Made by a program: the position numbers and the translations under genes. DNA of 64,000 bases from Verrucomicrobiota bacterium (lineage in GTDB: Bacteria > Verrucomicrobiota > Verrucomicrobiia > Limisphaerales > UBA9464): assembly GCA_947454705.1 (NCBI GenBank), contig CANGKZ010000020.1, positions 1 to 64,000 of the forward strand. The letters run 5' to 3'. Under the pieces are notes generated by a model. That model ran no database searches. It worked only from the letters and a program-made list of their open reading frames with translations, and was not told where the DNA came from. Position 1 is the first letter of the stretch. Each line of letters opens with the position of its first letter. This document shows positions 1 to 64,000 of this stretch, piece after piece.

Positions 1-74
1 GGGCCGGCCGGCCCGCAACGGCACCTCCCTCTGTCCGGCCCTGCGGTCGGACTCAAGCGGCTTTTCCAAGATAC

Positions 75-240
75 AAGTGCGGCGGGAAGCGCAGCGCCAC
101 GCCGCTTTGCTCAATGGTGGTCACACACAAACCCACAGAGGAACCCCACGCGCAGGCGATGGAACCGGTCGGTCTTTTCTTCGCCCCGAATTCGAAAGCG
201 GTGTCGACGCTCCGCTCTGCCACCGCACTCCAAAATTAGG
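75..240. repeat. REP/BIME-like repeat, copy A
   Basis: First of three related copies around the RAYT gene. The left end (GTGCGGCGGGAAGCGCAGCG at 77) and the right end (AAAGCGGTGTCGACGCTCCG at 195, running to CACTCCAAAA at 235) are imperfect inverted repeats of each other, so the unit could fold into a long hairpin or act as a bipartite REP (BIME). The centre, about 85 bp, is shared with copy B. Short open frames through it are artefacts of the repeat. Bases 1-74 show no recognisable feature. Confidence 0.75.
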
Positions 241-248
241 ACGGCGAC

Positions 249-413
249 TTTGGAGTGCGGCGGGAAGCGCAGCGCCACGCCGCTTTGCTCAACGTTGGTC
301 ACACACAAACCCACAGAGGAACAACACGCGCGGGCGATGGAACCGGTCGGTCTCTTCTTCGCCCCGGGCTCGAAAGCGGTGTCGACGCTCCGCTCTGCCA
401 CCGCACTCCAAAA
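249..413. repeat. REP/BIME-like repeat, copy B
   Basis: Second copy, in direct orientation 178 bp after copy A and nearly identical along its whole length. It has the full left end TTTGGAGTGCGG and the right end CACTCCAAAA, which together give a 10-bp terminal inverted repeat inside a longer imperfect one. It ends 55 bp before the start of the transposase gene. Confidence 0.75.
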
Positions 414-468
414 GACGTGCGCGAAGTGCACAGTAGCGGTGAGCTGAAAGATTCATTTCCATGCTGAA

Positions 469-1038
469 ATGCCTGTGAAACAAACCGCGTGGCCGCATAG
501 CCCGGTTCACTTTCTTTCGGATGCGGGCACGTTTTTCGTCACCGCCGCGACTCATCGCCACGAATCATTTTTTGCGGGAGCGGACCGGCTGCGAGTGCTG
601 CATCGCGGCCTTTTGTCGCAGGCGAGCGAACACGGTTGGCACCTCGAAGCATGGGCGGTTTTCTCGAACCACTACCATTGGATTGGACACTCACCTCCCG
701 CCGAGGCGACCGCCGATAGCCTTCGTTCCATGCTCCAATCGCTTCACGAGAAAACCGCCAAGTGGGTCAATCGACTCGATCAAACTCCGAACCGAAAGGT
801 CTGGTTCAATTATTGGGAGACTCGTTTAACCTTTGATCGCTCGTACAGGACCCGGCTCAAGTACGTTCATGAGAATGCAGTGAAGCACGGTTTGGTTACC
901 GTCGCACGGGACTACCCCTGGTGCTCCGCAGCCTGGTTCGAACGGACCGCGTCTGCTGCGATGGTGCGGGCGATCTACTCCATGAAAACCGATCGGCTCA
1001 ACTTACGGGACGAAATGCCTGTTTCGGCAGATTGGTAA
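469..1038 (+). CDS. REP-associated tyrosine transposase (RAYT, IS200-like Y1 family)
   Basis: A 189-residue single-domain protein of the Y1 (HUH) transposase superfamily. It carries the HUH-type motif H68-Y-H70 in NHYHWIGH, and a probable catalytic Tyr132 in the LKYVHENAVKHGLV segment, which corresponds to the YIHxNPVxxGLV region of RAYTs. RAYTs are single-copy, vertically inherited nucleases that bind and cleave REP hairpins; they are not classic insertion sequences. The gene sits between two full REP-like copies upstream and a half copy that starts right after its stop codon. That placement is the expected genomic context for a RAYT and its cognate repeats. The start is ATG 469. No neighbouring gene shares its operon. 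Confidence 0.85.
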   Translation: MPVKQTAWPHSPVHFLSDAGTFFVTAATHRHESFFAGADRLRVLHRGLLSQASEHGWHLEAWAVFSNHYHWIGHSPPAEATADSLRSMLQSLHEKTAKWVNRLDQTPNRKVWFNYWETRLTFDRSYRTRLKYVHENAVKHGLVTVARDYPWCSAAWFERTASAAMVRAIYSMKTDRLNLRDEMPVSADW

Positions 1039-1126
1039 GGCGATGGGACCGGTCGGTCTCTTCTTCACCCCGAATTCGAAAGCGGTGTCGACGCTCCGCT
1101 CTGCCACCGCACTCCAAAATTAGGAC
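1039..1126. repeat. REP/BIME-like repeat, right half (copy C)
   Basis: Only the right half of the repeat is present. It begins with GGCGATGG immediately after the RAYT stop codon (1036-1038) and runs to CTCCAAAATTAGGA. The last bases match copy A rather than copy B. The left half is absent, as if the transposase gene interrupts a repeat unit. Confidence 0.7.
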
Positions 1127-1129
1127 TCG

Positions 1130-1438
1130 TCAGGCCAGCTCTTTTCCGGCTTTTGCGGCGGACTTGCGGCTGTAGGGGGAGTGCAGGTTGAAGTAGATGC
1201 CGCAGAGGGGACGGGGATCGTCGGTCTGGCTCAGGATGATCGTGACGTGACGGTCCAGGGCAATGCCGTGGCGCATGTCCGCCCCGCGGTTCACGTAGGC
1301 GTTGACCGCCTTCTGCATCAGGGAACGCAGCGACGCGTCACACTCCTCGGGAAGCTTTTCAAGGCACACGATGTGCCGGTCGTAGCTCTTCAAGGCCGCC
1401 GCGATTTCCACGGCAAAGGTGTCCACGGTGAGTTCCAC
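1130..1438 (-). CDS. hypothetical protein downstream of zwf
   Basis: A 102-residue acidic-to-neutral soluble protein with no signal peptide or membrane segment. I do not recognise the family. It has one Cys pair region (IVCLEKLPEECD), a central helix-like stretch, and a C-terminal part (HVTIILSQTDDPRPLCGIYF) that looks like beta-strands. It lies 100 bp downstream of zwf on the same strand, so cotranscription is possible. Its stop codon is four bases from the end of REP copy C. The amino-acid composition looks like a real protein, but support is only the open frame and its position. Confidence 0.55.
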   Translation of the reverse strand: MELTVDTFAVEIAAALKSYDRHIVCLEKLPEECDASLRSLMQKAVNAYVNRGADMRHGIALDRHVTIILSQTDDPRPLCGIYFNLHSPYSRKSAAKAGKELA

Positions 1439-1538
1439 AAGGAGGAAAATACGGCGACTGCCGTCGAAGTAAAGCCGCGGAGCCAGCCCGAAACTGGCCA
1501 GCCCCGCAAGGCTTCAGCGCACCCTGCCGCCTGCAGGC

Positions 1539-3101
1539 CTACCGAACCGGCTGCGGATTGCGCCATTCCCGGCCGTCGGCGGTCAGGAGGTCGTCGGCCG
1601 CCGTCGGACCCCAGGTGCCCGCCAGGTAGAACTCCCGGTTGGTCAGGGGTTTGTCCGCCCAGAACGACCGGATGGCATCGACAATGCCCCACGCCGTCTC
1701 CACTTCGTCGCGACGGATGAAGAGCGTGGCATCGCCCGCGATGGCTTCGAGCAGCAGACGCTCGTAGGCCTCCGGGGTGTATGCACCAAATTCGGTATCG
1801 TAGCTGAAACGCATCCGCACCGGACGCAGCTCCATGGCAGCTCCAGGCACCTTGCCGTTGAAGCGGAGGGTGATTCCTTCGTCGGGCTGGAGACGCAGGG
1901 TCAGGGAATTCGGATCCAGCTTGGTCCCGGACTTGGCGGCGAAGAGGATATTCGGCGCGGGCTTGAACTGGATGCGCACTTCGCTGGCGCTGAGGGGCAG
2001 GTTCTTGCCGGTGCGCAGGTAGAAGGGCACGCCGCTCCAGCGCCAGTTGTCGATCATGAGCTTCATGGCGACGAAGGTCTCGACGTTCGACTTCGCGTTC
2101 ACCTTGGGCTCGCTCCGGTAGGCGGGACGCGCCTCGCCTTCCACTTCGCCGGCGAAATACTGGCCGCGCACCACGTTCTTGGCGCCTTCGGCCGCGGTCA
2201 TGCCGCGGATCGACTTGAGCAGCTTCACCTTTTCGTCGCGGACGTTTTCCGCCTCGAGCGACACGGGGGGTTCCATGGCCACGAGCGAGAGCACCTGAAG
2301 GACGTGGTTCTGCACCATGTCGCGCATCGCGCCGGATTCCTCGTAGTAACCGCCGCGGCTGCCGACGCCGATCTTTTCACCGACGGTGATCTGCACGTGG
2401 TCAATCGAATCGCGATTCCACAGATGCTCGAAGATGCCGTTGCTGAAGCGGAAGGTAAGGATGTTCTGGACCGTCTCCTTTCCGAGGTAGTGGTCGATGC
2501 GGAAGATCTGCCGTTCGTGCGCGAACCGGATGAGCTCGGCGTTGAGGGCCTTGGCGCTGGCGAGGTCGTGGCCGAACGGCTTTTCCACCACCAGGCGTTC
2601 GGTGGTGATGCCGCCCTCTTCCTTGTGCAGCAATCCCACGCGGTTGAGGTGCTCGGCAATTTCGCCGAACTGGCTGGGATTGGTGGCGAGGTAGAAGAGC
2701 AGGTTCTTCTTCAGCTTCTCGTTGTCGAAGCCGTGGATGATCGACTTGAGCTTCTCGTATCCGGCGTCATCGGAAATGTCGGCCTGGCAGTAGTGGACGT
2801 TCGCCGCGAAGGCCTTCCACACCTCTTCGTTGAGGGGCTTGGTGCGGGAGAATTGCTGGAGCGCGGTGTGGAGTTCCTCGCGCCAGGTGTCGTCGGTCTT
2901 TTCGCGGCGGGCGAAGCCGATGATGCGATATGGCAGGGGCAGCGCTCCTTCCATCGCCAAGTGGTACAGGGCGGGGATGAGCTTGCGGGCGGTGAGATCA
3001 CCGGAGGCGCCGAAGATGACCACCGTGCAGGGCTCGATGGTGCGGCGGGTTTCGGCGGCGCGGGAGGCGAGGAGTTCGTCGAGATTCGACAAGTCGTTCA
3101 T
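1539..3101 (-). CDS. zwf: glucose-6-phosphate 1-dehydrogenase
   Basis: A 520-residue cytoplasmic enzyme oxidising glucose 6-phosphate to 6-phosphogluconolactone with NADP, the entry step of the oxidative pentose phosphate pathway. The coenzyme fingerprint GASGDLTARK is at residues 31-40, the substrate-binding/active-site signature RIDHYLGKE at 201-209, and EKPFGHD at about 173-179. The length fits the family (480-520). No pgl or gnd gene is nearby; a small unknown gene follows on the same strand. It is divergent from the kinase gene across a 200-bp gap. Confidence 0.96.
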   Translation of the reverse strand: MNDLSNLDELLASRAAETRRTIEPCTVVIFGASGDLTARKLIPALYHLAMEGALPLPYRIIGFARREKTDDTWREELHTALQQFSRTKPLNEEVWKAFAANVHYCQADISDDAGYEKLKSIIHGFDNEKLKKNLLFYLATNPSQFGEIAEHLNRVGLLHKEEGGITTERLVVEKPFGHDLASAKALNAELIRFAHERQIFRIDHYLGKETVQNILTFRFSNGIFEHLWNRDSIDHVQITVGEKIGVGSRGGYYEESGAMRDMVQNHVLQVLSLVAMEPPVSLEAENVRDEKVKLLKSIRGMTAAEGAKNVVRGQYFAGEVEGEARPAYRSEPKVNAKSNVETFVAMKLMIDNWRWSGVPFYLRTGKNLPLSASEVRIQFKPAPNILFAAKSGTKLDPNSLTLRLQPDEGITLRFNGKVPGAAMELRPVRMRFSYDTEFGAYTPEAYERLLLEAIAGDATLFIRRDEVETAWGIVDAIRSFWADKPLTNREFYLAGTWGPTAADDLLTADGREWRNPQPVR

Positions 3102-3173
3102 GTCCGCTGCCCAGCGTGGGCAAGGCTCCGACGGGATTCAATCGCGCAGTGACGGATCGATGGGGGATGGGGA

Positions 3174-3205
3174 GACACGGATTTCACGGGTTTTCACGGA
3201 TTCAA
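3174..3205. repeat. 32-bp intergenic repeat, copy 1 (GACACGGATTTCACGG type)
   Basis: Starts GACACGGATTTCACGG and ends TTTTCACGGATTCAA, with two internal copies of TTTCACGG. A copy differing at about two positions starts at the first base after the sigma factor gene (7173), so the kinase-sigma operon is bracketed by direct repeats. It lies in the zwf/kinase divergent intergenic region. Confidence 0.7.
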
Positions 3206-3303
3206 CCGACACCGATGCCGCCCACCTCGCCAGGTCCCGATGAATTTTTTGTAACGCCGGACGAAAAAGGCTTCTGAGGGAGTTCAGGAAAGGACTCAAT
3301 GCA

Positions 3304-6300
3304 ATGGCAACCACGATGAATCAGGGGCGGACATGTCCGAAGTGCGGCAAACCGACGGCGACCGGGGAACTGGCGGATCTCTGCCCCGCCTGCCTCCTCG
3401 CCCAGGGCCTCGAAACCGAACCCGGCACCGGCCCGCGTGTCCGATTTGAGGCCCCCCCGCTGGAACGCATCACGCGGCTTTTTCCCCAGCTCGAGGTGCT
3501 CGGGTTGATTGGATCCGGCGGCATGGGGGCGGTGTACAAGGCGCGTCAGCCGCCGCTCGACCGCATCGTCGCGCTGAAAGTGCTGCCGGCATCCAGCCAG
3601 CCCGGCAACCGGTTCGAGGAACGGTTCAATCGCGAAGCCCGCGCACTCGCCCGATTGAATCATCCGCACATCGTGACAGTGCACGAGTTCGGTCAGGTGG
3701 AGGATTTGCACTTCTTCCTCATGGAGTTCGTGGACGGCACCAACCTGCGCCAGTTGGAGAAAACGAGCCGCCTCTCTCCGCGGGAGGCGCTGCAGATCAT
3801 TCCCCAGCTCTGCGATGCGCTTCAATACGCGCACGACGAGGGCGTGGTGCATCGCGACATCAAGCCGGAGAACGTGTTGGTCGATCGCAAGGGCCGGGTG
3901 AAGATCGCCGACTTCGGACTGGCCAAGATTCTTGATCCCTCGGCCGATGCCGAGGCGGCGCGACTCACCGTCGAAGGCCAGGTGATGGGCACGCCGCACT
4001 ACATGGCTCCGGAGCAGTTGGAGAAGCCCCTCGCGGTGGATCATCGGGCCGACATCTACTCCCTCGGCGTGGTGTTTTACGAGATGCTCACCGGGGATCT
4101 CCCGCTGGGAAACTTCGCTCCGCCTTCGCGCAAGGTGCAGGTGGATGTGCGGCTCGATGAAGTGGTGTTGCGCGCGCTCGAGAACGATCCCACCCGGCGC
4201 TATCAGCAGGCGGGTGAGGTGAAGACCCGCCTGCAATCCATCGCCGATACGGCTCCCGAGCCGACCGCATCCGCCGCCGCAAAACCCAGCGTCGTCTTCC
4301 TTCGATTCGCGGGGTTCCCAGTGGTCGCGGAAAAAGATGGAATCCGCTCTGTCCATCGTCCCGGAGTCGCCAAGGGCTTTGCGGTCCTGTTCGGCGTGTT
4401 GACGGTGATCATGGGATGCTGGGCGCTGGTTCGCGGAGGCTATGAGGCCGGATGGTTTGGCCTGGTGGGATGGCCCAGCGTCGTGATCCGTATTGCGATC
4501 TCCGGACTGCTCATGGCTTGGGGCGTCCGTTCGGCGCGGCGCAAAAAACTCGAACCCCGAATTCCGGCGATCGCCCCCGTGGTGGTACTTCCATCGGAGG
4601 GCACCTCCAGGAAGGCGGTGCTCGGGGCCGTTTGTCTGGCGCTCGGATTCGTGGCGCTGGCGCTATTCCTCACTCCGATGGCGCATACCACGAACCCACT
4701 GCAAAGCGCAGCCGTCATGCGGGTGCAGGGCTTCCTCGTGGGCTTGATTGTCGTCACGATCCTGCTCGCACCTGTTTGCGCCACCTTCTTGGGCTGGATC
4801 GCCGTGCGCGACATTCGCCAATCGCGGGGCCGTCTCGGCGGACTCAAGCTCGCCGTGTTCGACGGGCTCGTTGTCCCGTTGGGACTGATCAATTCCATTC
4901 TCATCTTTGTTCTCCGAGGCGGCCTTTCCTTCGCGGAAGGAACCGGCTGGCACTCTTCGTCGAATCTCACCGCAAATCTCGCTCTTGGCTGGCTCCTGAT
5001 TCTCGCGGTGAACTGGATCCTGGTGCGTGCGATTTGGAACCGGGTGCGCCTCGACGAATCGCCCGAACGGGAACGCTGGTGGTGCCAGGCGCCCGCAATC
5101 ACTGCCCTCGCGATCACCTGCCTCCTGGTGATTCAGGTCACCACCCAGCTTCGTGCGAGCCGTATTCCCTCCTTCGGAATGTTTTCCCGGCCACCGAATC
5201 AGATCGCCACCGAAGATGAAAAGGGGGCGCTGATTGCGGTGTTGCCAAACGGATCTCAACTCGAGTTGTTGGCCGTCGAAACGCCGCAGCATCCCGAATC
5301 CCCTTGGAGCCTTCCCAATGGGACGCCCCTACCCCAAGGCAGCTATTCCATAACCAATTCAGAACCAATTTTGGACACCAATTCAACGGCCACCCGATTG
5401 ATCCTGCGCCTGACCGGCAGCTCACTACCGCTTCAGTCGATTGGATTCTTCATCGCGCAGCAGTCCATGGGTGGGTCGATGCAATCCAGCGGCAACGTTT
5501 ATCCCTACGAAGGGGTGCTCAAGGACGGCAAGCCTCTGCCGGGCGCCTTCTACATCTGGAAATCGCAACTCAATGAGGGCTCAGAAAAAACCTTTCGGTT
5601 GGCGGTGGATCTGGATCCCTGGCAGGTCATCGCCACCGCCGATGTCGAGGGGCGCAACCGGAACGACGCCTTTACGTACCCGATTCCAGGAGTCTCGGTA
5701 CGCTTTCAACCGGCGGGGGAATACAAGGGCCGCACCCGGTTAACGACGATCGCCCAGCTCTTCGATCCCGATTTAGACACCGCCATACGAGCCTTGGGAA
5801 CGAATGGAACCGTCCTCTCTCAGACCAAAGGGGAAGGCGGGACCTCGTCCTACGGGACGATGACGTTGTTTTCGGAATTCGACGTGCCTCTCAGAGAGAT
5901 TCGCGGATTCCAAATGTCGGTCCGAAAGCACCACTGGATCGAATTCCAAAAAGTCATCCAGGGAACCAGAGCGATCGCCCCACCGGAACCCGCCGCGATT
6001 CCGACTGCAACGACGGCTCCGCCCCTGATCGAAGTCCGATTTCCCGCACTGCTGGATCTCGATACCGGACACTTCGGAGACCTGCCTACCGCGTTCGAAA
6101 ACCAAACCGGCAACCCCATGGCGGAAATCGGCAGCACCATCGAATTCATGCAGTCCCACGGCTACGACGTGATGCATTCACACGATCATCTCGATGCCAT
6201 CGGGTTGAAACTCGTCCCGCTCCAACCGGGGGACTGGGAATTGATCACCGCGCGGGAGCTTCAATTGCGGCTGGAAACAGCGGGAACCCTGACGTCGAAG

Positions 6301-6426
6301 ATCAGGCCGGCCTCATTTCCCGCTGACTACGGATTCCAAACCCGCGAGGGCGGGACGGGCCTGATGGAAATCGTGAAGATCAGCGGTGAAATGACGGTCC
6401 TGCGAATCAAGCGCATCCCTCGATGA
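3304..6426 (+). CDS. zinc-ribbon Ser/Thr protein kinase with multi-pass membrane region
   Basis: A 1040-residue membrane-bound Hanks-type kinase. A zinc ribbon (C11-P-K-C14 with C27-P-A-C30) precedes the kinase domain at about 63-325: glycine loop GSGGMGAVYK (70-79), Lys92, catalytic HRDIKPEN, Mg-binding DFG, and GTPHYMAPEQ in the activation segment. About seven hydrophobic segments follow between 365 and 615; one stretch (ATFLGWIAVRDIRQSRGRLG) resembles DUF4190. The C-terminal 400 residues are soluble and of unknown function, possibly the sensor. Its stop overlaps the sigma factor start as ATGA, so the two are translationally coupled. By analogy with kinase-linked ECF43 sigma factors, its likely target is that sigma factor; this is inference. 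Confidence 0.9.
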   Translation: MATTMNQGRTCPKCGKPTATGELADLCPACLLAQGLETEPGTGPRVRFEAPPLERITRLFPQLEVLGLIGSGGMGAVYKARQPPLDRIVALKVLPASSQPGNRFEERFNREARALARLNHPHIVTVHEFGQVEDLHFFLMEFVDGTNLRQLEKTSRLSPREALQIIPQLCDALQYAHDEGVVHRDIKPENVLVDRKGRVKIADFGLAKILDPSADAEAARLTVEGQVMGTPHYMAPEQLEKPLAVDHRADIYSLGVVFYEMLTGDLPLGNFAPPSRKVQVDVRLDEVVLRALENDPTRRYQQAGEVKTRLQSIADTAPEPTASAAAKPSVVFLRFAGFPVVAEKDGIRSVHRPGVAKGFAVLFGVLTVIMGCWALVRGGYEAGWFGLVGWPSVVIRIAISGLLMAWGVRSARRKKLEPRIPAIAPVVVLPSEGTSRKAVLGAVCLALGFVALALFLTPMAHTTNPLQSAAVMRVQGFLVGLIVVTILLAPVCATFLGWIAVRDIRQSRGRLGGLKLAVFDGLVVPLGLINSILIFVLRGGLSFAEGTGWHSSSNLTANLALGWLLILAVNWILVRAIWNRVRLDESPERERWWCQAPAITALAITCLLVIQVTTQLRASRIPSFGMFSRPPNQIATEDEKGALIAVLPNGSQLELLAVETPQHPESPWSLPNGTPLPQGSYSITNSEPILDTNSTATRLILRLTGSSLPLQSIGFFIAQQSMGGSMQSSGNVYPYEGVLKDGKPLPGAFYIWKSQLNEGSEKTFRLAVDLDPWQVIATADVEGRNRNDAFTYPIPGVSVRFQPAGEYKGRTRLTTIAQLFDPDLDTAIRALGTNGTVLSQTKGEGGTSSYGTMTLFSEFDVPLREIRGFQMSVRKHHWIEFQKVIQGTRAIAPPEPAAIPTATTAPPLIEVRFPALLDLDTGHFGDLPTAFENQTGNPMAEIGSTIEFMQSHGYDVMHSHDHLDAIGLKLVPLQPGDWELITARELQLRLETAGTLTSKIRPASFPADYGFQTREGGTGLMEIVKISGEMTVLRIKRIPR

Positions 6427-7172
6427 CCACCACCGACTCCACCCGCGCCACGCCGCGCAGCGACTACTTCGCCACCACGCGGTGGACCGTCGTCGTGCAG
6501 GCAGGACAGCGCTCCTCGCCGCAGTCGGCGCGGGCGCTGACGGAGTTGTATGAGACGTATTGGTATCCGCTCTATTGCTACGTGCGCCGTCGCGTGGTGT
6601 CGCGGGAGGACGCGGAAGATCTCGTGCAGGGCTACTTCGAGCGCTTCGTGGAGCAAAACGATCTCGAGCACCTCAGCGCCGATCGCGGGCGATTTCGCGC
6701 CTTCCTGCTGGCCTCGATGAAGCACTTCATGGCCAACCAGCGGGACAAGGCGGGGCGGCAGAAGCGCGGCGGGGGCCAGCCGATCCTTTCGCTCGACTGG
6801 CAGGATGCCGACACGCGATTCCAGCTGGAACCCGCGGATCCCTCGGCCAATCCCGAACTGGAATTCGACCGCCACTGGGCAATGGCGCTCTTGGAGCGGG
6901 TCGTCCACCGCCTGCGCGAGGAGTGCACCGCCGATGGCAAGGCGGAGTTGTTTGAGCAGACCAAGGGGTACCTGACCTTCAACGCCTCCGCGACTCCGCA
7001 TGCCGAGGCGACGGTGGCGCTGGGATGGAATGAGGGGGCGGTTCGGGTAGCGGTGCATCGATTGCGTCAGCGATACCGCACACTCCTGCGCGAGGAGATC
7101 GCGCAGACCCTGGTCGATCCCGCGCAGGTGGCCGATGAGTTGAGGTCGCTTCTCGCGGCGGTGACGGGGTAA
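6423..7172 (+). CDS. ECF-type RNA polymerase sigma factor, kinase-linked
   Basis: A 249-residue sigma-70-family protein. Region 2 spans about residues 25-100 (LTELYETYWYPLYCYVRR, then EDAEDLVQGYFERF) and region 4 about 175-225, with an HTH around EATVALGWNEGAVRVAVHRL. The N-terminal FATTRWTVV signature is typical of the Planctomycete/Verrucomicrobial and ECF43-like groups encoded beside Ser/Thr kinases. There is no anti-sigma factor gene nearby. It overlaps the kinase gene by 4 bp (ATGA). The likely mechanism is activation by phosphorylation, as established for the ECF43 member EcfP with kinase PknT in Vibrio; here it is inferred from gene order only. Confidence 0.9.
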   Translation: MTTTDSTRATPRSDYFATTRWTVVVQAGQRSSPQSARALTELYETYWYPLYCYVRRRVVSREDAEDLVQGYFERFVEQNDLEHLSADRGRFRAFLLASMKHFMANQRDKAGRQKRGGGQPILSLDWQDADTRFQLEPADPSANPELEFDRHWAMALLERVVHRLREECTADGKAELFEQTKGYLTFNASATPHAEATVALGWNEGAVRVAVHRLRQRYRTLLREEIAQTLVDPAQVADELRSLLAAVTG

Positions 7173-7204
7173 GACACGGATTTCACGGAGTTTCACGGAT
7201 TCAA
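7173..7204. repeat. 32-bp intergenic repeat, copy 2
   Basis: Begins at the base after the sigma factor stop codon and matches the 3174-3205 copy in the same orientation (GACACGGATTTCACGGAGTT against GACACGGATTTCACGGGTTT). The rest of the gap to prfC (7205-7387) shows nothing recognisable. Confidence 0.7.
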
Positions 7205-7387
7205 ACAACCCGCGCGGCAAAGGGCCGCCAGGTCTTGGACTGCGCCATTCATCGACCCAGCGGCGATGGATCGTCGGGTCTCGGACTGAGGGACTCGCCA
7301 CGCAATCCCCACGCTTCCTGCCCCGCTCATTCGTTCGCTCGTTCCCTGTTGGAGCCGCCCCGGGGTTTGTAGTACGGTCGTCGCCTT

Positions 7388-9007
7388 GTGACTGTTGCCG
7401 AAGAAATCAACCGGAGGCGGACCTTTGCGATCATTTCGCACCCCGACGCCGGCAAGACCACGCTGACGGAAAAGCTGCTGTTGTACGGCGGCGCTGTGCA
7501 GCTCGCCGGATCCGTGACCGCGCGCAAAAACCAGCGCGCGACCACGTCCGACTGGATGGAGCTCGAAAAGAAGCGCGGCATTTCCATCAGCTCCACCGTC
7601 CTCCAGTTCGACTACAACGGCTATCGCATCAACCTGCTCGACACCCCGGGTCACAAGGATTTCTCCGAGGACACCTACCGGGTGCTCACCGCCGTCGATG
7701 CCGTGATCATGGTGATCGACGCCGGCAAGGGCGTGGAGGCCCAGACCCGGAAGCTGTTCGAAGTCTGCGCCCGCCGCGGCGTGCCGATCTTCACCTTCAT
7801 GAACAAGCTCGATCGTCCCGCGCGGGATCCGATCGCGCTGATGGATGAATTGGAGGCGGTGCTCGGCATTCGCTCCGTGGCCATGAACTGGCCGCTCGGC
7901 AACGGCGCGGATTTCCGCGGCGTGTACGATCGCGCCGAGAAGCAGGTCCATTTGTTCGAACGCGTGGTGGGCGGAAAATACCGCGCCGCGGTGAACGTCA
8001 CCGGACTCGAGGATCCGCAGGTGCGCGAAAAACTCGACGACGCCACCTACCACCAGGTCCGCGAACAGATCGAGATGATCGAAATGGCCGGCGCGCCGTT
8101 TGATCACGAACAGGTGCTGGCGGGAAAACTTTCCCCCGTGTTCTTCGGCTCGGGCGTGAACAACTTTGGTGTCCAGCTGCTGCTCGACAGCTTCCTCAAG
8201 TGGAGCGCCGAGCCGCGCGGACGTTCCGTGATGGGCGCCAATCCGGGCGAATCCATCCCGGTCGACCCCACGCACCCGGTATTCTCCGGCTTCATCTTCA
8301 AGATCCAGGCCAACATGGATCCCAAGCACCGCGATCGCATTGCCTTCGTCCGCGTGGTGAGCGGCAAGTTCGAGCGCGACATGGTGGTGACCCACGTCCA
8401 GTCCGGGAAAAAGGTCCGCCTCAGCTCGTCGCACAAACTCTTCGGCAACGAACGCGAGACGGTCGATGAGGCCTATCCGGGCGACATCATCGGCCTGGTC
8501 GGACACGACGGCTTTGGCATTGGCGACACCTTGTCCACGGGGAACGGGCTTCGATACGACGAGATCCCGCGCTTCCCGCCCGAGGTGTTCGAGTACTTCC
8601 ACAATCCGAACACGGCGAAGTTCAAACAATTCCGCCAGGGTCTGGATCAGCTGCTCCTCGAAGGCGTGGCCCAGGCGTTTCACTTGAAGGACACTGCCAG
8701 CCGCGTCCCGCTGCTGGCCGCGGTCGGTCCGCTGCAGTTCGAAGTCCTCCAGTACCGGCTCGAAACCGAATACAACGCCGAGACGCGTCGGGAATCCGCC
8801 CCGTTCCAAGCGGTTCGCTGGCTCCCGCCCGACACCAGTCCGGAGGCGCTCGACAGCCTCTCCCTTCCCACGGGCGGACGCTTCGCCTTCGACATCGACA
8901 ACCAGCCGGTCGCGCTTTTCCCCACCGAGTGGTCGTTGAACTATTTCGTGCAGAACAATCCGAACGTCCCGCTGGCGGCATTGCCTCCGAAGAAGCAGCC
9001 GATTTGA
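7388..9007 (+). CDS. prfC: peptide chain release factor 3
   Basis: A 539-residue translational GTPase that recycles RF1/RF2 from the ribosome after termination. Motifs: G1 HPDAGKTT (18-25), G2/switch around RGISISSTVLQF, G3 DTPGHKDFSEDTYR, and G4 NKLDR. Domain II and the RF3-specific C-terminal domain follow. The length is close to the usual 525-540. The start is GTG 7388, giving the conserved VAEEINRRRTFAIISHPD beginning. It stands alone; two short palindromes lie just after the stop. Confidence 0.96.
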   Translation: MTVAEEINRRRTFAIISHPDAGKTTLTEKLLLYGGAVQLAGSVTARKNQRATTSDWMELEKKRGISISSTVLQFDYNGYRINLLDTPGHKDFSEDTYRVLTAVDAVIMVIDAGKGVEAQTRKLFEVCARRGVPIFTFMNKLDRPARDPIALMDELEAVLGIRSVAMNWPLGNGADFRGVYDRAEKQVHLFERVVGGKYRAAVNVTGLEDPQVREKLDDATYHQVREQIEMIEMAGAPFDHEQVLAGKLSPVFFGSGVNNFGVQLLLDSFLKWSAEPRGRSVMGANPGESIPVDPTHPVFSGFIFKIQANMDPKHRDRIAFVRVVSGKFERDMVVTHVQSGKKVRLSSSHKLFGNERETVDEAYPGDIIGLVGHDGFGIGDTLSTGNGLRYDEIPRFPPEVFEYFHNPNTAKFKQFRQGLDQLLLEGVAQAFHLKDTASRVPLLAAVGPLQFEVLQYRLETEYNAETRRESAPFQAVRWLPPDTSPEALDSLSLPTGGRFAFDIDNQPVALFPTEWSLNYFVQNNPNVPLAALPPKKQPI

Positions 9008-9015
9008 GAAGCGGC

Positions 9016-9047
9016 TTCCTCCGGGAGGAACATTCCTGCGGGAATGT
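9016..9047 (+). terminator. paired short hairpins after prfC
   Basis: Two adjacent palindromes start 9 bases after the prfC stop: TTCCTCCGGGAGGAA (9016-9030), and ACATTCC/GGAATGT around TGCG (9030-9047). There is no T-run, so a classic intrinsic terminator is doubtful. They may be 3'-end stabilising hairpins or a factor-dependent stop. Confidence 0.35.
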
Positions 9048-9220
9048 CGCACTTGCCTTGGCCCATCCTGCGTGGGAGTTTTTCCAAGCGAATCCGATCT
9101 GCACCAGCCAAGTGGCGTCAACCCGGTTGCTGGATGGGTTTCATTCGCTGTTCCCGGGCCCAAACCTCGGGAATGCCGTAACACAACACAGTGGCAGACA
9201 AAGCGAACTCAGTACTTCAG

Positions 9221-10225
9221 ATGAAGAATGATCTAGTGGTGGTTTGCGGTGGCGGAGGCTTTATCGGCGGACATCTGGTTGCAGATTTGCGCCGCCAGGG
9301 GTTCACCCGGATTCGTTCCGTGGACAAGAAGCCCCAGACCGCCTGGTATCAGCGGTTCGAAGACGTTGAGAACCTCGTGCTCGACCTCGACGAAAAAGAG
9401 AACTGCCATCGCGCGCTCCAGGGCGCCCACACGGTTTACAATCTCGCGGCCGACATGGGGGGCATGGGGTTCATCGAGAACAACAAGGCGCTTTGCATGT
9501 TGTCGGTGCTGATCAACACCCACCTGCTCATCGCGGCGAAGGAAGTGGGAATCCAGCGCTTCTTCTACGCTTCGAGCGCCTGCGTTTACAACGGCGACAA
9601 GCAGAAGGATCCGAAGGTCACGGCCCTGAAGGAAGCGGATGCCTACCCGGCCCTACCCGAAGACGGCTACGGTTGGGAGAAGCTGTTCAGCGAACGCATG
9701 TGCCGTCATTTCCGCGAGGACTTCGGCATCGCCACCCGCGTGGCCCGCTACCACAACGTGTACGGACCCCACGGCACCTATGATGGTGGACGCGAGAAGG
9801 CTCCCGCCGCCACCTGCCGCAAGATCATCCAGGCTGTTTTCGATGGAAAGCAGGCGATCGAAATCTGGGGCGACGGCAACCAGACCCGTTCGTTCATGTA
9901 CATCGACGACTGCCTCAAGGGCACCCAGATGCTGACCCACAGCGACTACGTGGAGCCGATCAACATCGGCAGCAGCGAACTGGTTTCCATCAACCAGCTC
10001 GTGGACATCGTTGAAGAAATCGCCGGCGTGAAGCTGAAGCGGAACTACAACCTGTCGGCACCCAAGGGCGTCAACGGCCGCAACTCGGACAACACGCTGA
10101 TCCAATCGATCTTCGGCTGGGAACCCTCCACGCGCCTCCGCGATGGCATGGAGAAGACCTATCGCTGGATCTACGACGAGATGGTCGCCCGCAAATCGGG
10201 CAAGGCGGTTCGCTCCTACCACTGA
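9221..10225 (+). CDS. NAD-dependent epimerase, GDP-mannose 3,5-epimerase-like
   Basis: A 334-residue short-chain dehydrogenase/reductase of the extended type. The NAD-binding GGGGFIGG is at the N-terminus, the Ser site is SSACVYN, and the catalytic Tyr/Lys are in YGWEK. NLAADMGGMGFI and GREKAPAATCRK closely match the plant GDP-mannose 3,5-epimerase signature, which suggests production of GDP-L-galactose or GDP-L-gulose; other GDP-sugar epimerases cannot be excluded. Start ATG 9221 puts the Rossmann loop at residue 9; an in-frame GTG at 9191 would add ten residues. It is followed by the minus-strand sulfation genes and may feed polysaccharide synthesis. Confidence 0.85.
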   Translation: MKNDLVVVCGGGGFIGGHLVADLRRQGFTRIRSVDKKPQTAWYQRFEDVENLVLDLDEKENCHRALQGAHTVYNLAADMGGMGFIENNKALCMLSVLINTHLLIAAKEVGIQRFFYASSACVYNGDKQKDPKVTALKEADAYPALPEDGYGWEKLFSERMCRHFREDFGIATRVARYHNVYGPHGTYDGGREKAPAATCRKIIQAVFDGKQAIEIWGDGNQTRSFMYIDDCLKGTQMLTHSDYVEPINIGSSELVSINQLVDIVEEIAGVKLKRNYNLSAPKGVNGRNSDNTLIQSIFGWEPSTRLRDGMEKTYRWIYDEMVARKSGKAVRSYH

Positions 10226-10267
10226 GTCCGCTTTCGCTTCCTGCGCCGGCTTTCAACAGCCTTTCTT

Positions 10268-10323
10268 CCACCCCCGCGATTCCTTGCCCGCAATGGCAGT
10301 GTGAGTCCGGGGGTGGTTTGTTT
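10268..10323 (+). terminator. probable terminator after the epimerase gene
   Basis: CCACCCCCG (10268-10276) pairs with CGGGGGTGG (10308-10316), followed by TTTGTTT. The stem is strong, but the loop is long (about 31 bases). It lies 42 bp after the epimerase stop and before the convergent sulfotransferase. Confidence 0.45.
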
Positions 10324-10375
10324 CCCGGGCCCGCTACGTGAACCGAGCCGACGTGTTGCAGGAAAGCAATCTCGT

Positions 10376-11191
10376 TCAGGAAGGCAGGCTTTTCGGCAGT
10401 CTGGGCGCGACCCCTTCGGATTCCACCGGATTCGCCAGGGCTTCAGGCATGGCATGCGCGAGGAATTCCTGTCGAATCGACTCCGCCGTCGCCACCAACT
10501 TCTGGATTCTCGGGCTGTCTTTCGCCGCAGCCTTCAGCCCCCTCTGGAGTTCACTCCGAAACATCGATGGGCGAGCAACCTGACATTCATTGAGCGAACC
10601 ATCGGTCGCCGTGAACATTCCCTCGGTCCTGACTCGAATCTGTTCCAAAACCGCGGGCGTGACCGGATCCGCAGCGAGGGTCAACTGCGTCAGCCGCGCC
10701 GCTGCTGCGACCAGCGCTCCAGGATGGGATGTGAACCACTCGAAGGGAGCCACCGGAACTCGTCGCGGATCTACATCCCGAAGCCAGAACCGATGAATGT
10801 CGATGTAGTCCTCCAAGGCCTGCAGCAGCGGCCACTGATGGAAGATCGCCACTGAAATCGCCGCGTCGAGCGGCTTTCGAATCACCAGGAATCCAGGTCT
10901 GCCGGAATCGACCGCAACCCGGAGGCTGCTGGCGATATGCAGATGGAAATCCACGCGTCCCGGGAAAAGGACTTCGTCCAGGAGCAATCCGGCAAATGTG
11001 TTTCCGGATCTTTGAAATCCAACCACCCAAAAAGCCCCGTCCGATCGAAATTGATCGCGACCGCGATGCCTCAGTTCAAACACCCGCCGATAGAGCGCAG
11101 GCCACCGCCAGACCCGGTCCCGAATCCAACGTTTCGCCGCCCGGGCAAGAGGGTTGCCATGCTGATCCACCAACAGGCGGCCTGGCTCCAT
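10376..11191 (-). CDS. PAPS-dependent sulfotransferase family protein
   Basis: A 271-residue protein with the 5'-phosphosulfate-binding loop GFQRSGNTF at 58-66 and a 3'-phosphate-binding segment VIRKPLDAAIS at 103-113. These are the two PAPS-contact motifs of cytosolic and carbohydrate sulfotransferases. It probably transfers sulfate to a glycan or lipid; the acceptor cannot be read from the sequence. It lies downstream of the APS kinase gene on the same strand, so donor synthesis and use are encoded together. An in-frame ATG at 11236 would add MKLKR plus a Ser-Gln run encoded by a simple repeat; I prefer ATG 11191. Confidence 0.85.
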   Translation of the reverse strand: MEPGRLLVDQHGNPLARAAKRWIRDRVWRWPALYRRVFELRHRGRDQFRSDGAFWVVGFQRSGNTFAGLLLDEVLFPGRVDFHLHIASSLRVAVDSGRPGFLVIRKPLDAAISVAIFHQWPLLQALEDYIDIHRFWLRDVDPRRVPVAPFEWFTSHPGALVAAAARLTQLTLAADPVTPAVLEQIRVRTEGMFTATDGSLNECQVARPSMFRSELQRGLKAAAKDSPRIQKLVATAESIRQEFLAHAMPEALANPVESEGVAPRLPKSLPS

Positions 11192-11202
11192 GGCTCCTTG
11201 AG

Positions 11203-11223
11203 ACTGGGATTGGGATTGGGATC
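11203..11223. repeat. hexanucleotide simple repeat (TGGGAT)3
   Basis: Three uninterrupted TGGGAT units lie just upstream of the preferred sulfotransferase start. If the upstream ATG were used, they would encode alternating Ser-Gln on the minus strand. A related degenerate tract lies inside the Sua5 gene at 29681. Confidence 0.7.
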
Positions 11224-11294
11224 GCTTCAATTTCAAACTCCGCGCTCCGCCGGAGACCGGCTCGGTTGGGCTTCAGTGTTCATTGCCTCAGCGC

Positions 11295-11984
11295 TCAAAG
11301 GATGTCGCGGGACGACGGCAGTTGGAGGTTCATCCAACTTCGCAGTCGGTCCATGCTAACCTGCACCGACTCGGAGTCCGTGACGAGACGCAGCAAGGCG
11401 GGACGATCCACCGGTGGTTCGAACGGAAACTCCAACAACTGCGTCACCCGCCCGGCCTGTGCCTGCTGATAGAGCCGCTTCGGATCCCGTCGAATGCAGG
11501 TATCCAGCGACGCATCCACGAATACCCATCGAACCCGCTCCTCCAAAATCTTCTCGGCGAGGGCACGATGCAGCTCCAACGGAGCCATGGACGCCACCAC
11601 CACCAGGATGCCTTGATCGGAAATCAACTTCGCGACCTCGGCGAGACGCCGATGATTCTCCGTCCGCGCCTCCGCCGAAAATCCGAGGTCCTTCGAAAGC
11701 CCGGCACGCCACTGGTCCCCGTCCAGTTGAACCACCCTCCGACCGCAGCTCCGCAATTCAGACACCAGCCGCGAAGCCAGCGTGCTCTTGCCAGCAGCGG
11801 AACGCCCCATGAACCAAAACACCCGCGCGGGGGCCGCCTCGGAACCAACGGCCGGAGGCAACTCCGCCACGTTCGCGATTGGGGATTTGCCCCCACTTTG
11901 ACGCCCGGAGACGGGTTGATATCCCCTGATCCCAGCATCTCCGGTTTCGTCTGTATCCGGCTCGCCATAGCTAAATAGGTTCAT
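11295..11984 (-). CDS. cysC: adenylylsulfate (APS) kinase
   Basis: A 229-residue P-loop kinase that phosphorylates APS to PAPS, the universal sulfate donor. P-loop GRSAAGKST at residues 60-68, then LDGDQWRAGLSKDLGFS, ENHRR (APS/adenine lid region), and DPKRLYQQA, which matches the CysC DPKGLYKKA motif. The first 55 residues are an unusual, probably disordered extension. It lies 103 bp upstream of the sulfotransferase on the same strand, with no ATP sulfurylase nearby. That pairing points to sulfation of a macromolecule more than to assimilation. Confidence 0.93.
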   Translation of the reverse strand: MNLFSYGEPDTDETGDAGIRGYQPVSGRQSGGKSPIANVAELPPAVGSEAAPARVFWFMGRSAAGKSTLASRLVSELRSCGRRVVQLDGDQWRAGLSKDLGFSAEARTENHRRLAEVAKLISDQGILVVVASMAPLELHRALAEKILEERVRWVFVDASLDTCIRRDPKRLYQQAQAGRVTQLLEFPFEPPVDRPALLRLVTDSESVQVSMDRLRSWMNLQLPSSRDIL

Positions 11985-12168
11985 CCAATGGCCTTTCTCT
12001 CGTCATTTCCGCCCAGTTTTTCGCCGCAGTTTCGTGATCCGCATCGTTCAGCTGCTCTGCGCAGAACTGACTGAACCGCTCGAAATCAGTCCCCGGGGGA
12101 CGTCAATCAACGACCCCGAAGCACAAGAACTGCCACGCTATCAGGTTTCGGATCGGTCCATCACCTGT

Positions 12169-12194
12169 GCTCTAAAGACACATCGTTTTAGAGC
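12169..12194. other. inverted repeat in the cysC/transporter divergent region
   Basis: GCTCTAAA (12169-12176) pairs perfectly with TTTAGAGC (12187-12194) across a 10-base loop. It sits in the 360-bp divergent gap 11985-12344, about 150 bp before the RND transporter. It could be an operator or an RNA hairpin; there is no T-run in either direction. I see no other gene or motif in this gap. Confidence 0.4.
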
Positions 12195-12344
12195 GAACCG
12201 CGGGTACGGAAGGTTTCGCGAGATTTGTAAAGATCCACCCGATCCATTCCCACGAGCCGGTGCCAAAGACATCCCTTTTGCCCATTCTCCCCGTTTGTGT
12301 AGCGTTCGCCCGTTCTGAAGCCTGAAACCACAGACCATTTGTTG

Positions 12345-15092
12345 GTGCGATTGCTCCGCCGTCTTTCCCACGCGGTGCAGGCGCATCCCTCGTGGTTCCT
12401 CACCCCGCAGATCCTGCTCTTCGGCGTCGCGGTTTGGTTCACCGTCGCCAAGCTGAAGTTCAACATGGATCGGAACGAGCTGGTCGGGTCGGACCAGCCG
12501 TATCACCGCAATTTTCTCCAGCTCAAGAAGGAGTTCCCCGGACAGGACGACATCGTGTGCGTCATCGAATCCGAGGATCTCGAAAAGAACCGGCAGTTCG
12601 TCGAACGCCTCGGCGCACGGCTGGATGCCGAATCCACCGCGGCCAACAAGACCAACCTGTTTGTCGATGTCTTCTACCGCGGTGACCTGAAGCTGCTCGG
12701 TAAAAAGGCCCTGCTGTTTCTCTCCGAGACAAACCTGGTGGAGTTGAAGTCCGCTCTGTCCGACTACCAGCCCTTCCTGAAGCAGTTCGCCTCTTCCTCA
12801 AACCTGGTTTCCCTGTTCAAGCAGGTGAACACGCAGATCCGCACCAGCAGCCGGGAACAAAACGCCAAGACCGATTCCCTGCTCAAGGCGCTCCCGGCGT
12901 TGGATCGCATCCTCCGACGCGCCGAGCAAAGCCTCACCCACGACGGCACTCCCCCCTCCCCGGGGATCGACGCCCTGTTCGGAGCCGGGGATGAAGCGGA
13001 ACGGGAAAAATACATCACTTTTGCGAAGGGACGCATCTACCTGGTCACCGCCAAGGCCCGTACGGAAGATCTCAACGAAGACGCCGTGCTTCGATTCCGG
13101 GAACTCGTCCGCGCTACCAGCGCCGAAGTGCCGGGGGTCAATGCCGGCGTGACCGGCGAATCCGTCCTCGACTACGACGAAATGCAGCAGTCGCAGCAGG
13201 ATTCCACCGTTGCGACGATCATCTCACTCGTCCTCTGCGCGATCATTTTCGTGGTGGGCTATCACGAAACCGGACGGCCGTTGAAGGCCGTGCTGAGCCT
13301 GGTGATCGGCCTCGGTTACACCATGGGATTTGCCACGCTGACGGTCGGCCACCTCAACATTCTGACCATCACCTTCGTTCCCATGCTGATCGGCATGGCG
13401 ATCGATTTCGGCGTTCACCTGATCACCCGCTACGAAGAGGAACTTCGCCACGGACGCTCGGAATCCGCGGCCATGGACCTCGCCATGGTGAACACCGGCC
13501 AGGGCATCTTCACCGGATGCTTCACCACCGCCGGCGCGTTCCTCGCCATGGCGCTCACCCATTTCAAGGGCATCCAGGAAATGGGCATCATCACCGGCGG
13601 CGGCATGCTCGTGTGCCTCATTCCGATGATGACCTTCCTGCCCGTGTTGCTGCTGCGGAAGAGCCGCCAGAACACACTCGATGAAGCCGAAGGCGAAGCG
13701 CTGTTGAAGGAGGAAGCCCTCGAATCATTTGAAGCCGGCGGAGAACCACTCGACACCCGCGCACGGCTGGAGCGCGTCTGGCTGGACCGTCCGTGGACCG
13801 TCATCGGGATCACCGTCGTGCTCTGCCTGATCGCCGCCGCAGCGATGCCGCGGGTTCGATTCGACTACAACCTGCTCAACATGCAGAGCGAAGGCCTGAA
13901 CTCGGTGGTCTTCGAACACAAGCTGATCAATGCCGGGGGAAAATCGGTGATTTTCGGCGTGGTCACTGCGACCAATCTCGACGAAGCGGTCGAGCTCGAA
14001 CGCCGGCTCCAGAAGCTTCCCTCCGTGGCCACCAACGACTCGATGGCCCACTTCCTTGCCGAGAATCCCGGCGGCAAACTGGACCTGATCCGGGACGTCA
14101 AAGTCGCCACCGCCGCCGTTCACTTTGCCGCCCCCGACACCAACCGCGTGGACCTTCACGAACTCAGCCAGACCCTCTGGTCCATGCAGGGTTATCTGCG
14201 CCTCGCGGTCGATGAAGTGAAACAGGCCGGGGAATTGCAGATCCTCACCAACCTGACTTCGCTTGTCGACACCATCACCGACCTGCGCGTCGGCATGTTC
14301 CGCGGGGACGAAGCCCGGGAGCGTCGGAATTCGATCGTGCTCGCCGGATACCAACAGTCCCTCTTCAACGACATCCGCGACACCTTTGCCGCGCTGCAAA
14401 CTCAGGACGCCACCGGCAGGCTCCGCCCCGAAGACCTTCCCGAATCCCTCCGCAATCGCTTCCTTGGCATCACCGGACGCCACCTCATTCAGGTGTACCC
14501 GCGCGACGATGTGTGGGAACGCAAGGCGCAGGAGACATTCGTTCGCGACCTGCAATCGGTCTCCAATACCGCGACCGGCACTCCCGTTCAGCTCTACTAC
14601 TACACGGAACTGCTTCGAACCTCGTACATCGAAGCCGCCTGGTGGGCCTTGGGTGCTATCCTGATCCTTGTGTACGCCCACTTCCGAAACCTCGGCAGCG
14701 TGCTGCTTGCCATGCTGCCGGTCGGCATTGGCACCCTGTGGGTCGTGGGATTCATGGGTTGGACCAACATTCCCTTCAATCCGGCCAACGTCATGATGCT
14801 TCCGCTGGTCATCGGCATCGGTGTGACCAACGGCATTCACATTCTGAACCGGTTCGCCGAGGAACAGAACCCCAGCATTCTCGCCAAGAGCACGGGCAAG
14901 GCGGTGCTGGTGTCCGCGCTCACCACCATTGCGGGCTTCGGAAGCCTGGTCATTGCCGATCACCGGGGCATCCAAAGCCTCGGCTGGGTCATGGCCACCG
15001 GCACCGCAGCCTGCATGATCGCCGGATTAACCTTCCTGCCGGCCATTTTGGTGCTTCAGGAACGGCGAAAGCAGGCGCAGTCTAAGAAGTAA
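12345..15092 (+). CDS. RND/MMPL-family transporter (HpnN-like)
   Basis: A roughly 915-residue inner-membrane protein with the duplicated RND plan: TM1, a large periplasmic loop, TM2-6, then the same again (second half from about residue 480). The TM4 signature of the first half is IGMAIDFGVHLITRYEEE, with the usual Asp; the second half has IGIGVTNGIHILNRFAEE, where Thr replaces it. The single-chain architecture without membrane-fusion partners resembles the MMPL/HpnN lipid-export group, so a hydrophobic lipid substrate is likely but unproven. The start is probably GTG 12345 (a TTG pair precedes it at 12339). Monocistronic by spacing. Confidence 0.88.
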   Translation: MRLLRRLSHAVQAHPSWFLTPQILLFGVAVWFTVAKLKFNMDRNELVGSDQPYHRNFLQLKKEFPGQDDIVCVIESEDLEKNRQFVERLGARLDAESTAANKTNLFVDVFYRGDLKLLGKKALLFLSETNLVELKSALSDYQPFLKQFASSSNLVSLFKQVNTQIRTSSREQNAKTDSLLKALPALDRILRRAEQSLTHDGTPPSPGIDALFGAGDEAEREKYITFAKGRIYLVTAKARTEDLNEDAVLRFRELVRATSAEVPGVNAGVTGESVLDYDEMQQSQQDSTVATIISLVLCAIIFVVGYHETGRPLKAVLSLVIGLGYTMGFATLTVGHLNILTITFVPMLIGMAIDFGVHLITRYEEELRHGRSESAAMDLAMVNTGQGIFTGCFTTAGAFLAMALTHFKGIQEMGIITGGGMLVCLIPMMTFLPVLLLRKSRQNTLDEAEGEALLKEEALESFEAGGEPLDTRARLERVWLDRPWTVIGITVVLCLIAAAAMPRVRFDYNLLNMQSEGLNSVVFEHKLINAGGKSVIFGVVTATNLDEAVELERRLQKLPSVATNDSMAHFLAENPGGKLDLIRDVKVATAAVHFAAPDTNRVDLHELSQTLWSMQGYLRLAVDEVKQAGELQILTNLTSLVDTITDLRVGMFRGDEARERRNSIVLAGYQQSLFNDIRDTFAALQTQDATGRLRPEDLPESLRNRFLGITGRHLIQVYPRDDVWERKAQETFVRDLQSVSNTATGTPVQLYYYTELLRTSYIEAAWWALGAILILVYAHFRNLGSVLLAMLPVGIGTLWVVGFMGWTNIPFNPANVMMLPLVIGIGVTNGIHILNRFAEEQNPSILAKSTGKAVLVSALTTIAGFGSLVIADHRGIQSLGWVMATGTAACMIAGLTFLPAILVLQERRKQAQSKK

Positions 15093-15192
15093 GACAACCG
15101 AAGCCGCCGCTCGGAATCCGGTCATCGAGGATTGGTCACACTCCCCCCTCGACAGTCGGCCTTCCTCGCGGCTTACTTCGCGGGATTTTTTG

Positions 15193-16983
15193 ATGAACGC
15201 GGAACTCCTCAACAAGGCCAAGTCGCTCGGATTTTCCGACCGGCAAATCGCCCACCTGACCGGCACCACCGAAGACTCGGTGCGCGCCACTCGCAAGCAG
15301 CTCGGCATCGTGCCCAGCTACCGTCTGGTGGACACCTGCGCCGCCGAGTTTGCGGCCTACACCCCGTACTACTATTCGTCCTACGATCGCGGCGACGACG
15401 AAGTCAAAGGCAACACCGCCCGCAAGGTCATGATCCTCGGCGGCGGCCCCAACCGCATCGGCCAGGGTATCGAATTTGATTACTGCTGCGTCCACGCCGC
15501 CTTCGCGCTGAAGGAGGACGGATTCGAGACCCTGATGGTGAACTCGAACCCCGAGACCGTCTCCACCGACTACGACACCTCGGACAAGCTGTTCTTCGAA
15601 CCTCTCACCCTCGAGGACGTTCTGCACATCTACGAACGCGAGAAGTGCTGGGGCGCCATCGCCCAGTTCGGCGGACAAACCCCGCTCAACCTCGCCCTCG
15701 GCCTGCAGAAGAACGGCGTCAACATCATCGGCACCTCCCCGCAAAGCATCGAGGTGGCCGAAGATCGCAAACTTTTCGCGGCCATGCTCAATCGCCTGGG
15801 GATTCCCCAGCCGCCCAACGGCCTCGCCGTAAACGCCGAGGAAGCCCTCGAGGCCAGCCGCCGTCTCGGTTACCCAGTTTTGGTACGCCCTTCGTTCGTC
15901 CTTGGCGGACGCGCGATGCAGATCGTCTACTCCGACGCCGAACTGTCCCACTACATGAAGTTCGCTGTGGAAGCTTCCCCCGAGCGCCCGGTGCTCGTGG
16001 ACAAGTTTCTGGAAGATGCCACCGAAGTGGACGTGGACTGCATTTCCGACGTCGGCCATTTCGATGATCCGTCCAAGGGCACGATCGTGATTGGCGGCAT
16101 GCTCGAGCACATCGAGTTCGCCGGCGTTCACTCTGGCGATGCCGCGATGGTCATGCCGCCGCACACGCTCTCGAAGGAAACCATTGCGGTCATCCGCGAG
16201 TACACGCACGCGATGGCGCGCGAACTCCGCGTGGTCGGCCTCATGAACGTGCAGTACGCCGTCAAGGGCGACACCGTGTACGTGCTCGAAGTCAACCCAC
16301 GCGCCTCCCGCACGGTTCCCTTTGTCTCCAAGGCCATCGGACGCCCCTTGGCCAAGCTCGCCGCCAAGGTCATGGCCGGAAAGACGCTCAAGGAACTGGG
16401 CTTCACCGAAGAACTCTGGACCAAATACTGGGCCGTGAAGGAATCGGTCTTCCCGTTCAACCGCTTCCCTGGACAGGACATCGTTCTTTCCCCGGAAATG
16501 CGATCCACAGGCGAAGTCATGGGCCTCGATGCCGATCTCGGCATTGCCTACGCCAAGGCGCAGATGGCCGCTGGCTCCCCGCTGCCGTTGTCCGGAACGG
16601 TCTTCCTCTCCGTGGCTGATTCTCACAAGAAGGACGCTGCCGCGGTAGCCAAGCAGTTCGCGGATCTCGGATTTGAATTGGTGGCCACCAACGGCACCGC
16701 CGCGATTCTGGAGAAGGCCGGCATCAAGGTGCGTCGTACCCTTAAGGTGCTCGAAGGGCGCCCGAACGTGGTGGATCTCCTCAAGAACCACGAAATCCAA
16801 CTCGTGGTCAACACCCCGAGCGGTGCTGCGCCGCGCGAGGATGAAATCCGCATTCGTTCCACGGCCGTGATGACCGGAACTCCGATCATGACCACGTTGA
16901 GCGGTGCCCGCGCTGCCGCCTTCGGCATCGCCGCGTTGAAGCGATCGGGCTACACGGTCACGACCGTTCAGGAATACCACTGA
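15193..16983 (+). CDS. carB: carbamoyl-phosphate synthase large subunit, C-terminal section (split carB)
   Basis: A 596-residue protein that aligns to roughly the last 60 percent of a normal 1070-residue CarB. It starts at the oligomerisation domain (LNKAKSLGFSDRQIAHLTG), continues with the second ATP-grasp unit (GGGPNRIGQGIEFDYC, EVNPRASRTVPFVSKAIG) that makes carbamoyl phosphate from carbamate, and ends with the MGS-like allosteric domain (about 460-596). The N-terminal carboxyphosphate-forming half is absent: upstream is a 100-bp gap and then an unrelated gene. Start ATG 15193 follows a TTG codon. Split carB genes are known in some archaea and Aquifex, so the other half is probably encoded elsewhere. 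A strong terminator follows. Confidence 0.93.
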   Translation: MNAELLNKAKSLGFSDRQIAHLTGTTEDSVRATRKQLGIVPSYRLVDTCAAEFAAYTPYYYSSYDRGDDEVKGNTARKVMILGGGPNRIGQGIEFDYCCVHAAFALKEDGFETLMVNSNPETVSTDYDTSDKLFFEPLTLEDVLHIYEREKCWGAIAQFGGQTPLNLALGLQKNGVNIIGTSPQSIEVAEDRKLFAAMLNRLGIPQPPNGLAVNAEEALEASRRLGYPVLVRPSFVLGGRAMQIVYSDAELSHYMKFAVEASPERPVLVDKFLEDATEVDVDCISDVGHFDDPSKGTIVIGGMLEHIEFAGVHSGDAAMVMPPHTLSKETIAVIREYTHAMARELRVVGLMNVQYAVKGDTVYVLEVNPRASRTVPFVSKAIGRPLAKLAAKVMAGKTLKELGFTEELWTKYWAVKESVFPFNRFPGQDIVLSPEMRSTGEVMGLDADLGIAYAKAQMAAGSPLPLSGTVFLSVADSHKKDAAAVAKQFADLGFELVATNGTAAILEKAGIKVRRTLKVLEGRPNVVDLLKNHEIQLVVNTPSGAAPREDEIRIRSTAVMTGTPIMTTLSGARAAAFGIAALKRSGYTVTTVQEYH

Positions 16984-17026
16984 TTCACAAACGTTGGGCC
17001 GTCTCGCCGGGCTGATTTTTTGAAGA

Positions 17027-17054
17027 GGGCACGCAGCAATGCGTGCCCTTTTTT
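17027..17054 (+). terminator. intrinsic terminator of carB
   Basis: A perfect 8-bp stem GGGCACGC/GCGTGCCC with a six-base loop, followed by TTTTTT. It lies 44 bp after the carB stop codon. Confidence 0.9.
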
Positions 17055-17153
17055 GTTGGTTGGAACTTGTCTCGCGACTCGCGGAAGCGACAGACACCGG
17101 CGGTTGAACTGTTGAGGGGGAATGCGCCGCACCCAACTTTTTCCGATTTGGAA

Positions 17154-17298
17154 TGAGAATAGCCCAGGTCTTCAGGCCTGGGTTCTAAAGAGGTGGGTGT
17201 CGTCGAGTCCCAGCGGGACGACAGAGTTGCCTTTCTGCCATCCCTCCGGAATTTGATCCGTGTCTAGGCATGATCCCTGAAGGCCGCGGCTATTCTCA
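17154..17298. repeat. 145-bp element with perfect 11-bp terminal inverted repeats (MITE- or REP-like)
   Basis: The ends TGAGAATAGCC (17154-17164) and GGCTATTCTCA (17288-17298) are exact inverted repeats. Inside are further short palindromes (CCCAGGTCTTCAGGCCTGGG; GTCCCAGCGGGAC). There is no coding capacity. It lies between the carB terminator and the porin terminator. Similar AGTCCCxxxGGGAC-type intergenic elements are, from general knowledge, dispersed in Verrucomicrobia; copy number cannot be tested here. Confidence 0.65.
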
Positions 17299-17307
17299 CC
17301 CACCTCC

Positions 17308-17343
17308 AAAAAAACAAAAAACCCTCCGGTTGCCCGGAGGGTT
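17308..17343 (-). terminator. intrinsic terminator of the porin gene
   Basis: Stem AACCCTCCGG/CCGGAGGGTT (17320-17329 with 17334-17343) and a four-base loop. On the minus strand it is followed by a T-rich tract complementary to AAAAAAACAAAAAA. It lies 18 bp past the porin stop. Confidence 0.9.
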
Positions 17344-17361
17344 TTGAAGGAGTCAGTTCGC

Positions 17362-18498
17362 TTAGAACTTGTAGATGACGTTCAGAGCGACGCTGTAGTC
17401 GTTGCGCTTGGCACCGGTGCCGAAGATCGCGGAAGCGCCGTTGGCGGCGTGATCCCAGCGGAATTCAGCGCGGGTGACAACGTTAGCCCAGAGGGAGTAG
17501 TCCAGGGTAACGGTGCTGCCGAAGAACTTCTCGTCGTTGCCGCCGCCGAAGTAACCGCCGCTCGAGGTGGCGTATTCTTCGCGGACGTTGGCCTTCAGCT
17601 TCTCAGTGAGGGTGTAGGTGGCGTAACCGGAGATGGCGTTGCCGTAGGAGCCGACACCATTGCCGTTGGCGAGGTAGTCATAGCCGACACCGACGCTCAG
17701 AGCCTTGACCGGGGTCGCAACAGACGCGCCGACGTACAGGTTCAGCGAGTCCTTCTTGGAGGCGAGAGCGCCAGAACCGTTGAATCCGCCGCCGCCGTCC
17801 ACGACACCAGCGTAGAGGGAGGAACCAGCGAGCCAGCCGAGGCTCTCAGGAGCCTTGACGGTGATGCCAGCCATGTAGGACTTGATCGTCTCGCCAGCAG
17901 CCTTGGCGTTGATCTTGCCGAACGCGGTGTTGGCGACGCCAGCAGTGGCTCCGATCACTTCGGAGAACTGATAGGCGGCGAGAACGCCAGTGTGGCTCAA
18001 GGGCTCGAGAGCGAAGCCGAAGGAGCGGCTGAAGTTCGGGTTGCCGACAGCGTCAGCAACTTCGTAACCGATGATCGGGTCAAACTGGCCGAGCTTGAAG
18101 TCGAGGCCGTTGCCAACCGGAGCGCGGAGGGCGACGTAGGCCTGCTTCACAGCGAGGTCGCTGCCGCTCAGGCTGCCGGGCATGATGCCAGCATCCGGGC
18201 CGAACCAGAGTTCGGTCTTGTAACCGGCCGACCAGGTGCCTTCGTCGAGGGGCTTCTCGAGAGCGAGCTTCACCACGTCAACGTTGAATCCGTCCTGGCG
18301 GTCATTGCCAGTATTGACGAAACGAGCGGCCTGGTTATGTCCAGAACCGAAGTTCCAAATGGCCGAAGTGTCAACGTATCCACTGAGCGTGGTCGCCGGC
18401 AACAGGGTGTTAACCGGGTGAGACTCTTCTGCGAGCACCGCCGAGGCGAGGCCCACCACACCGGTGGCCGCCAACGCAACTGTCCACTTGTTCATCAT
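17362..18498 (-). CDS. outer-membrane beta-barrel porin (BBP2/OmpL-like)
   Basis: A 378-residue secreted barrel protein. An N-terminal signal peptide (MNKWTVALAATGVVGLASAVLA, likely cut before EESHP) is followed by alternating amphipathic strands rich in Tyr, Gly and Asn, and a C-terminal aromatic residue (VIYKF) as expected for BAM-dependent insertion. The sequence pattern is like the putative beta-barrel porin-2 family. Codon choice is very uniform, and a strong Shine-Dalgarno site and strong terminator are present; both suggest high expression. The substrate is unknown. Two adjacent ATG codons (18498 and 18495) are possible starts. Confidence 0.88.
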   Translation of the reverse strand: MMNKWTVALAATGVVGLASAVLAEESHPVNTLLPATTLSGYVDTSAIWNFGSGHNQAARFVNTGNDRQDGFNVDVVKLALEKPLDEGTWSAGYKTELWFGPDAGIMPGSLSGSDLAVKQAYVALRAPVGNGLDFKLGQFDPIIGYEVADAVGNPNFSRSFGFALEPLSHTGVLAAYQFSEVIGATAGVANTAFGKINAKAAGETIKSYMAGITVKAPESLGWLAGSSLYAGVVDGGGGFNGSGALASKKDSLNLYVGASVATPVKALSVGVGYDYLANGNGVGSYGNAISGYATYTLTEKLKANVREEYATSSGGYFGGGNDEKFFGSTVTLDYSLWANVVTRAEFRWDHAANGASAIFGTGAKRNDYSVALNVIYKF

Positions 18499-18505
18499 GT
18501 CAGTT

Positions 18506-18511
18506 CCTCCT
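18506..18511 (-). promoter_or_regulatory. strong Shine-Dalgarno site of the porin
   Basis: AGGAGG on the minus strand, seven bases before ATG 18498. Most genes in this window lack such a site, so it marks this gene as heavily translated. Confidence 0.8.
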
Positions 18512-18665
18512 GAACTACTTCCAATTATGTGTTGTTAGTCGTGTGCATTCTTACGCGGGTAAAAAACAGTTCACCCACGGCGCCCAAAATGGCGCGTCTG
18601 GAGGGGACAGTAGAAACCCCTCGCTTCGATTGACAACTCCTTTTTTCGGAGTGGAGTGGTCCGCT

Positions 18666-20102
18666 TTAGGCAGAGCGGGCTGCAGAACACTCAACTGTCT
18701 CCCCGCGTACGGGTTGCAAAATGCGGACCTTGGGCAGTCGGGCAGAGATTTCCGCCGCCATCCATTGACGGGCTTCAGGCTCACCATGACCCAAAACCAC
18801 GGTTTTCGGGCCCATCTGCTCCACCCAGTCCACCAGGTCCTCACGCAACGCGTGGGCGGTGAGATCGAAGGTTTCCACCCGACACCGACGCCGGATATGC
18901 CCCGCCCCGGCGCTGAACAGAAATTCCTGACCCGGCGCCGCCGCACGGAGGCGCCCGGCCGGAGATTCCGGATCGGTGTACCCCACAAAGCAGATTCCCG
19001 CCCTCGGGTTCTCCAGCATCCGCATCGCCAGGGTGTGGGATCCGGTATTCTCGGTCATCATCCCCGCCGTCATTACAAAAATCTTGGGTCCGTTCAGGCC
19101 GATCGACTCCACCTCCCGACCCGACAGCACGGTCAACTGCAGCGCTTCGGTCAGGCGAAGCTTCGGATGCGACCGGTGGGTTCCCTTCGCCTGAAGGTCG
19201 TAAATTTCGGTAAACACCCGTCCCAACCCGCCAATGTACACCGGTTGACGCCGGATCTTGCCCTTCTGCATGAGCAACGCCAGGAAGGCCAGGATCTCCT
19301 GGGTCCGCCCCAGTCCGAACGCCGGAATCAACACCGGACCATTGCGGGAGAGCACCGATTGAAGGGTCTCCTCCAGCCGGTCCAACTCATCCTGACGCGT
19401 GAATCCCGGGGCCACCGCGTGGTTACCACGGGTGGACTCCAAAATCAGCGTGTCTGCCTTCACCTCATCGAACCGGGCCCCGCGCAGCAGGGTCTGGTCG
19501 TGAAAACACACGTCGCCCGAATAGAACAGACTCGATTTGCCGCTCTTCACCAGCACGCCGGCCGACCCCAGCGTGTGCCCGGCATCGAAGAACTCCAACG
19601 TCGGCCCGGCCGTCTTGGATGCCATCCGTCCCCAGGAAATCTCCTTCCGATACGGGATCCCCTGGAACACCGCGGCGTACTCATCCACCTCCTCGTGCGA
19701 GAACAGCGGATACCCCTTGATGCCGTTTTCATCGCGCTGCCGCACCATCACGTTCACCGAATTGTGGAGCACCCGTTCCACCAGGAAATAGCTGGGAACG
19801 GTCATGAATACCGGCGCCTGGGGAAAATAACGCAGAGCCACCGGCAGCGCCCCCACGTGGTCCAAATGACAATGCGAAAGGGCGATGGCATCCACCTCCA
19901 CGTCCTTCACCGAATCCAGCAACGGCAGGATCTCCAAGCCCACCCGGCCCGGATGAGTTCCGGCATCGAGCAGAAGATTATGCCCGTTCAGCGAGGCCAG
20001 CCAGCAGCTGGCTCCAATGCCTTCGTCGGGATTCAGATGAGTGATACGCACCCGCAGAGGATTCCAGAAAACAAGGTCGCACGCGACTGCGGAGATGGAC
20101 AT
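18666..20102 (-). CDS. MBL-fold beta-CASP metallo-hydrolase (RNA-processing exonuclease-like)
   Basis: A 478-residue cytoplasmic protein. The metallo-beta-lactamase Zn motif HCHLDH is at 77-82, the third ligand region is DAGHTLGSAG, and SGDVCFHD supplies the bridging Asp. The beta-CASP insert follows (LILESTRGNH, PAFGLGRTQEIL) and then the C-terminal RNA-metabolising motif (FDLTAHALREDL, VVLGHGE). Relatives of this CPSF73/YsH1-like group cleave RNA; the exact substrate is unknown. The start is ATG 20102; a GTG at 20051 (VRITHLNPDEG) would fit the family N-terminus equally well. Divergent from the hydrolase gene. Confidence 0.88.
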   Translation of the reverse strand: MSISAVACDLVFWNPLRVRITHLNPDEGIGASCWLASLNGHNLLLDAGTHPGRVGLEILPLLDSVKDVEVDAIALSHCHLDHVGALPVALRYFPQAPVFMTVPSYFLVERVLHNSVNVMVRQRDENGIKGYPLFSHEEVDEYAAVFQGIPYRKEISWGRMASKTAGPTLEFFDAGHTLGSAGVLVKSGKSSLFYSGDVCFHDQTLLRGARFDEVKADTLILESTRGNHAVAPGFTRQDELDRLEETLQSVLSRNGPVLIPAFGLGRTQEILAFLALLMQKGKIRRQPVYIGGLGRVFTEIYDLQAKGTHRSHPKLRLTEALQLTVLSGREVESIGLNGPKIFVMTAGMMTENTGSHTLAMRMLENPRAGICFVGYTDPESPAGRLRAAAPGQEFLFSAGAGHIRRRCRVETFDLTAHALREDLVDWVEQMGPKTVVLGHGEPEARQWMAAEISARLPKVRILQPVRGETVECSAARSA

Positions 20103-20175
20103 CCCCCAAGTTTTTGAGGCATCGCCACCCTTTGCCGGGACTTGTCGGAAACTCCAAACCCGTCAACGTCACGCC

Positions 20176-21231
20176 ATGAATCCCCGGCAAACCGCCCGCC
20201 CCCGGAACCCAATCTGGATCGGACTTTTCCTCGGAATTCTCACCCTCGTCCCCGCATCGCCGCGCGCCGCTGAGGCGAAGACCGAAGGCATTCCCTCGCG
20301 CGACACCATTCTCCGCCGCATGGAGACCATTTTTGGTCCGCTTCCCGGACCCGAACGCCGCGTGACGCTCGATCCCGAGGTGCTTTCGGAGACCGACTGC
20401 GGGTCGTTCGTTCGACGCGACATCACCTACCGCAGCGAGCCCGGATCACGCGTCCCCGCGTTTCTGCTCATTCCGAAAACGGCGCTCCGATCCGGCACTC
20501 CCCTTCGTCACCCCGCCGCGCTCGCGCTCCACCAGACCCACGCCGCGGGACGACGCGTGGTGGTGGGATTGGGCAATTCTCCGGACGACGAATACGGCGT
20601 GGAACTCGCCCACCGCGGATGGGTGGTGCTGGCGCCGGCGTATCCGCAACTCGCCGATTACGCGCCTGACATCCTTGGACTCGGCCACGCCAGCGGATCC
20701 ATGAAGGCCGTCTGGGACAACGTCCGAGGACTCGACCTGCTCGCCTCCCTCCCCTTCGTCCGCACCAATGGATTCGCCTCCATCGGTCACTCGCTCGGCG
20801 GGCACAACGGCCTCTTCACCGCCGCCTTTGACTCCCGCATCCGCGTGGTGGTCACCAGCTGTGGATTCGATTCCTTCCGCGACTACCGCGGCGCCAACCC
20901 CGATCTCTGGCGCGCCGGCCAGGGCTGGTGCCAGGTGCGCTACATGCCCCGGCTTGCTGCGTACCAAAATCGGTTGGATCAAATTCCCTTCGATTTTTCG
21001 GATGTTCTCGCCGCGATCGCCCCGCGACGCGTGTTCGTCAACGCCCCCACCGGCGACACCAATTTCAAATGGGACAGCGTGGACCACGTGGTTCGGACCG
21101 CCACGGGGATTGCGCAGGTTTCCGGCGAATGGGTGACCGTTCGACACCCCGAGGCCCCGCATCAATTCCCATCCGCGCTGCGCCAGGATGCCTATCGGAT
21201 CCTGGAGGAAACCCTCGGAAAAGCCCCGTAA
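20176..21231 (+). CDS. secreted alpha/beta hydrolase (dienelactone hydrolase/acetyl-xylan-esterase-like)
   Basis: A 351-residue exported hydrolase. The signal peptide is within residues 10-33 (IWIGLFLGILTLVPASPRAAEA). The nucleophile elbow is GHSLGG with Ser206, the catalytic His is probably in HPEAPHQFP near the C-terminus, and an Asp is likely around GDTNFKWDSVDH. Fold and arrangement resemble the large secreted esterases of Planctomycetes and Verrucomicrobia that act on polysaccharide esters; the substrate is unknown. ATG 20176 was chosen because it gives a proper signal peptide; the frame is open further upstream. Confidence 0.82.
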   Translation: MNPRQTARPRNPIWIGLFLGILTLVPASPRAAEAKTEGIPSRDTILRRMETIFGPLPGPERRVTLDPEVLSETDCGSFVRRDITYRSEPGSRVPAFLLIPKTALRSGTPLRHPAALALHQTHAAGRRVVVGLGNSPDDEYGVELAHRGWVVLAPAYPQLADYAPDILGLGHASGSMKAVWDNVRGLDLLASLPFVRTNGFASIGHSLGGHNGLFTAAFDSRIRVVVTSCGFDSFRDYRGANPDLWRAGQGWCQVRYMPRLAAYQNRLDQIPFDFSDVLAAIAPRRVFVNAPTGDTNFKWDSVDHVVRTATGIAQVSGEWVTVRHPEAPHQFPSALRQDAYRILEETLGKAP

Positions 21232-21290
21232 AGCGGGCCCATCCGCGCCTTTTCGGCCCCCCGGAGGGCGGAAGTGCTGCATCTGCTGGC

Positions 21291-21353
21291 GGAATTCATC
21301 CCGCCAAACCCCGGGTTCATACCATCGAACCCTGGGTTGATCCCATCCCGCGT
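21291..21353 (+). promoter_or_regulatory. three 21-bp tandem repeats, candidate LytTR operator
   Basis: Units start at 21291, 21312 and 21333, with cores ATTCAT, GTTCAT and GTTGAT at exactly 21-bp spacing. Units 2 and 3 contain palindromes AACCCCGGGTT (21307-21317) and AACCCTGGGTT (21328-21338). LytTR regulators bind 9-bp direct repeats, consensus core GTTNRK, with 12-13 bp between them, that is a 21-22 bp period. The site lies 115 bp before the EF-hand gene and in the same cluster as a LytTR regulator gene. The match covers only the 3' core of the consensus. A weak 65-codon open frame also runs through the repeats. Confidence 0.5.
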
Positions 21354-21467
21354 GGAGTGCGCGGCAACCCGGCCTAGCGTGTCCCCACAACGAACGACCG
21401 CCGGACACCGGATGGTCGGAGCAGAAAAAACAAAACGCAGCGAACGCAGCAACAACACAACACTCCT

Positions 21468-21983
21468 ATGAAAACCACCAAGTCCCTCTCCCTACTCCTC
21501 GCCACGGCCGCGCTGGCCCTGACCGGATCCATCGCCGCCTTCGGCCAAGCCGACACCGCCGCCCCCTCTGACGCCCCGGCCAAGCCCGCCCACCGCGGCG
21601 GCGGACGTCCCCCGCTTCCTCCTGAAATCCGCGACAAGTACGACGTGAACAAGGATGGCAAGCTCGACGAAACCGAACGCGCCGCCCTCAAGGCCGACAT
21701 CGATTCCGGCAAAGTCACCCTTCCCAAGCGCGGACCCGGCGGCCCTGGCGGTCCTGGTGGCCCCGAGGGCAAGGGCGGCAAAGGGGGCAAGGGCCGCCCG
21801 GTCTCCAAGGAAGCGCTCGAGAAGTACGACGCGAACAAGGACGGCAAGCTCGACGCCACGGAGCGCGCGACGATGAAGGCCGACATCGACAGCGGTGCCT
21901 TCGTCCCGCCCCAGCGCCCCCACGGTCGTCCCGAAGGCCGGCCGGAAGGTCACCCCGAAGACGCCCCGGCCTCGAAGCAGTAA
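21468..21983 (+). CDS. secreted EF-hand protein
   Basis: A 171-residue exported protein. The signal peptide is within residues 1-26 (ending AAFGQ). Two canonical EF-hand calcium loops, DVNKDGKLDETE (59-70) and DANKDGKLDATE (121-132), are separated by a Gly/Pro/Lys-rich linker (GPGGPGGPGGPEGKGGKGG). The tail is rich in Gly, Pro, Arg and His. The two halves look like an internal duplication. It is probably a periplasmic or extracellular calcium-binding protein with no enzymatic domain. It precedes the LytS/LytTR genes but has its own terminator. Confidence 0.85.
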   Translation: MKTTKSLSLLLATAALALTGSIAAFGQADTAAPSDAPAKPAHRGGGRPPLPPEIRDKYDVNKDGKLDETERAALKADIDSGKVTLPKRGPGGPGGPGGPEGKGGKGGKGRPVSKEALEKYDANKDGKLDATERATMKADIDSGAFVPPQRPHGRPEGRPEGHPEDAPASKQ

Positions 21984-22023
21984 GCCACCCGGGTGCGGAT
22001 TGGATTGAGTGAACCCCGCACAC

Positions 22024-22060
22024 AGGCGCCCGTCGGAACTCCGGCGGGCGCCTTCTGTTT
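22024..22060 (+). terminator. intrinsic terminator after the EF-hand gene
   Basis: Stem AGGCGCCCG (22024-22032) with CGGGCGCCT (22045-22053), an additional inner CGG/CCG pairing, then TTCTGTTTT. It separates the EF-hand transcript from lytS, so the kinase genes would need read-through or their own promoter. Confidence 0.75.
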
Positions 22061-22104
22061 TCGCTTCCGCCTTTCACCTCACGGACTCCAGTCTTCCCTT
22101 CACC

Positions 22105-23457
22105 ATGTCGCCGAGCCGCACCGTCGCACCGCGTTCCCTCTTCGCGGTCGCCGCCCTGAGCGGACTCGCCTGGGTTGTCCTCGGCGCAGCATTCGCCGCC
22201 CAGCTCGTCTTCTCCGGATCCTTCACCTGGGAATCCGCGATCCGCATCTCCATCCGCGACTGGCTCCCCTGGGCGCTGCTTTCTCCGGGAGTGTTTGCCC
22301 TCGCCATCGTTTTCCCGCTCGAACGAGGCCACTGGATCGGACACCTGCCGGTGCACCTCGGAGCCTGCCTGCTCTCAGTGATCGCCTGCGAATGGCTCGG
22401 CCACGCGCTTCGCCCTGCGAACGAACTGAACCCACCGCCGGGAACCTCCTTCGGATCCAGTTCCGGCGGCCGACGCGGCCCCTCGGGTCGCCCGCCGCCC
22501 CAGGGACTCGATCCCCTCGACGACCCACGCCCTGGTCCTGGATCCGGTCCCGGCCCGGTCCCTGGCAAAGGAGCGGGGCGCGTCCCGGGGTTCGGCCCCG
22601 GAATGGGTCCCGATTTTGGTCCAGGTCCTTCTTCCAAGGGTTCGAGGTCCAAGCAGGAGCCGCCTCCCGGAGGCCTGCCCGGTCTCCCCGGGGGTGCCCT
22701 CTCCGCACGCGCACGGCTCAATGTGCCGGTGTACTGGGTGGTGGTCTGCGGGGCGCATGCGTTGATGTTCTATCGACGCTCCCAGGATCGCGAACGCCGC
22801 TCGCTCGAACTCGCCGCGAGTCTCGCGCAGGCCAAGCTGCAGGCCCTGCGCATGCAGCTTCAGCCCCACTTCCTCTTCAACACCCTCAATGCGATTTCCA
22901 CGCTGGTGCATCGCGATGCGAATGCGGCCGATGAAATGATCGGGAACCTCAGCGACTTCCTGCGGCTCACCCTGGAACACGCCGATCGGCAGGAAATCCC
23001 GCTCAGCGAGGAATTGGAATTCGTCCGACGCTACCTCGCCATCGAACAAGTCCGATTCGGAGAGCGCCTGAAAGTGGAGATCGAGGTTCCGGCTGAGCTT
23101 CTCTCGTTTCCCGTGCCCGCCCTCATTCTCCAGCCGTTGGTCGAGAATGCGCTGCGACACGGACTTGAGCCCAAGACCGGCGGCGGCCTGTTGCGAATCA
23201 GCGCGCAACGCAGCAACGAGTGGCTCGAGCTCTCGGTGATCGACAACGGTCGCGGCCTCCCCGCCACGCCTCCGCAGCGCACCGGAATCGGAGTCGCCAA
23301 CACGCGGGAGCGGCTCCGCGAACGCTACGGCGCAACGCCCGGTGCGGGACTCGACCTCTCGCCGGCCCCCGGCGGCGGAACGGCCGCCGTGATCCGCATC
23401 CCCACTTCCAGCGCTTTCCCGGATTCAACCGGAACCGCATCGGCCTCACGCCCATGA
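22105..23457 (+). CDS. LytS-type sensor histidine kinase with Pro/Gly-rich loop
   Basis: A 450-residue membrane sensor of the His_kinase (LytS/YehU) family. There are three hydrophobic segments in 11-100, then a roughly 97-residue loop (104-200) made almost only of Pro, Gly, Ser, Arg and Asp, then a fourth hydrophobic segment (207-222). A coiled coil leads to phospho-acceptor His255 in QPHFLFNT. The ATPase part has LVENALRHGL (N-box), DNGRGLP (G1), and GIGVANTRERL (G2). With N-in topology the Pro/Gly loop would face outside and could be the sensor. Start ATG 22105 was chosen; a GTG at 22009 is also open. It overlaps the regulator gene as ATGA. Confidence 0.9.
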   Translation: MSPSRTVAPRSLFAVAALSGLAWVVLGAAFAAQLVFSGSFTWESAIRISIRDWLPWALLSPGVFALAIVFPLERGHWIGHLPVHLGACLLSVIACEWLGHALRPANELNPPPGTSFGSSSGGRRGPSGRPPPQGLDPLDDPRPGPGSGPGPVPGKGAGRVPGFGPGMGPDFGPGPSSKGSRSKQEPPPGGLPGLPGGALSARARLNVPVYWVVVCGAHALMFYRRSQDRERRSLELAASLAQAKLQALRMQLQPHFLFNTLNAISTLVHRDANAADEMIGNLSDFLRLTLEHADRQEIPLSEELEFVRRYLAIEQVRFGERLKVEIEVPAELLSFPVPALILQPLVENALRHGLEPKTGGGLLRISAQRSNEWLELSVIDNGRGLPATPPQRTGIGVANTRERLRERYGATPGAGLDLSPAPGGGTAAVIRIPTSSAFPDSTGTASASRP

Positions 23458-24254
23458 CCCCACGGCCTCTTACCGTTTTGATCGTTGATGACGAAGCCCT
23501 CGCCCGCGAGCGGCTCCGAATGCTTCTGGGAAAAGAGGCCAACCTCGAGATCGCGGGCGAATCCTCCGACGGGCCATCCGCCGTCGCGGCCATCCGGAGT
23601 CAGCGACCCGACGTGGTGCTGCTCGACATTCAAATGCCCGGGCTCGATGGATTCGGCGTACTGCGCGAGCTCGATCCCGCCGAGTTGCCGCTGGTGATCT
23701 TTGTCACCGCCTTCGATCAGCACGCGGTGAAGGCCTTCGAAGCGCACGCCCTCGATTACCTGCTGAAACCGTGCAAGCCCGCGCGGTTGCACGACGCCAT
23801 CGAGCGCGCCCGCACGCACCTCACATCGCGCGCGCCTGCGGGAGGAAACGAAGCGACCTCCGACGCGTTGCAGGACCGCCTTCTCGCCCTGCTGGAATCC
23901 CGCGCGCCCGAACGCACGAAACAACACCTCACCCGCATTGCGGTCCGACAGGGCGAACGCGTGACCTTCGTTCGCACCAGCGCGATCGACTGGTGCGAAG
24001 CCTCCGGAAACTACGTTGTGCTCCACACCGGCAAGGAGAGTCACATCGTGCGCGAAACTCTGGGAACCCTGGAGGAACAACTCTCGCCCGACAGCTTCCT
24101 GCGGATCAGCCGGTCGGTGATCGTCCAATTCGATCGCATCCGAGAACTTCAAACCCTCGCCCCGGGCGAACACGTGGTGATCCTCACCGATGGACGCAAA
24201 CTCCCCATGACCCGCGGGCTCCGCGAAGTGGAGGAGAAACTGAAATTCGGATGA
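23454..24254 (+). CDS. LytTR-family response regulator
   Basis: A 266-residue regulator: receiver domain about 5-120 with acidic pocket D12-D13, phospho-acceptor Asp58 (VVLLDIQMPG), Thr in FVTAFD and Lys in YLLKPC; LytTR DNA-binding domain about 150-262 (SAIDWCEASGNYVVLHT, FLRISRSVIVQFDRI). It is translationally coupled to the sensor by an ATGA overlap. LytTR domains bind paired direct repeats about 21 bp apart; a matching array lies upstream of the EF-hand gene. Confidence 0.93.
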   Translation: MTPRPLTVLIVDDEALARERLRMLLGKEANLEIAGESSDGPSAVAAIRSQRPDVVLLDIQMPGLDGFGVLRELDPAELPLVIFVTAFDQHAVKAFEAHALDYLLKPCKPARLHDAIERARTHLTSRAPAGGNEATSDALQDRLLALLESRAPERTKQHLTRIAVRQGERVTFVRTSAIDWCEASGNYVVLHTGKESHIVRETLGTLEEQLSPDSFLRISRSVIVQFDRIRELQTLAPGEHVVILTDGRKLPMTRGLREVEEKLKFG

Positions 24255-24282
24255 GGCGCGACGGGCGCCGAAGCGTTCGGTG

Positions 24283-24831
24283 CTATTCGTCGAACCGTTT
24301 CCCCAACATCCGCCGGATCGTTGTCACCGCCGGTGGGCAATCCGACCGGTCGAACGTTCTCGTGATCCAGCGCGAACCGTCCCAGTAGTTCAGAATCAAC
24401 AGCTGGGCCATCGGCGGCGTCTGGTTCTTTTCCGGCAATTCCGTCAACGCGCGCCGGATTACCTTCATCGCCGATTCGCTCATTTCCTTGCCCGTACTGC
24501 CGCCGCGTCCGAGCGGAAGATTGTTGTACTGGTCATACTCCTGCCCGGACTCGTTGAGGTAGTACTGCAGGAAAAATCCATCCGGCTCCCGAAACACCAT
24601 CATCGATAGCAGCAGCTTCCGCTCCCGGCTTTCCACCGAGTTGGTGGAAGCCTCCCAGGCAAACTGGAACCGGAATTCTTTGGCCCATTTTGAGACATCC
24701 GGCAGCTGAACTGGTTCAGCCGCATCTCCACGAAACGGCATCGCTGACAGCAGCATCAGCCCGATCCACAACGCCAGCCAACCGACACGCTTTGGCTCAA
24801 CCGACGAGAGAAGGCGATGTTTTGGGGTCAT
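24283..24831 (-). CDS. secreted hypothetical protein
   Basis: A 182-residue protein with a signal peptide or N-terminal anchor (residues 14-36, WLALWIGLMLLSAMPFRGDA). The mature part has no motif I recognise. It ends with an Arg/Asp-rich segment (YWDGSRWITRTFDRSDCP) and contains one Cys. Convergent with the LytTR gene 28 bp away. Start ATG 24831 is preferred; the frame extends ten codons upstream to 24861. Function unknown. Confidence 0.65.
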   Translation of the reverse strand: MTPKHRLLSSVEPKRVGWLALWIGLMLLSAMPFRGDAAEPVQLPDVSKWAKEFRFQFAWEASTNSVESRERKLLLSMMVFREPDGFFLQYYLNESGQEYDQYNNLPLGRGGSTGKEMSESAMKVIRRALTELPEKNQTPPMAQLLILNYWDGSRWITRTFDRSDCPPAVTTIRRMLGKRFDE

Positions 24832-25035
24832 GGAATCCGTCCTTTCAAGGCAAATGACCAATGGGTTCGAACGCGGGGTTTACAGGTGAGAACGAATACA
24901 TAACGCCCCTCCGGTTCGTCAATCCGAACCCCGGCAACCCGCCCCAGGCAACGGCGGTCGTATTCGATCGCATTCGGTCGTGACGAACTCGCCGAACGGT
25001 GGCAGGGCTTTCCAGGTCCGATCCACTCCACTGCC

Positions 25036-25554
25036 ATGGCCACCTCCACTCGCGCTTCCTCGAAGGCCGCAGCCGCCCCGGGTGCCGCTGCACAAACAGA
25101 TCCCCTTGCCGACTACGTGGCGCGGGCCCCGGAGCCGCAGGCCGCGATCTGCCGGCAGCTCCACGGCATCATCCACGACACCCTGTCCGGCGCCGCCTGC
25201 AAGGTGTGGCACGGATCGCCGGTGTGGTTCATCGGCGACAATCCAGTCGTCGGCTACAACTACACGGCAAAGTGCGTGAAGCTGTTGTTCTGGAACGGAC
25301 AGGAATTCGGCGAACCCGGCCTCGTTGCCCTGGGCAAATTCAAGGCCGCGCAAATCCAGTACACCGATCCGGCCCAGATCGACCCCGCATCGGTCCGAAG
25401 GTGGTTGAAGAAATCATCCACCCAGATCTGGGACTACCAGCAACACTTCTGCTCCCACGTCCAAGCCCGCTCGGCCAAGTCAAAAGCCACCCGTGCCGCG
25501 AAACCGAAAACCCGCGACGGAGCCGCCACGCCAAAACGGAAGCCGAGCCGCTAA
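25036..25554 (+). CDS. DUF1801 (YdhG-like) domain protein
   Basis: A 172-residue small soluble protein. After a 20-residue Ala-rich leader, the DUF1801 fold is recognisable: PLADYVARAPEPQ, LHGIIHDTLSGAACKVWHGS, PVWF, and VKLLFWNG. The tail (145-172) is Lys/Arg/Pro-rich and probably disordered or nucleic-acid-binding. The family function is unknown; members are widespread in bacteria. It overlaps the convergent SNF2 helicase gene by 4 bp. Confidence 0.82.
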   Translation: MATSTRASSKAAAAPGAAAQTDPLADYVARAPEPQAAICRQLHGIIHDTLSGAACKVWHGSPVWFIGDNPVVGYNYTAKCVKLLFWNGQEFGEPGLVALGKFKAAQIQYTDPAQIDPASVRRWLKKSSTQIWDYQQHFCSHVQARSAKSKATRAAKPKTRDGAATPKRKPSR

Positions 25555-28500
25555 CTTGCGGGATCAAACAGGAAGTCAATGTCCTGCGGCGTCAGCTCCA
25601 ACTTGCCGCTTCCGCGTTCGTTCAGCAGACCTTCCACCAACTCGCGCTTTCGGACCTGAAGCGCGGCGATTTTTTCCTCCACCGTTCCGACCGCAATCAG
25701 CCGGTACACGAACACCTTCTTCGTCTGGCCGATCCTGTGTGCCCGGTCCGTGGCCTGATTCTCCACCGCAGGATTCCACCAGGGATCAAAGTGAATCACC
25801 GTGTCCGCCGCGGTCAGGTTCAATCCGGTGCCGCCCGCTTTCAGGCTGATGAGAAACAGCGGCACCTCCCCGTTTTGAAACCGATTCACCGGAGTGGCGC
25901 GGTCGGTGGTGTCCCCGGTGAGCAACACGTAGGGAATCGCCTGCTTTTTCAGCTCCGCCTCGATCAGCGCGAGCATCGAGGTGAACTGCGAGAATAGAAG
26001 CACACGACGCCCCTCGGAAATCAACGTGCCGAGCAACTCCATCAGCAGGTCGAGCTTGGCGGACTCGCGGACTTTGGCCGCCGAGGGGACTCGCACAAGC
26101 TGGGGATGACAGCAGATCTGCCTCAACTTGAGCAGGGCATCGAGAACCACGATGTGGGATCGCGCGAGCCCCTTGCTGGCCACGGCCTCACGGACCCGGG
26201 CATGCATCGTCAGTCGAACACTTTCGTAAAGATCCCGCTGGGTTCCGGAGAGTTCCACGGACTGCGTGATCTCGGTCTTTTCCGGCAGCTCCGATGCCAC
26301 CTGCTCCTTGCGTCGGCGGATCATAAACGGCGCCACCCGCCGGGCGAGAACCGCCCGCCGGTTCTGGTCGCCGTGCTTTTCAATCGGACGCCGGAAACTT
26401 CCGTTGAAGTCCACCTCATCTCCAAGAAACCCGGGCAGCAGGAATCGAAACAACGACCACAACTCGCCGAGATGATTCTCCATCGGCGTTCCGGTAAGGC
26501 ACAACCGATGACGCGCCTGAAGCTGACACGCCGCCTGCGCATAGGTCGTCTTGGAATTCTTGATGAACTGAGCCTCATCCAGAATCACCAGATGAAACGG
26601 CTGCTGGAGCAACTGCGGCAGATCCCGCGGAAGCAGCGGATAGGTGGTGAGCACCAGATCGCTCTCCGCGATTCGATGAAACTCGTCCCGCCGATCCAGC
26701 CCGTGCAACACCAGCACCTTCAAGTCCGGCGCAAAGCGCTCCGCCTCCTGACGCCAGTTGGTCATCAGGCTGGTGGGAGCCACCACCAGGCTCGGAAGCT
26801 TCGCGCGGCCCGACTCTTTCTCGATCAACAGGTGGGCCAGCGTTTGAATCGTTTTTCCCAACCCCATGTCATCGGCCAGCAATCCTGCGAGGTCATACTC
26901 GCGAATGAACTGCAACCAGTTCAGCCCCTCCTGCTGATAGGGCCGAAGCGATGCGCGCAATCCCTTCGGAGGTGGAACCGAATCGATCCCGCGAAACTCC
27001 TTCAATCGCTGGGCCATCTCCTGGAGCTCTCTCGGGCCCAACCACCGCCACCCCTCCGCCTGGAGCAACTCCAGCGCGCGGAAACGGCTCAAGGAGAGTT
27101 TTCCGCCGGAGTTGAGAGTGCGTCCGTCGAACAAGTCCAACAGCACGCCCAGCATCGGACGCGCGCGGGACATGGGAAATTGGAGGAACCGCCCATCCGG
27201 CAGTCGAAGCATCAGCGATGCGTCCGGCGAGGAATCCTCCAGCCGTTCCTGCGAGAGCGCGGCCGGATCCCGCTCGAACAGGTCGAGAAGCATGGGCAAC
27301 AGGTTGTGCTGCTCCCCGTCCACGATCACTCCAAGCTCGGCCTCAAACCACTCATTCGTGTGCTCCGACCCGGCCCGCTTGCCGGAGGGGCTGGCGGTCG
27401 ACACCCAATCCTCCGCCGTCGCCGGTTTCCAATCGAAGCGTTCATCTTCTTCGATTCTCCACCCCTTTGCTTTGAGGCGCGAAACCTCCTTCGCCATAAA
27501 CTGCGCCCAGTCACTCGGCGTCGAAAAGGTCAACTCATCCCCGAACTCCTGGAGATTTAGAATGGGAAACACCTCCCCAGCCGCGACCGCTCCGAGCCGC
27601 ACCAGTTCCGCTGCCGCTCCCTTTTCCGTCGAAAACTGTCGGTACACCCGAACGAACCCAGTCTCTCCTGCCTTCTCGAGCGGATTGTCGTCATCGAACC
27701 AATGCGTTCGGCGATCGCCGTAATCAAATTCAAGCACCGCCAAACTGACATTGACGCTTGGGCTCGGCTTCTTCGAAGAACGGTAGGTAAACTCCAGCGA
27801 TTTGAACTCCCGTGTCAGTAGCTTCAGGCACGGAATTGGCGCCCGGTCGCGAACTTCGGTCACGCTGACCGTGATCGGCGTCGGAACGGGAATCGGGACA
27901 TGCCGCGACAGTCGCATCGACAGTTCCTCGGCAAATTCCGCTGGCACCGGAGGCGCGGTCAACCAGGCCACAGCCACTGCGCCGGGGACCGGAAGGGTCA
28001 CCCGACCACATTCCTTGCGGCCCACATCGACGTACCACGGAGGATCCAGCGGCAACACCGCCGTGGCCGCGGGCTCGACCTTCAGATCCGTCCGTTGAGC
28101 CCTGTTTCCAACCAGTCCCCATGCCAGCTCCCCAGGTCGCTCGGTCCCCAGGGTGAGCGGCCCCGCCCCTCTCTTCGACGCCTGCCAGTAGCATCTCCCG
28201 GTGGCGATGATTTTCTCCAGAAACGGTCCGCCGTTCGACGGGTTCAGAAGGGAAGACCCCGTGGAAGGAGGCGGGCTCAGGATCAGGGCTTCCACCGCCA
28301 GGAGGCGATCCAACTCAAAGGCGCCGATCGCCTCCGAATACATCCGCAAATAATCCCACCCCAGAATCTGTGCCGTCCCCAGGTCACCGCTCTTCAACAC
28401 TCGGATCATCGCCGGCTGCACCTGCACCGCCCCCTTGTTCACACTCAGCAGGTAAACGACGTTCGACACGGAGCGTTCCGGCTTCACCTTCACCGGCTGA

Positions 28501-29036
28501 TCCGCCACGGCCAACCGCTCAACCCAGCTCAGCAACGCATTCGGAAAGTTCCGACTCGAAGCGCCTCTCCCCCGCGGCTCCTTCCAGGAATGCACCAGAC
28601 TCGGTCGAGAACCCTCCAGCCACTCAGCCCCTCGCAGGTCGGCCGTTGATGGGGAGGAATGCCCAAGCTCAGGCTTTTCCGCGGTGGGTTTTGGGAACGC
28701 CGAAACCACCTTGATCCACGCGGGATCGTCGATCATTCGCAGAATCACCGCCGCACCGTGCTTGCAGCCGATCTCCACAGGACAGCTGCAATCGGAATCA
28801 CATTCCCAACCCTGACGCGCCATGAGCGTCAGCATCACTTTCGTGCGATAGGGCTCCGCGGCCGAACCCATCACCGACGTTTCAATGGTGACTTGGGTGG
28901 AGCAGACAAAGACAACTGCTTCCCCCATACAACCGGCATTCGCATAGGACGCCGCCCGCCTGACGGTCACGTCATCGAATTCGTGCCGAAGGACCGCGTG
29001 AAGTTCAGCCGGGGAGACAGGGATTAACGATGCCAT
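25551..29036 (-). CDS. SNF2-family helicase with SWIM zinc finger
   Basis: A 1161-residue Swi2/Snf2 ATPase. The SWIM zinc finger is near the N-terminus (C83-S-C85 ... C91-K-H93), a long middle region has no clear motif, and the ATPase core is in the C-terminal half: motif I DDMGLGKTIQT, motif II DEAQFIKN, motif III LTGTPMENHLGELWSL, and motifs V-VI LKAGGTGLNLTAADTVIHFD and QATDRAHRIGQTKKV. Bacterial members (RapA/HepA-related) remodel protein-nucleic-acid complexes; the client is unknown. Start ATG 29036 gives MASLIPVSPAEL; the frame is open 32 codons further. No defence-system partner genes are adjacent. Confidence 0.93.
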   Translation of the reverse strand: MASLIPVSPAELHAVLRHEFDDVTVRRAASYANAGCMGEAVVFVCSTQVTIETSVMGSAAEPYRTKVMLTLMARQGWECDSDCSCPVEIGCKHGAAVILRMIDDPAWIKVVSAFPKPTAEKPELGHSSPSTADLRGAEWLEGSRPSLVHSWKEPRGRGASSRNFPNALLSWVERLAVADQPVKVKPERSVSNVVYLLSVNKGAVQVQPAMIRVLKSGDLGTAQILGWDYLRMYSEAIGAFELDRLLAVEALILSPPPSTGSSLLNPSNGGPFLEKIIATGRCYWQASKRGAGPLTLGTERPGELAWGLVGNRAQRTDLKVEPAATAVLPLDPPWYVDVGRKECGRVTLPVPGAVAVAWLTAPPVPAEFAEELSMRLSRHVPIPVPTPITVSVTEVRDRAPIPCLKLLTREFKSLEFTYRSSKKPSPSVNVSLAVLEFDYGDRRTHWFDDDNPLEKAGETGFVRVYRQFSTEKGAAAELVRLGAVAAGEVFPILNLQEFGDELTFSTPSDWAQFMAKEVSRLKAKGWRIEEDERFDWKPATAEDWVSTASPSGKRAGSEHTNEWFEAELGVIVDGEQHNLLPMLLDLFERDPAALSQERLEDSSPDASLMLRLPDGRFLQFPMSRARPMLGVLLDLFDGRTLNSGGKLSLSRFRALELLQAEGWRWLGPRELQEMAQRLKEFRGIDSVPPPKGLRASLRPYQQEGLNWLQFIREYDLAGLLADDMGLGKTIQTLAHLLIEKESGRAKLPSLVVAPTSLMTNWRQEAERFAPDLKVLVLHGLDRRDEFHRIAESDLVLTTYPLLPRDLPQLLQQPFHLVILDEAQFIKNSKTTYAQAACQLQARHRLCLTGTPMENHLGELWSLFRFLLPGFLGDEVDFNGSFRRPIEKHGDQNRRAVLARRVAPFMIRRRKEQVASELPEKTEITQSVELSGTQRDLYESVRLTMHARVREAVASKGLARSHIVVLDALLKLRQICCHPQLVRVPSAAKVRESAKLDLLMELLGTLISEGRRVLLFSQFTSMLALIEAELKKQAIPYVLLTGDTTDRATPVNRFQNGEVPLFLISLKAGGTGLNLTAADTVIHFDPWWNPAVENQATDRAHRIGQTKKVFVYRLIAVGTVEEKIAALQVRKRELVEGLLNERGSGKLELTPQDIDFLFDPAS

Positions 29037-29209
29037 GATTCGGTCGACCCAATGACACCGACGAAAGGCGCAAACTCCGGCAGCGGCATCGACGTGTACA
29101 AAAGCTTCCGTCACCACCCCAACGAAACGCAATCAGAAGCATCGCAGAACGACCCCTCCCGAGGCTTTCGCAGCCCTACGCTTCCACAAAATCGGATGCG
29201 TTCATTCCA

Positions 29210-29240
29210 TGACGTGACGTGAGGCGAGGTGACGTGATGT
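29210..29240. repeat. degenerate GTGACGT/GAGGCGA tandem repeat
   Basis: TGACGTGACGTGAGGCGAGG followed by TGACGTGATG: a short tandem array of five- to seven-base units in the 293-bp gap 29037-29329. That gap shows no gene or clear terminator. Confidence 0.5.
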
Positions 29241-29329
29241 AGCGAAAGAACTACAGCCCAGTCCTCGGTTTCTCTCTCAAGAATTGCCCCTGTTGCAGGG
29301 ATCCGAAACGGACGAACTTTATCATCCTG

Positions 29330-30370
29330 TCACCTGCGGGACGCGCGGTGGAGTCGGTCGGCGATTCCGGCCCATTCGGGGGTGTCGGGAAGGGCTTCTA
29401 CCAGAATCCACTCGGCCCCCGCTTCGTCCGCCCGATGCAGTTCGGAATAAAGCCCGCGCGCGTAGGCCTCGGAATCCTCCGGGATCACACTCACCCAGGC
29501 CCATCGACCACTCATCGGAATCGTCGCGTGCGCCACCACCCAGGTCTTCGACGGGTTCACCGACATCGCGGCCGCCTGCTGCGCGAGATCCTCTTCGCTC
29601 TTCCACGCGAGACATCGCAATCGAGCGCGCGGCGCGTAATGAAGCGGCAGCATCCCGGGACTTCGGAGCGGACCCGCACCGGAGTTGGAGTTGGAATTGG
29701 GATTGAATTTAGAATTGGACGCCGTCGCCACGCAGCCCGCCGCCACGGCGCGGATGGCATCGGCATGGATCATTCCCGGACGCAGGATCACCGGTTCGTC
29801 CCCCGAGACATCCACCACCGTGCTCTCAATCCCCACATTGCAATCGCCGCCGTCCACAATAAGTGGAATGCGGTCACCGAGCTGGCGGTACACATGATCC
29901 GCCGAAGTGGGGGAAAGCCGATTGGACAGGTTCGCACTCGGAGCGGCCAGCGGGAGTCCGCACGCGCGCACCACCGCGGGAATGAAGGGATGCGACGGCC
30001 AGCGGAGTCCCACGGTGGATCCGCCCGCCGTGACCACGTCCGGAATTCCAGGGCCGCGCGGAACGACGAGCGTCAGCGGACCGGGCCAGAACTCCGCGGC
30101 AAGACGGGAGGCGAGCTCGGGCCATCGACCCGCACAACGGATGGCGAGGTCAAGCGATCCGACATGCACGATCACCGGGTTGGAGGCCGGGCGTCCCTTG
30201 GCGGCGTAGATCTTCTCCACCGCGGCGGGATCGAGCGCATTGGCAGCGAGTCCGTACACGGTCTCCGTGGGCAGCGCCGCGATTTCGCCGCGCGAGACCA
30301 ATTCAGCCGCGCGCGTCACCGCCGACGCAAACAGCGCCGGGGTGTGGGTCGGAAGAATTTCAGCCTTCAT
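29330..30370 (-). CDS. sua5: L-threonylcarbamoyladenylate synthase, Sua5 type
   Basis: A 346-residue enzyme making threonylcarbamoyl-AMP for the tRNA t6A37 modification. The N-terminal YrdC domain (about 10-205) carries LPTETVYGLAANA, KGRPASNPVIVH, FWPGPLTLVV and APSANLS. A C-terminal Sua5 domain follows (HYAPRARLRCL to the end), so it is the long Sua5 form rather than the short TsaC. The interdomain linker NSKFNPNSNSNSG is encoded by a degenerate hexamer repeat. No other t6A gene is adjacent. Confidence 0.93.
   Translation of the reverse strand: MKAEILPTHTPALFASAVTRAAELVSRGEIAALPTETVYGLAANALDPAAVEKIYAAKGRPASNPVIVHVGSLDLAIRCAGRWPELASRLAAEFWPGPLTLVVPRGPGIPDVVTAGGSTVGLRWPSHPFIPAVVRACGLPLAAPSANLSNRLSPTSADHVYRQLGDRIPLIVDGGDCNVGIESTVVDVSGDEPVILRPGMIHADAIRAVAAGCVATASNSKFNPNSNSNSGAGPLRSPGMLPLHYAPRARLRCLAWKSEEDLAQQAAAMSVNPSKTWVVAHATIPMSGRWAWVSVIPEDSEAYARGLYSELHRADEAGAEWILVEALPDTPEWAGIADRLHRASRR
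29681..29717. repeat. degenerate GAGTTG/GAATTG hexamer tract inside sua5
   Basis: GAGTTGGAGTTGGAATTGGG and the following ATTGAATTTAGAATTGG are made of related hexamers. On the minus strand they encode the Asn/Ser-rich linker between the two Sua5 domains. Similar tracts are intergenic at 11203 and 45066. Confidence 0.6.
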
Positions 30371-30460
30371 CCAAAAACTACCGGTTCAAACAAACGTCGA
30401 TCGAGCCCGAGCCCGGATCCTCAAATTCAGTTCAGAATCCATTCCCTCTTCGCATCGGGA

Positions 30461-30490
30461 TCTGTGTCCATCCGTGTCCATCTGTGTCCA
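30461..30490. repeat. three 10-bp tandem repeats (TCTGTGTCCA)
   Basis: TCTGTGTCCA, TCCGTGTCCA and TCTGTGTCCA in perfect register, followed by TCTTTGG. It lies in the 254-bp sua5/trpD divergent gap. Too short and without spacers, so not a CRISPR. It could be a regulator-binding array at one-turn spacing or a member of a dispersed repeat family. Confidence 0.65.
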
Positions 30491-30624
30491 TCTTTGGTTT
30501 CTCTCTTCCGGTTCGGCGGAGCGTCATACCAAGTTCACGAACCGGGGACCATGCCGGAATGGATCGCACGGGAAGTTCATTCCATATTTCCCCGGAGACC
30601 AAGGTCGGTCACACTCCCACGGTG

Positions 30625-31659
30625 ATGCTCGCACTGACTCAACGGATCCGGGAGGGACATTCCCTGTCCGGACCGGAAATCGCCACCGCGGTGGCCCAGC
30701 TCGTGGACGAGGCGGTTTCGGTGGAAACCAAGGCCGACTTCCTCACCGCGCTCGCGTTGAAGGGCGAGAGTCCATCGGAACTCGCAGGATTCGCCCGCGA
30801 ACTTCGCGATCGCTCCATTCCCGTTCCCATTGATCCGGAAACACGGTCGCGCGGTTTGCTCGACGTCTGCGGCACCGGCGGGGACCGGCTGAACACCTTC
30901 AACATCTCCACCACGGTCGGACTCGTCTGCGCCGCCGCCGGAGCCACGGTGGCCAAGCACGGCAATCGCGCCATCACCTCCCGATCGGGCAGTGCCGACG
31001 TCCTGGCCGCGCTCGGCATTCCCGTGGAGCAGTCCCCCGAAGCCGCAGCAGCCGCGCTGCGCACGCACCGCTTCGCGTTCCTGTTCGCCACACGCTATCA
31101 CCCGGCCTTCAAGGCGATCGGACCCGCACGACGCCTCTGCGCCGATCGAAACCAGCGTACCATTTTCAATCACCTCGGCCCGCTGCTGAACCCGGCACGA
31201 CCGGAGTTCCAACTCGTCGGCGCCTCGCGTCCCGAGCTGGTGGAGCCGATGGCGGAAACCCTGCGCGCGCTCGGAACCGAGCGTGCCATGGTGGTGAACG
31301 GCTCGGTGCCGGGCCACGGAACCCTCGATGAATTCTCCACGCTCGGACCCACCGTGGTCGCCGAGTTTCATCACGGTGGCGCCCTCACCCGGGCGGAATG
31401 CACGCTCGACGGATATCCGCTCCAACCGGCAACGCTTGCAGATCTCGAAGGTGGCGACGCCACGGAGAATGCGAAGATCATCGAACGCATTCTCGATGGA
31501 ATCGACCGCGGCCCGCGCCGCGATGCGGTGTTGCTCAATGCCGGCGCCGCGCTGTTCTGCGCGGGGATTGCAAAGTCGATCACCGACGGATGGGACCGGG
31601 CCGCGACGGCCATTGATCGCGGACACGCCCGCGCGACCTTGAACGCGTTGCGGACATGA
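30625..31659 (+). CDS. trpD: anthranilate phosphoribosyltransferase
   Basis: A 344-residue enzyme transferring phosphoribose from PRPP to anthranilate in tryptophan synthesis. The PRPP loop GTGGD is at 83-87, followed by NISTT, KHGNRAITSRSGSADVLAALG and the GPLLNPARP region. Length fits the family. Start ATG 30625 (GTG at 30622 also possible); the longer upstream frame is low quality. No other trp genes are in the window; instead the stop overlaps the next gene as ATGA, an unusual partner. Confidence 0.94.
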   Translation: MLALTQRIREGHSLSGPEIATAVAQLVDEAVSVETKADFLTALALKGESPSELAGFARELRDRSIPVPIDPETRSRGLLDVCGTGGDRLNTFNISTTVGLVCAAAGATVAKHGNRAITSRSGSADVLAALGIPVEQSPEAAAAALRTHRFAFLFATRYHPAFKAIGPARRLCADRNQRTIFNHLGPLLNPARPEFQLVGASRPELVEPMAETLRALGTERAMVVNGSVPGHGTLDEFSTLGPTVVAEFHHGGALTRAECTLDGYPLQPATLADLEGGDATENAKIIERILDGIDRGPRRDAVLLNAGAALFCAGIAKSITDGWDRAATAIDRGHARATLNALRT

Positions 31660-34238
31660 GCCCCGGCGCCCTCCGCGCATTGCTGCTGTCCGCCTCGCTT
31701 CTTTCCGGAGCCGGGGCGCTCGGTCTGCAGCTCTCGTGGACCCGACAGCTCTCCCTCGTGCTCGGACACGAACTGCCCGCGCTGCTCGCGGTGCTCACCG
31801 CCTTCTTCGGTGGACTCGCCGTGGGAGGCTTGGCGTGGGAACGCGCGGTGGCCCGGTGGGGATTCCGAACCTCGTGGCCCGCATCGATCGAGTTCCTCCT
31901 CGCCGCCTGGGCCCTGACCAGCGCCGCCGCGCTCGTGCCCGCTGCTCGGGCGTTCCAAATTTGGATCCCACTGCAGGACGCCGGCCCGGCGCAGGCGACG
32001 CTCGCCCTGTTGATTCCCTTTGGACTCCTCCTCCCCGCGACCGCCGCCATGGGAGCCACGCTTCCTGCGTTGATGCGCCTGTTCTCGCTGACCAATCCCG
32101 CCGGGTCTCCGGGGCTCGGCCGCCTCTACGCGGCGAACACCGCCGGAGCCATGATCGGCACCTGGGGCACCGTAGCGTGGATCCAACCTCGACTCGGATT
32201 GCGGGCGAGCATCGCCGTTTGCGCCGCATTTCACGGAATTGCCGCGGTCGCTCTCGTCGTGGCGGCTCGGTCGGCCTCGGGCGGTTCGAAGGCTGCATCA
32301 AAATCGGAACCCATCACCCCCGCCATTCGCTCGCCGTTCCAAAGCGGTTCGGGCGTCACCCTGACCGCACTGGTCGTCACCGGATTCCTCGGGCTGTCGC
32401 TCGAACTGCTGGCCAATCGCGCCCTGGCGCCGGTGCTCGAGGGCACGGTGTACACACATGCGGCCATTCTCGGGGTGTTCCTGTTCGCCACCGCGATCGG
32501 ATCCGCCTTCGAACGCTCGCACGTCATCCCACTGCGTCCTCCCCTGGGCGGCCTCGCGGTGGCCACCCTTGTCTCGGGACACGCGTTGATCCACGCGCAC
32601 GACTGGCACGCCTACCTGATTGCCCGCTGGGGCGGGAGTTTGCCGGGAATATTCCTGGCTGAATCCGCCATTGCGCTCTCCGTGCTCCTCGCGCCGTGCC
32701 TGCTCATGGGATCAACTTTGGTACGGCTCGTAGCCCAGGCGCGTCAGTCCGGAGTGCAGCCCGGCAGTGCGCTCGCCCTGAACACCGCCGGGGCCGCGCT
32801 TGCGGGTCCCATTTTTGGTGCGGTGTTGCTGCCCTGGATCGGGCTTCGCACCGCGGTGATCGGACTCGCCCTGGCGTATGCGGTCCTGGCCACGGCGACG
32901 TCGGCGAGCCGCGGCTGGAAATCCACCGCGTGGGTGTGGGGCGCCCTGCTCGTCCTGGGGCTCGGCATTCCCTCCGACCTTGGCCTTCCGGCGGCGCCGT
33001 TCGGAAGCCGTTGGGTCGCGCTCACGATGGGTCGTTCCGAAACCGTGGGAGTGGCGGAATCCCAGGATGGCAATCGGACGCTGTCGGTGCAGGGCCGCTT
33101 CACCATGGGAGGCACCGCATCCACCAATGCGGCGTTCCGACAAGTGCTGCTGCCGCTGGCCTGGCACGAGAATCCGAAGCGCATTCTGCTGCTGGGAGTC
33201 GGCACCGGCATTTCACTGGGTGCCGCCGCCAGTGATCCGTCGGTCGAGGCCACCGGCGTTGAACTGCTGCCCGAAGTGCTCACTGCGCAGCGTTGGTTCC
33301 AACCGCACAACGCCCTCGGTCCCGCATCGCGCGTGGTGGCGGCCGATGCGCGGCGGTTCCTCGCAGGTTCGAAGGACACCTACGACCTCATCCTCGGCGA
33401 TCTGTTCCATCCCGCGCGCGACGGCGCGGGCACGCTCTACACGCGGGAACACTTCGCAGCCATGCGCGAGCATCTCGCGACCAATGGCATCGCGGTTCAA
33501 TGGCTCCCGCTCTACCAGCTCGATGCCGACACGCTGCGCAGCATCGTCGGCGCCTTCCTCGCCGAATTCCCCAATGCCCACGGATGGTTGCTGCGTCCCA
33601 ATTTAGATACGCCCGTTCTCGGTCTCGCGGGACGGCGCGGCGCGTGGTCGTTTGCCCCGGGCCGGATCGAGGCGCGAATCCGAAAGCCGGACTCGTTCCA
33701 ATCGCGTCTGCACGCCGCCGGACTGGGCGGTGAGGAGGCGGTCCTGGGCACCTGGCTCGCGGGGCCGAAATCGCTGGAGGGTTTTGCGGCGGGAGCGATG
33801 CCATCGACCGATGATCGCCCGTCGGTCGTCTTCACCGCACCCCGGTTGGGTTCGGTCCGGGACCCGGTTCCGGGCGGACTGCTGCTGGATTTGCTGGAGC
33901 GATTCGCCGGCGAAGGAAGCGAATTCCCGCTGGCGGAACCCGGCGGCGACTGGGGACGCCGGCTCGCCGCCTACCGGTCTGCGCGCGATGAATATTTGCG
34001 AGGTCTCCATGCCGACGATCTCGGGCGCAAAGACGAAGCCGAGTCGGCCTTCCTGCGCAGCGCGCAACTCAGTCGAGAGTTCACCCTCGGCTATTCGCAG
34101 CTGCTGACCCGCGCAATGCTCCGGAGCCGCACCGATGCGCCGGAGGCCCGGAGAATTCTTCAGAAGCTGAGGGAGGCGCGTCCGGATCAGCCGGTGGCGC
34201 AGCAGCTCCTCGATCGATTGAGCCGCGGCCAGCCGTGA
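31656..34238 (+). CDS. membrane-fused spermidine-synthase-like protein with C-terminal TPR-like tail
   Basis: An 860-residue protein. Residues 1-450 are highly hydrophobic with roughly 11-13 membrane segments, like the integral-membrane portion of fused MFS/spermidine-synthase proteins. Residues about 490-690 form a Rossmann methyltransferase-like domain: RILLLGVGTGISLGAA, GVELLPEV, and the spermidine-synthase-type acidic segment YDLILGDLFHP. The last 100 residues look like TPR helices (DDLGRKDEAESAFLRSAQL). The Asp of GDLFHP matches the catalytic acidic position, but polyamine activity is not assured for this family. It is translationally coupled to trpD (ATGA). Confidence 0.82.
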   Translation: MSPGALRALLLSASLLSGAGALGLQLSWTRQLSLVLGHELPALLAVLTAFFGGLAVGGLAWERAVARWGFRTSWPASIEFLLAAWALTSAAALVPAARAFQIWIPLQDAGPAQATLALLIPFGLLLPATAAMGATLPALMRLFSLTNPAGSPGLGRLYAANTAGAMIGTWGTVAWIQPRLGLRASIAVCAAFHGIAAVALVVAARSASGGSKAASKSEPITPAIRSPFQSGSGVTLTALVVTGFLGLSLELLANRALAPVLEGTVYTHAAILGVFLFATAIGSAFERSHVIPLRPPLGGLAVATLVSGHALIHAHDWHAYLIARWGGSLPGIFLAESAIALSVLLAPCLLMGSTLVRLVAQARQSGVQPGSALALNTAGAALAGPIFGAVLLPWIGLRTAVIGLALAYAVLATATSASRGWKSTAWVWGALLVLGLGIPSDLGLPAAPFGSRWVALTMGRSETVGVAESQDGNRTLSVQGRFTMGGTASTNAAFRQVLLPLAWHENPKRILLLGVGTGISLGAAASDPSVEATGVELLPEVLTAQRWFQPHNALGPASRVVAADARRFLAGSKDTYDLILGDLFHPARDGAGTLYTREHFAAMREHLATNGIAVQWLPLYQLDADTLRSIVGAFLAEFPNAHGWLLRPNLDTPVLGLAGRRGAWSFAPGRIEARIRKPDSFQSRLHAAGLGGEEAVLGTWLAGPKSLEGFAAGAMPSTDDRPSVVFTAPRLGSVRDPVPGGLLLDLLERFAGEGSEFPLAEPGGDWGRRLAAYRSARDEYLRGLHADDLGRKDEAESAFLRSAQLSREFTLGYSQLLTRAMLRSRTDAPEARRILQKLREARPDQPVAQQLLDRLSRGQP

Positions 34239-34336
34239 TTTTTCGCGGTCCGCGGAGCATGACCAATCTTGGGTAATCCCGAATCCTACCGGGAAAAGGC
34301 GTGCAGTTTGGCGGATCGATCCCTAGGGTAGGGACT

Positions 34337-35191
34337 GTGCTTCTCACGGTGAACACACAGGATGCGCGCACGGTGGAACGCCGTGTGATTGCGGATCATC
34401 AGCACCTGTTTCCCTCGCGCGATGCGCGCCGTTTCACCGAACATTTCGAATGGGTGGAGGCCTGCTTCCTCGGACGGAATCCGGAGTTTCTCCCCATCGA
34501 TGCCGCCTACCACGATCTGGAGCACACGCTTCAGGGAACGCTGGTGCTGTCGGAGCTGCTGCGCCGCCGGGCCGATGCAGGAGCGCCCCCCACGATTGAG
34601 GCCGAGCAATACGAGCTGTCGATCATCGCCATCCTGATTCACGACTCCGGCTACCTCAAACACCGCGGGGACACTTCCGGAACCGGAGCCAAATACACCT
34701 TCACGCACGTCCAGCGGTCCTGCGATTTCGCCGCGAGCCAGCTCCCGGCCAAGGGCTACACCGAGCGCCAGATCCGGGGCATCCAGAACATGATCCGGTG
34801 TACCGGTCTTGGTACATCCCCCGCGGGCATTCCCTTTCAAAGTGAGGCGGAGCGCGTGTGTGGATTCGCGCTGGGGACGTCGGACCTGGTGGGGCAGATG
34901 GCCGCGACGGATTATCCGGACAAGCTCCCCATTCTCTTCGCCGAATTTCAGGAGGCGGCGGAGTTTTCCGGGGGCAGCCGCCCCTCGATGCCCTTCAAGA
35001 CCCCGCGCGAACTCATGGCCAACACGCACGGGTTCTGGCGGAACTACGTGATTCCGAAACTCGAGACCGAGTTTTGCGGCCTGCACCGGTTTCTTGGCGA
35101 ACCGGGCGGAAGTTCTGCGGCGAATCCGTATTTTCAGGCCATCGAGGCAAACCTCGAACGGCTGACCTTCCTGCTCAAGAGCGGCGCCTGA
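34337..35191 (+). CDS. HD-domain metal-dependent phosphohydrolase
   Basis: A 284-residue soluble protein. HD-superfamily metal ligands are visible: the first His in AAYHDLEHTLQ, then the His-Asp pair in AILIHDSGYLK, and further His/Asp in the following helices (THVQRSCDF, TSDLVGQM). Members hydrolyse nucleotides or cyclic dinucleotides; the substrate is not evident. GTG 34337 is preceded by the SD-like TAGGGA; GTG 34301 and 34349 are alternatives. Followed by a probable terminator. Confidence 0.75.
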   Translation: MLLTVNTQDARTVERRVIADHQHLFPSRDARRFTEHFEWVEACFLGRNPEFLPIDAAYHDLEHTLQGTLVLSELLRRRADAGAPPTIEAEQYELSIIAILIHDSGYLKHRGDTSGTGAKYTFTHVQRSCDFAASQLPAKGYTERQIRGIQNMIRCTGLGTSPAGIPFQSEAERVCGFALGTSDLVGQMAATDYPDKLPILFAEFQEAAEFSGGSRPSMPFKTPRELMANTHGFWRNYVIPKLETEFCGLHRFLGEPGGSSAANPYFQAIEANLERLTFLLKSGA

Positions 35192-35198
35192 TTCGCCG

Positions 35199-35226
35199 GC
35201 GGCCTCTCCGATGCCGCTGTTTTTTG
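35199..35226 (+). terminator. probable terminator after the HD gene
   Basis: Stem GCGGC (35199-35203) with GCCGC (35213-35217), nine-base loop, then TGTTTTTTG. The stem is short but the T-run is good. Confidence 0.55.
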
Positions 35227-35263
35227 TTCGGAATTCCCCGCCAGCCCGCTTTCCTTGGGGAAC

Positions 35264-37462
35264 GTGTCGCGCGACTATCATCTTCACTCAGCCCCGGTCG
35301 CTGCCACGCTGCGGATCTCCTACGAACGGGAGCTCAATCCCCAGCAGCTGGCGGCGGTGACCGCAGGCCCCGGGCCGTGCCTCGTGCTCGCGGGTGCCGG
35401 AGCGGGAAAGACGCGCACGCTGACGTATCGGGTGGCCTGGCTGCTGGAACACGGCGTCCCGCCCGACCGCATCCTGCTCCTCACCTTCACCAACCGGTCG
35501 GCCCGCGAAATGATGCAGCGCGTGGGCGAACTCCTCGGCGGCGATCCTCCGGGGCTCTGGGGCGGCACCTTTCACAGCATCGGCAACCGCATCCTGCGCC
35601 GGCATGCCGACCGGCTCGGGCACCGGCCGGATTTCACCATCGCCGACCGCGAGGACGCCCGCGACCTGCTCGGACACTGCATCACGGAGGCCGGGGTCGA
35701 TGTGAAGGCCACCCGTTTTCCCAAGCCGGAGGTGCTGGGCGACCTGTTCTCCATGGCGGTCAACACGCGCCGGGATCTGACCTCGCTCCTGGCCTCGACG
35801 CATTCGAGTTTCGTGCCCCTGACCGAGGCAATTCTGGATGTCCAAAAACGGTACATCGAACGCAAGCAGGCCAACGGGGTGATGGATTTCGACGATCTGC
35901 TCGTGCTCTGGCTGCGGCTGATGACCGAGCACGCGGATCTGCGCGAGATGTATCAGCGCCGGTTTCAGCATCTGCTGGTGGACGAGTACCAGGACACCAA
36001 CGCGCTCCAGGGCGAGCTGCTCGATTCGCTCACCGCGCCGCCGCACAACCTCATGGCGGTGGGCGACGATGCGCAGAGCATCTACTCGTGGCGCGGCGCG
36101 CACTTTGCCAACATCCTGGATTTCCCCAAGCGCCACGGCGGCGCACGGGTGCACAAGATCGAGATCAACTACCGCAGCACGCCGGAGATTCTGGCGCTCG
36201 CCAACGCGGCGATCCGGCCCAACACGCGTCAGTATCCGAAGGAACTCCAGGCCGCGCGCCCCTCGGGACCGCGACCGGTGAAGATCCTTTGCGGCGACGC
36301 CTCGGAGCAGGCCGCCTTCGTCGCGCAGCGCGCCCTCGAACTGCGCGAGGAGGGCCGGCGGCTCGACGACATCTGCGTGCTGTACCGCTCGCATTTCCAC
36401 GCGTTGGAACTCCAGCTCGAACTGACCCGGCGGAACATTCCGTTCTCCATCACCAGCGGGCTCCGCTTCTTCGAGCAGGCGCACATCAAGGACGTGGCCG
36501 CATACCTCAAGCTGGTGAGCAACGGGTCGGATGAACTCGCGTTCCGGCGTCTGGTGCGAATGCTGCCGGGCATTGGAGCCAAGGGGGCTGACAAACTCTG
36601 GTCCGTGTACGCGGAGCAACGCGCCACCCGGGCGCCCGACCTCCTCTCCGCCCCGGCCGCCGCACCGGTTTCCGATCTCGATGGAGCCCTGGAGCCGGCC
36701 CCCGCCGTAGCGGTGGACGTTCCGCAGGAGGTCGCGCGCTCGCTTGCCGCCATCACGCCCAAGGTTCCGAAAAAAGCCGCAGCCGCGTGGGCGCAGTTCA
36801 CCGCCACCGTTGCACAATGCGAGGAACCGGGCGTGCGGAAATCCCCGGGACGAATGATCCGTCTGGTGGTGGAGGCGGACTACGAGGATTACGTAAACGC
36901 CACCTTCGACAATCCGAGCAATCGTCTCGACGACCTCGAACAACTCGCGGCCTACGCGAATCAATTCCAGGGCACTGCCGATTTCCTCGCGCAGCTCGCG
37001 CTGCAATCCGAGCTGGAAGCGGCGAGCGAACAAACCCGGAACGACGAGGAGGAAGATCGACTCCGCCTCTCCACCGTGCACCAGGCCAAGGGACTCGAGT
37101 TCGGCGTCGTGTTCGTGATCATGCTTTGCGACGGGCTTTTTCCGAGTCAGCGCTCGGTGGACACCACGGAGGGCGAGGAGGAGGAACGCCGGTTGTTCTA
37201 TGTCGCCCTCACCCGCGCGAAAGACGAGTTGTACCTGAGCCACCCCCTGCTGCGGTTCGCGCAGGGTTCGGGCAATGCGCTGCAACGGCCCTCCCGGTTC
37301 CTCTCCGATTTCCCGGCGGAATTGGTGGAGGAATGGAACCTCCGTCCAGCAGGCCCGGTGAGCCAGTACGCGGCGTATCCGCCGCCCTCCCGCAACACAG
37401 AGCCGGCGGATCCGGATCCCAGCATCGATCCCGATGCGGATCCGGACGACATGCCGTTCTGA
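35264..37462 (+). CDS. UvrD/PcrA-like superfamily 1A DNA helicase
   Basis: A roughly 732-residue 3'-5' helicase with all SF1A motifs: Q-motif LNPQQLAAVTA, I AGAGAGKTRTL, II VDEYQDTN, III GDDAQSIYSWRGA, IV NYRST, V STVHQAKGLEFGVVF, VI RRLFYVALTRAKDELYL. The middle 2B-like region carries an Ala/Pro-rich insert (about 465-500). The C-terminus is an acidic Asp/Pro tail ending DDMPF, probably a partner-binding peptide. Likely role is repair or replication restart. GTG 35264 is preferred over TTG 35255. Seven bp before dus, so probably cotranscribed. Confidence 0.92.
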   Translation: MSRDYHLHSAPVAATLRISYERELNPQQLAAVTAGPGPCLVLAGAGAGKTRTLTYRVAWLLEHGVPPDRILLLTFTNRSAREMMQRVGELLGGDPPGLWGGTFHSIGNRILRRHADRLGHRPDFTIADREDARDLLGHCITEAGVDVKATRFPKPEVLGDLFSMAVNTRRDLTSLLASTHSSFVPLTEAILDVQKRYIERKQANGVMDFDDLLVLWLRLMTEHADLREMYQRRFQHLLVDEYQDTNALQGELLDSLTAPPHNLMAVGDDAQSIYSWRGAHFANILDFPKRHGGARVHKIEINYRSTPEILALANAAIRPNTRQYPKELQAARPSGPRPVKILCGDASEQAAFVAQRALELREEGRRLDDICVLYRSHFHALELQLELTRRNIPFSITSGLRFFEQAHIKDVAAYLKLVSNGSDELAFRRLVRMLPGIGAKGADKLWSVYAEQRATRAPDLLSAPAAAPVSDLDGALEPAPAVAVDVPQEVARSLAAITPKVPKKAAAAWAQFTATVAQCEEPGVRKSPGRMIRLVVEADYEDYVNATFDNPSNRLDDLEQLAAYANQFQGTADFLAQLALQSELEAASEQTRNDEEEDRLRLSTVHQAKGLEFGVVFVIMLCDGLFPSQRSVDTTEGEEEERRLFYVALTRAKDELYLSHPLLRFAQGSGNALQRPSRFLSDFPAELVEEWNLRPAGPVSQYAAYPPPSRNTEPADPDPSIDPDADPDDMPF

Positions 37463-37469
37463 CCGGTTG

Positions 37470-38570
37470 ATGCGCATGGACACTCCCAGTGATCCCGGAA
37501 GCACCGTCGGCAGCGGTCCCCTGGCCGGTCTGCTCGACCGCAGCGAACCGTTGCTTGCCCTGGCCCCCATGCAGGACGTCACCGACCTGCCCTTCTGGCG
37601 CCTGCTTTCCCAGTACGGAGGTCCCGACGTGTACTGGACCGAGTACTTCCGGGTGCATTCCACGAGCACGCTGGAGCGGCCGATCCTGGAATGCCTCCAC
37701 AAGAATCCGACCGGACGCCCCGCGATCGCGCAGCTCATCGGCAACGACATTCCATCGCTGGTCCGCGCCGCGCGCGAACTGCAGCATCATCCCGTGGCGG
37801 CGATCGACCTGAACCTCGGCTGCCCTGCTCCGGTGGTGTATCGCAAGTGCGCCGGGGGCGGATTGCTGCGGGAACCGAAACGCATCGACACCATCCTCGC
37901 CGCCCTCCGCGACGCCATCCAGAAGCCCGGCATCGCGTTCACGGTGAAGACACGTATCGGATTTGATACACCCGCCGTGTTCGAGGAGTTGCTGGAGATC
38001 TTTGCGCGGAATCGTCCGGACCTGGTGACGGTGCATGGGCGCACGGTGTCCGAAATGTACCGGACGGAGGTTCACTACGATTTCATCGGCAAGGCGGCGC
38101 GGAGCCTGCGAATGCCGGTGCTGGCGAACGGGAACGTGCATTCCGCCGAGCGGGCGGCGGACGTGCTGGAGTGGACCGGCGCGCGCGGGCTGATGATCGG
38201 TCGCGGCTGCGTTCGCAATCCGTGGATCTTCGATCAGATCCGCGACCACCTGTCCGGCCGGCCGATCCGCTATCCGCGCGGACGCGAGGTGCTGCAGTAC
38301 GTCGAGGCCCTCTACGAAGCCACCACGCCCGCCGAATCCCGCGAGCGGCTGCAGGTGGAGAAGATGAAGAAGTACATGAACTTCGTCGGCGCGGGGATTC
38401 CCCCCTTTGGCGCGGCGTCCACCGGGCCGGGCGGATTCCTGTACCAAATTCGACGCGCCGAGACGCGCGAGGAATTCTTCCGCGTGTGTGCCGACTTCCT
38501 GGCGCACGACGAGCCGATGACGCTCATTCCACCCCCGGATGCGCCGAGGGTGGTTCACGCCGCAGCCTAG
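37470..38570 (+). CDS. dus: tRNA-dihydrouridine synthase
   Basis: A 366-residue FMN enzyme reducing uridines in tRNA D-loops. TIM-barrel start ALAPMQDVTDLPFWRL, then NLGCPAPVVYRKCAGGGLL with the catalytic Cys in the CPAP...KCAGG motif, VKTRIG, HGRTVSEMY, and ANGNVHSAERAADVL with GLMIGRGCVRNPWIF. Which Dus subclass (A/B/C-like) cannot be fixed by eye. Start ATG 37470 is 7 bp after the helicase stop; ATG 37476 is the alternative. Confidence 0.94.
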   Translation: MRMDTPSDPGSTVGSGPLAGLLDRSEPLLALAPMQDVTDLPFWRLLSQYGGPDVYWTEYFRVHSTSTLERPILECLHKNPTGRPAIAQLIGNDIPSLVRAARELQHHPVAAIDLNLGCPAPVVYRKCAGGGLLREPKRIDTILAALRDAIQKPGIAFTVKTRIGFDTPAVFEELLEIFARNRPDLVTVHGRTVSEMYRTEVHYDFIGKAARSLRMPVLANGNVHSAERAADVLEWTGARGLMIGRGCVRNPWIFDQIRDHLSGRPIRYPRGREVLQYVEALYEATTPAESRERLQVEKMKKYMNFVGAGIPPFGAASTGPGGFLYQIRRAETREEFFRVCADFLAHDEPMTLIPPPDAPRVVHAAA

Positions 38571-38636
38571 AGCCCAAAGATTCCCCCCTCAGAATTCCCT
38601 TCCGCCGCGGCTCCGCCCGGCCTTCAATTCGCCCAC

Positions 38637-39116
38637 ATGGATCCGCTGCTGAAACTTCTTTCGTCCAACGCGTCCCTTTCTCCCTCGGAGATGGCGGCGA
38701 TGCTCGGCATCACCGAGTCCGAAGTGCGCACCCGTCTGCAGGCGCTGGAATCGTCCCGCCAGATCATGGGGTACCGGGCGATCCTCAACGAGGAAGCCAT
38801 CAAGCGCGACGTGGTCCGGGCGGTCATTGAAGTCCGCATCACTCCGGAACGCGGCGGCGGGTTCGACAAACTGGCCGAGCGCATTGCGAAGTATTCCGAA
38901 GTGCGGTCGTGCCACTTGATGTCGGGCGGGTTCGATTTGCTGGTCGAAGTGGAAGGCGCGAACCTCCGCGAAGTCGCCACGTTCGTTTCTGAAAAGCTGG
39001 CCACGCTCCAGGGCGTTCTCTCCACCGCCACGCACTTCGTGCTCCGGGCGTACAAGGAGCAGGGCGTTCTGATGCAACGTCAGGCCGAGGACGAGCGTCT
39101 CGCCGTGGCCCCCTGA
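38637..39116 (+). CDS. Lrp/AsnC-family transcriptional regulator
   Basis: A 159-residue regulator. N-terminal winged HTH at about 1-55 (LSPSEMAAMLGITESEVRTRLQAL), C-terminal RAM/AsnC ligand-binding domain at about 65-150 (VVRAVIEVRITPERGGGF, YSEVRSCHLMSGGFDLLVEV). The GGFDLLV segment is the usual effector-pocket signature. Members respond to amino acids; the effector is unknown. Monocistronic by spacing. Confidence 0.9.
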   Translation: MDPLLKLLSSNASLSPSEMAAMLGITESEVRTRLQALESSRQIMGYRAILNEEAIKRDVVRAVIEVRITPERGGGFDKLAERIAKYSEVRSCHLMSGGFDLLVEVEGANLREVATFVSEKLATLQGVLSTATHFVLRAYKEQGVLMQRQAEDERLAVAP

Positions 39117-39227
39117 GCGCATCCCGACTTCGTCCGTTGACCAGTCTTCCTAGGGGTAAGCCGGAAGCAGAGGTGGCCGAGTGGCCAGTTGACGCCCCAG
39201 CCGTTCAGACCGAATCTTTCAATCGCA

Positions 39228-39746
39228 ATGCCAATACCGGGATGCCAGTTGAGCGTTTGGGTGGATGCCCCGTCGGGGATCATCCGCGTTGCCGGACGGG
39301 CCGCTGCGGAGGGCGCGCAGGACTTCAAACTGCTGGTCCAAAAGCTCCTTGAGCAGGGGGTCTCCAAGATCTGCCTCGATCTCAGCTCCTGCCTGTTGAT
39401 GGACAGCACGTTTTCCGGGGTGCTGGCCAGCCTTGCAGGAAGCCCGGATTCTCCCGCTTCCCCGCGTCGTCATTTCGTCCTCGTCGGGGCCAACGCGCGG
39501 GTGCTCGACCTTCTGGACAACCTCGGGGTGCTTCCCCTGGTCACCGTGCTCACGGCGACCGACGCAGCGACGGATGTAGACCCTGGTGCGGTCACTCCGG
39601 TGCCGGTGGGTGGGCATTCCAAGGACACGATGGCCAAGTGCTGCCTGGATGCGCATCGGCTGCTGATGTGCCTGAAGCCGGAAAACGCTGCGAAGTTCAA
39701 AACGGTCACCGAAGTGCTCGAGCAGCAGCTTCAGGCGGCGCATTGA
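39228..39746 (+). CDS. STAS-domain protein (anti-sigma-factor-antagonist-like)
   Basis: A 172-residue protein. The STAS fold spans about residues 8-110 and its hallmark KICLDLSSCLLMDSTFSGVL carries the usual phosphorylatable Ser/Thr in MDSTF. The C-terminal 50 residues (KCCLDAHRLLMCLKPENAAK) are a helical extension with two to three Cys. No anti-sigma kinase or phosphatase gene is adjacent, so its partner is unknown. ATG 39228 gives a compact start; the upstream TTG 39189 is unlikely. Confidence 0.8.
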   Translation: MPIPGCQLSVWVDAPSGIIRVAGRAAAEGAQDFKLLVQKLLEQGVSKICLDLSSCLLMDSTFSGVLASLAGSPDSPASPRRHFVLVGANARVLDLLDNLGVLPLVTVLTATDAATDVDPGAVTPVPVGGHSKDTMAKCCLDAHRLLMCLKPENAAKFKTVTEVLEQQLQAAH

Positions 39747-39824
39747 GTTGAAATCGAATTTGAATCGGGGCGAAGCCCCGCGGGTGGCGATCCCCACCTC
39801 ACCGGTGGACTGAACCCTCCGAGT

Positions 39825-40724
39825 TCATCCCAGTACCTTCCATCCGGAAGGCTTGCACAACTCCAAGGCACGCTCGGGATTCTTCGTGGCCAGCCAGTTC
39901 GGGGGGAGCCAAGGCGGCATTTCCCGAGCTTCTTCCGGCCTGGCAAGCACCGGCCCCCAAAAGGTTCGGGTCATGAAAAAGAGGGTATAGCCGGCGGACT
40001 GAAGCATCGAGGCCGGCTCCGACGGGAAAGGGTGGTGATCCTCGAACAGGATGTCGCGAATGCAGCCGGACTTCAAAAGCGACTCGGCACCGGCAAAGAC
40101 CTTCGCCTCGTGCCCTTCGACATCCACCTTCAGCAAATGCACCGGCCCGGGAATCTCCGCATCCATCCGCGCCGTGCGCACCATGAATCGGCCCTCCGCC
40201 CCTGCTCCCTGTGCCTCTCCATTGGGCTCCAAACTGGCAAGACCGTAGTTGCCTGAAAACGCAGGAGGCTCCGACATTTCCGCATCGCCCGAAGTCCGAC
40301 TAAGAGCAAGCTGACGGATCTGAACCGAGCCGATCGGCACACCGGACTTCTGCCAGGAATTCAGGTTCCGTTGGAGGAAACCAAAAACCTTTGGATGGGG
40401 CTCGAAGGACGTCACACTGCCCCGGGGGCCTACGCGCCGTGCCATCAGTCCGGACATGACCCCCACGTTGGCCCCGACGTCGACCGCCGTCTCGCCCGGC
40501 TGAAGCAGCCGCCAGGCAATTTCGCTGGCGATCAAATCATAGACCCCGAGATGCCAGAGGGCATGTCCGACCGTCTCCGCCGGATTGACGGTCATCGACA
40601 ATCCCCAAGGGACAACGACGGACACCTCGGGCGGAACGACACCGCGTCGTGCGAGCCGACGGAAAATCTGCCCCGGCTGAAAGAAGTACTCCGGTTTGAG
40701 AAAGCGCTGGAGCGAATGAATCAT
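39825..40724 (-). CDS. FkbM-family methyltransferase
   Basis: A 299-residue SAM-dependent methyltransferase. Motif I AVDVGANVGVMSGLMA, followed by VTSFEPHPKVFGFLQRN (post I), and LLKVDVEGHEAKVFAGAE, the FkbM hallmark. FkbM proteins in polysaccharide loci O-methylate sugars. It marks the left edge of the exopolysaccharide region and faces away from the first glycosyltransferase. Confidence 0.88.
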   Translation of the reverse strand: MIHSLQRFLKPEYFFQPGQIFRRLARRGVVPPEVSVVVPWGLSMTVNPAETVGHALWHLGVYDLIASEIAWRLLQPGETAVDVGANVGVMSGLMARRVGPRGSVTSFEPHPKVFGFLQRNLNSWQKSGVPIGSVQIRQLALSRTSGDAEMSEPPAFSGNYGLASLEPNGEAQGAGAEGRFMVRTARMDAEIPGPVHLLKVDVEGHEAKVFAGAESLLKSGCIRDILFEDHHPFPSEPASMLQSAGYTLFFMTRTFWGPVLARPEEAREMPPWLPPNWLATKNPERALELCKPSGWKVLG

Positions 40725-40863
40725 GAATGGAACCGTTCAGGCTACAAAGCCTGCGATTTCACTCTTGGAAACCGACTGTTACCTGTCAATCCCGAACCCA
40801 AATTTGAAACCTCATTCGCGGAACGTACGCCTTGGAGAGCGGACTGACCGAAGCTAGCCTCCT

Positions 40864-42033
40864 GTGCGACGCGTTTCTGTGAGCCCCAACCCACCACCAG
40901 CATCACCGGTTCCGATCGCATGGATCTCGTGCGTCGGGGAGCGTGGCGGAGCGGAATCGTTGATGATCGAGTGCCTTCGTGAACTCGACCGCAGCGAGTT
41001 CACTCCTCATGTCATCCAGCTCCGCCCCGGCCCGCTGGAGAACAGCCTCAAGGCGATCGACGTTCGTGTTCACGTCCTTGAAACCCACCGGATGCGGCAG
41101 GTGCATCGCATCGCCGGCGCCATCCTTGAGATCCGGCGCATTGTCCGTCAGGAGGGCATCGCACTGCTTCACAGCAACGGATTCCGGGCACATGTATACG
41201 GGGGGCTTGCGGGGATCGTTTCCGGTACACCCGAAGTTTGGACCACCCACACAGTGGAGGTTCCGTCGTGGTCCACGACCCTGATTTCAAAAATCCCCAC
41301 TCGGAGGGTGCTTTCGAACTGCCCCCGGACGGATGAGGCGTTCCAGCGCCTCGGATTCCGCACCACGATGATCTGGCCAGGCGTGAATGCGGCGCATCTC
41401 GAAATGCTGGCGCGGAGCCATTCTCGGCCGGAGCTGGAGCAGCGGTATGGAATTCCGGCCGGCCGGACCTGGTTGACGGTTGGGGCACGACTGCAGCGCT
41501 ACAAGGGGCATCCGGAATTTCTGGAGGCGCTGGCGGCACTTCCCGCGGAGGCAAACGTACACGGCGTCATCCTCGGCGGAACCCTCTTCAACCAGGAGTC
41601 GGGACTTCGAACCGAACTTGAGGCCCAGGCGGCGCGGCTGGGAATCCGAAACCGGGTGACCTTCACCGGTTACGTCCCCGACGCGGAGTTTGCCGCGTTT
41701 CTCGCCCTCAGCACGCTGGTGGTTCATCCGGCGCACGACGAGGATTTCGGGCTGACAGTGGCGGAAGCGCAGGCTCTCGGCATTCCGGTGGTGGCGTTTG
41801 CCGCCGTTGGGCCTTCTGCAATCGTGGATCCGGGAATAACCGGCTGGCTCGTGCCGATTGGTGACGTGCACGGATTGACTGCGGCACTTAACGGGGCGTT
41901 GATCCACCGCGACCGGCTGGCCGGGATCGGCGCAGCGTCGCGAATCCGATCCAGGTCCCTGTTCGGATCCTCGACCCACGCAGAAAAGACCGCCTCGGTT
42001 TACCGGGAGGTCCTCGCGGGGGCTTCGAGTTGA
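40864..42033 (+). CDS. glycosyltransferase family 4 (GT-B)
   Basis: A 389-residue retaining GT-B glycosyltransferase. N-terminal acceptor half with ERGGAESLMIECLREL; the C-terminal nucleotide-sugar half starts near TWLTVGARLQRYKGHPEFLEAL and contains HDEDFGLTVAEAQALGIP, the E-x7-E region with Asp in place of the usual first Glu. Start GTG 40864 (VRRVSV) or GTG 40876. It lies 32 bp before the polymerase-like gene, so one operon is likely. Confidence 0.88.
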   Translation: MRRVSVSPNPPPASPVPIAWISCVGERGGAESLMIECLRELDRSEFTPHVIQLRPGPLENSLKAIDVRVHVLETHRMRQVHRIAGAILEIRRIVRQEGIALLHSNGFRAHVYGGLAGIVSGTPEVWTTHTVEVPSWSTTLISKIPTRRVLSNCPRTDEAFQRLGFRTTMIWPGVNAAHLEMLARSHSRPELEQRYGIPAGRTWLTVGARLQRYKGHPEFLEALAALPAEANVHGVILGGTLFNQESGLRTELEAQAARLGIRNRVTFTGYVPDAEFAAFLALSTLVVHPAHDEDFGLTVAEAQALGIPVVAFAAVGPSAIVDPGITGWLVPIGDVHGLTAALNGALIHRDRLAGIGAASRIRSRSLFGSSTHAEKTASVYREVLAGASS

Positions 42034-42065
42034 ATCGATGGAACTGGAACTGAAATAAACCGCGC

Positions 42066-43619
42066 ATGGCAGCCGTACCGAAACCAGCACCTGGTGGAAA
42101 GTCCGTGGGACGCTTCCGCGCGTTTCTTGAGCTGTTCAGCAACAATCCGCTCGGCCATTTGCTGTTCGGGGTCGCAATCATCATTGGATTTTTCCACGGA
42201 TGGCTGAAGAACGAGATTCGACACTGGTTCATCACCTTCGCTTTTGATGTTCCGCTGACGCTCGCCCTGATCGTCACCCTCGCCAAACTACCCCGCATGC
42301 AGCCATGGTTTCCCGATTGTCGGATCGGAAAATCGTTAAGCGCATTTGTAGGGATCAGCATTCTCTACCTCATTCTTCCGTTCGGAGTTCCGTTTTTGAT
42401 CGGTCTGTCCGCACTTCGTGCCTGGATCTTTGCACCCATCATCTTTTTGCTGGGTTTCCATCTGACTCGCAGCATTCGTCAGATTGAGGCCTATTTCTGG
42501 CTTTTGATTCTCCTCGGGGCGATCACGGCGATCTACGGATTGTTTCAGACCCCGGAGGAAATCAAGCGACGCATGGAAACGGACCCGGAGTTCGCCCAGC
42601 GCTTTTTCAACACGTTCTACGGAAACGCCAAGGGTGAGGCAAAACTCCGCGTCTTCTCTACTTTCGTGAGCGCAGCCGCATTCGGCGGGGTCATGGCGTA
42701 CACCATCATGTTCGCCGTCGCGCGTTTCTCCGTGGAGGGAAACACCTGGATCGAACGGACCATCCTGATCGCCCTCGCGGTGCCCATGGCCTACGGAATC
42801 ATTTTGAGCGGATCCCGGACGTCCCTGATGATGATGGCATCCGGGCTGATTTATACCTCCTGGTACCGGCGCAATCTCCTGACCTATCTGGTGGCACCGG
42901 CAATGATCATTGCGGGATACGCCTTCGGTCAGGAGAAAACCGGGGGTGACTCCTTGGATCGATTCTTGACCATTCTCGATCCCTCCGTGATTTGGGGGCG
43001 TCTCTACATCGTCCTTTCCCCGAGCATCAACTCGCTCGTCAATTACCCGCTCGGAGGCGGGCTGGGGCGTTCCGGAAACGGAATTCCATTCGTGCTCGTG
43101 GGCATGTTCTCCAATTTTGATTTCCGGGCAATCGACGGCGAGGCGGGACGATTGGTCGTCGACATGGGCATCATCGGAATGATCGTCTACTGCTACCTCA
43201 TTTTCTCCGGTTCTGCCGATGCAATCCGTAACATGTCAAAGCTGCGGGATACGCCGCTTTCCGTCATCGGTGTCCCTGCTGGCGCGATGTTTCTAATCGC
43301 AGTTTCGACCATCTTTACAGGATCCCCTTTCCTCGCGATCCCCTCCGGACCGCTGTTCTGGTTCTTCCTGGGAGCGCTTGAACGACTAACCCAGGAGTAC
43401 GGTAAACTGGAGGCCGCGGCACCCGGTCAGGCGAAGTTTAGCGACATGTTCGTGTCGTTCATCCAACCGCCGCGACAAAGACTCCTTTTCACCCCGTCCT
43501 CTAATTCCGGCGCTCAGCCCGAGCGAATCGAAATCCCGTCGTTCGATAAAGACGCGTCTTCACGGTTTCCCCAGAGGAACACCAAGGCCAACGCGAAGAG
43601 GTTTCTTTACAGACGATAG
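42066..43619 (+). CDS. O-antigen ligase/polymerase-like membrane protein
   Basis: A 517-residue inner-membrane protein with about 10-12 hydrophobic segments (first at about 30-45) and a larger extracytoplasmic loop before LNYPLGGGLGRSGNGIPF, which is where WaaL/Wzy-family proteins carry their functional loop. It probably polymerises or ligates lipid-linked repeat units. The C-terminal 70 residues are soluble and Arg/Pro-rich. It is convergent with the next glycosyltransferase across a 186-bp gap without a clear feature. Confidence 0.82.
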   Translation: MAAVPKPAPGGKSVGRFRAFLELFSNNPLGHLLFGVAIIIGFFHGWLKNEIRHWFITFAFDVPLTLALIVTLAKLPRMQPWFPDCRIGKSLSAFVGISILYLILPFGVPFLIGLSALRAWIFAPIIFLLGFHLTRSIRQIEAYFWLLILLGAITAIYGLFQTPEEIKRRMETDPEFAQRFFNTFYGNAKGEAKLRVFSTFVSAAAFGGVMAYTIMFAVARFSVEGNTWIERTILIALAVPMAYGIILSGSRTSLMMMASGLIYTSWYRRNLLTYLVAPAMIIAGYAFGQEKTGGDSLDRFLTILDPSVIWGRLYIVLSPSINSLVNYPLGGGLGRSGNGIPFVLVGMFSNFDFRAIDGEAGRLVVDMGIIGMIVYCYLIFSGSADAIRNMSKLRDTPLSVIGVPAGAMFLIAVSTIFTGSPFLAIPSGPLFWFFLGALERLTQEYGKLEAAAPGQAKFSDMFVSFIQPPRQRLLFTPSSNSGAQPERIEIPSFDKDASSRFPQRNTKANAKRFLYRR

Positions 43620-43805
43620 GCGGGTTCCGCCTTGGAGAGAGGCGGACCACGCAGAGGATGTTATTTCAATCGCGCAGAACGGAAATGAGCGGAATCGTTG
43701 GAACTCCGCAGCAGGCAGGGATTCCGAAGTCCTCCGAAACCGCCAACTTCTCCCTCATCGGCACTGACCGGCGTTCAGCCCAAGCTCAAACCGCCGGTTC
43801 CCGGT

Positions 43806-45014
43806 TCAACGGCTCCGCGCCCGCCGCGACTCCGCCGCCACCTCGGCAAACAAATCCCGCCAGTGATTGAAGGCAATCTCGCGGCTGTAGGTGGATTCCA
43901 CCCATTGGCGCTGTCTGCCGGCTTTTTCGGCCGCCTCCTGGGGAGACTGGACGATGGAATAAAACGCACGCGACATCGCCTCAGGGTCCCGGCGTGGAAC
44001 CATCCAGGCTCTTTCACGGAGATGCGACGCCATACCTCCGACATCGCTGGCAACCACCGGAACACCGCAGGCCATACCCTCCAGGGTCGCCAGTGAAAGC
44101 CCCTCTTCAAGCGAGGACTGGCAGATCACATCCGCGGCACGGAAATAGTCCGCCAATTCCTTCATGGGATGCATGGCCGGACGACCCAGCACCCATTCCT
44201 TCCCGAGAGGGAGCCCCATCTCGGCAGCCATCCTGAGAAAACTCTCATAACCGCCGCCCAGATTGAGGATCACTGCATCCACTCCCAAGCGACGCAACAG
44301 CGCAACCGACTTGAGGGCCGTTTCCGGATCCTTCTCGTGGCTGATCCGGCTTGGAAACAGGACAAGAAACCGGTCCAACGGAAGATTGTGACGGCGGCGA
44401 AGTTCAGCCCTTTCCTCTTTCGATGCCGGACGAAACGCTCGAACATCGATTCCGTAGTAGTGACCGGCCACCACCCGGCTGCAGTAGGCCCTCGCAATCG
44501 ACTGCAGGTAGGGCCCCCAGGCAGCACATCGGGCCACCACTTTTCCGTTCACCGTAAGCAGCATTCGGATCACCGCTTCACCGCAAATGGCCGTCAACCA
44601 GCCCACCTGCCGACGCTCCCGGCGGCAGCGGAAGTACTCGGTGGCTGGAACAAGAATATTCGCCACCACAGGGACTCCGCGGATCAGCGAGGCAAGGTTC
44701 GCATTCAACGTTCCGCGCAGGAGTTCCTGGGTCAGAATCACGTCAAACCGCCGGGCATTGGAGATCAACCAGCCCAGCGAACGCGCTTGAAACATGACCC
44801 GTCCTCCCGGGATTTCATGAATGGTGATGGAGAGACCCGCTTCACGAATCCGGTTGTCGAGTCCACTCGAACGAAACGGAATCGACGGCACCACCAAGGT
44901 CAGGTCGCACACCGACGCCAGCCCGGTGACGAAGCGAATGTCCGTATGCCCTTCCACCAGGAAAAGCACCCGGGTCCTCTTTACCGTCTGGGTAGCCGTC
45001 ATTTCATCCACCAT
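43806..45014 (-). CDS. glycosyltransferase family 4 (GT-B)
   Basis: A 402-residue GT-B enzyme. N-terminal Rossmann half with RVLFLVEGHTDIRFVTGLAS; the donor half starts at FLVLFPSRISHEKDPETALK and contains SSLEEGLSLATLEGMACGVP with the E-x7-E catalytic pair, then VASDVGGMASHL. A hydrophobic stretch (ICGEAVIRMLLTVNG) is probably peripheral. Transcribed towards the polymerase-like gene. ATG 45014 or ATG 45002 may start it. Confidence 0.88.
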   Translation of the reverse strand: MVDEMTATQTVKRTRVLFLVEGHTDIRFVTGLASVCDLTLVVPSIPFRSSGLDNRIREAGLSITIHEIPGGRVMFQARSLGWLISNARRFDVILTQELLRGTLNANLASLIRGVPVVANILVPATEYFRCRRERRQVGWLTAICGEAVIRMLLTVNGKVVARCAAWGPYLQSIARAYCSRVVAGHYYGIDVRAFRPASKEERAELRRRHNLPLDRFLVLFPSRISHEKDPETALKSVALLRRLGVDAVILNLGGGYESFLRMAAEMGLPLGKEWVLGRPAMHPMKELADYFRAADVICQSSLEEGLSLATLEGMACGVPVVASDVGGMASHLRERAWMVPRRDPEAMSRAFYSIVQSPQEAAEKAGRQRQWVESTYSREIAFNHWRDLFAEVAAESRRARSR

Positions 45015-45065
45015 ACTGCAAGCTTCGTGTGCCGCTGCGTTTCCATCATCATCGGTTCCCGCTTC

Positions 45066-45105
45066 AGTTCAACTTAACTCAACTCAACTCTTCTCAATCC
45101 AATCC
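45066..45105. repeat. degenerate AACTC/AATCC simple-sequence tract
   Basis: AGTTCAACTTAACTCAACTC continuing AACTCTTCTCAATCCAATCC between two minus-strand glycosyltransferase genes. It is the reverse-complement type of the GAGTTG/GAATTG tracts seen at 29681. No coding role. Confidence 0.5.
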
Positions 45106-45145
45106 GGAACCCAAGGGATGTTACCGGCCGTGGTGAAGAAACGCT

Positions 45146-46285
45146 TCACAACAGCCCGCTGACACCGGTGGATCCAGTTGAACTCGCGGCTTGATATACC
45201 TGCCAGGTCGCCTCGGCGCAGGCATTCCAATCATGGTGCGCAATTGTATTCCGGGCTGCAATCCCAACACGTCGAAGCGTCCCGGAATCACCCGACAAGG
45301 TTTCCAGGTATCGATGCAGCGAGGCGGAATCCGTCGGATCAAACAGGTAACCATCGACACCGTGGGTCATAAGCTCCGCCGCCCCGACTTCGGACCCCAC
45401 AATGCAGGCAAGTCCGCTCGACATGGCTTCGGTGACAACCATACCAAACGGCTCATAGGGGCTCGGATACACAAAGATATCGGCGGCACGATAGGCGACC
45501 TCCGGCTCCGGAGTGAACCCGGCAAAAACAACACGATGGGCCACCCCAAGCACCTCGGCCTGCATCCGATAAGGTTCCGGATCCGATCGCGAAACCACCA
45601 ACAGCCGGGCCTGCGGGAAACGCGGAAGCTCCGCAATGGTCTCCTTCAATCCCTTTACCGCCTCCCCGACAAACAACCACACGAGGCCAGGTCCCGGAAT
45701 TCCGAGACGTCCTCGAAGTTCCAACTTCTCCGCTTCATCACGGGCCGGCCGGAACACCCCGGTATCCGTTCCGTGGGGAATCACCGACAACGGCCTGTTC
45801 CATCCGTATTCCGCCGCCAGTTCGGTGCCCAGCCGGCGTGACATCACGATGGCGTGTCGGGCCCGCGACTGCCGATAAAACGAGTGCTCGATCGGCGTGA
45901 CAATTGCGGAAAAAACCCTCGCCCTTTGTTGCCGCGAAGCCAGCTTACGCGCACGGACGGCGTTGATCATGTGAACCGTTACGACATCGGCGGACCAGCA
46001 CGAGAGACCCTGAGCATGGATCAATCCCGGGCGGGCGCGTCGGACCGCGAGCTGGGAGAGAGCGAGAAATGAGAACACTGCTCCGATGTACCGCCTGCGC
46101 CAGGCCGGAACGTGAACCCATTGAACTGCCGAAAGATCCCTGAGGACTGCCGGATCGGCGGTGTTGCTGAAGACGGAAAAACGGGCGCGAGACTGAAGAC
46201 GTCGGAGAATCTCGACCACATAACGCCCCTGTCCGTTGGTCAGGTTCAGGTCATGGATCACCAGCGCTATGTCGGGGGCCGCCAC
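45146..46285 (-). CDS. glycosyltransferase family 4, paralogue of the divergent neighbour
   Basis: A 379-residue GT-B enzyme. Start region LVIHDLNLTNGQGRYVVEI, acceptor half with HAQGLSCWSADVVTVH, donor half with WLFVGEAVKGLKETI and PSPYEPFGMVVTEAMSSGL (E-x7-E). These segments are shared almost word for word with the divergently transcribed gene 136 bp away, so the two are tandem-duplicated and inverted paralogues. It probably acts on the same glycan with a different linkage or donor. Confidence 0.9.
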   Translation of the reverse strand: MAAPDIALVIHDLNLTNGQGRYVVEILRRLQSRARFSVFSNTADPAVLRDLSAVQWVHVPAWRRRYIGAVFSFLALSQLAVRRARPGLIHAQGLSCWSADVVTVHMINAVRARKLASRQQRARVFSAIVTPIEHSFYRQSRARHAIVMSRRLGTELAAEYGWNRPLSVIPHGTDTGVFRPARDEAEKLELRGRLGIPGPGLVWLFVGEAVKGLKETIAELPRFPQARLLVVSRSDPEPYRMQAEVLGVAHRVVFAGFTPEPEVAYRAADIFVYPSPYEPFGMVVTEAMSSGLACIVGSEVGAAELMTHGVDGYLFDPTDSASLHRYLETLSGDSGTLRRVGIAARNTIAHHDWNACAEATWQVYQAASSTGSTGVSGLL

Positions 46286-46420
46286 GTGTTCAAACCCTCG
46301 TTATCCGCAGCCGATCCAGTCAAGACTGCGCAACGAAAAGCGTTTTGCTCCCGGAGCCTGCCAGCTTGCACCCGGAGGAATACCCGCCGAGAGTGCCCCT
46401 GCCCCGCAGCTGCCGCCCTG

Positions 46421-47536
46421 ATGAAACTCGCGCTGGTTGTTCACGACTTCGATCCCGGCTACGGCCAGGGTCGCTACTGCGTGGAGATCGCACGCCGCCT
46501 CGCGGGACGCATCGAAATCGAGGTTCACTCCAACACCTGGAACACCGACCCGATCCCGGGAACCGTGTGGAGGAAGGTTCCCGCGTGGCGAAAGAATGTG
46601 GTCACCACCGTCGCCTCGTTTCTCCCGTCGGCAGCGCGATCACTTCGACGCTATCCAGCAACCCTGGTCCACGCCCAGGGACTCTCCTGCTGGTCGGCAA
46701 ACGTGATTACCGCCCACATTTGCAACGCGGCCCGACGCGCCCACCTTGCCGGCTCGCCCCTCACGGCCCGCGCCTTTGCCGCAGGCATCAGCCCGGTCGA
46801 ACGCTCCTTCTACCGGCGGCAGAAAAACGCCCACCTGATTGCTGTTTCAGAAGTGGTACGCCGGGAAGTTCGCGATAACTACGGATGGAGCGGCGCATCA
46901 TCGGTCATTTACCACGGCACCGACATCACCCGTTTTCGACCGCCTGAATCCACCGCAGAGCGTGCTGAAGCGCGCCAGCGGTACGGCTTGCCGGCGGAGG
47001 CGTGGGTCTGGCTGTTTGTTGGCGAGGCGGTGAAAGGCCTCCGCGAAATCATCCGCATTCTTCCCCAGTTCCCGACGGTGCATCTCCTCGCCATCACCCG
47101 TTCGGTGCGGGACGAGTACCAGGCACTTGCTGAATCGCTCGGCGTCGCCGGACGCACCCACCTCCGGGGTCCGGAATCAAAACTGGAACTCGCCTACCGG
47201 TCGGCCGATGTGTTTGTTTATCCCGCACATTACGACTCGTTCGCCCTGGTGGCCACGGAGGCGATGGCCAGCGGGCTGCCCGTGCTGCTGGGCAACCAGA
47301 TCGGAGCCGCGGAACTGATTACTGCCGGGGAAAACGGCCTGCTGTGCGACCCGCGCAATCCCGATTCCATCCAACAACAATTGCACTGGATCCAAAACCA
47401 TCCCGATCGCGCTGCCGTCCTGGGACGAGCCGCACGAAAAACACTCGAACGCCACACCTGGGATGACTGCGTCGCGTCGACCTGGTCCGTGTACCAACAG
47501 ATGGACAGCTTCCTCGCATCGAAGAAAGTCGAATGA
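46421..47536 (+). CDS. glycosyltransferase family 4, paralogue of the divergent neighbour
   Basis: A 371-residue GT-B enzyme starting MKLALVVHDFDPGYGQGRYC, with HAQGLSCWSANVITAH, WLFVGEAVKGLREII, and PAHYDSFALVATEAMASGLP in the donor half. In the E-x7-E region the first Glu is replaced by Asp (YDSFALVATE), while its paralogue keeps Glu. ATG 46421 is chosen because it aligns with the paralogue start; the upstream open frame is antisense to that gene. It overlaps the next glycosyltransferase as ATGA. Confidence 0.9.
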   Translation: MKLALVVHDFDPGYGQGRYCVEIARRLAGRIEIEVHSNTWNTDPIPGTVWRKVPAWRKNVVTTVASFLPSAARSLRRYPATLVHAQGLSCWSANVITAHICNAARRAHLAGSPLTARAFAAGISPVERSFYRRQKNAHLIAVSEVVRREVRDNYGWSGASSVIYHGTDITRFRPPESTAERAEARQRYGLPAEAWVWLFVGEAVKGLREIIRILPQFPTVHLLAITRSVRDEYQALAESLGVAGRTHLRGPESKLELAYRSADVFVYPAHYDSFALVATEAMASGLPVLLGNQIGAAELITAGENGLLCDPRNPDSIQQQLHWIQNHPDRAAVLGRAARKTLERHTWDDCVASTWSVYQQMDSFLASKKVE

Positions 47537-48642
47537 AACCAATCGCAGTTACCTTTCTGGTCAACGGACGATTCGACGGGATCGAAGCAGTCCGCGCCAA
47601 CGGATTGGCGAAGCACCTGGATCCTTCCACCACACGGTTTCTCTATCGTGGTCATAGCCGCTGGGTGTCCGCCTGGAAATGGATCGGCGCACTCTGGGGA
47701 AACCACGCCCAAGTCCACTACGTGCTCAACACGGCAATGCCCGGAGCGTTGCTGGCGGTCTTCTGGCGCTTCGCGTTCGGGGTTCCCTACGTTCTCGACA
47801 CAGGAGACGCCATTTATGCCATGGCAAGGCGCTCCGGGACCAAGGCAGGTTGGCGCCTTCCTCTGCTCTGGATGCTTGAGCGCGTCGCCGAGCGCTTTGC
47901 AGCAACCATTGTAGTTCGTGGAACAAACCACCGGGACCATCTGGTGCTGCAGGGGCGCAAACGCGTCGTGGTCATCCGCGACGGATGCGCCGAGCAGAGT
48001 TCGGCCACCGAGGACGCCGTCGATACGCTCCGAAAATCGCTCGGACTCGGAGACCGTTTTGTGGTGGGTCTGATGGGATCCCTGGTCTACAGCCCCCGAC
48101 TTCAAATCTGCTACGGATGGGACCTCGTTGAGGCACTGGTTGATCTCAAGGATCTCCCGGTCACCGGATTGGTGATCGGAGACGGCCCCGGAATGAAGTG
48201 GCTGGTTCAGCATGCCACCAAGCTCGGAGTCATCGACAGACTGGTTTTCACGGGGCGAATTCCCTACTCAGCAGTTCCCACGTACCTCCGGCTCATGGAC
48301 GTCGCCATATCCACGCAGACCAACAATCTGCCTGGGCAAGTTCGCACCACCGGAAAGGTCCCGGAATACATGGCTGCGGAACGGTTCATTCTGGCAAGCA
48401 AGGTCGGGGAAGCAGCGCTCCTGTTGCCGGACATCATGCTGATTGATTTCAACGGGGAGGTGGACCGCTCGTATCCCAAGCGACTCGCCGAGCGCATTCG
48501 GTTACTCCAGTCGAAACCCGCCTTACTCGAGGCACGATACGGAACGACTGCCCTTGCAGCACAAGAGTGCAACTACTCCTATCTGAGCTCCCGACTTGTC
48601 TGGGTCATCGAGGAAATCCTCAAGGCCAAGACGCCGAAATAA
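47533..48642 (+). CDS. glycosyltransferase family 4
   Basis: A 369-residue GT-B enzyme. N-terminal FLVNGRFDGIEAVRANGLAK; donor half with RFVVGLMGSLVYSPRLQICYG, LVIGDGPGMKWLV and GKVPEYMAAERFILASKVGEAALLL. It is translationally coupled to the preceding glycosyltransferase (ATGA). Its 3' end overlaps the convergent FHA gene by 23 bp. Confidence 0.87.
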   Translation: MKPIAVTFLVNGRFDGIEAVRANGLAKHLDPSTTRFLYRGHSRWVSAWKWIGALWGNHAQVHYVLNTAMPGALLAVFWRFAFGVPYVLDTGDAIYAMARRSGTKAGWRLPLLWMLERVAERFAATIVVRGTNHRDHLVLQGRKRVVVIRDGCAEQSSATEDAVDTLRKSLGLGDRFVVGLMGSLVYSPRLQICYGWDLVEALVDLKDLPVTGLVIGDGPGMKWLVQHATKLGVIDRLVFTGRIPYSAVPTYLRLMDVAISTQTNNLPGQVRTTGKVPEYMAAERFILASKVGEAALLLPDIMLIDFNGEVDRSYPKRLAERIRLLQSKPALLEARYGTTALAAQECNYSYLSSRLVWVIEEILKAKTPK

Positions 48643-49012
48643 GAAGCCAAAGCAGTTCCGCCACACCGATCAGAAGGATCAGCGAAGCCGCTCCGATCTC
48701 AAGCCAGTCGAGATTGCGTGGTCGCGCAGGGCAAAGCCGGAACTGGAGGCCCACCCCTCCAAGTTCAAACACATCGCCATTCTTGATGCGAAGGGATCGG
48801 TGGGATTTGCCGCCGCTGTAAATCGTGGCCTCGCCCACTGCTTCGATGTGAAACCCTTCTGGGCCCCGATCCGCGAGCACGGCGTGCTTTAAAGCGACGC
48901 CAGTCGATTCCAAATCGATGTCGGACCCGGAGCGTCCAATCGAGCACGGCAAAGCCGGCAGCGGAATTACCGTCTGCGCCCGCCGTCCGGTAAGGATGGC
49001 AAGCTCAAGCAT
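48620..49012 (-). CDS. small FHA-domain protein with C-terminal membrane anchor
   Basis: A 130-residue protein. The FHA domain fills residues 2-95: SIGRSGSDIDL with conserved Gly26-Arg27, the KHA segment with His43, and KNGDVFELGG with Asn78-Gly79-Asp80. These are the residues that bind phosphothreonine peptides in FHA domains. One hydrophobic helix (about 105-127) ends the protein, so the FHA domain is probably tail-anchored facing the cytoplasm. It begins 8 bp after the Wza-like gene, so it is the last gene of the export operon. A possible reader of Ser/Thr phosphorylation on the export machinery; inference. Confidence 0.8.
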   Translation of the reverse strand: MLELAILTGRRAQTVIPLPALPCSIGRSGSDIDLESTGVALKHAVLADRGPEGFHIEAVGEATIYSGGKSHRSLRIKNGDVFELGGVGLQFRLCPARPRNLDWLEIGAASLILLIGVAELLWLLISASWP

Positions 49013-49020
49013 CGCAACAC

Positions 49021-49686
49021 TCAGAGCAGCGTGCGATGAACATGAACCGTGTCACCGGGATAAAGGGGGATGTCGAACTTGGGATCATCCACCGCTTTGC
49101 GAAGGTTCACCTTCAAGGTCTCGCCATTGGCCCGCTTGATGAGCACTTGACGGCGGTTGGCGAATTCCGTGCAGCCCCCAGCCGCGTTGATCGCAGTGGT
49201 CAGGGTCATGCCCGCAGTGAAGGGAACGGTACCGCTCGGGGTGCGGACCTCGCCACCGACCGAGATGAACAATCCCAGGCGTTCGATGGTGACCTTGATG
49301 CGGTTGTACAGCTTCCGCTGCTTGACGTAGATATCTTCGATTTCCTTTTCCAGATCCGTCCGCTTTTTGCCGAGCAGGTAGATCTCCACATTCTTGTGAA
49401 GCGTGAGCTTTCCGTCCTCGGGAATCTGATCATCTGTCGCAGCCGGTGCATCGGGAATGTCGGCAAAGACGATGCGAATCCGGTCTCCAGCACGGAGGTA
49501 ATCCATTCCGAGCGAGGAGGCGGCTTTGGCGGCTGCCGCTTCATTGGAAGCCGTCTTCACAGCACCGGGCGCGGCCACGGGATCCGCGTCAGGCGACGTG
49601 GTCTGACATCCCGACACCAGGACTGCACACACGAAGGCGGCAAGGATGGACCACACCGTACGGATTCGAAATCGATCGAGATTCAT
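49021..49686 (-). CDS. polysaccharide export lipoprotein (Wza-like, Poly_export/SLBB)
   Basis: A 221-residue lipoprotein. Signal peptide with lipobox LVSGC (Cys27); polysaccharide export domain at about 65-145 (LRAGDRIRIVFADIP, DGKLTLHKNVEIYLLGK); a single SLBB repeat follows (SVGGEVRTPSGTVPFTAGMT to GDTVHVHRTLL). Shorter than E. coli Wza (379), with one SLBB instead of two and no C-terminal pore helix, so the outer-membrane channel may be provided by another protein such as the barrel encoded upstream. 52 bp after the tyrosine kinase gene. Confidence 0.9.
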   Translation of the reverse strand: MNLDRFRIRTVWSILAAFVCAVLVSGCQTTSPDADPVAAPGAVKTASNEAAAAKAASSLGMDYLRAGDRIRIVFADIPDAPAATDDQIPEDGKLTLHKNVEIYLLGKKRTDLEKEIEDIYVKQRKLYNRIKVTIERLGLFISVGGEVRTPSGTVPFTAGMTLTTAINAAGGCTEFANRRQVLIKRANGETLKVNLRKAVDDPKFDIPLYPGDTVHVHRTLL

Positions 49687-49738
49687 GTCACTTATGCTTC
49701 TTTAGCCACTGTGGCGGTCGTGCCGAGAGACGACGGGA

Positions 49739-51916
49739 TCAGTATTTAGGCCGCACGTCGATGCCGGACTTGGAAGCCTTGGCCGCCTTACCGTCTGCCT
49801 TCTTCTCCCCCTCAGGGCGGCTGTCGTCGCTCTTGGAGTAGTAGTCGTAGTAGTAGCCGCTGTAGTAGTAGTAGTAGCTGTCCTGCGAAATGTTGATGTT
49901 GTTCAACACCACGCCGAGAAGCTTGCCGCCCACCTTCTCGACCATCTGCTTCGCGCGAAGCGTCATCTGCTGGGGATACTTGCGGTACTGAACCACCAGG
50001 ATCGCCATGTCCACTTCACTCGCGAGAATCGAGGCGTCGCTGACGCCCATGATCGGCGGAGAATCGAAGAACACGAAATCGTATCGGCTCTTGGCCTCCT
50101 CGATGAACGCCCGCATTGCAGCGGAATTCAAGATGCCCATCGAGCTGCTGGGGAGCTTACCCGAGGGAAGGAAGTCCATCGAAGGCAGGCTCGTGGTCTG
50201 AATCACTTCCTCCAGCTTGTTCTGCTTGAGGAGGTAGTTGGTCAGACCGACGGTGTTCGCGACGTTCATCAGCTTGTGCAAGCTGGGACGACGCAAATCG
50301 GAGTCCACGATCAGCACGCGGCTGCCCTGCTGGGCAAAGATGGTCGCGAGATTGAAGATCGTGGTCGATTTACCTTCGCCTGCGCCGCCGGACACGACGG
50401 TCATGGTGCGCAGACCCGGATCCTTGCGTGAGAACAAAACGTTGGTGCGCAGGACGCGATAGGCTTCCGCGTGCGGACTCTCCGGTCCTTCGTTGATGAG
50501 CGTTCCGACGTTCTGCGGGATGACACCGAGCACAGGGGCTTGGAGGGCCTGTTCCACGTCGTCGATGGTCTTAACGCTGGTGTCGAGGTATTCGATGAAG
50601 AATGCGAGACCGACGCCGAGCAGCAAACCGGCGATTGCGCCGAGGGCGATGTTCAACATCTTCGCCGGCTTGACCGGGCGGAGTCCGGGAATGGCGTAGT
50701 CGACGATTTCGACCGAGCTTTCCTTGGAAATCGCACCCGTCACATTTTCCTGCATGATCGCGGCAAGCATGGCCTGACGGACACGATCCAGAGTTTCCAA
50801 CTGACGCTTCTTGTCGCGGTACGGCTGGTAGGTCGCCATTTTCTCAGCGTCCACCTTCTGAGCGTTGGACAGGGTTTCTTCGATCTTGTTCTTCGTGTCC
50901 CGGTCGGATTCCACCTGGGTGCTCATCGAGGCCATGATTCCCGCGACCTGCTTGTCGATCTGGGAATTCAGGGTCTTGATCACCTCATCGATACGCTTCA
51001 CTTCGGGATGCTCCGGACCGTAGTCGGGATTCAACGAAACCTTCCGAACCTGGGCGGTGCTCAAGTCCTGCAACAGACTCTGCAAAAGCGCGGTCGGCTT
51101 GGTGGCGTTGAGCGCATCGCGCAGCTCGGATCCCTGCTTCTGCTTCAAATTGCGCAGAATGATTTCTTCCTGATTCAACCGACTCTCGATCTCGGTCTTC
51201 ATCATGCTCAGACGACGAATCTCGTCGGTCGAGAGCGATTGGAACTGCCCGCCATCGACCACGATGTCGGGAATCTTGAGCCGTTGCTTCAGCTCATCCA
51301 CCTCGGCCTGCTTCACCTTGAGGTCGGCCTCGAGATTCGACAGCTGATTGGTCAGAGTCTCCAGACCACGATCCTTTTTGCCAGACCGAAGGGAATTGCG
51401 GTACTGCTCGTAGGATTGGGCGACCGCATTCGCGACATCAGCCGCCGACTGAGCCGTCGGGCTAAGGGCGGTGATTTCGATGATCGAGGTGTTGCGGAAC
51501 TGCTTTACCTCCACCTGACCGGATAGGATGTCATAGGACTCCTGAGTGGTGTACTCCCGGGCCGATTTGTTCCGCTTCGAGAATTCGACGTTTAGGCCGA
51601 GTTTCTCGATGACCGGATTTAGGATTTTCCGCGACTTGAGAACCTCGAACTCCGTGGTGAGGAAGTACGGGTCATACATCTGCGACCCGCCGCCGATTCC
51701 GAAAGGCGTGATGTCGGGAGTATCCTTTTCGATCTTGAGCCGGGCAGTACTGGAATAGGAAACCGGAAGAACGAAGGTCACCGCGGTCGTGGTGATGACC
51801 ACGAGGAGGAACACCGCGAGGATGATGACCTTGCGGATCCGGATGATCCGCCAATAGTCCAGGAAGTGAAGCTTTGCGTCCGACGACGGCGCCGGCGGTG
51901 TCTTGGCGGGTTCCAT
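49739..51916 (-). CDS. Wzc-like chain-length determinant/tyrosine autokinase
   Basis: A 725-residue inner-membrane BY-kinase. Wzz region with TM1 at about 30-50, a long periplasmic coiled-coil segment (150-430), and TM2 at about 445-465 (LNIALGAIAGLLLGVGLAFF). The cytoplasmic kinase has Walker A GGAGEGKSTT, Walker A' VLIVDSDLRRP and Walker B FVFFDSPPIMG. A C-terminal tyrosine cluster (DSYYYYYSGYYYDYYSKS) with ten Tyr in 15 residues is the autophosphorylation tail. It controls polymer length and export together with the Wza-like protein. A terminator-like hairpin lies directly before its start codon and no SD is visible. Confidence 0.94.
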   Translation of the reverse strand: MEPAKTPPAPSSDAKLHFLDYWRIIRIRKVIILAVFLLVVITTTAVTFVLPVSYSSTARLKIEKDTPDITPFGIGGGSQMYDPYFLTTEFEVLKSRKILNPVIEKLGLNVEFSKRNKSAREYTTQESYDILSGQVEVKQFRNTSIIEITALSPTAQSAADVANAVAQSYEQYRNSLRSGKKDRGLETLTNQLSNLEADLKVKQAEVDELKQRLKIPDIVVDGGQFQSLSTDEIRRLSMMKTEIESRLNQEEIILRNLKQKQGSELRDALNATKPTALLQSLLQDLSTAQVRKVSLNPDYGPEHPEVKRIDEVIKTLNSQIDKQVAGIMASMSTQVESDRDTKNKIEETLSNAQKVDAEKMATYQPYRDKKRQLETLDRVRQAMLAAIMQENVTGAISKESSVEIVDYAIPGLRPVKPAKMLNIALGAIAGLLLGVGLAFFIEYLDTSVKTIDDVEQALQAPVLGVIPQNVGTLINEGPESPHAEAYRVLRTNVLFSRKDPGLRTMTVVSGGAGEGKSTTIFNLATIFAQQGSRVLIVDSDLRRPSLHKLMNVANTVGLTNYLLKQNKLEEVIQTTSLPSMDFLPSGKLPSSSMGILNSAAMRAFIEEAKSRYDFVFFDSPPIMGVSDASILASEVDMAILVVQYRKYPQQMTLRAKQMVEKVGGKLLGVVLNNINISQDSYYYYYSGYYYDYYSKSDDSRPEGEKKADGKAAKASKSGIDVRPKY

Positions 51917-51917
51917 G

Positions 51918-51953
51918 AAAAAAAAGGAGGCTGAAATGGGTTTCCAGCCTCCT
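51918..51953 (-). terminator. terminator/attenuator directly before the wzc-like start codon
   Basis: On the minus strand AGGAGGCTG (51953-51945 side) pairs with CAGCCTCCT, extended by AAA/TTT, and is followed by eight T residues (51918-51925). One base then separates the T-run from the ATG of the wzc-like gene (51914-51916). It would terminate the upstream barrel-gene transcript and allow only partial read-through into the kinase gene. Confidence 0.8.
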
Positions 51954-51972
51954 GCAATCGAATTTTAACCGC

Positions 51973-53205
51973 TTAGTAGCTGGCGCGAATTCCGAGGAAC
52001 ACGCGGTTCCGGGAATAGCCACGAGCGAGAAGGTTGGAGCTCAGGTCATCGTAGGAGTACGAGGCCTCAGCGGAGAGGTTGGCGGTGATCTGGTAATCCA
52101 ATCCACCGGAGACGGTGAAGAAGGTTTCAGACTTGCCGTCGATGGTGGCGCCGCCGCCGTGGAACTGGGAGTCCTGATACTGGGCGCTGGCGTGAGCACC
52201 GAGCTTGCCGGTGATCTGGTGGCGAATCACGCCATAGACACCCGTGCTCTCCTGATCCTGAACGATGTTGCCGGCGAAGTTGAGGTCGACATCAGTCGCA
52301 TTGCGCTGATGACGGACACCCACCTGAACACTGCTGCCAGGGGCGTAGCCGTACTTCAAGTTCGCATCAACGTACGGAGAAGTCTGGTTGTAGCCGAAGG
52401 CGTTGTAATCGTACTTGGTGATCTGAGCACCGCCGCGAACCGCACCAGTCAACTCAGGGCTGAAAGTGTGATCCAAACCACCGAAGAAATAGTGGGAGGT
52501 GTTGTCACGAGCCGAGGCGCGAAGGCCGCTGGCGAGGAACAAGCCGCCGTCATGCACCACGGAACCATACTGATACCCGAGGACACCCACGGTGGTCGGA
52601 GCGAGCTGGTAGCGGAGGTTGAGGGAGGGAAGGTGCTCGACACGATTCAAAGCCGCCTTGAACGCAGCGTTTTCGTAGTCGTAGTAGCCGTTGTGGTAAC
52701 CGACAACGACGCTCCACTTTGGGTCAATCGTGTAGCTCAGGCTGATATTTCCCTGATTGTTCAGGTTGTTGCCTTCGGTACGGAAGAAGAGGCCGGAGAA
52801 GATTTCCTGAGGCTCCCGGGTCACCGAGAAGGAGTCGCTGGCGGCCAGAGACAGCTTTTCGTTGAACTTGTGATCCAAAGCCGCGCTGACGGCGTGCCCC
52901 TGATCCCAGTTGTTCTGCGCCTTCGAGGTACCATAGTACTTCGCGCTGTAGGCGTAGGAGAGGCTGACCGTGGTCGCCTCGAAGTGGGTGGCGTAGGAGA
53001 GGCTGGGGCTGACTTCGAAGCCGAAACTATCCACCTTCGCCGGACCAGCAGGCCGGGTGTAGATGTTGTCGTCGTAGAAACCGCGAAGCGAGGCACCGAT
53101 GGTCCAGGGCTTGGAGCCTCCTTCCGAGGCAGTTGCAACACCTTGCAGAGAAAGGCTTGCAGCGCCGACGGACAACATTCCTGCGGTGCGGATGAACTTA
53201 TTCAT
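51973..53205 (-). CDS. outer-membrane beta-barrel protein of the exopolysaccharide operon
   Basis: A 410-residue protein with a signal peptide (MNKFIRTAGMLSVGAASLSL...ATAS). The mature part is amphipathic strands with many Tyr, Gly and Asn and a C-terminal GIRASY, like BBP2-type barrels found in Wzc/Wza exopolysaccharide clusters. It probably forms or assists the outer-membrane exit. ATG 53205 gives the proper signal peptide; the frame is open to 53226. A near-consensus promoter lies 61 bp upstream, and a terminator follows before the next gene. Confidence 0.85.
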   Translation of the reverse strand: MNKFIRTAGMLSVGAASLSLQGVATASEGGSKPWTIGASLRGFYDDNIYTRPAGPAKVDSFGFEVSPSLSYATHFEATTVSLSYAYSAKYYGTSKAQNNWDQGHAVSAALDHKFNEKLSLAASDSFSVTREPQEIFSGLFFRTEGNNLNNQGNISLSYTIDPKWSVVVGYHNGYYDYENAAFKAALNRVEHLPSLNLRYQLAPTTVGVLGYQYGSVVHDGGLFLASGLRASARDNTSHYFFGGLDHTFSPELTGAVRGGAQITKYDYNAFGYNQTSPYVDANLKYGYAPGSSVQVGVRHQRNATDVDLNFAGNIVQDQESTGVYGVIRHQITGKLGAHASAQYQDSQFHGGGATIDGKSETFFTVSGGLDYQITANLSAEASYSYDDLSSNLLARGYSRNRVFLGIRASY

Positions 53206-53265
53206 ACAGAGAAAATCTTTGAGCACTCTTTGGAGGCAGTCGTTAACGAGCTAATTGGCATGTAG

Positions 53266-53294
53266 GTTGTAGAAACCGAAGTCCCAAGTGTCAA
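53266..53294 (-). promoter_or_regulatory. sigma-70-type promoter of the export operon
   Basis: On the minus strand a perfect -35 TTGACA (53294-53289) is separated by 17 bases from TACAAC (53271-53266; four of six match the -10 consensus). Predicted transcription start is near 53259, leaving a leader of about 54 bases before ATG 53205. It lies in the 100-bp gap after the ABC transporter gene, so the export operon has its own promoter. Confidence 0.7.
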
Positions 53295-53305
53295 CACACA
53301 AATCC

Positions 53306-55180
53306 CTAGCGGAGGGACTCTTCCGAGCTCTGGAATTGGGGTAGATTCCCCCCCGACTCGTCTTTCCCCTCGAGTTCCCGAACGGCGGCCTGGGCCCGTA
53401 CCATGCGAAAATAGAGACCGCCAAGCCCCACCAATTCGTCATGGGTGCCGCGCTCAACGATGCGGCCGTGGTTCAGGACAAGAATTTGCGTTGCGTGGCG
53501 GATGGTGCTTAGCCGATGGGCCACCACGAAGCTGGTCCGCCCCTGCATGAGGCGCTCCAGTGCCTCCTGAATTCGACGTTCGGTGGCCGTGTCCACGCTG
53601 GCCGTCGCCTCATCAAGAATCAGGATCGGGGCATCCTTCAGCAGGGCGCGCGCGATGGTGATCCGTTGTTTTTCGCCCACGCTGAGGCGAACGCCGCGCT
53701 CCCCGACCCGGGTGTCGTAGCCTTCCGGCAGGCGGTGAATGAAGTCGTGGCAATTGGCGGCCCGGGCCGCGGCTTCGAGATCCGCCTCCCCGGCGTCGAG
53801 GCGGCCGTACAGGATGTTCTCCCGGATCGTCCCATTGAACAAAAAGGGCTCCTGGCCCACGACAGCGATCTGGGATCGAAGCTGGGCGAGCGAGAATTCC
53901 CTGAGCTCACGTCCATCCACACGAATGCTTCCACCGGTGGCCTCGTAGAAACGCGGTAGAAGTTGCACCAAGGTTGATTTTCCAGCCCCGGTGGGACCAA
54001 CGAGGGCAATCATTTCGCCCGGCGACGCCTTGAGGCTGACGTCCTCGAGGGCGACTCGATCCTTTCCATAGCGCGCGGTAACACCGAGGTATTCGACAGC
54101 CCCCGACAGCCGAAGCGGGGATGCGGAGGCCGGAGAGTTGGCACCGGAATCACCCGGTCCGGTTTCGATCGAGGTGTCCAGGATGTCGAACACCCGCTCA
54201 CCGGCGGAACGCGCGCTCTGCAGCATTTGATTCAGCGAATGCAGCCGTCCCACGGGTTCGTAGAAGAGCCCGAGATAAAGAACGAACTCCACCAGCGCAC
54301 CGACCTGCATCTGCCCCTGAATCACGAGTTTCCCGCCCACCCACAGCACGAGCACCAGACCCAGCGCGGAAGCACAGGACATGGCGGGATTGTACCACGC
54401 CCAGACTTTCATGACGGTCAGTGTTCCCTGCCTCAACTCGTCGGCGCGCTGCGCGAACCGGGCGTCCTCGTGCACTTCGCGACCGAACGACTTGATCTGC
54501 CGGACCCCCTGAAGGTTGTCCATCAGCAGCGCATTCATCGCCGAGCTGGCCTCCCGCTGCGCCCGATACCGTTTGTGGGCGGTCAACGTGTACCAGAGCG
54601 CTCCCGCCAGCAGGATGGGAATGGGAACCAGGGCCACCAGCGCTAGGGTGGAATTGTTCAGGAAAAGCAGCGTGGCGACGCCGACGATTGCGACGATGGC
54701 CACGACGCCCTGCTCGGTTCCATCGATGAGCAGGCGCTCCATGGCCCCAACATCCTCCAGCACCCGGGTCATGAGATCTCCGGTGGCGCGATGATCGAAC
54801 CAGGATTGAGGCAGCCGCTGGAGATGCCCGTAGAGCTGGCGTCGGATGTCGAGAATCACCCGCTGTTCGAACACGTTGTTCAACCGGATGCGAAGCGAGT
54901 TGAACGAATCACGCAGGATGAACGCCCCGAGGAGGGAGAGGATCACCGGGGTGAGCAAGTCCGCCCGGTGTTCTCCGATCACCCGGTCGATTACCATCCG
55001 CGTCAGCTTGGGATAGCTCATCGCCGCCGCCTGGGAGAGCAGCGCGCAGGCAATCACCCCGAGGGCCATGAAGGGATAGGGCTTCAGGTAGGTCCCCACG
55101 CGACTCACGATTTCCCACGTGGTGCGGGACTTCACCTTCATGGAAGGGTCCGTGGGAAGGGCCTGAATGTGTCGCGACAT
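53306..55180 (-). CDS. ABC exporter, MsbA/lipid-flippase type (fused permease-ATPase)
   Basis: A 624-residue half-transporter. Six membrane helices in about 30-330 (FMALGVIACALLSQAAAMSY to GGKLVIQGQMQVGALVEFVL), then the nucleotide-binding domain: Walker A GPTGAGKST, Q-loop VGQEPFLFNG, signature LSVGEKQRI, Walker B LILDEATASVD, H-loop VAHRLSTI. The signature has Val-Gly-Glu-Lys instead of the common SGGQ. It probably exports lipid-linked material, fitting the neighbouring glycan genes. Start ATG 55180 or ATG 55141 (MKVKSRTTW). Confidence 0.92.
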   Translation of the reverse strand: MSRHIQALPTDPSMKVKSRTTWEIVSRVGTYLKPYPFMALGVIACALLSQAAAMSYPKLTRMVIDRVIGEHRADLLTPVILSLLGAFILRDSFNSLRIRLNNVFEQRVILDIRRQLYGHLQRLPQSWFDHRATGDLMTRVLEDVGAMERLLIDGTEQGVVAIVAIVGVATLLFLNNSTLALVALVPIPILLAGALWYTLTAHKRYRAQREASSAMNALLMDNLQGVRQIKSFGREVHEDARFAQRADELRQGTLTVMKVWAWYNPAMSCASALGLVLVLWVGGKLVIQGQMQVGALVEFVLYLGLFYEPVGRLHSLNQMLQSARSAGERVFDILDTSIETGPGDSGANSPASASPLRLSGAVEYLGVTARYGKDRVALEDVSLKASPGEMIALVGPTGAGKSTLVQLLPRFYEATGGSIRVDGRELREFSLAQLRSQIAVVGQEPFLFNGTIRENILYGRLDAGEADLEAAARAANCHDFIHRLPEGYDTRVGERGVRLSVGEKQRITIARALLKDAPILILDEATASVDTATERRIQEALERLMQGRTSFVVAHRLSTIRHATQILVLNHGRIVERGTHDELVGLGGLYFRMVRAQAAVRELEGKDESGGNLPQFQSSEESLR

Positions 55181-55284
55181 GTCCGCGAGTGGTTAACCCA
55201 GGAACGCCTGCGGCACAAATCCGAACCCGGATTGATGTTCCCTGGACTTCCCGCGTCCGGCCCCGCCGTTTACGGTCCAGCCCT

Positions 55285-57318
55285 GTGAACCGCATCCGAC
55301 TCCTCCCGGAGCAAGTCGCCAATCAAATCGCTGCCGGCGAAGTCGTGGAACGTCCCGCCAGCGTGGTGAAGGAGTTGGTGGAGAATTCGCTCGATGCCGA
55401 GTCCACGCGTATCCAGGTCGAGATCGGAGCCGGCGGACGCAGTCTGATCCGCGTCACCGACGACGGACTCGGGATGAGCCGCGACGACGCGTTGATGTGC
55501 CTCGAGCGCCACGCCACCTCCAAGTTGCGGCGCGCCGAGGACCTGGCCGCGATTGCGACCATGGGCTTTCGCGGCGAAGCCATTCCGAGCATCGCCAGCG
55601 TGAGCCGGTTCACGCTGACCACGCGGGAACGCCAGTCCGAGGCCCTCGAGGCGACGCAGGTGATCATCCACGGCGGGAAAATTCTCGAAGTGAAGGCCGC
55701 GGCGTTTCCCAGCGGAACCTCGGTCGAGGTGCGGCAGCTGTTTTTCAATCTTCCCGCGCGCCGGAAATTCCTGCGCAGCGAGGAAACCGAACGATCCCAC
55801 ATCCAGCAGTACCTCACCCTCGCCGCACTCGCCTGGCCGTCGGTCGCCTTCACGTTGACCATCGACGGACGGGTCACCTGGCAATGCTCCTCGGTGCAAT
55901 CTGCGTCGGGTCCGGAGGCATTGCGCGAGCGACTGAGGCAGGTGCTGGGGACCGATGTTCCGTTGCTTCCAGTAGATTTCACCGCGCAGGTGGAAGAGGC
56001 GCGGGACCTGGACGCCCTCGCCTCCGGCCACGACGGGCCCGGCGGTGCGCGGCCCACCACGCCCTTCCGGGTGTGGGGCTTCATTGGAGCCCCCGGGGTT
56101 TCCCGCAGCACCCGCGAGCAGCAGTTCCTGTTCGTCAACCGACGGCCGGTGGAGAATCGCGGCCTCAACTTCGCCCTGCTCGAAGGGTACCACACGGCGT
56201 TGATGAAGGGGCGCTACCCGGTTTGTTGCCTGTTCGTGGAACTCGATCCGGCGGCGGTGGACGTGAACGTGCATCCGCAAAAACGCGAGGTGCGCTTCCG
56301 CGAAGAGGCGGCCGTGCGGCGCCTTGTGGGACGCGCGGTGCGCGAGGTCTTGCTCCAGTTTCATTCCCAATCCGCAGACCCGGCAGCGGGAGCAGCAGCG
56401 GCGGCGGTGAACGTTTCCCCGGAGTCCCCTGCCCTCGCCTTCACACTGAACGAAACCCCGGCGGTCAAGGCGACGCCCCCTGCCGCTCAGCAGACCACCC
56501 TCGGGTTTGCGGCAGCGGATTCGGCCCCTGCACCACGATTGGTGCCACCACCTCCCGTCACCACGGTCGGGACAGCGGGAGCCCGGTTTCCGGCGCATCC
56601 GCAGGTGGCCGCATTTTCTCCGGCACCCACAGGCTCGGTACCGAAATTGGTACAGCCTTCCGTTCCATCGGCGCCGCCGTCCCTGATTCGACCCGCAGTG
56701 CCCGCACCGGGCTCGGGGCCAGTTCCGTTGCTTCAGGTTCCCATGCGCCTGGTGGGTGTGGTGGGGAGACTTTACGTGGTGCTCGAGTCGGATCGCGGGA
56801 TGGTCCTGCTCGACCAGCACGCCGCGCACGAGCGGATCCTGTTCGAACAGATGATCGCCCGGCTGGAGGCCAACGGGGATGCGGCATCGCAGCGGCTTCT
56901 GCTGCCGGAAACGGTGGAGCTGCCCCCGCGCGACGCCGTGTTCCTGCGCGAGCATCTGGACACGCTGTCACGGCTCGGGGTCGGACTTCGGGAGTTCGGG
57001 GATCGGACGTTTCTGCTCGATGCCCTGCCGCCGTTTGTGAAGGCGGGGCAGCCGCGTCAGTTCGTGCTAGAGCTCGTGGATGCGCTCAAGGCCGCGGGCA
57101 CCGGGGTGAATTCGGTGCGGCTCGGGGAAGATGTGATCGCCAAGACCGTGTGTCGCCACGCGGTGAAGGCGAACGACCCGCTGGCCGGACGCGAACTGGA
57201 GCGGCTGATCGACGATCTGCGCCGCTGCACCATGCCCTACACCTGTCCGCACGGGCGTCCCACATTGATCGAGATGGGATGGCGCGAGCTGGAAAAGAAA
57301 TTCGGCCGCACCGGCTGA
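55285..57318 (+). CDS. mutL: DNA mismatch repair protein MutL
   Basis: A 677-residue protein linking MutS mismatch recognition to strand incision. N-terminal GHKL ATPase: NQIAAGEVVERPASVVKELV, DDGLGM, GFRGEAIPSIASVS. A Pro/Ala-rich linker spans about 370-480. The C-terminal dimerisation/endonuclease domain has DQHAAHERILFE, which fits the DQHA(x)2E(x)4E nuclease motif, plus CRHAVKAND and CPHGRPT, so strand nicking by MutL itself is expected (no MutH needed). GTG 55285 gives the classic VNRIRLLPEQVANQIAAGEV start. No mutS nearby. Confidence 0.96.
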   Translation: MNRIRLLPEQVANQIAAGEVVERPASVVKELVENSLDAESTRIQVEIGAGGRSLIRVTDDGLGMSRDDALMCLERHATSKLRRAEDLAAIATMGFRGEAIPSIASVSRFTLTTRERQSEALEATQVIIHGGKILEVKAAAFPSGTSVEVRQLFFNLPARRKFLRSEETERSHIQQYLTLAALAWPSVAFTLTIDGRVTWQCSSVQSASGPEALRERLRQVLGTDVPLLPVDFTAQVEEARDLDALASGHDGPGGARPTTPFRVWGFIGAPGVSRSTREQQFLFVNRRPVENRGLNFALLEGYHTALMKGRYPVCCLFVELDPAAVDVNVHPQKREVRFREEAAVRRLVGRAVREVLLQFHSQSADPAAGAAAAAVNVSPESPALAFTLNETPAVKATPPAAQQTTLGFAAADSAPAPRLVPPPPVTTVGTAGARFPAHPQVAAFSPAPTGSVPKLVQPSVPSAPPSLIRPAVPAPGSGPVPLLQVPMRLVGVVGRLYVVLESDRGMVLLDQHAAHERILFEQMIARLEANGDAASQRLLLPETVELPPRDAVFLREHLDTLSRLGVGLREFGDRTFLLDALPPFVKAGQPRQFVLELVDALKAAGTGVNSVRLGEDVIAKTVCRHAVKANDPLAGRELERLIDDLRRCTMPYTCPHGRPTLIEMGWRELEKKFGRTG

Positions 57319-57399
57319 CCCGCCGCGCCGGGGATCCTCCGTCAAAACCGACGCGCGCTTGGCATTCGGCCCCGGGCTGTGTCATATCCCGTGTCCGAC

Positions 57400-58833
57400 A
57401 TGGATTACGAAGCGGTCATTGGCCTGGAAACCCACGTTCAGTTGAAGACGCACTCCAAAATGTGGTGCGCCTGCCCCAACGCCTTTGGCTCGGATCCGAA
57501 CACCAATGTCTGCCCCATTTGCCTGGGCCTTCCCGGCGTGCTGCCGGTGGCCAATGAAGAGGCGATGCGGCTCACCGTGTTGACGGGATTGTTGCTGAAC
57601 TGCGAGATCCCGCGCTTCGCCAAATTTGATCGGAAAAACTACTTCTATCCCGATTCGCCGAAAAACTACCAGGTCACCCAGTACGATCGTCCGAGCACCC
57701 AAACCGGCTGGCTCGACTTCGAGTTCAAGGGCGCTCCCACGGGCTTGGCGCGCGTGCGGATCACCCGGGCGCATCTCGAGGAGGACGTGGGGAAGAACAA
57801 CCATTTTGACCGCCACAGCGGCGTGGATTTCAACCGCGCGGGCGTGCCGCTGCTGGAGATTGTGTCGGAGCCCGACCTGACCAGCGCGGACATGGCGTAC
57901 GAGTATTTGAACGCGTTGAAGGACGTGCTCATGCGCGCCGGCGTGTCGGACTGCGACATGGAAAAGGGCATGGTCCGGTGCGATGTGAACGTGTCGGTCC
58001 GCCCGGTGGGGGCCACCAAGCTCGGCGCCAAGATCGAGATCAAGAACATGAACTCGTTCTCAGGCGTCCGTCGCGCGCTGGAGTATGAGATCCCGCGTCA
58101 GATGGAAGCGGTTCGACGCGGCGAAGTGCTGCGTCAGGAGACGCGTCGATGGGACGACGAGGGCGGCATCACCGAGCTGATGCGGACCAAGGAAGATGCG
58201 CACGATTACCGCTATTTTCCGGAGCCGGATCTCATGCCGTTTGCTCCGACGGATGCGTGGCTGGAGGAAGTGCGGGCCCGCGTGCCGGAGCTTCCGTTGC
58301 AGCGCAAGCAGCGGTTGATCCGTGATTTCGGTCTTCCCGCGGGCGATGCGCAGGTGTTGACCGACAATCTCGCGCTCGGCCGTTTCTTCGAGGCTGCGGC
58401 CACCGGATTCAAGAACCCCAAGGCGGTTGCGAACTGGGTCATCAACACCCTCGCCGCGCGTCTCGCCGAAACCGGCGAGGAAATCAGCGCGCTGAAGCTC
58501 ACCCCGGCTACGGTGCGCGAGCTGGTTGAGCTGGTCGATTCGGGCAAGATCAGCGGCAAGATCGCCCAGGAAGTCTTTGCGGAATGCTACGCGTCGGGAG
58601 CCACGCCGTCCTCGGTGGTGGAATCCAAGGGGCTGTCGCAGGTGAGCGACAGCGGAGCCATCGAGGCGCTGGCGGACCAGGTCATTGCGGCCAATCCGGG
58701 ACCGGCTGCCGATTTCAAAGCCGGCAAGGTGGCGGCGTTGAACTTCCTGAAGGGCCAGTTGATGAAGCTCTCCAAGGGCAAGGCGAATCCCGGGATGGCC
58801 GGTGAAGTTCTCGAGCGCAAATTGCGCGCCTGA
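57400..58833 (+). CDS. gatB: aspartyl/glutamyl-tRNA(Asn/Gln) amidotransferase subunit B
   Basis: A 477-residue GatB. It starts MDYEAVIGLETHVQL, with zinc Cys pairs in MWCACPNAFG and VCPICLGLPG, then DRKNYFYPDSPKNYQVTQYD, LEEDVGK and MVRCDVNVSVR. A C-terminal YqeY/tRNA-binding domain ends GMAGEVLERKLRA. It binds misacylated tRNA and phosphorylates/transamidates it with GatA and GatC, which are not adjacent. ATG 57400 is the usual family start; GTG 57379 and 57391 are possible. Confidence 0.96.
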   Translation: MDYEAVIGLETHVQLKTHSKMWCACPNAFGSDPNTNVCPICLGLPGVLPVANEEAMRLTVLTGLLLNCEIPRFAKFDRKNYFYPDSPKNYQVTQYDRPSTQTGWLDFEFKGAPTGLARVRITRAHLEEDVGKNNHFDRHSGVDFNRAGVPLLEIVSEPDLTSADMAYEYLNALKDVLMRAGVSDCDMEKGMVRCDVNVSVRPVGATKLGAKIEIKNMNSFSGVRRALEYEIPRQMEAVRRGEVLRQETRRWDDEGGITELMRTKEDAHDYRYFPEPDLMPFAPTDAWLEEVRARVPELPLQRKQRLIRDFGLPAGDAQVLTDNLALGRFFEAAATGFKNPKAVANWVINTLAARLAETGEEISALKLTPATVRELVELVDSGKISGKIAQEVFAECYASGATPSSVVESKGLSQVSDSGAIEALADQVIAANPGPAADFKAGKVAALNFLKGQLMKLSKGKANPGMAGEVLERKLRA

Positions 58834-58903
58834 TCCGCTCCCGATCCCCTCCCTTTCCGTTCAAAGCCCCCATCCGCAGAATCGCCAACCCCAGACCACC
58901 GTC

Positions 58904-59659
58904 GTGAAAACTCCGTTGCAACAACTGCTTTGGCTGTCCCACGAGCTCGGACGGGAATCGCGGGATCTCGTTCAGCTGGCCGAGGGCAATGTGTCCGCGC
59001 GGATCGATTCCGACCGCTTTCTGGTCAAGGCCGCCGGCACCTCGCTGGGTACGCTCAAACCCTCGGAGGTGGTGGAGTGCCACACCAAGCGAATCCTCGC
59101 GCTGCTGGAGGCGCCGTTGATGGATCTGTCCGATCTGGACAAGGTACTGGTGGAAGCACGGGTGGATCAGAACGCCCGGGTTCCTTCGCCCGATGCTGCG
59201 TTCCACTCGCTGTTGCTGCAGTTGGAGGGCGTGAATTTCGTGGCGCACTGCTCTCCGACGTCGTGCCTGCAGATTGTCTGCTCCCGCATGGCCGAGGCGT
59301 TCGCCGAACAGCGTCTGTATCCCGAGCAGGTGCTCGATTGCGGGACGGCCTCGGTGTTCGTTCCTTACTCGGATCCCGGCAGCCCCTTGGCGCGCGAAAT
59401 CCAGGGACGAATCAGCGTGTTCATGCGCCGCGGGCACGGGCCAACGCCCCGCCTGATCATCCTTCAAAACCGCGGAATCGTCGCCCTCGGAGCCACCCCG
59501 CAGTCCGTCCTCAGCACCATCCTCGCCGCGGAAAAGGCCGCCCGGGTGTTTGTGGGGACCGCAGCGCTCGGCGGACCGGCAATGCTCAAGCCGGGGCAGA
59601 TTCAGAAGATCGATCAACCCGCAGCAGGGACTCCCCGGGTTCGTTTTCTCAAGCAATAG
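58904..59659 (+). CDS. class II aldolase/adducin-family protein with altered metal ligands
   Basis: A 251-residue protein of the class II aldolase fold: LAEGNVSARIDSDRFLVKAAGTSLG matches the N-terminal SxxR and G-T-S region. The usual zinc motif H-x-H appears as AHCSPTS and the usual NHG as QNRGIVALG, so at least two of the three metal-binding His are missing. Enzymatic aldolase activity is therefore doubtful; adducin-like binding or another chemistry is possible. GTG 58904 is chosen; an upstream GTG 58802 lies inside gatB. Probably cotranscribed with gatB. Confidence 0.78.
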   Translation: MKTPLQQLLWLSHELGRESRDLVQLAEGNVSARIDSDRFLVKAAGTSLGTLKPSEVVECHTKRILALLEAPLMDLSDLDKVLVEARVDQNARVPSPDAAFHSLLLQLEGVNFVAHCSPTSCLQIVCSRMAEAFAEQRLYPEQVLDCGTASVFVPYSDPGSPLAREIQGRISVFMRRGHGPTPRLIILQNRGIVALGATPQSVLSTILAAEKAARVFVGTAALGGPAMLKPGQIQKIDQPAAGTPRVRFLKQ

Positions 59660-59842
59660 GCCGGGGCCGCCGATGCATTCCTGCAGCGGCCTGGAGCGCG
59701 GACGGGCTGCATTCATCTGCGGTTGGATGCGCCGCGCCGTCCCAGTCTTTCGTTGCAAATTCCTCAAGAACTCCTTACCAACAACCATGCCGGTGCTGGA
59801 TTCCAAGGTTGTCGAGATTCGAACCCACCGCCGGTTGGCCGG

Positions 59843-60382
59843 ATGACCGCCCCCCCCTCCACATTGGTCTCGTCGCGGCGTTCACGCACGAGCGCAGGGC
59901 TCCTGATGTACCGACACCAGAAGAGCCAGCTGGAGGTTTTCATCGCCCGTCCGGGCGGCCCGTGGTTCCCCCATCGGGATGTGGATTTCTGGACCATTCC
60001 CAAGGGCGAGGTGGAAGCGGGCGAGTCCCTGCTCTCCGCCGCGATCCGTGAATTCAAGGAAGAGGTCGGCATCACCCCGGCTGGTCCGTATCTCACCCTC
60101 GGGTCCATTCGCCAAAAAGGCGGCAAGACGGTTCATGCTTGGGCGTTTGCAGGGGATTGGGACGGATTGCCGATTCAGAGCAACGTCATCCGCGTCGAGT
60201 GGCCTCCGGGCTCGGGAACCTTTTCGCCCTGGCCGGAAATTGATACGGCTGCGTTCTTTCCGCTCGATCAGGCGCGGGCGCGCATGAAGATCGCCCAGCA
60301 TCCCCTTCTCGATCGCCTAGCCGAGGCCCTGAAATCGCCTTCCACCGCGGTTTACGTGGATTCGGTGCCGCAGCCGTCCTGA
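59843..60382 (+). CDS. NUDIX hydrolase
   Basis: A 179-residue protein. The Nudix box GEVEAGESLLSAAIREFKEEVG matches G-x5-E-x7-REUXEE-x-U-G. DVDFWTIPKGE just before it, and the compact fold with TLGSIRQKGGKTVHAWAF, resemble the MutT/Ap4A-hydrolase-like NUDIX proteins that act on nucleoside polyphosphates. The substrate is unknown. ATG 59843; the upstream 183 bp show only low-quality open frames. Confidence 0.88.
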   Translation: MTAPPSTLVSSRRSRTSAGLLMYRHQKSQLEVFIARPGGPWFPHRDVDFWTIPKGEVEAGESLLSAAIREFKEEVGITPAGPYLTLGSIRQKGGKTVHAWAFAGDWDGLPIQSNVIRVEWPPGSGTFSPWPEIDTAAFFPLDQARARMKIAQHPLLDRLAEALKSPSTAVYVDSVPQPS

Positions 60383-60416
60383 TCGCCGCCACGAGGCCGG
60401 CCGGCCGTTTCAACGA

Positions 60417-60456
60417 AAACCGGGTGCTGCAGGAATTCCCCACAGACACCCGGTTT
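60417..60456. other. 10-bp inverted repeat between convergent genes
   Basis: AAACCGGGTG (60417-60426) and CACCCGGTTT (60447-60456) are exact inverted repeats with a 20-base loop. It lies between the convergent NUDIX and Dabb genes and probably serves as a bidirectional terminator or RNA-stabilising hairpin. There is no strong T-run. Confidence 0.5.
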
Positions 60457-60518
60457 CGAACTTCGTTTGAGTCTGAGTCCAAGCTTCAGTCGCCCGTCGA
60501 CGCAGGCCCAACCTCAAC

Positions 60519-61034
60519 TCAGTCCTTGGCCCAGAAGTCTGCCACGAACACGTCGGCCAACAGCGGCTTCACGAGCTTGCCGAATTCCTGATGGTCGGGA
60601 TGGGTGAGATACACGTTGCGGTCATCCTCGGAATTGAAGCTCAGGATCCACACGTGGGTGCAGCCCTTGTTCAGGCCCTCGGGGCTGTTGTTCATGCCCC
60701 AGACGAGCTTCTGAACCTGCGGGATCTTGGTCTTCAGCGCGCGGAAGGCTTCCTCCACCTTGCGGATGTCTTCCTTGCGGGCGTCTTCCTTGAACTTGAA
60801 CGCCACCACGTGATTCAGCTTGGCGGCCTTGGACTTCTTGGCAGCAGCGCCCTTGTCCTTCTCTTTGTCCTTGGCCTTGGACTTGTCTTCTTTCTTGGAT
60901 TTATCGGCCTTTTTCTCGGCCTTGGCGGGCTTGACCGCGGCAGGAGCCGGATCGGCGGGAGTGGTTTGGGCAGTCACAAGTTGGAGGGTGAGTGCGGCAG
61001 CGAGGCTGCCAAGAATCAGCTGGAGAGATTTCAT
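60519..61034 (-). CDS. secreted Dabb (stress-responsive alpha/beta-barrel) protein
   Basis: A 171-residue protein. Signal peptide MKSLQLILGSLAAALTLQL, then a 45-residue Lys/Ala/Asp-rich low-complexity linker, then a Dabb domain (about 75-170: KLNHVVAFKFKEDARKEDI, VWILSFNSEDDRNVYLTHPD). Dabb domains are small dimeric barrels; many plant and bacterial members are stress-related with no known enzyme activity. ATG 61034 was chosen for the signal peptide; the longer frame upstream is not coding-like. Confidence 0.82.
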   Translation of the reverse strand: MKSLQLILGSLAAALTLQLVTAQTTPADPAPAAVKPAKAEKKADKSKKEDKSKAKDKEKDKGAAAKKSKAAKLNHVVAFKFKEDARKEDIRKVEEAFRALKTKIPQVQKLVWGMNNSPEGLNKGCTHVWILSFNSEDDRNVYLTHPDHQEFGKLVKPLLADVFVADFWAKD

Positions 61035-61125
61035 TTCGATCAAATTCGGTGCGCGAAACCCTAGACCCCGCCCCACCCGGGACGCAAGACGCCGCCGCAA
61101 ATGGACATGACCCGGCGCGGGATCC

Positions 61126-62091
61126 ATGACAGATTTCCCAACCGAAACCATGAGCGCCGGCGCCCCGCATCGAATCGTCTCCCTGCTCCCGGCCGCCACC
61201 GAAATGGTCGTCGCCCTTGGAGCCGTCGATCAACTCGTCGGCCGCAGCCACGCCTGCGACCACCCGTGGGCCGTCCGCCCGCTCCCCGCCGTCACCCGGC
61301 CCAAAGTCCCGGTCGATGCCCCCTCCCTCGATCTCCACGAGTCCGTGGTGAAGCTCAGTCGTGAGAGCCAATCGCTGTTCGAACTCGACGTCCCGCGTCT
61401 GCGCGAACTCGCGCCCACGGTGATTCTCGCCCAGGACCAGTGCGCCGTCTGCGCGGTCACACCGAAAGATCTGGAAGCCGCGCTGGCCGATTGGCCCGGA
61501 CGCAAACCCGAGATCGTCCGCCTCAGCCCCACCCGCCTGGTGGATCTTTGGGCCGACCTGCAACGCATCGCGGGCGTGCTGGGACTGGCCGATGCCGGTC
61601 GCGCCGCCATCGCTCCGCTCAAGGCCCGCGTGGTGGCCGTCATCGAACGCACCGCACTGCTCCAGAAACGCCCGTCGGTGGCCTGCCTCGAATGGCTCGA
61701 TCCCCTGATGGGCGCGGGAAACTGGATTCCAGAATTGGTCCACATCGCCGGGGGCCATCCGTTGTTCGGCGAGCCCGGGGTGCATTCCGACTGGATCACC
61801 TGGGAGAATCTTCTGCTGCAGGATCCGCAGGTGCTGGTGTCGATTCCGTGCGGATTCGACCTCGACCGGGTTCGACAGGAGACCCGACGTCTGGCATCGC
61901 GGCCCGACTGGACCAAACTCCGCGCTGCACGCACCGGAAAAGTCTTCCTCGCCGACGCCAGCGCCTACTTCAACCGGCCCGGTCCGCGGCTGGTGGACTC
62001 CCTCGAACTGCTCGCCGAGATGCTGCATCCGGACCTCTTCGCCCCCGCCCGCTACAAGGGCGAGGCTTGGGAACCCTTCGTCGCCAGCTGA
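61126..62091 (+). CDS. cobalamin/siderophore-binding BtuF-like protein lacking a signal peptide
   Basis: A 321-residue protein of the periplasmic-binding-protein (helical backbone) family: RIVSLLPAATEMVVALGAVDQLVGRSHACD is the BtuF-type start, and DQCAVCAVT is the Cys pair typical of the signal-less branch. The N-terminus has no hydrophobic segment, so the protein is predicted to be cytoplasmic. It is annotated in many genomes as cobalamin-binding, but ligand and location are unproven. No BtuCD permease is nearby. It lies 10 bp from the convergent serine hydrolase stop. Confidence 0.82.
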   Translation: MTDFPTETMSAGAPHRIVSLLPAATEMVVALGAVDQLVGRSHACDHPWAVRPLPAVTRPKVPVDAPSLDLHESVVKLSRESQSLFELDVPRLRELAPTVILAQDQCAVCAVTPKDLEAALADWPGRKPEIVRLSPTRLVDLWADLQRIAGVLGLADAGRAAIAPLKARVVAVIERTALLQKRPSVACLEWLDPLMGAGNWIPELVHIAGGHPLFGEPGVHSDWITWENLLLQDPQVLVSIPCGFDLDRVRQETRRLASRPDWTKLRAARTGKVFLADASAYFNRPGPRLVDSLELLAEMLHPDLFAPARYKGEAWEPFVAS

Positions 62092-62101
62092 CCCCGCATC
62101 G

Positions 62102-63361
62102 CTATTTGGCCGCAGGCGCCGGAGCCAGTGCGCCGGGGACGTGATCGAAATCGAAATCCGCAATCGCCTGGGCGGCCAGCGTTCCCACCTGACGACGCAG
62201 CGGGATCACGTTGCCGTCCTCCGTGGGATGATTCCGGTTCGACAGCAGGATCACGAACGACTGCGAGAAGGGATCGATCCACACCGACGTGCCCGTCCAG
62301 CCGCTGTGCCCGTAGCTTCCAAGGGGAAACCGCGACCCGCGCGGACCGGCATACGGCGAATCGATGTCCCAGCCCCATCCGCGATGCGGAAGTCCCTCGG
62401 GGGAATGGACCGAGGTCATGGCCTTGACCGTTTCGGGGCGGAACACGCGCCGTCCCTCCAGTTCGCCGCCGTTGAGCATCATCCGGCAAAACCGGGCCAG
62501 ATCCGAGGCCGTGATGAACAACCCCGCATGACCGGACACACCTCCCATTCGACGTGAAGTGGGATCATGCACCACGCCCCGGAGCACTCCGGTTTTCAGG
62601 CGTTCGGTCGGGGCCACGCGGGCCAGATCCCGATCCGTCCCCGGCAGCACCGAGCCCGGCGCCATGGGACGGAACCCGGTGTCCTTCATTCCCAGCGGCC
62701 CGTAGAATTCCTCGGCGCAGAAGCGGTCGAGCGTTCGATGACTGACCCGGTGCACCAGTTCCCCGAGCAGGATGAAATTGATGTCGCTGTACCGGAATCG
62801 GCTTCCGATCGGATCCATCAACGGCTCGCGACATGCCCGGGCAATGGCTTCGTCCGGTCCTTTCCACGCATCCGACCGCGTCAGCCCGGGCGGAAGTCCG
62901 GAAGTGTGGGTAAGCAGATGCCCGACGGTGATGCTTTCGCGTCCGCCCCCGGTGAATTCGGGAATGTAGATGCCCACCGGTTTCGACAGGTCCACCTGCC
63001 CCCGTTCCACCAGCTTCATCACCGCAGGCGCCGTGGCCAGCACCTTGGTCAGGGAGGCTGCATCAAAAATGGTATCCATGGTCATGGTCTCGAGGGCTGG
63101 CTCGACCGAGCGGTTGCCGACCGATGCCATGTGGACCGATCCGCGGTGTTCGAGCCAGAGGACCAATCCCGGGGCCTGGTTGCTGGAGACGGCGGTGCTC
63201 AGGGCGGCGTCGAGTTCGCGGAGGCGGTCCTGGTGCCAGACCGTTTTGGCGGCCGGCGGCGGCTCCGGGGTTCGGCACGACGACGAGAGGAGGATGCCGA
63301 TCAGGGGGAGGAGCTTGAGGAAGCCAAAGCGGAAGCGGGAGACACTCCGGGGTGAAGCCAT
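62102..63361 (-). CDS. lipoprotein serine hydrolase (class C beta-lactamase/DD-peptidase family)
   Basis: A 419-residue lipoprotein. Signal peptide with lipobox LSSSC (Cys29). The catalytic S-x-x-K is SLTK (Ser103, Lys106), the Y-x-N motif is in YSDINF, and HSGWTGT may replace KTG. Typical penicillin-binding-like hydrolase architecture; roles in this family include esterase, peptidase and beta-lactamase, so resistance function should not be assumed. ATG 63361 gives the clean lipoprotein signal; the frame opens ten codons further. Confidence 0.87.
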   Translation of the reverse strand: MASPRSVSRFRFGFLKLLPLIGILLSSSCRTPEPPPAAKTVWHQDRLRELDAALSTAVSSNQAPGLVLWLEHRGSVHMASVGNRSVEPALETMTMDTIFDAASLTKVLATAPAVMKLVERGQVDLSKPVGIYIPEFTGGGRESITVGHLLTHTSGLPPGLTRSDAWKGPDEAIARACREPLMDPIGSRFRYSDINFILLGELVHRVSHRTLDRFCAEEFYGPLGMKDTGFRPMAPGSVLPGTDRDLARVAPTERLKTGVLRGVVHDPTSRRMGGVSGHAGLFITASDLARFCRMMLNGGELEGRRVFRPETVKAMTSVHSPEGLPHRGWGWDIDSPYAGPRGSRFPLGSYGHSGWTGTSVWIDPFSQSFVILLSNRNHPTEDGNVIPLRRQVGTLAAQAIADFDFDHVPGALAPAPAAK

Positions 63362-63522
63362 GGGGCGGATGTTGCGTCGAACCGCACTCATTCGGCAATC
63401 CGGCGATGTTCAAGGGCGTGAAGATTCGTTCATTTCTGTGCGCGAAAACGCAGAACGAAGGCGTTCAAACTCATGGACGTTCCCGGGTTCCGGATTAGAC
63501 TGCCCAGCACCTGCATTCTCCT

Positions 63523-64000
63523 ATGAGCCATTGCCTGCGTCGCCTCTTCGTCGCGTGCCTGACCACGCTATTTCTCGCCCTGCCCTCCACTGGATGGGCC
63601 GCCCCGCTCCGGGTGTTCATCCGGGCCGGCGTCAAAACCCACGGTCCGAACCAGCACGATCATCCGCGCTTCCTCGGCGAATACACCAAGCTCCTCGGCG
63701 AGCGCGGCATGCAGGTGGACGGCGCGATGCAGTTCCCCACCGCGGCCCAGTTGGAGAGGACCGACGTGGTGGTGGTGTTTGCCGCCGACGGCATGAAGAT
63801 CACCGGCGACGACCGCACCCATTTTGAAACCTTCCTCCGCCGCGGCGGCGGATTGGTGGTGATCCACGACGGCGTCGTGGCGGGCGACGAACACGCCTGG
63901 GCCAAGAAGGTCCAGGGCGGTTCGTGGCGCTGGGACGGCAAGGAGAAGACCACCTGGCACGAGGGCGAAGTCGGCATGTACTTCGTCGACACCGAACACC
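63523..64000 (+). CDS. secreted ThuA-like domain protein, truncated by the window end
   Basis: The first 159 residues of a longer gene. Signal peptide MSHCLRRLFVACLTTLFLAL...GWA, then a ThuA-like (glutamine-amidotransferase-fold) domain: LRVFIRAGVKTHGPNQHDHP, TDVVVVFAADG and RGGGLVVIHDGVV. ThuA-like secreted proteins are frequent in Verrucomicrobia and Planctomycetes, often in sugar-use contexts. The stop codon is beyond base 64000. A 160-bp divergent gap separates it from the serine hydrolase gene. Confidence 0.85.
   Translation, partial: MSHCLRRLFVACLTTLFLALPSTGWAAPLRVFIRAGVKTHGPNQHDHPRFLGEYTKLLGERGMQVDGAMQFPTAAQLERTDVVVVFAADGMKITGDDRTHFETFLRRGGGLVVIHDGVVAGDEHAWAKKVQGGSWRWDGKEKTTWHEGEVGMYFVDTEH

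Follow-up and report, generated by a model that had tools for sequence, protein, structure and literature searches.

The last gene of a polysaccharide-export operon in Verrucomicrobiota encodes a small, tail-anchored protein with an FHA fold. Two of the residues with which FHA domains normally recognize phosphothreonine are missing from all family members, and the protein, therefore, probably serves the exporter as a structural partner instead of sensing phosphorylation. The protein is encoded within the window, i.e., the 64,000-nucleotide stretch of DNA analyzed here. We estimate a probability of about one in two that it is a phosphothreonine-blind FHA scaffold, an accessory subunit docking on the Wzc platform of an exopolysaccharide exporter of the OPX/beta-barrel type. 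Capsules and biofilm polymers are products of Wzc-type machines, and an extra subunit would bear on how such machines are regulated in addition to autophosphorylation on tyrosine.

On the minus strand, the operon contains, in this order, genes for an outer-membrane beta-barrel protein (BBP2_2/EpsL-like; 51973 to 53226), which is the first gene of a conserved four-gene unit; a 725-aa Wzc-type polysaccharide co-polymerase with a fused tyrosine kinase and a Tyr-rich C-terminal tail (49739 to 51916); a 221-aa short OPX (Wza-like, SLBB) lipoprotein (49021 to 49686); and the FHA protein (48620 to 49012). An ABC exporter gene upstream (53306 to 55180, minus strand) adjoins the unit in only some relatives and is, therefore, outside the conserved core. 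At the other end, a convergent glycosyltransferase gene (47533 to 48642, plus strand) shares the last 23 bp of its 3' end with the FHA gene. The genes downstream of the FHA gene vary among relatives, and the FHA gene is, therefore, the end of the conserved unit.

The beta-barrel protein matched BBP2_2 with 62.3 bits, and the Wzc-type protein contained Wzz, GNVR, and AAA_31 domains. The OPX protein, which the original prediction had called Wza-like, matched SLBB_2 with 44.9 bits, but its Poly_export match of 24.8 bits is below the 28-bit cut-off, and it terminates directly past the SLBB domain and therefore lacks the outer-membrane helix of Wza. Using NCBIfam, the best match for the beta-barrel protein was EpsL and that for the OPX protein was an XrtA-system export protein, with all matches below the equivalog cut-offs. 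The operon, thus, includes a short OPX protein without a C-terminal membrane domain, an adjacent beta-barrel, and a co-polymerase, and this gene order recurs in relatives. Because the OPX protein is truncated in this way, the operon looks like a composite OPX/beta-barrel exporter as in Myxococcus (PMC9601211), unlike the classical Wza. The genome contains three loci with Wzz and OPX proteins, of which only the one in the window includes an FHA protein. The Wzc protein at this locus is of a subtype marked by the motif HFLDYWR in its cytoplasmic N-terminal part and by a tail rich in Tyr (YYYYYSGYYYDYY), both conserved throughout the order, and HFLDYWR was absent from the Wzc paralogues that were read. 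Among the linked Wzc proteins, 37 of 39 had the Tyr-rich tail.

The FHA gene has an ATG start codon and a product of 130 aa. As predicted, it is the last gene of the operon and is separated from the SLBB gene by a gap of 8 bp (49013 to 49020). The FHA-fold domain spans residues 1 to 95 (48728 to 49012) and was recognized by Pfam (PF00498, 27.6 bits with a cut-off of 20.7, E = 4.1e-6). An AlphaFold2 model based on the family alignment had a mean pLDDT of 92.8, with a beta-sandwich at residues 1 to 95 and a helix at residues 102 to 127. Using this model in Foldseek, the best matches were the FHA domains of GarA/OdhI (E = 8.5e-7), to which the fold could be matched with a VIA Z score of 15.8 and an rmsd of 1.7 Å over 92 residues, and the nearest solved structures were the FHA domains of GarA, OdhI, and FhaA. 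In searches against the PDB, phmmer with the protein as a single sequence returned nothing, while the family profile matched FhaA/GarA. The predicted C-terminal membrane helix (residues 102 to 127; 48632 to 48709) was also confirmed, with the highest-scoring 19-residue hydropathy window (2.3) at residues 107 to 125, and in the model the protein ends three residues past this helix. No signal peptide was seen, and basic residues precede the helix; because of these two features, the N terminus is likely cytoplasmic, and the protein would be a tail-anchored inner-membrane protein with its FHA fold in the cytoplasm. A chance open reading frame was ruled out by the conserved family, purifying selection, and the high-confidence model. 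No curated family names the protein, the best NCBIfam match having 12.9 bits with a cut-off of 125.

The original prediction held that the phosphothreonine-binding residues are intact. Based on a profile alignment to FhaA/GarA, which set the residue register, this is not the case. At the position of the canonical phosphate-binding Ser of the SxxH motif, the 111 family members have Trp (106), Ala (4), or Phe (1), and none has Ser; in the window protein, this residue is Ala40 (codon GCT, 48893 to 48895) within G-V-A-L-K-H. At the position of the Asn of NG(T/S), the 111 members have Ala (81), Thr (12), Gly (9), Ser (4), Cys (3), or Arg (2), and none has Asn. Ala62 replaces this Asn in the window protein, and Gly67 replaces the Asn of V-N-G. 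The expected conservation of Arg, Ser, and His among homologues was, thus, found for the Arg of the GR motif (104 of 110; Arg27 in the window protein) and the structural His (109 of 111; His43) but not for Ser. Three further FHA domains are encoded in the genome; these have VSRRH, VSSHH, and VSSVH together with NGT or NGS, and all three keep the Ser and the Asn; therefore, the loss of the pocket is specific to this exporter-linked FHA family, for which an annotation as "FHA, phosphothreonine binding" is misleading.

The strongest constraints in the family are the GVWDxH motif, an invariant Gly79, and a Gln or Glu midway along the membrane helix (110 of 111; Glu119 in the window protein), and Glu105 is conserved in 100 of 111 members. 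A wider family of Verrucomicrobiota single-pass FHA proteins (L137, L138, L143, and L145 to L149) has Gln at the same place in the membrane helix; these proteins have long, often Pro-rich, and probably periplasmic C-terminal parts and occur in other gene contexts. Because this Gln is shared with the wider family, the residue is probably ancestral and related to the packing of the helix.

The linkage of the FHA gene to the OPX gene extends far beyond the window genome, which refutes an adjacency confined to this genome. In 63 of the 66 genomes read (44 of 46 and 19 of 20 in two sets of genomes), the FHA gene is located directly behind the OPX gene, and in the other three, it lies between lptF/G and accA. 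Among 40 loci, the start of the FHA gene overlaps the stop of the OPX gene by 1 nt at 19 and by 4 nt at 2. Using a single-sequence search, the FHA protein was found in 47 of 58 relatives, and 6 of the remaining 11 gave strong matches by profile. In G003 and G014, the wzc-opx pair is present without an FHA gene. In G005, which, like G003, belongs to the same genus as the window genome, no FHA gene was seen before the contig end, and in G020 and G029, an orthologous Wzc was not found. In G114, the locus is cut by the contig end, where the beginning of the FHA protein is still visible.

A scan of the named genomes with a single FHA protein or with the A1 profile returned no loci. To avoid picking loci by the FHA gene, loci were also collected based on Wzc by an alignment search of the named genomes. 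In this collection, which was limited to the 80 best among 394 Wzc relatives and overlaps in part with the genomes read for the FHA gene, the profile of the FHA family matched with E below 1e-25 at a distance of 635 to 953 nt after wzc at 77 of the 78 loci with enough sequence, and the sole true negative, L160, corresponds to the G003 contig. Almost all of these loci carry titles of MAGs from Verrucomicrobia, Pedosphaera, or Limisphaerales; a few titles look doubtful. These data support strong conservation of the OPX-FHA adjacency within the order of Limisphaerales/Pedosphaera-type Verrucomicrobiota. A spread to Omnitrophota was rejected, since the Omnitrophota-labelled locus L208 groups within the Verrucomicrobiota clade in the tree and is probably a binning error. 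G052 contains two near-identical copies of the FHA gene, both located at the edge of a contig or close to it, which perhaps represent an assembly or strain duplicate.

In the three genomes with the FHA gene elsewhere (G040, G057, and G178), its LptF/LptG neighbor was identified by PF03739 (211 bits). There was no match to the window-type Wzc at an E value of 1e-20 in G040 and G057 and no Wzz or Poly_export match in G057 and G178, while G040 has a Wzz/Poly_export match of another kind. In a tree built on 129 columns, in which many forks are unresolved, the FHA proteins of these genomes group near that of G036, inside the members linked to exopolysaccharide genes (with an SH-aLRT of 94 for this group), and because of this nesting, the lptF/G-accA placement is probably a derived relocation. 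A general linkage to accA was rejected, as tblastn searches of 21 other genomes detected neither lptF/G nor the FHA gene at a distance of up to 1.5 kb from accA. Because the FHA genes of these genomes lie away from wzc, the protein is not strictly tied to Wzc and may have a partner other than Wzc. Three genomes keep the protein without a window-type Wzc neighbor, and a few have lost the gene; therefore, we consider the protein accessory.

The FHA protein is under constraint and yet evolves fast. In the clade of the window genome, dN/dS was ~0.14 to 0.33, which is a rough estimate with synonymous sites near saturation, and the replacement divergence of the FHA gene exceeded that of wzc by a factor of ~4 and that of opx by a factor of ~2.5. 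Ala40 is limited to this clade of four genomes, in all of which the frame is intact.

In the mechanism we favor, the exporter would consist of the beta-barrel, the short OPX protein, and the Wzc-type kinase/co-polymerase, with the FHA protein as an accessory subunit. Having lost the phosphothreonine pocket, the FHA domain would act as a constitutive protein-docking module, and the membrane helix with its buried Gln/Glu would pack against transmembrane segments of the platform, most probably those of Wzc. This packing would help the complex to assemble or couple it to cytoplasmic enzymes, and the protein may in this way affect polymer amount or length. Against this mechanism, G003 and G014 dispense with the FHA gene, three genomes have it beside lptF/G and accA, Arg27 is near-invariant, which a pure scaffold would not need, and the Gln in the membrane helix is common to the wider single-pass family. 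Only tentatively do we extend the proposal to an order-wide pseudo-FHA subunit, the helix and FHA face of which would bind Wzc and tune assembly or chain length without binding phosphothreonine, possibly while sensing the Tyr-phosphorylated tail. That the domain is a remodelled phospho-reader, with the kept Arg binding another phosphate, e.g., in the phosphotyrosine tail of Wzc, and sensing the state of the kinase, appears unlikely. The conserved Arg and His, the Tyr-rich tail of the linked Wzc proteins, and the plentiful Ser/Thr kinases of the genome would agree with such a function, but the Ser and the Asn of NGT are missing in all members, the Gly-Arg turn may be structural, which makes the conservation of the Arg ambiguous, and the same tail is retained by Wzc orthologues whose loci no longer have the FHA gene. 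We know of no FHA-type reader of the phosphotyrosine tail of Wzc or of a like phosphate.

It is also doubtful that the protein is a general envelope adaptor, with LptF/G, an enzyme for lipid-linked sugars, or a membrane kinase as its true partner, and is merely co-expressed with the exopolysaccharide genes in most of the order. Such a role would account for the FHA gene between the LptF/LptG gene and accA, given that two of these three genomes have no Wzz/OPX match, and for the wider family with the same Gln in other contexts. However, the three cases form one group nested among exopolysaccharide-linked members, neither gene was seen by tblastn near accA in the 21 other genomes, and the near-perfect linkage to one Wzc subtype favors a partner in that operon. 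The original prediction, in which a canonical phosphothreonine reader would couple Ser/Thr kinase signaling to the export complex, had in its favor the closeness of the fold to GarA/OdhI and the 30 Ser/Thr kinase (Pkinase) matches in the genome, yet with the Ser and the Asn of NG(T/S) absent from 111 of 111 homologues, it is very unlikely; nothing was found in this analysis that links these kinases to the FHA protein. One Ser/Thr protein kinase domain (3493 to 4122, plus strand) lies in a 1060-aa open frame in the window, 45 kb away. Finally, in the genus of the window genome, the FHA protein could be on its way out and vestigial, as hinted at by the Trp-to-Ala change at position 40 in the four-genome clade, the gene missing from G003 and not seen in G005, and the faster replacement divergence; the low dN/dS, rough as it is, and the intact frames make this highly improbable.

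The FHA protein and its operon resemble several systems that were characterized previously. GarA/OdhI and FhaA from Actinobacteria share the FHA fold (28% identity over 92 residues) as well as the GR motif and His, but they have VSRRH and NGT where the family described here has Trp/Ala for the Ser and Ala/Thr/Gly for the Asn, and only the latter has a C-terminal membrane anchor. In the rings of type III secretion systems, the cytoplasmic domain of PrgH/YscD/PscD is a degenerate FHA domain with poorly conserved phosphopeptide residues that appears not to read phosphothreonine and yet is required for assembly (PMC3635987). The protein described here likewise has a degenerate FHA fold and a single membrane pass and is linked to a machine that spans the envelope, with fold matches at Z scores of ~12; the type III proteins differ in having large periplasmic ring domains past the helix, where the protein described here stops. 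It scored 19.5 bits for Yop-YscD_cpl (PF16697), the cut-off of which is 33.2 bits. Among co-polymerase partners, the pseudokinase scaffold EcpK (PMC12004946) and the small Wzc-binding protein RmpD (PMC10294653) are non-catalytic, were demonstrated to bind, and affect exopolysaccharide output or chain length. Both are unrelated to the FHA protein, for which binding to the co-polymerase is our proposal; the scaffold logic would be similar to that of EcpK, RmpD, and PrgH/YscD. A conserved subunit with the fold of a phospho-reader and no phosphothreonine site would, after EcpK and PrgH, be a further instance of a signaling domain reused as a structural part.

EpsX/EpsY of Myxococcus form a composite OPX/beta-barrel translocon in a Wzx/Wzy-type pathway with a co-polymerase (PMC9601211). 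The operon in the window resembles it in encoding a short OPX protein without the outer-membrane helix next to a beta-barrel and a co-polymerase, and a text search of that paper gave 0 occurrences of an FHA component. In the open-access journal literature that was searched, we found no report of FHA with Wza/Wzc/OPX or with Verrucomicrobia exopolysaccharides, which is weak evidence of novelty. The exporter class is, thus, known, while the conserved pseudo-FHA subunit is apparently undescribed, and the suggestion of a new module stands in the form of a conserved accessory gene of a polysaccharide-export operon. Elsewhere in the window, a hydrophobic, apparently multi-pass 517-aa protein without a Pfam or NCBIfam match is encoded amid glycosyltransferase genes (42066 to 43619, plus strand) and is a candidate Wzy/ligase-like polymerase.
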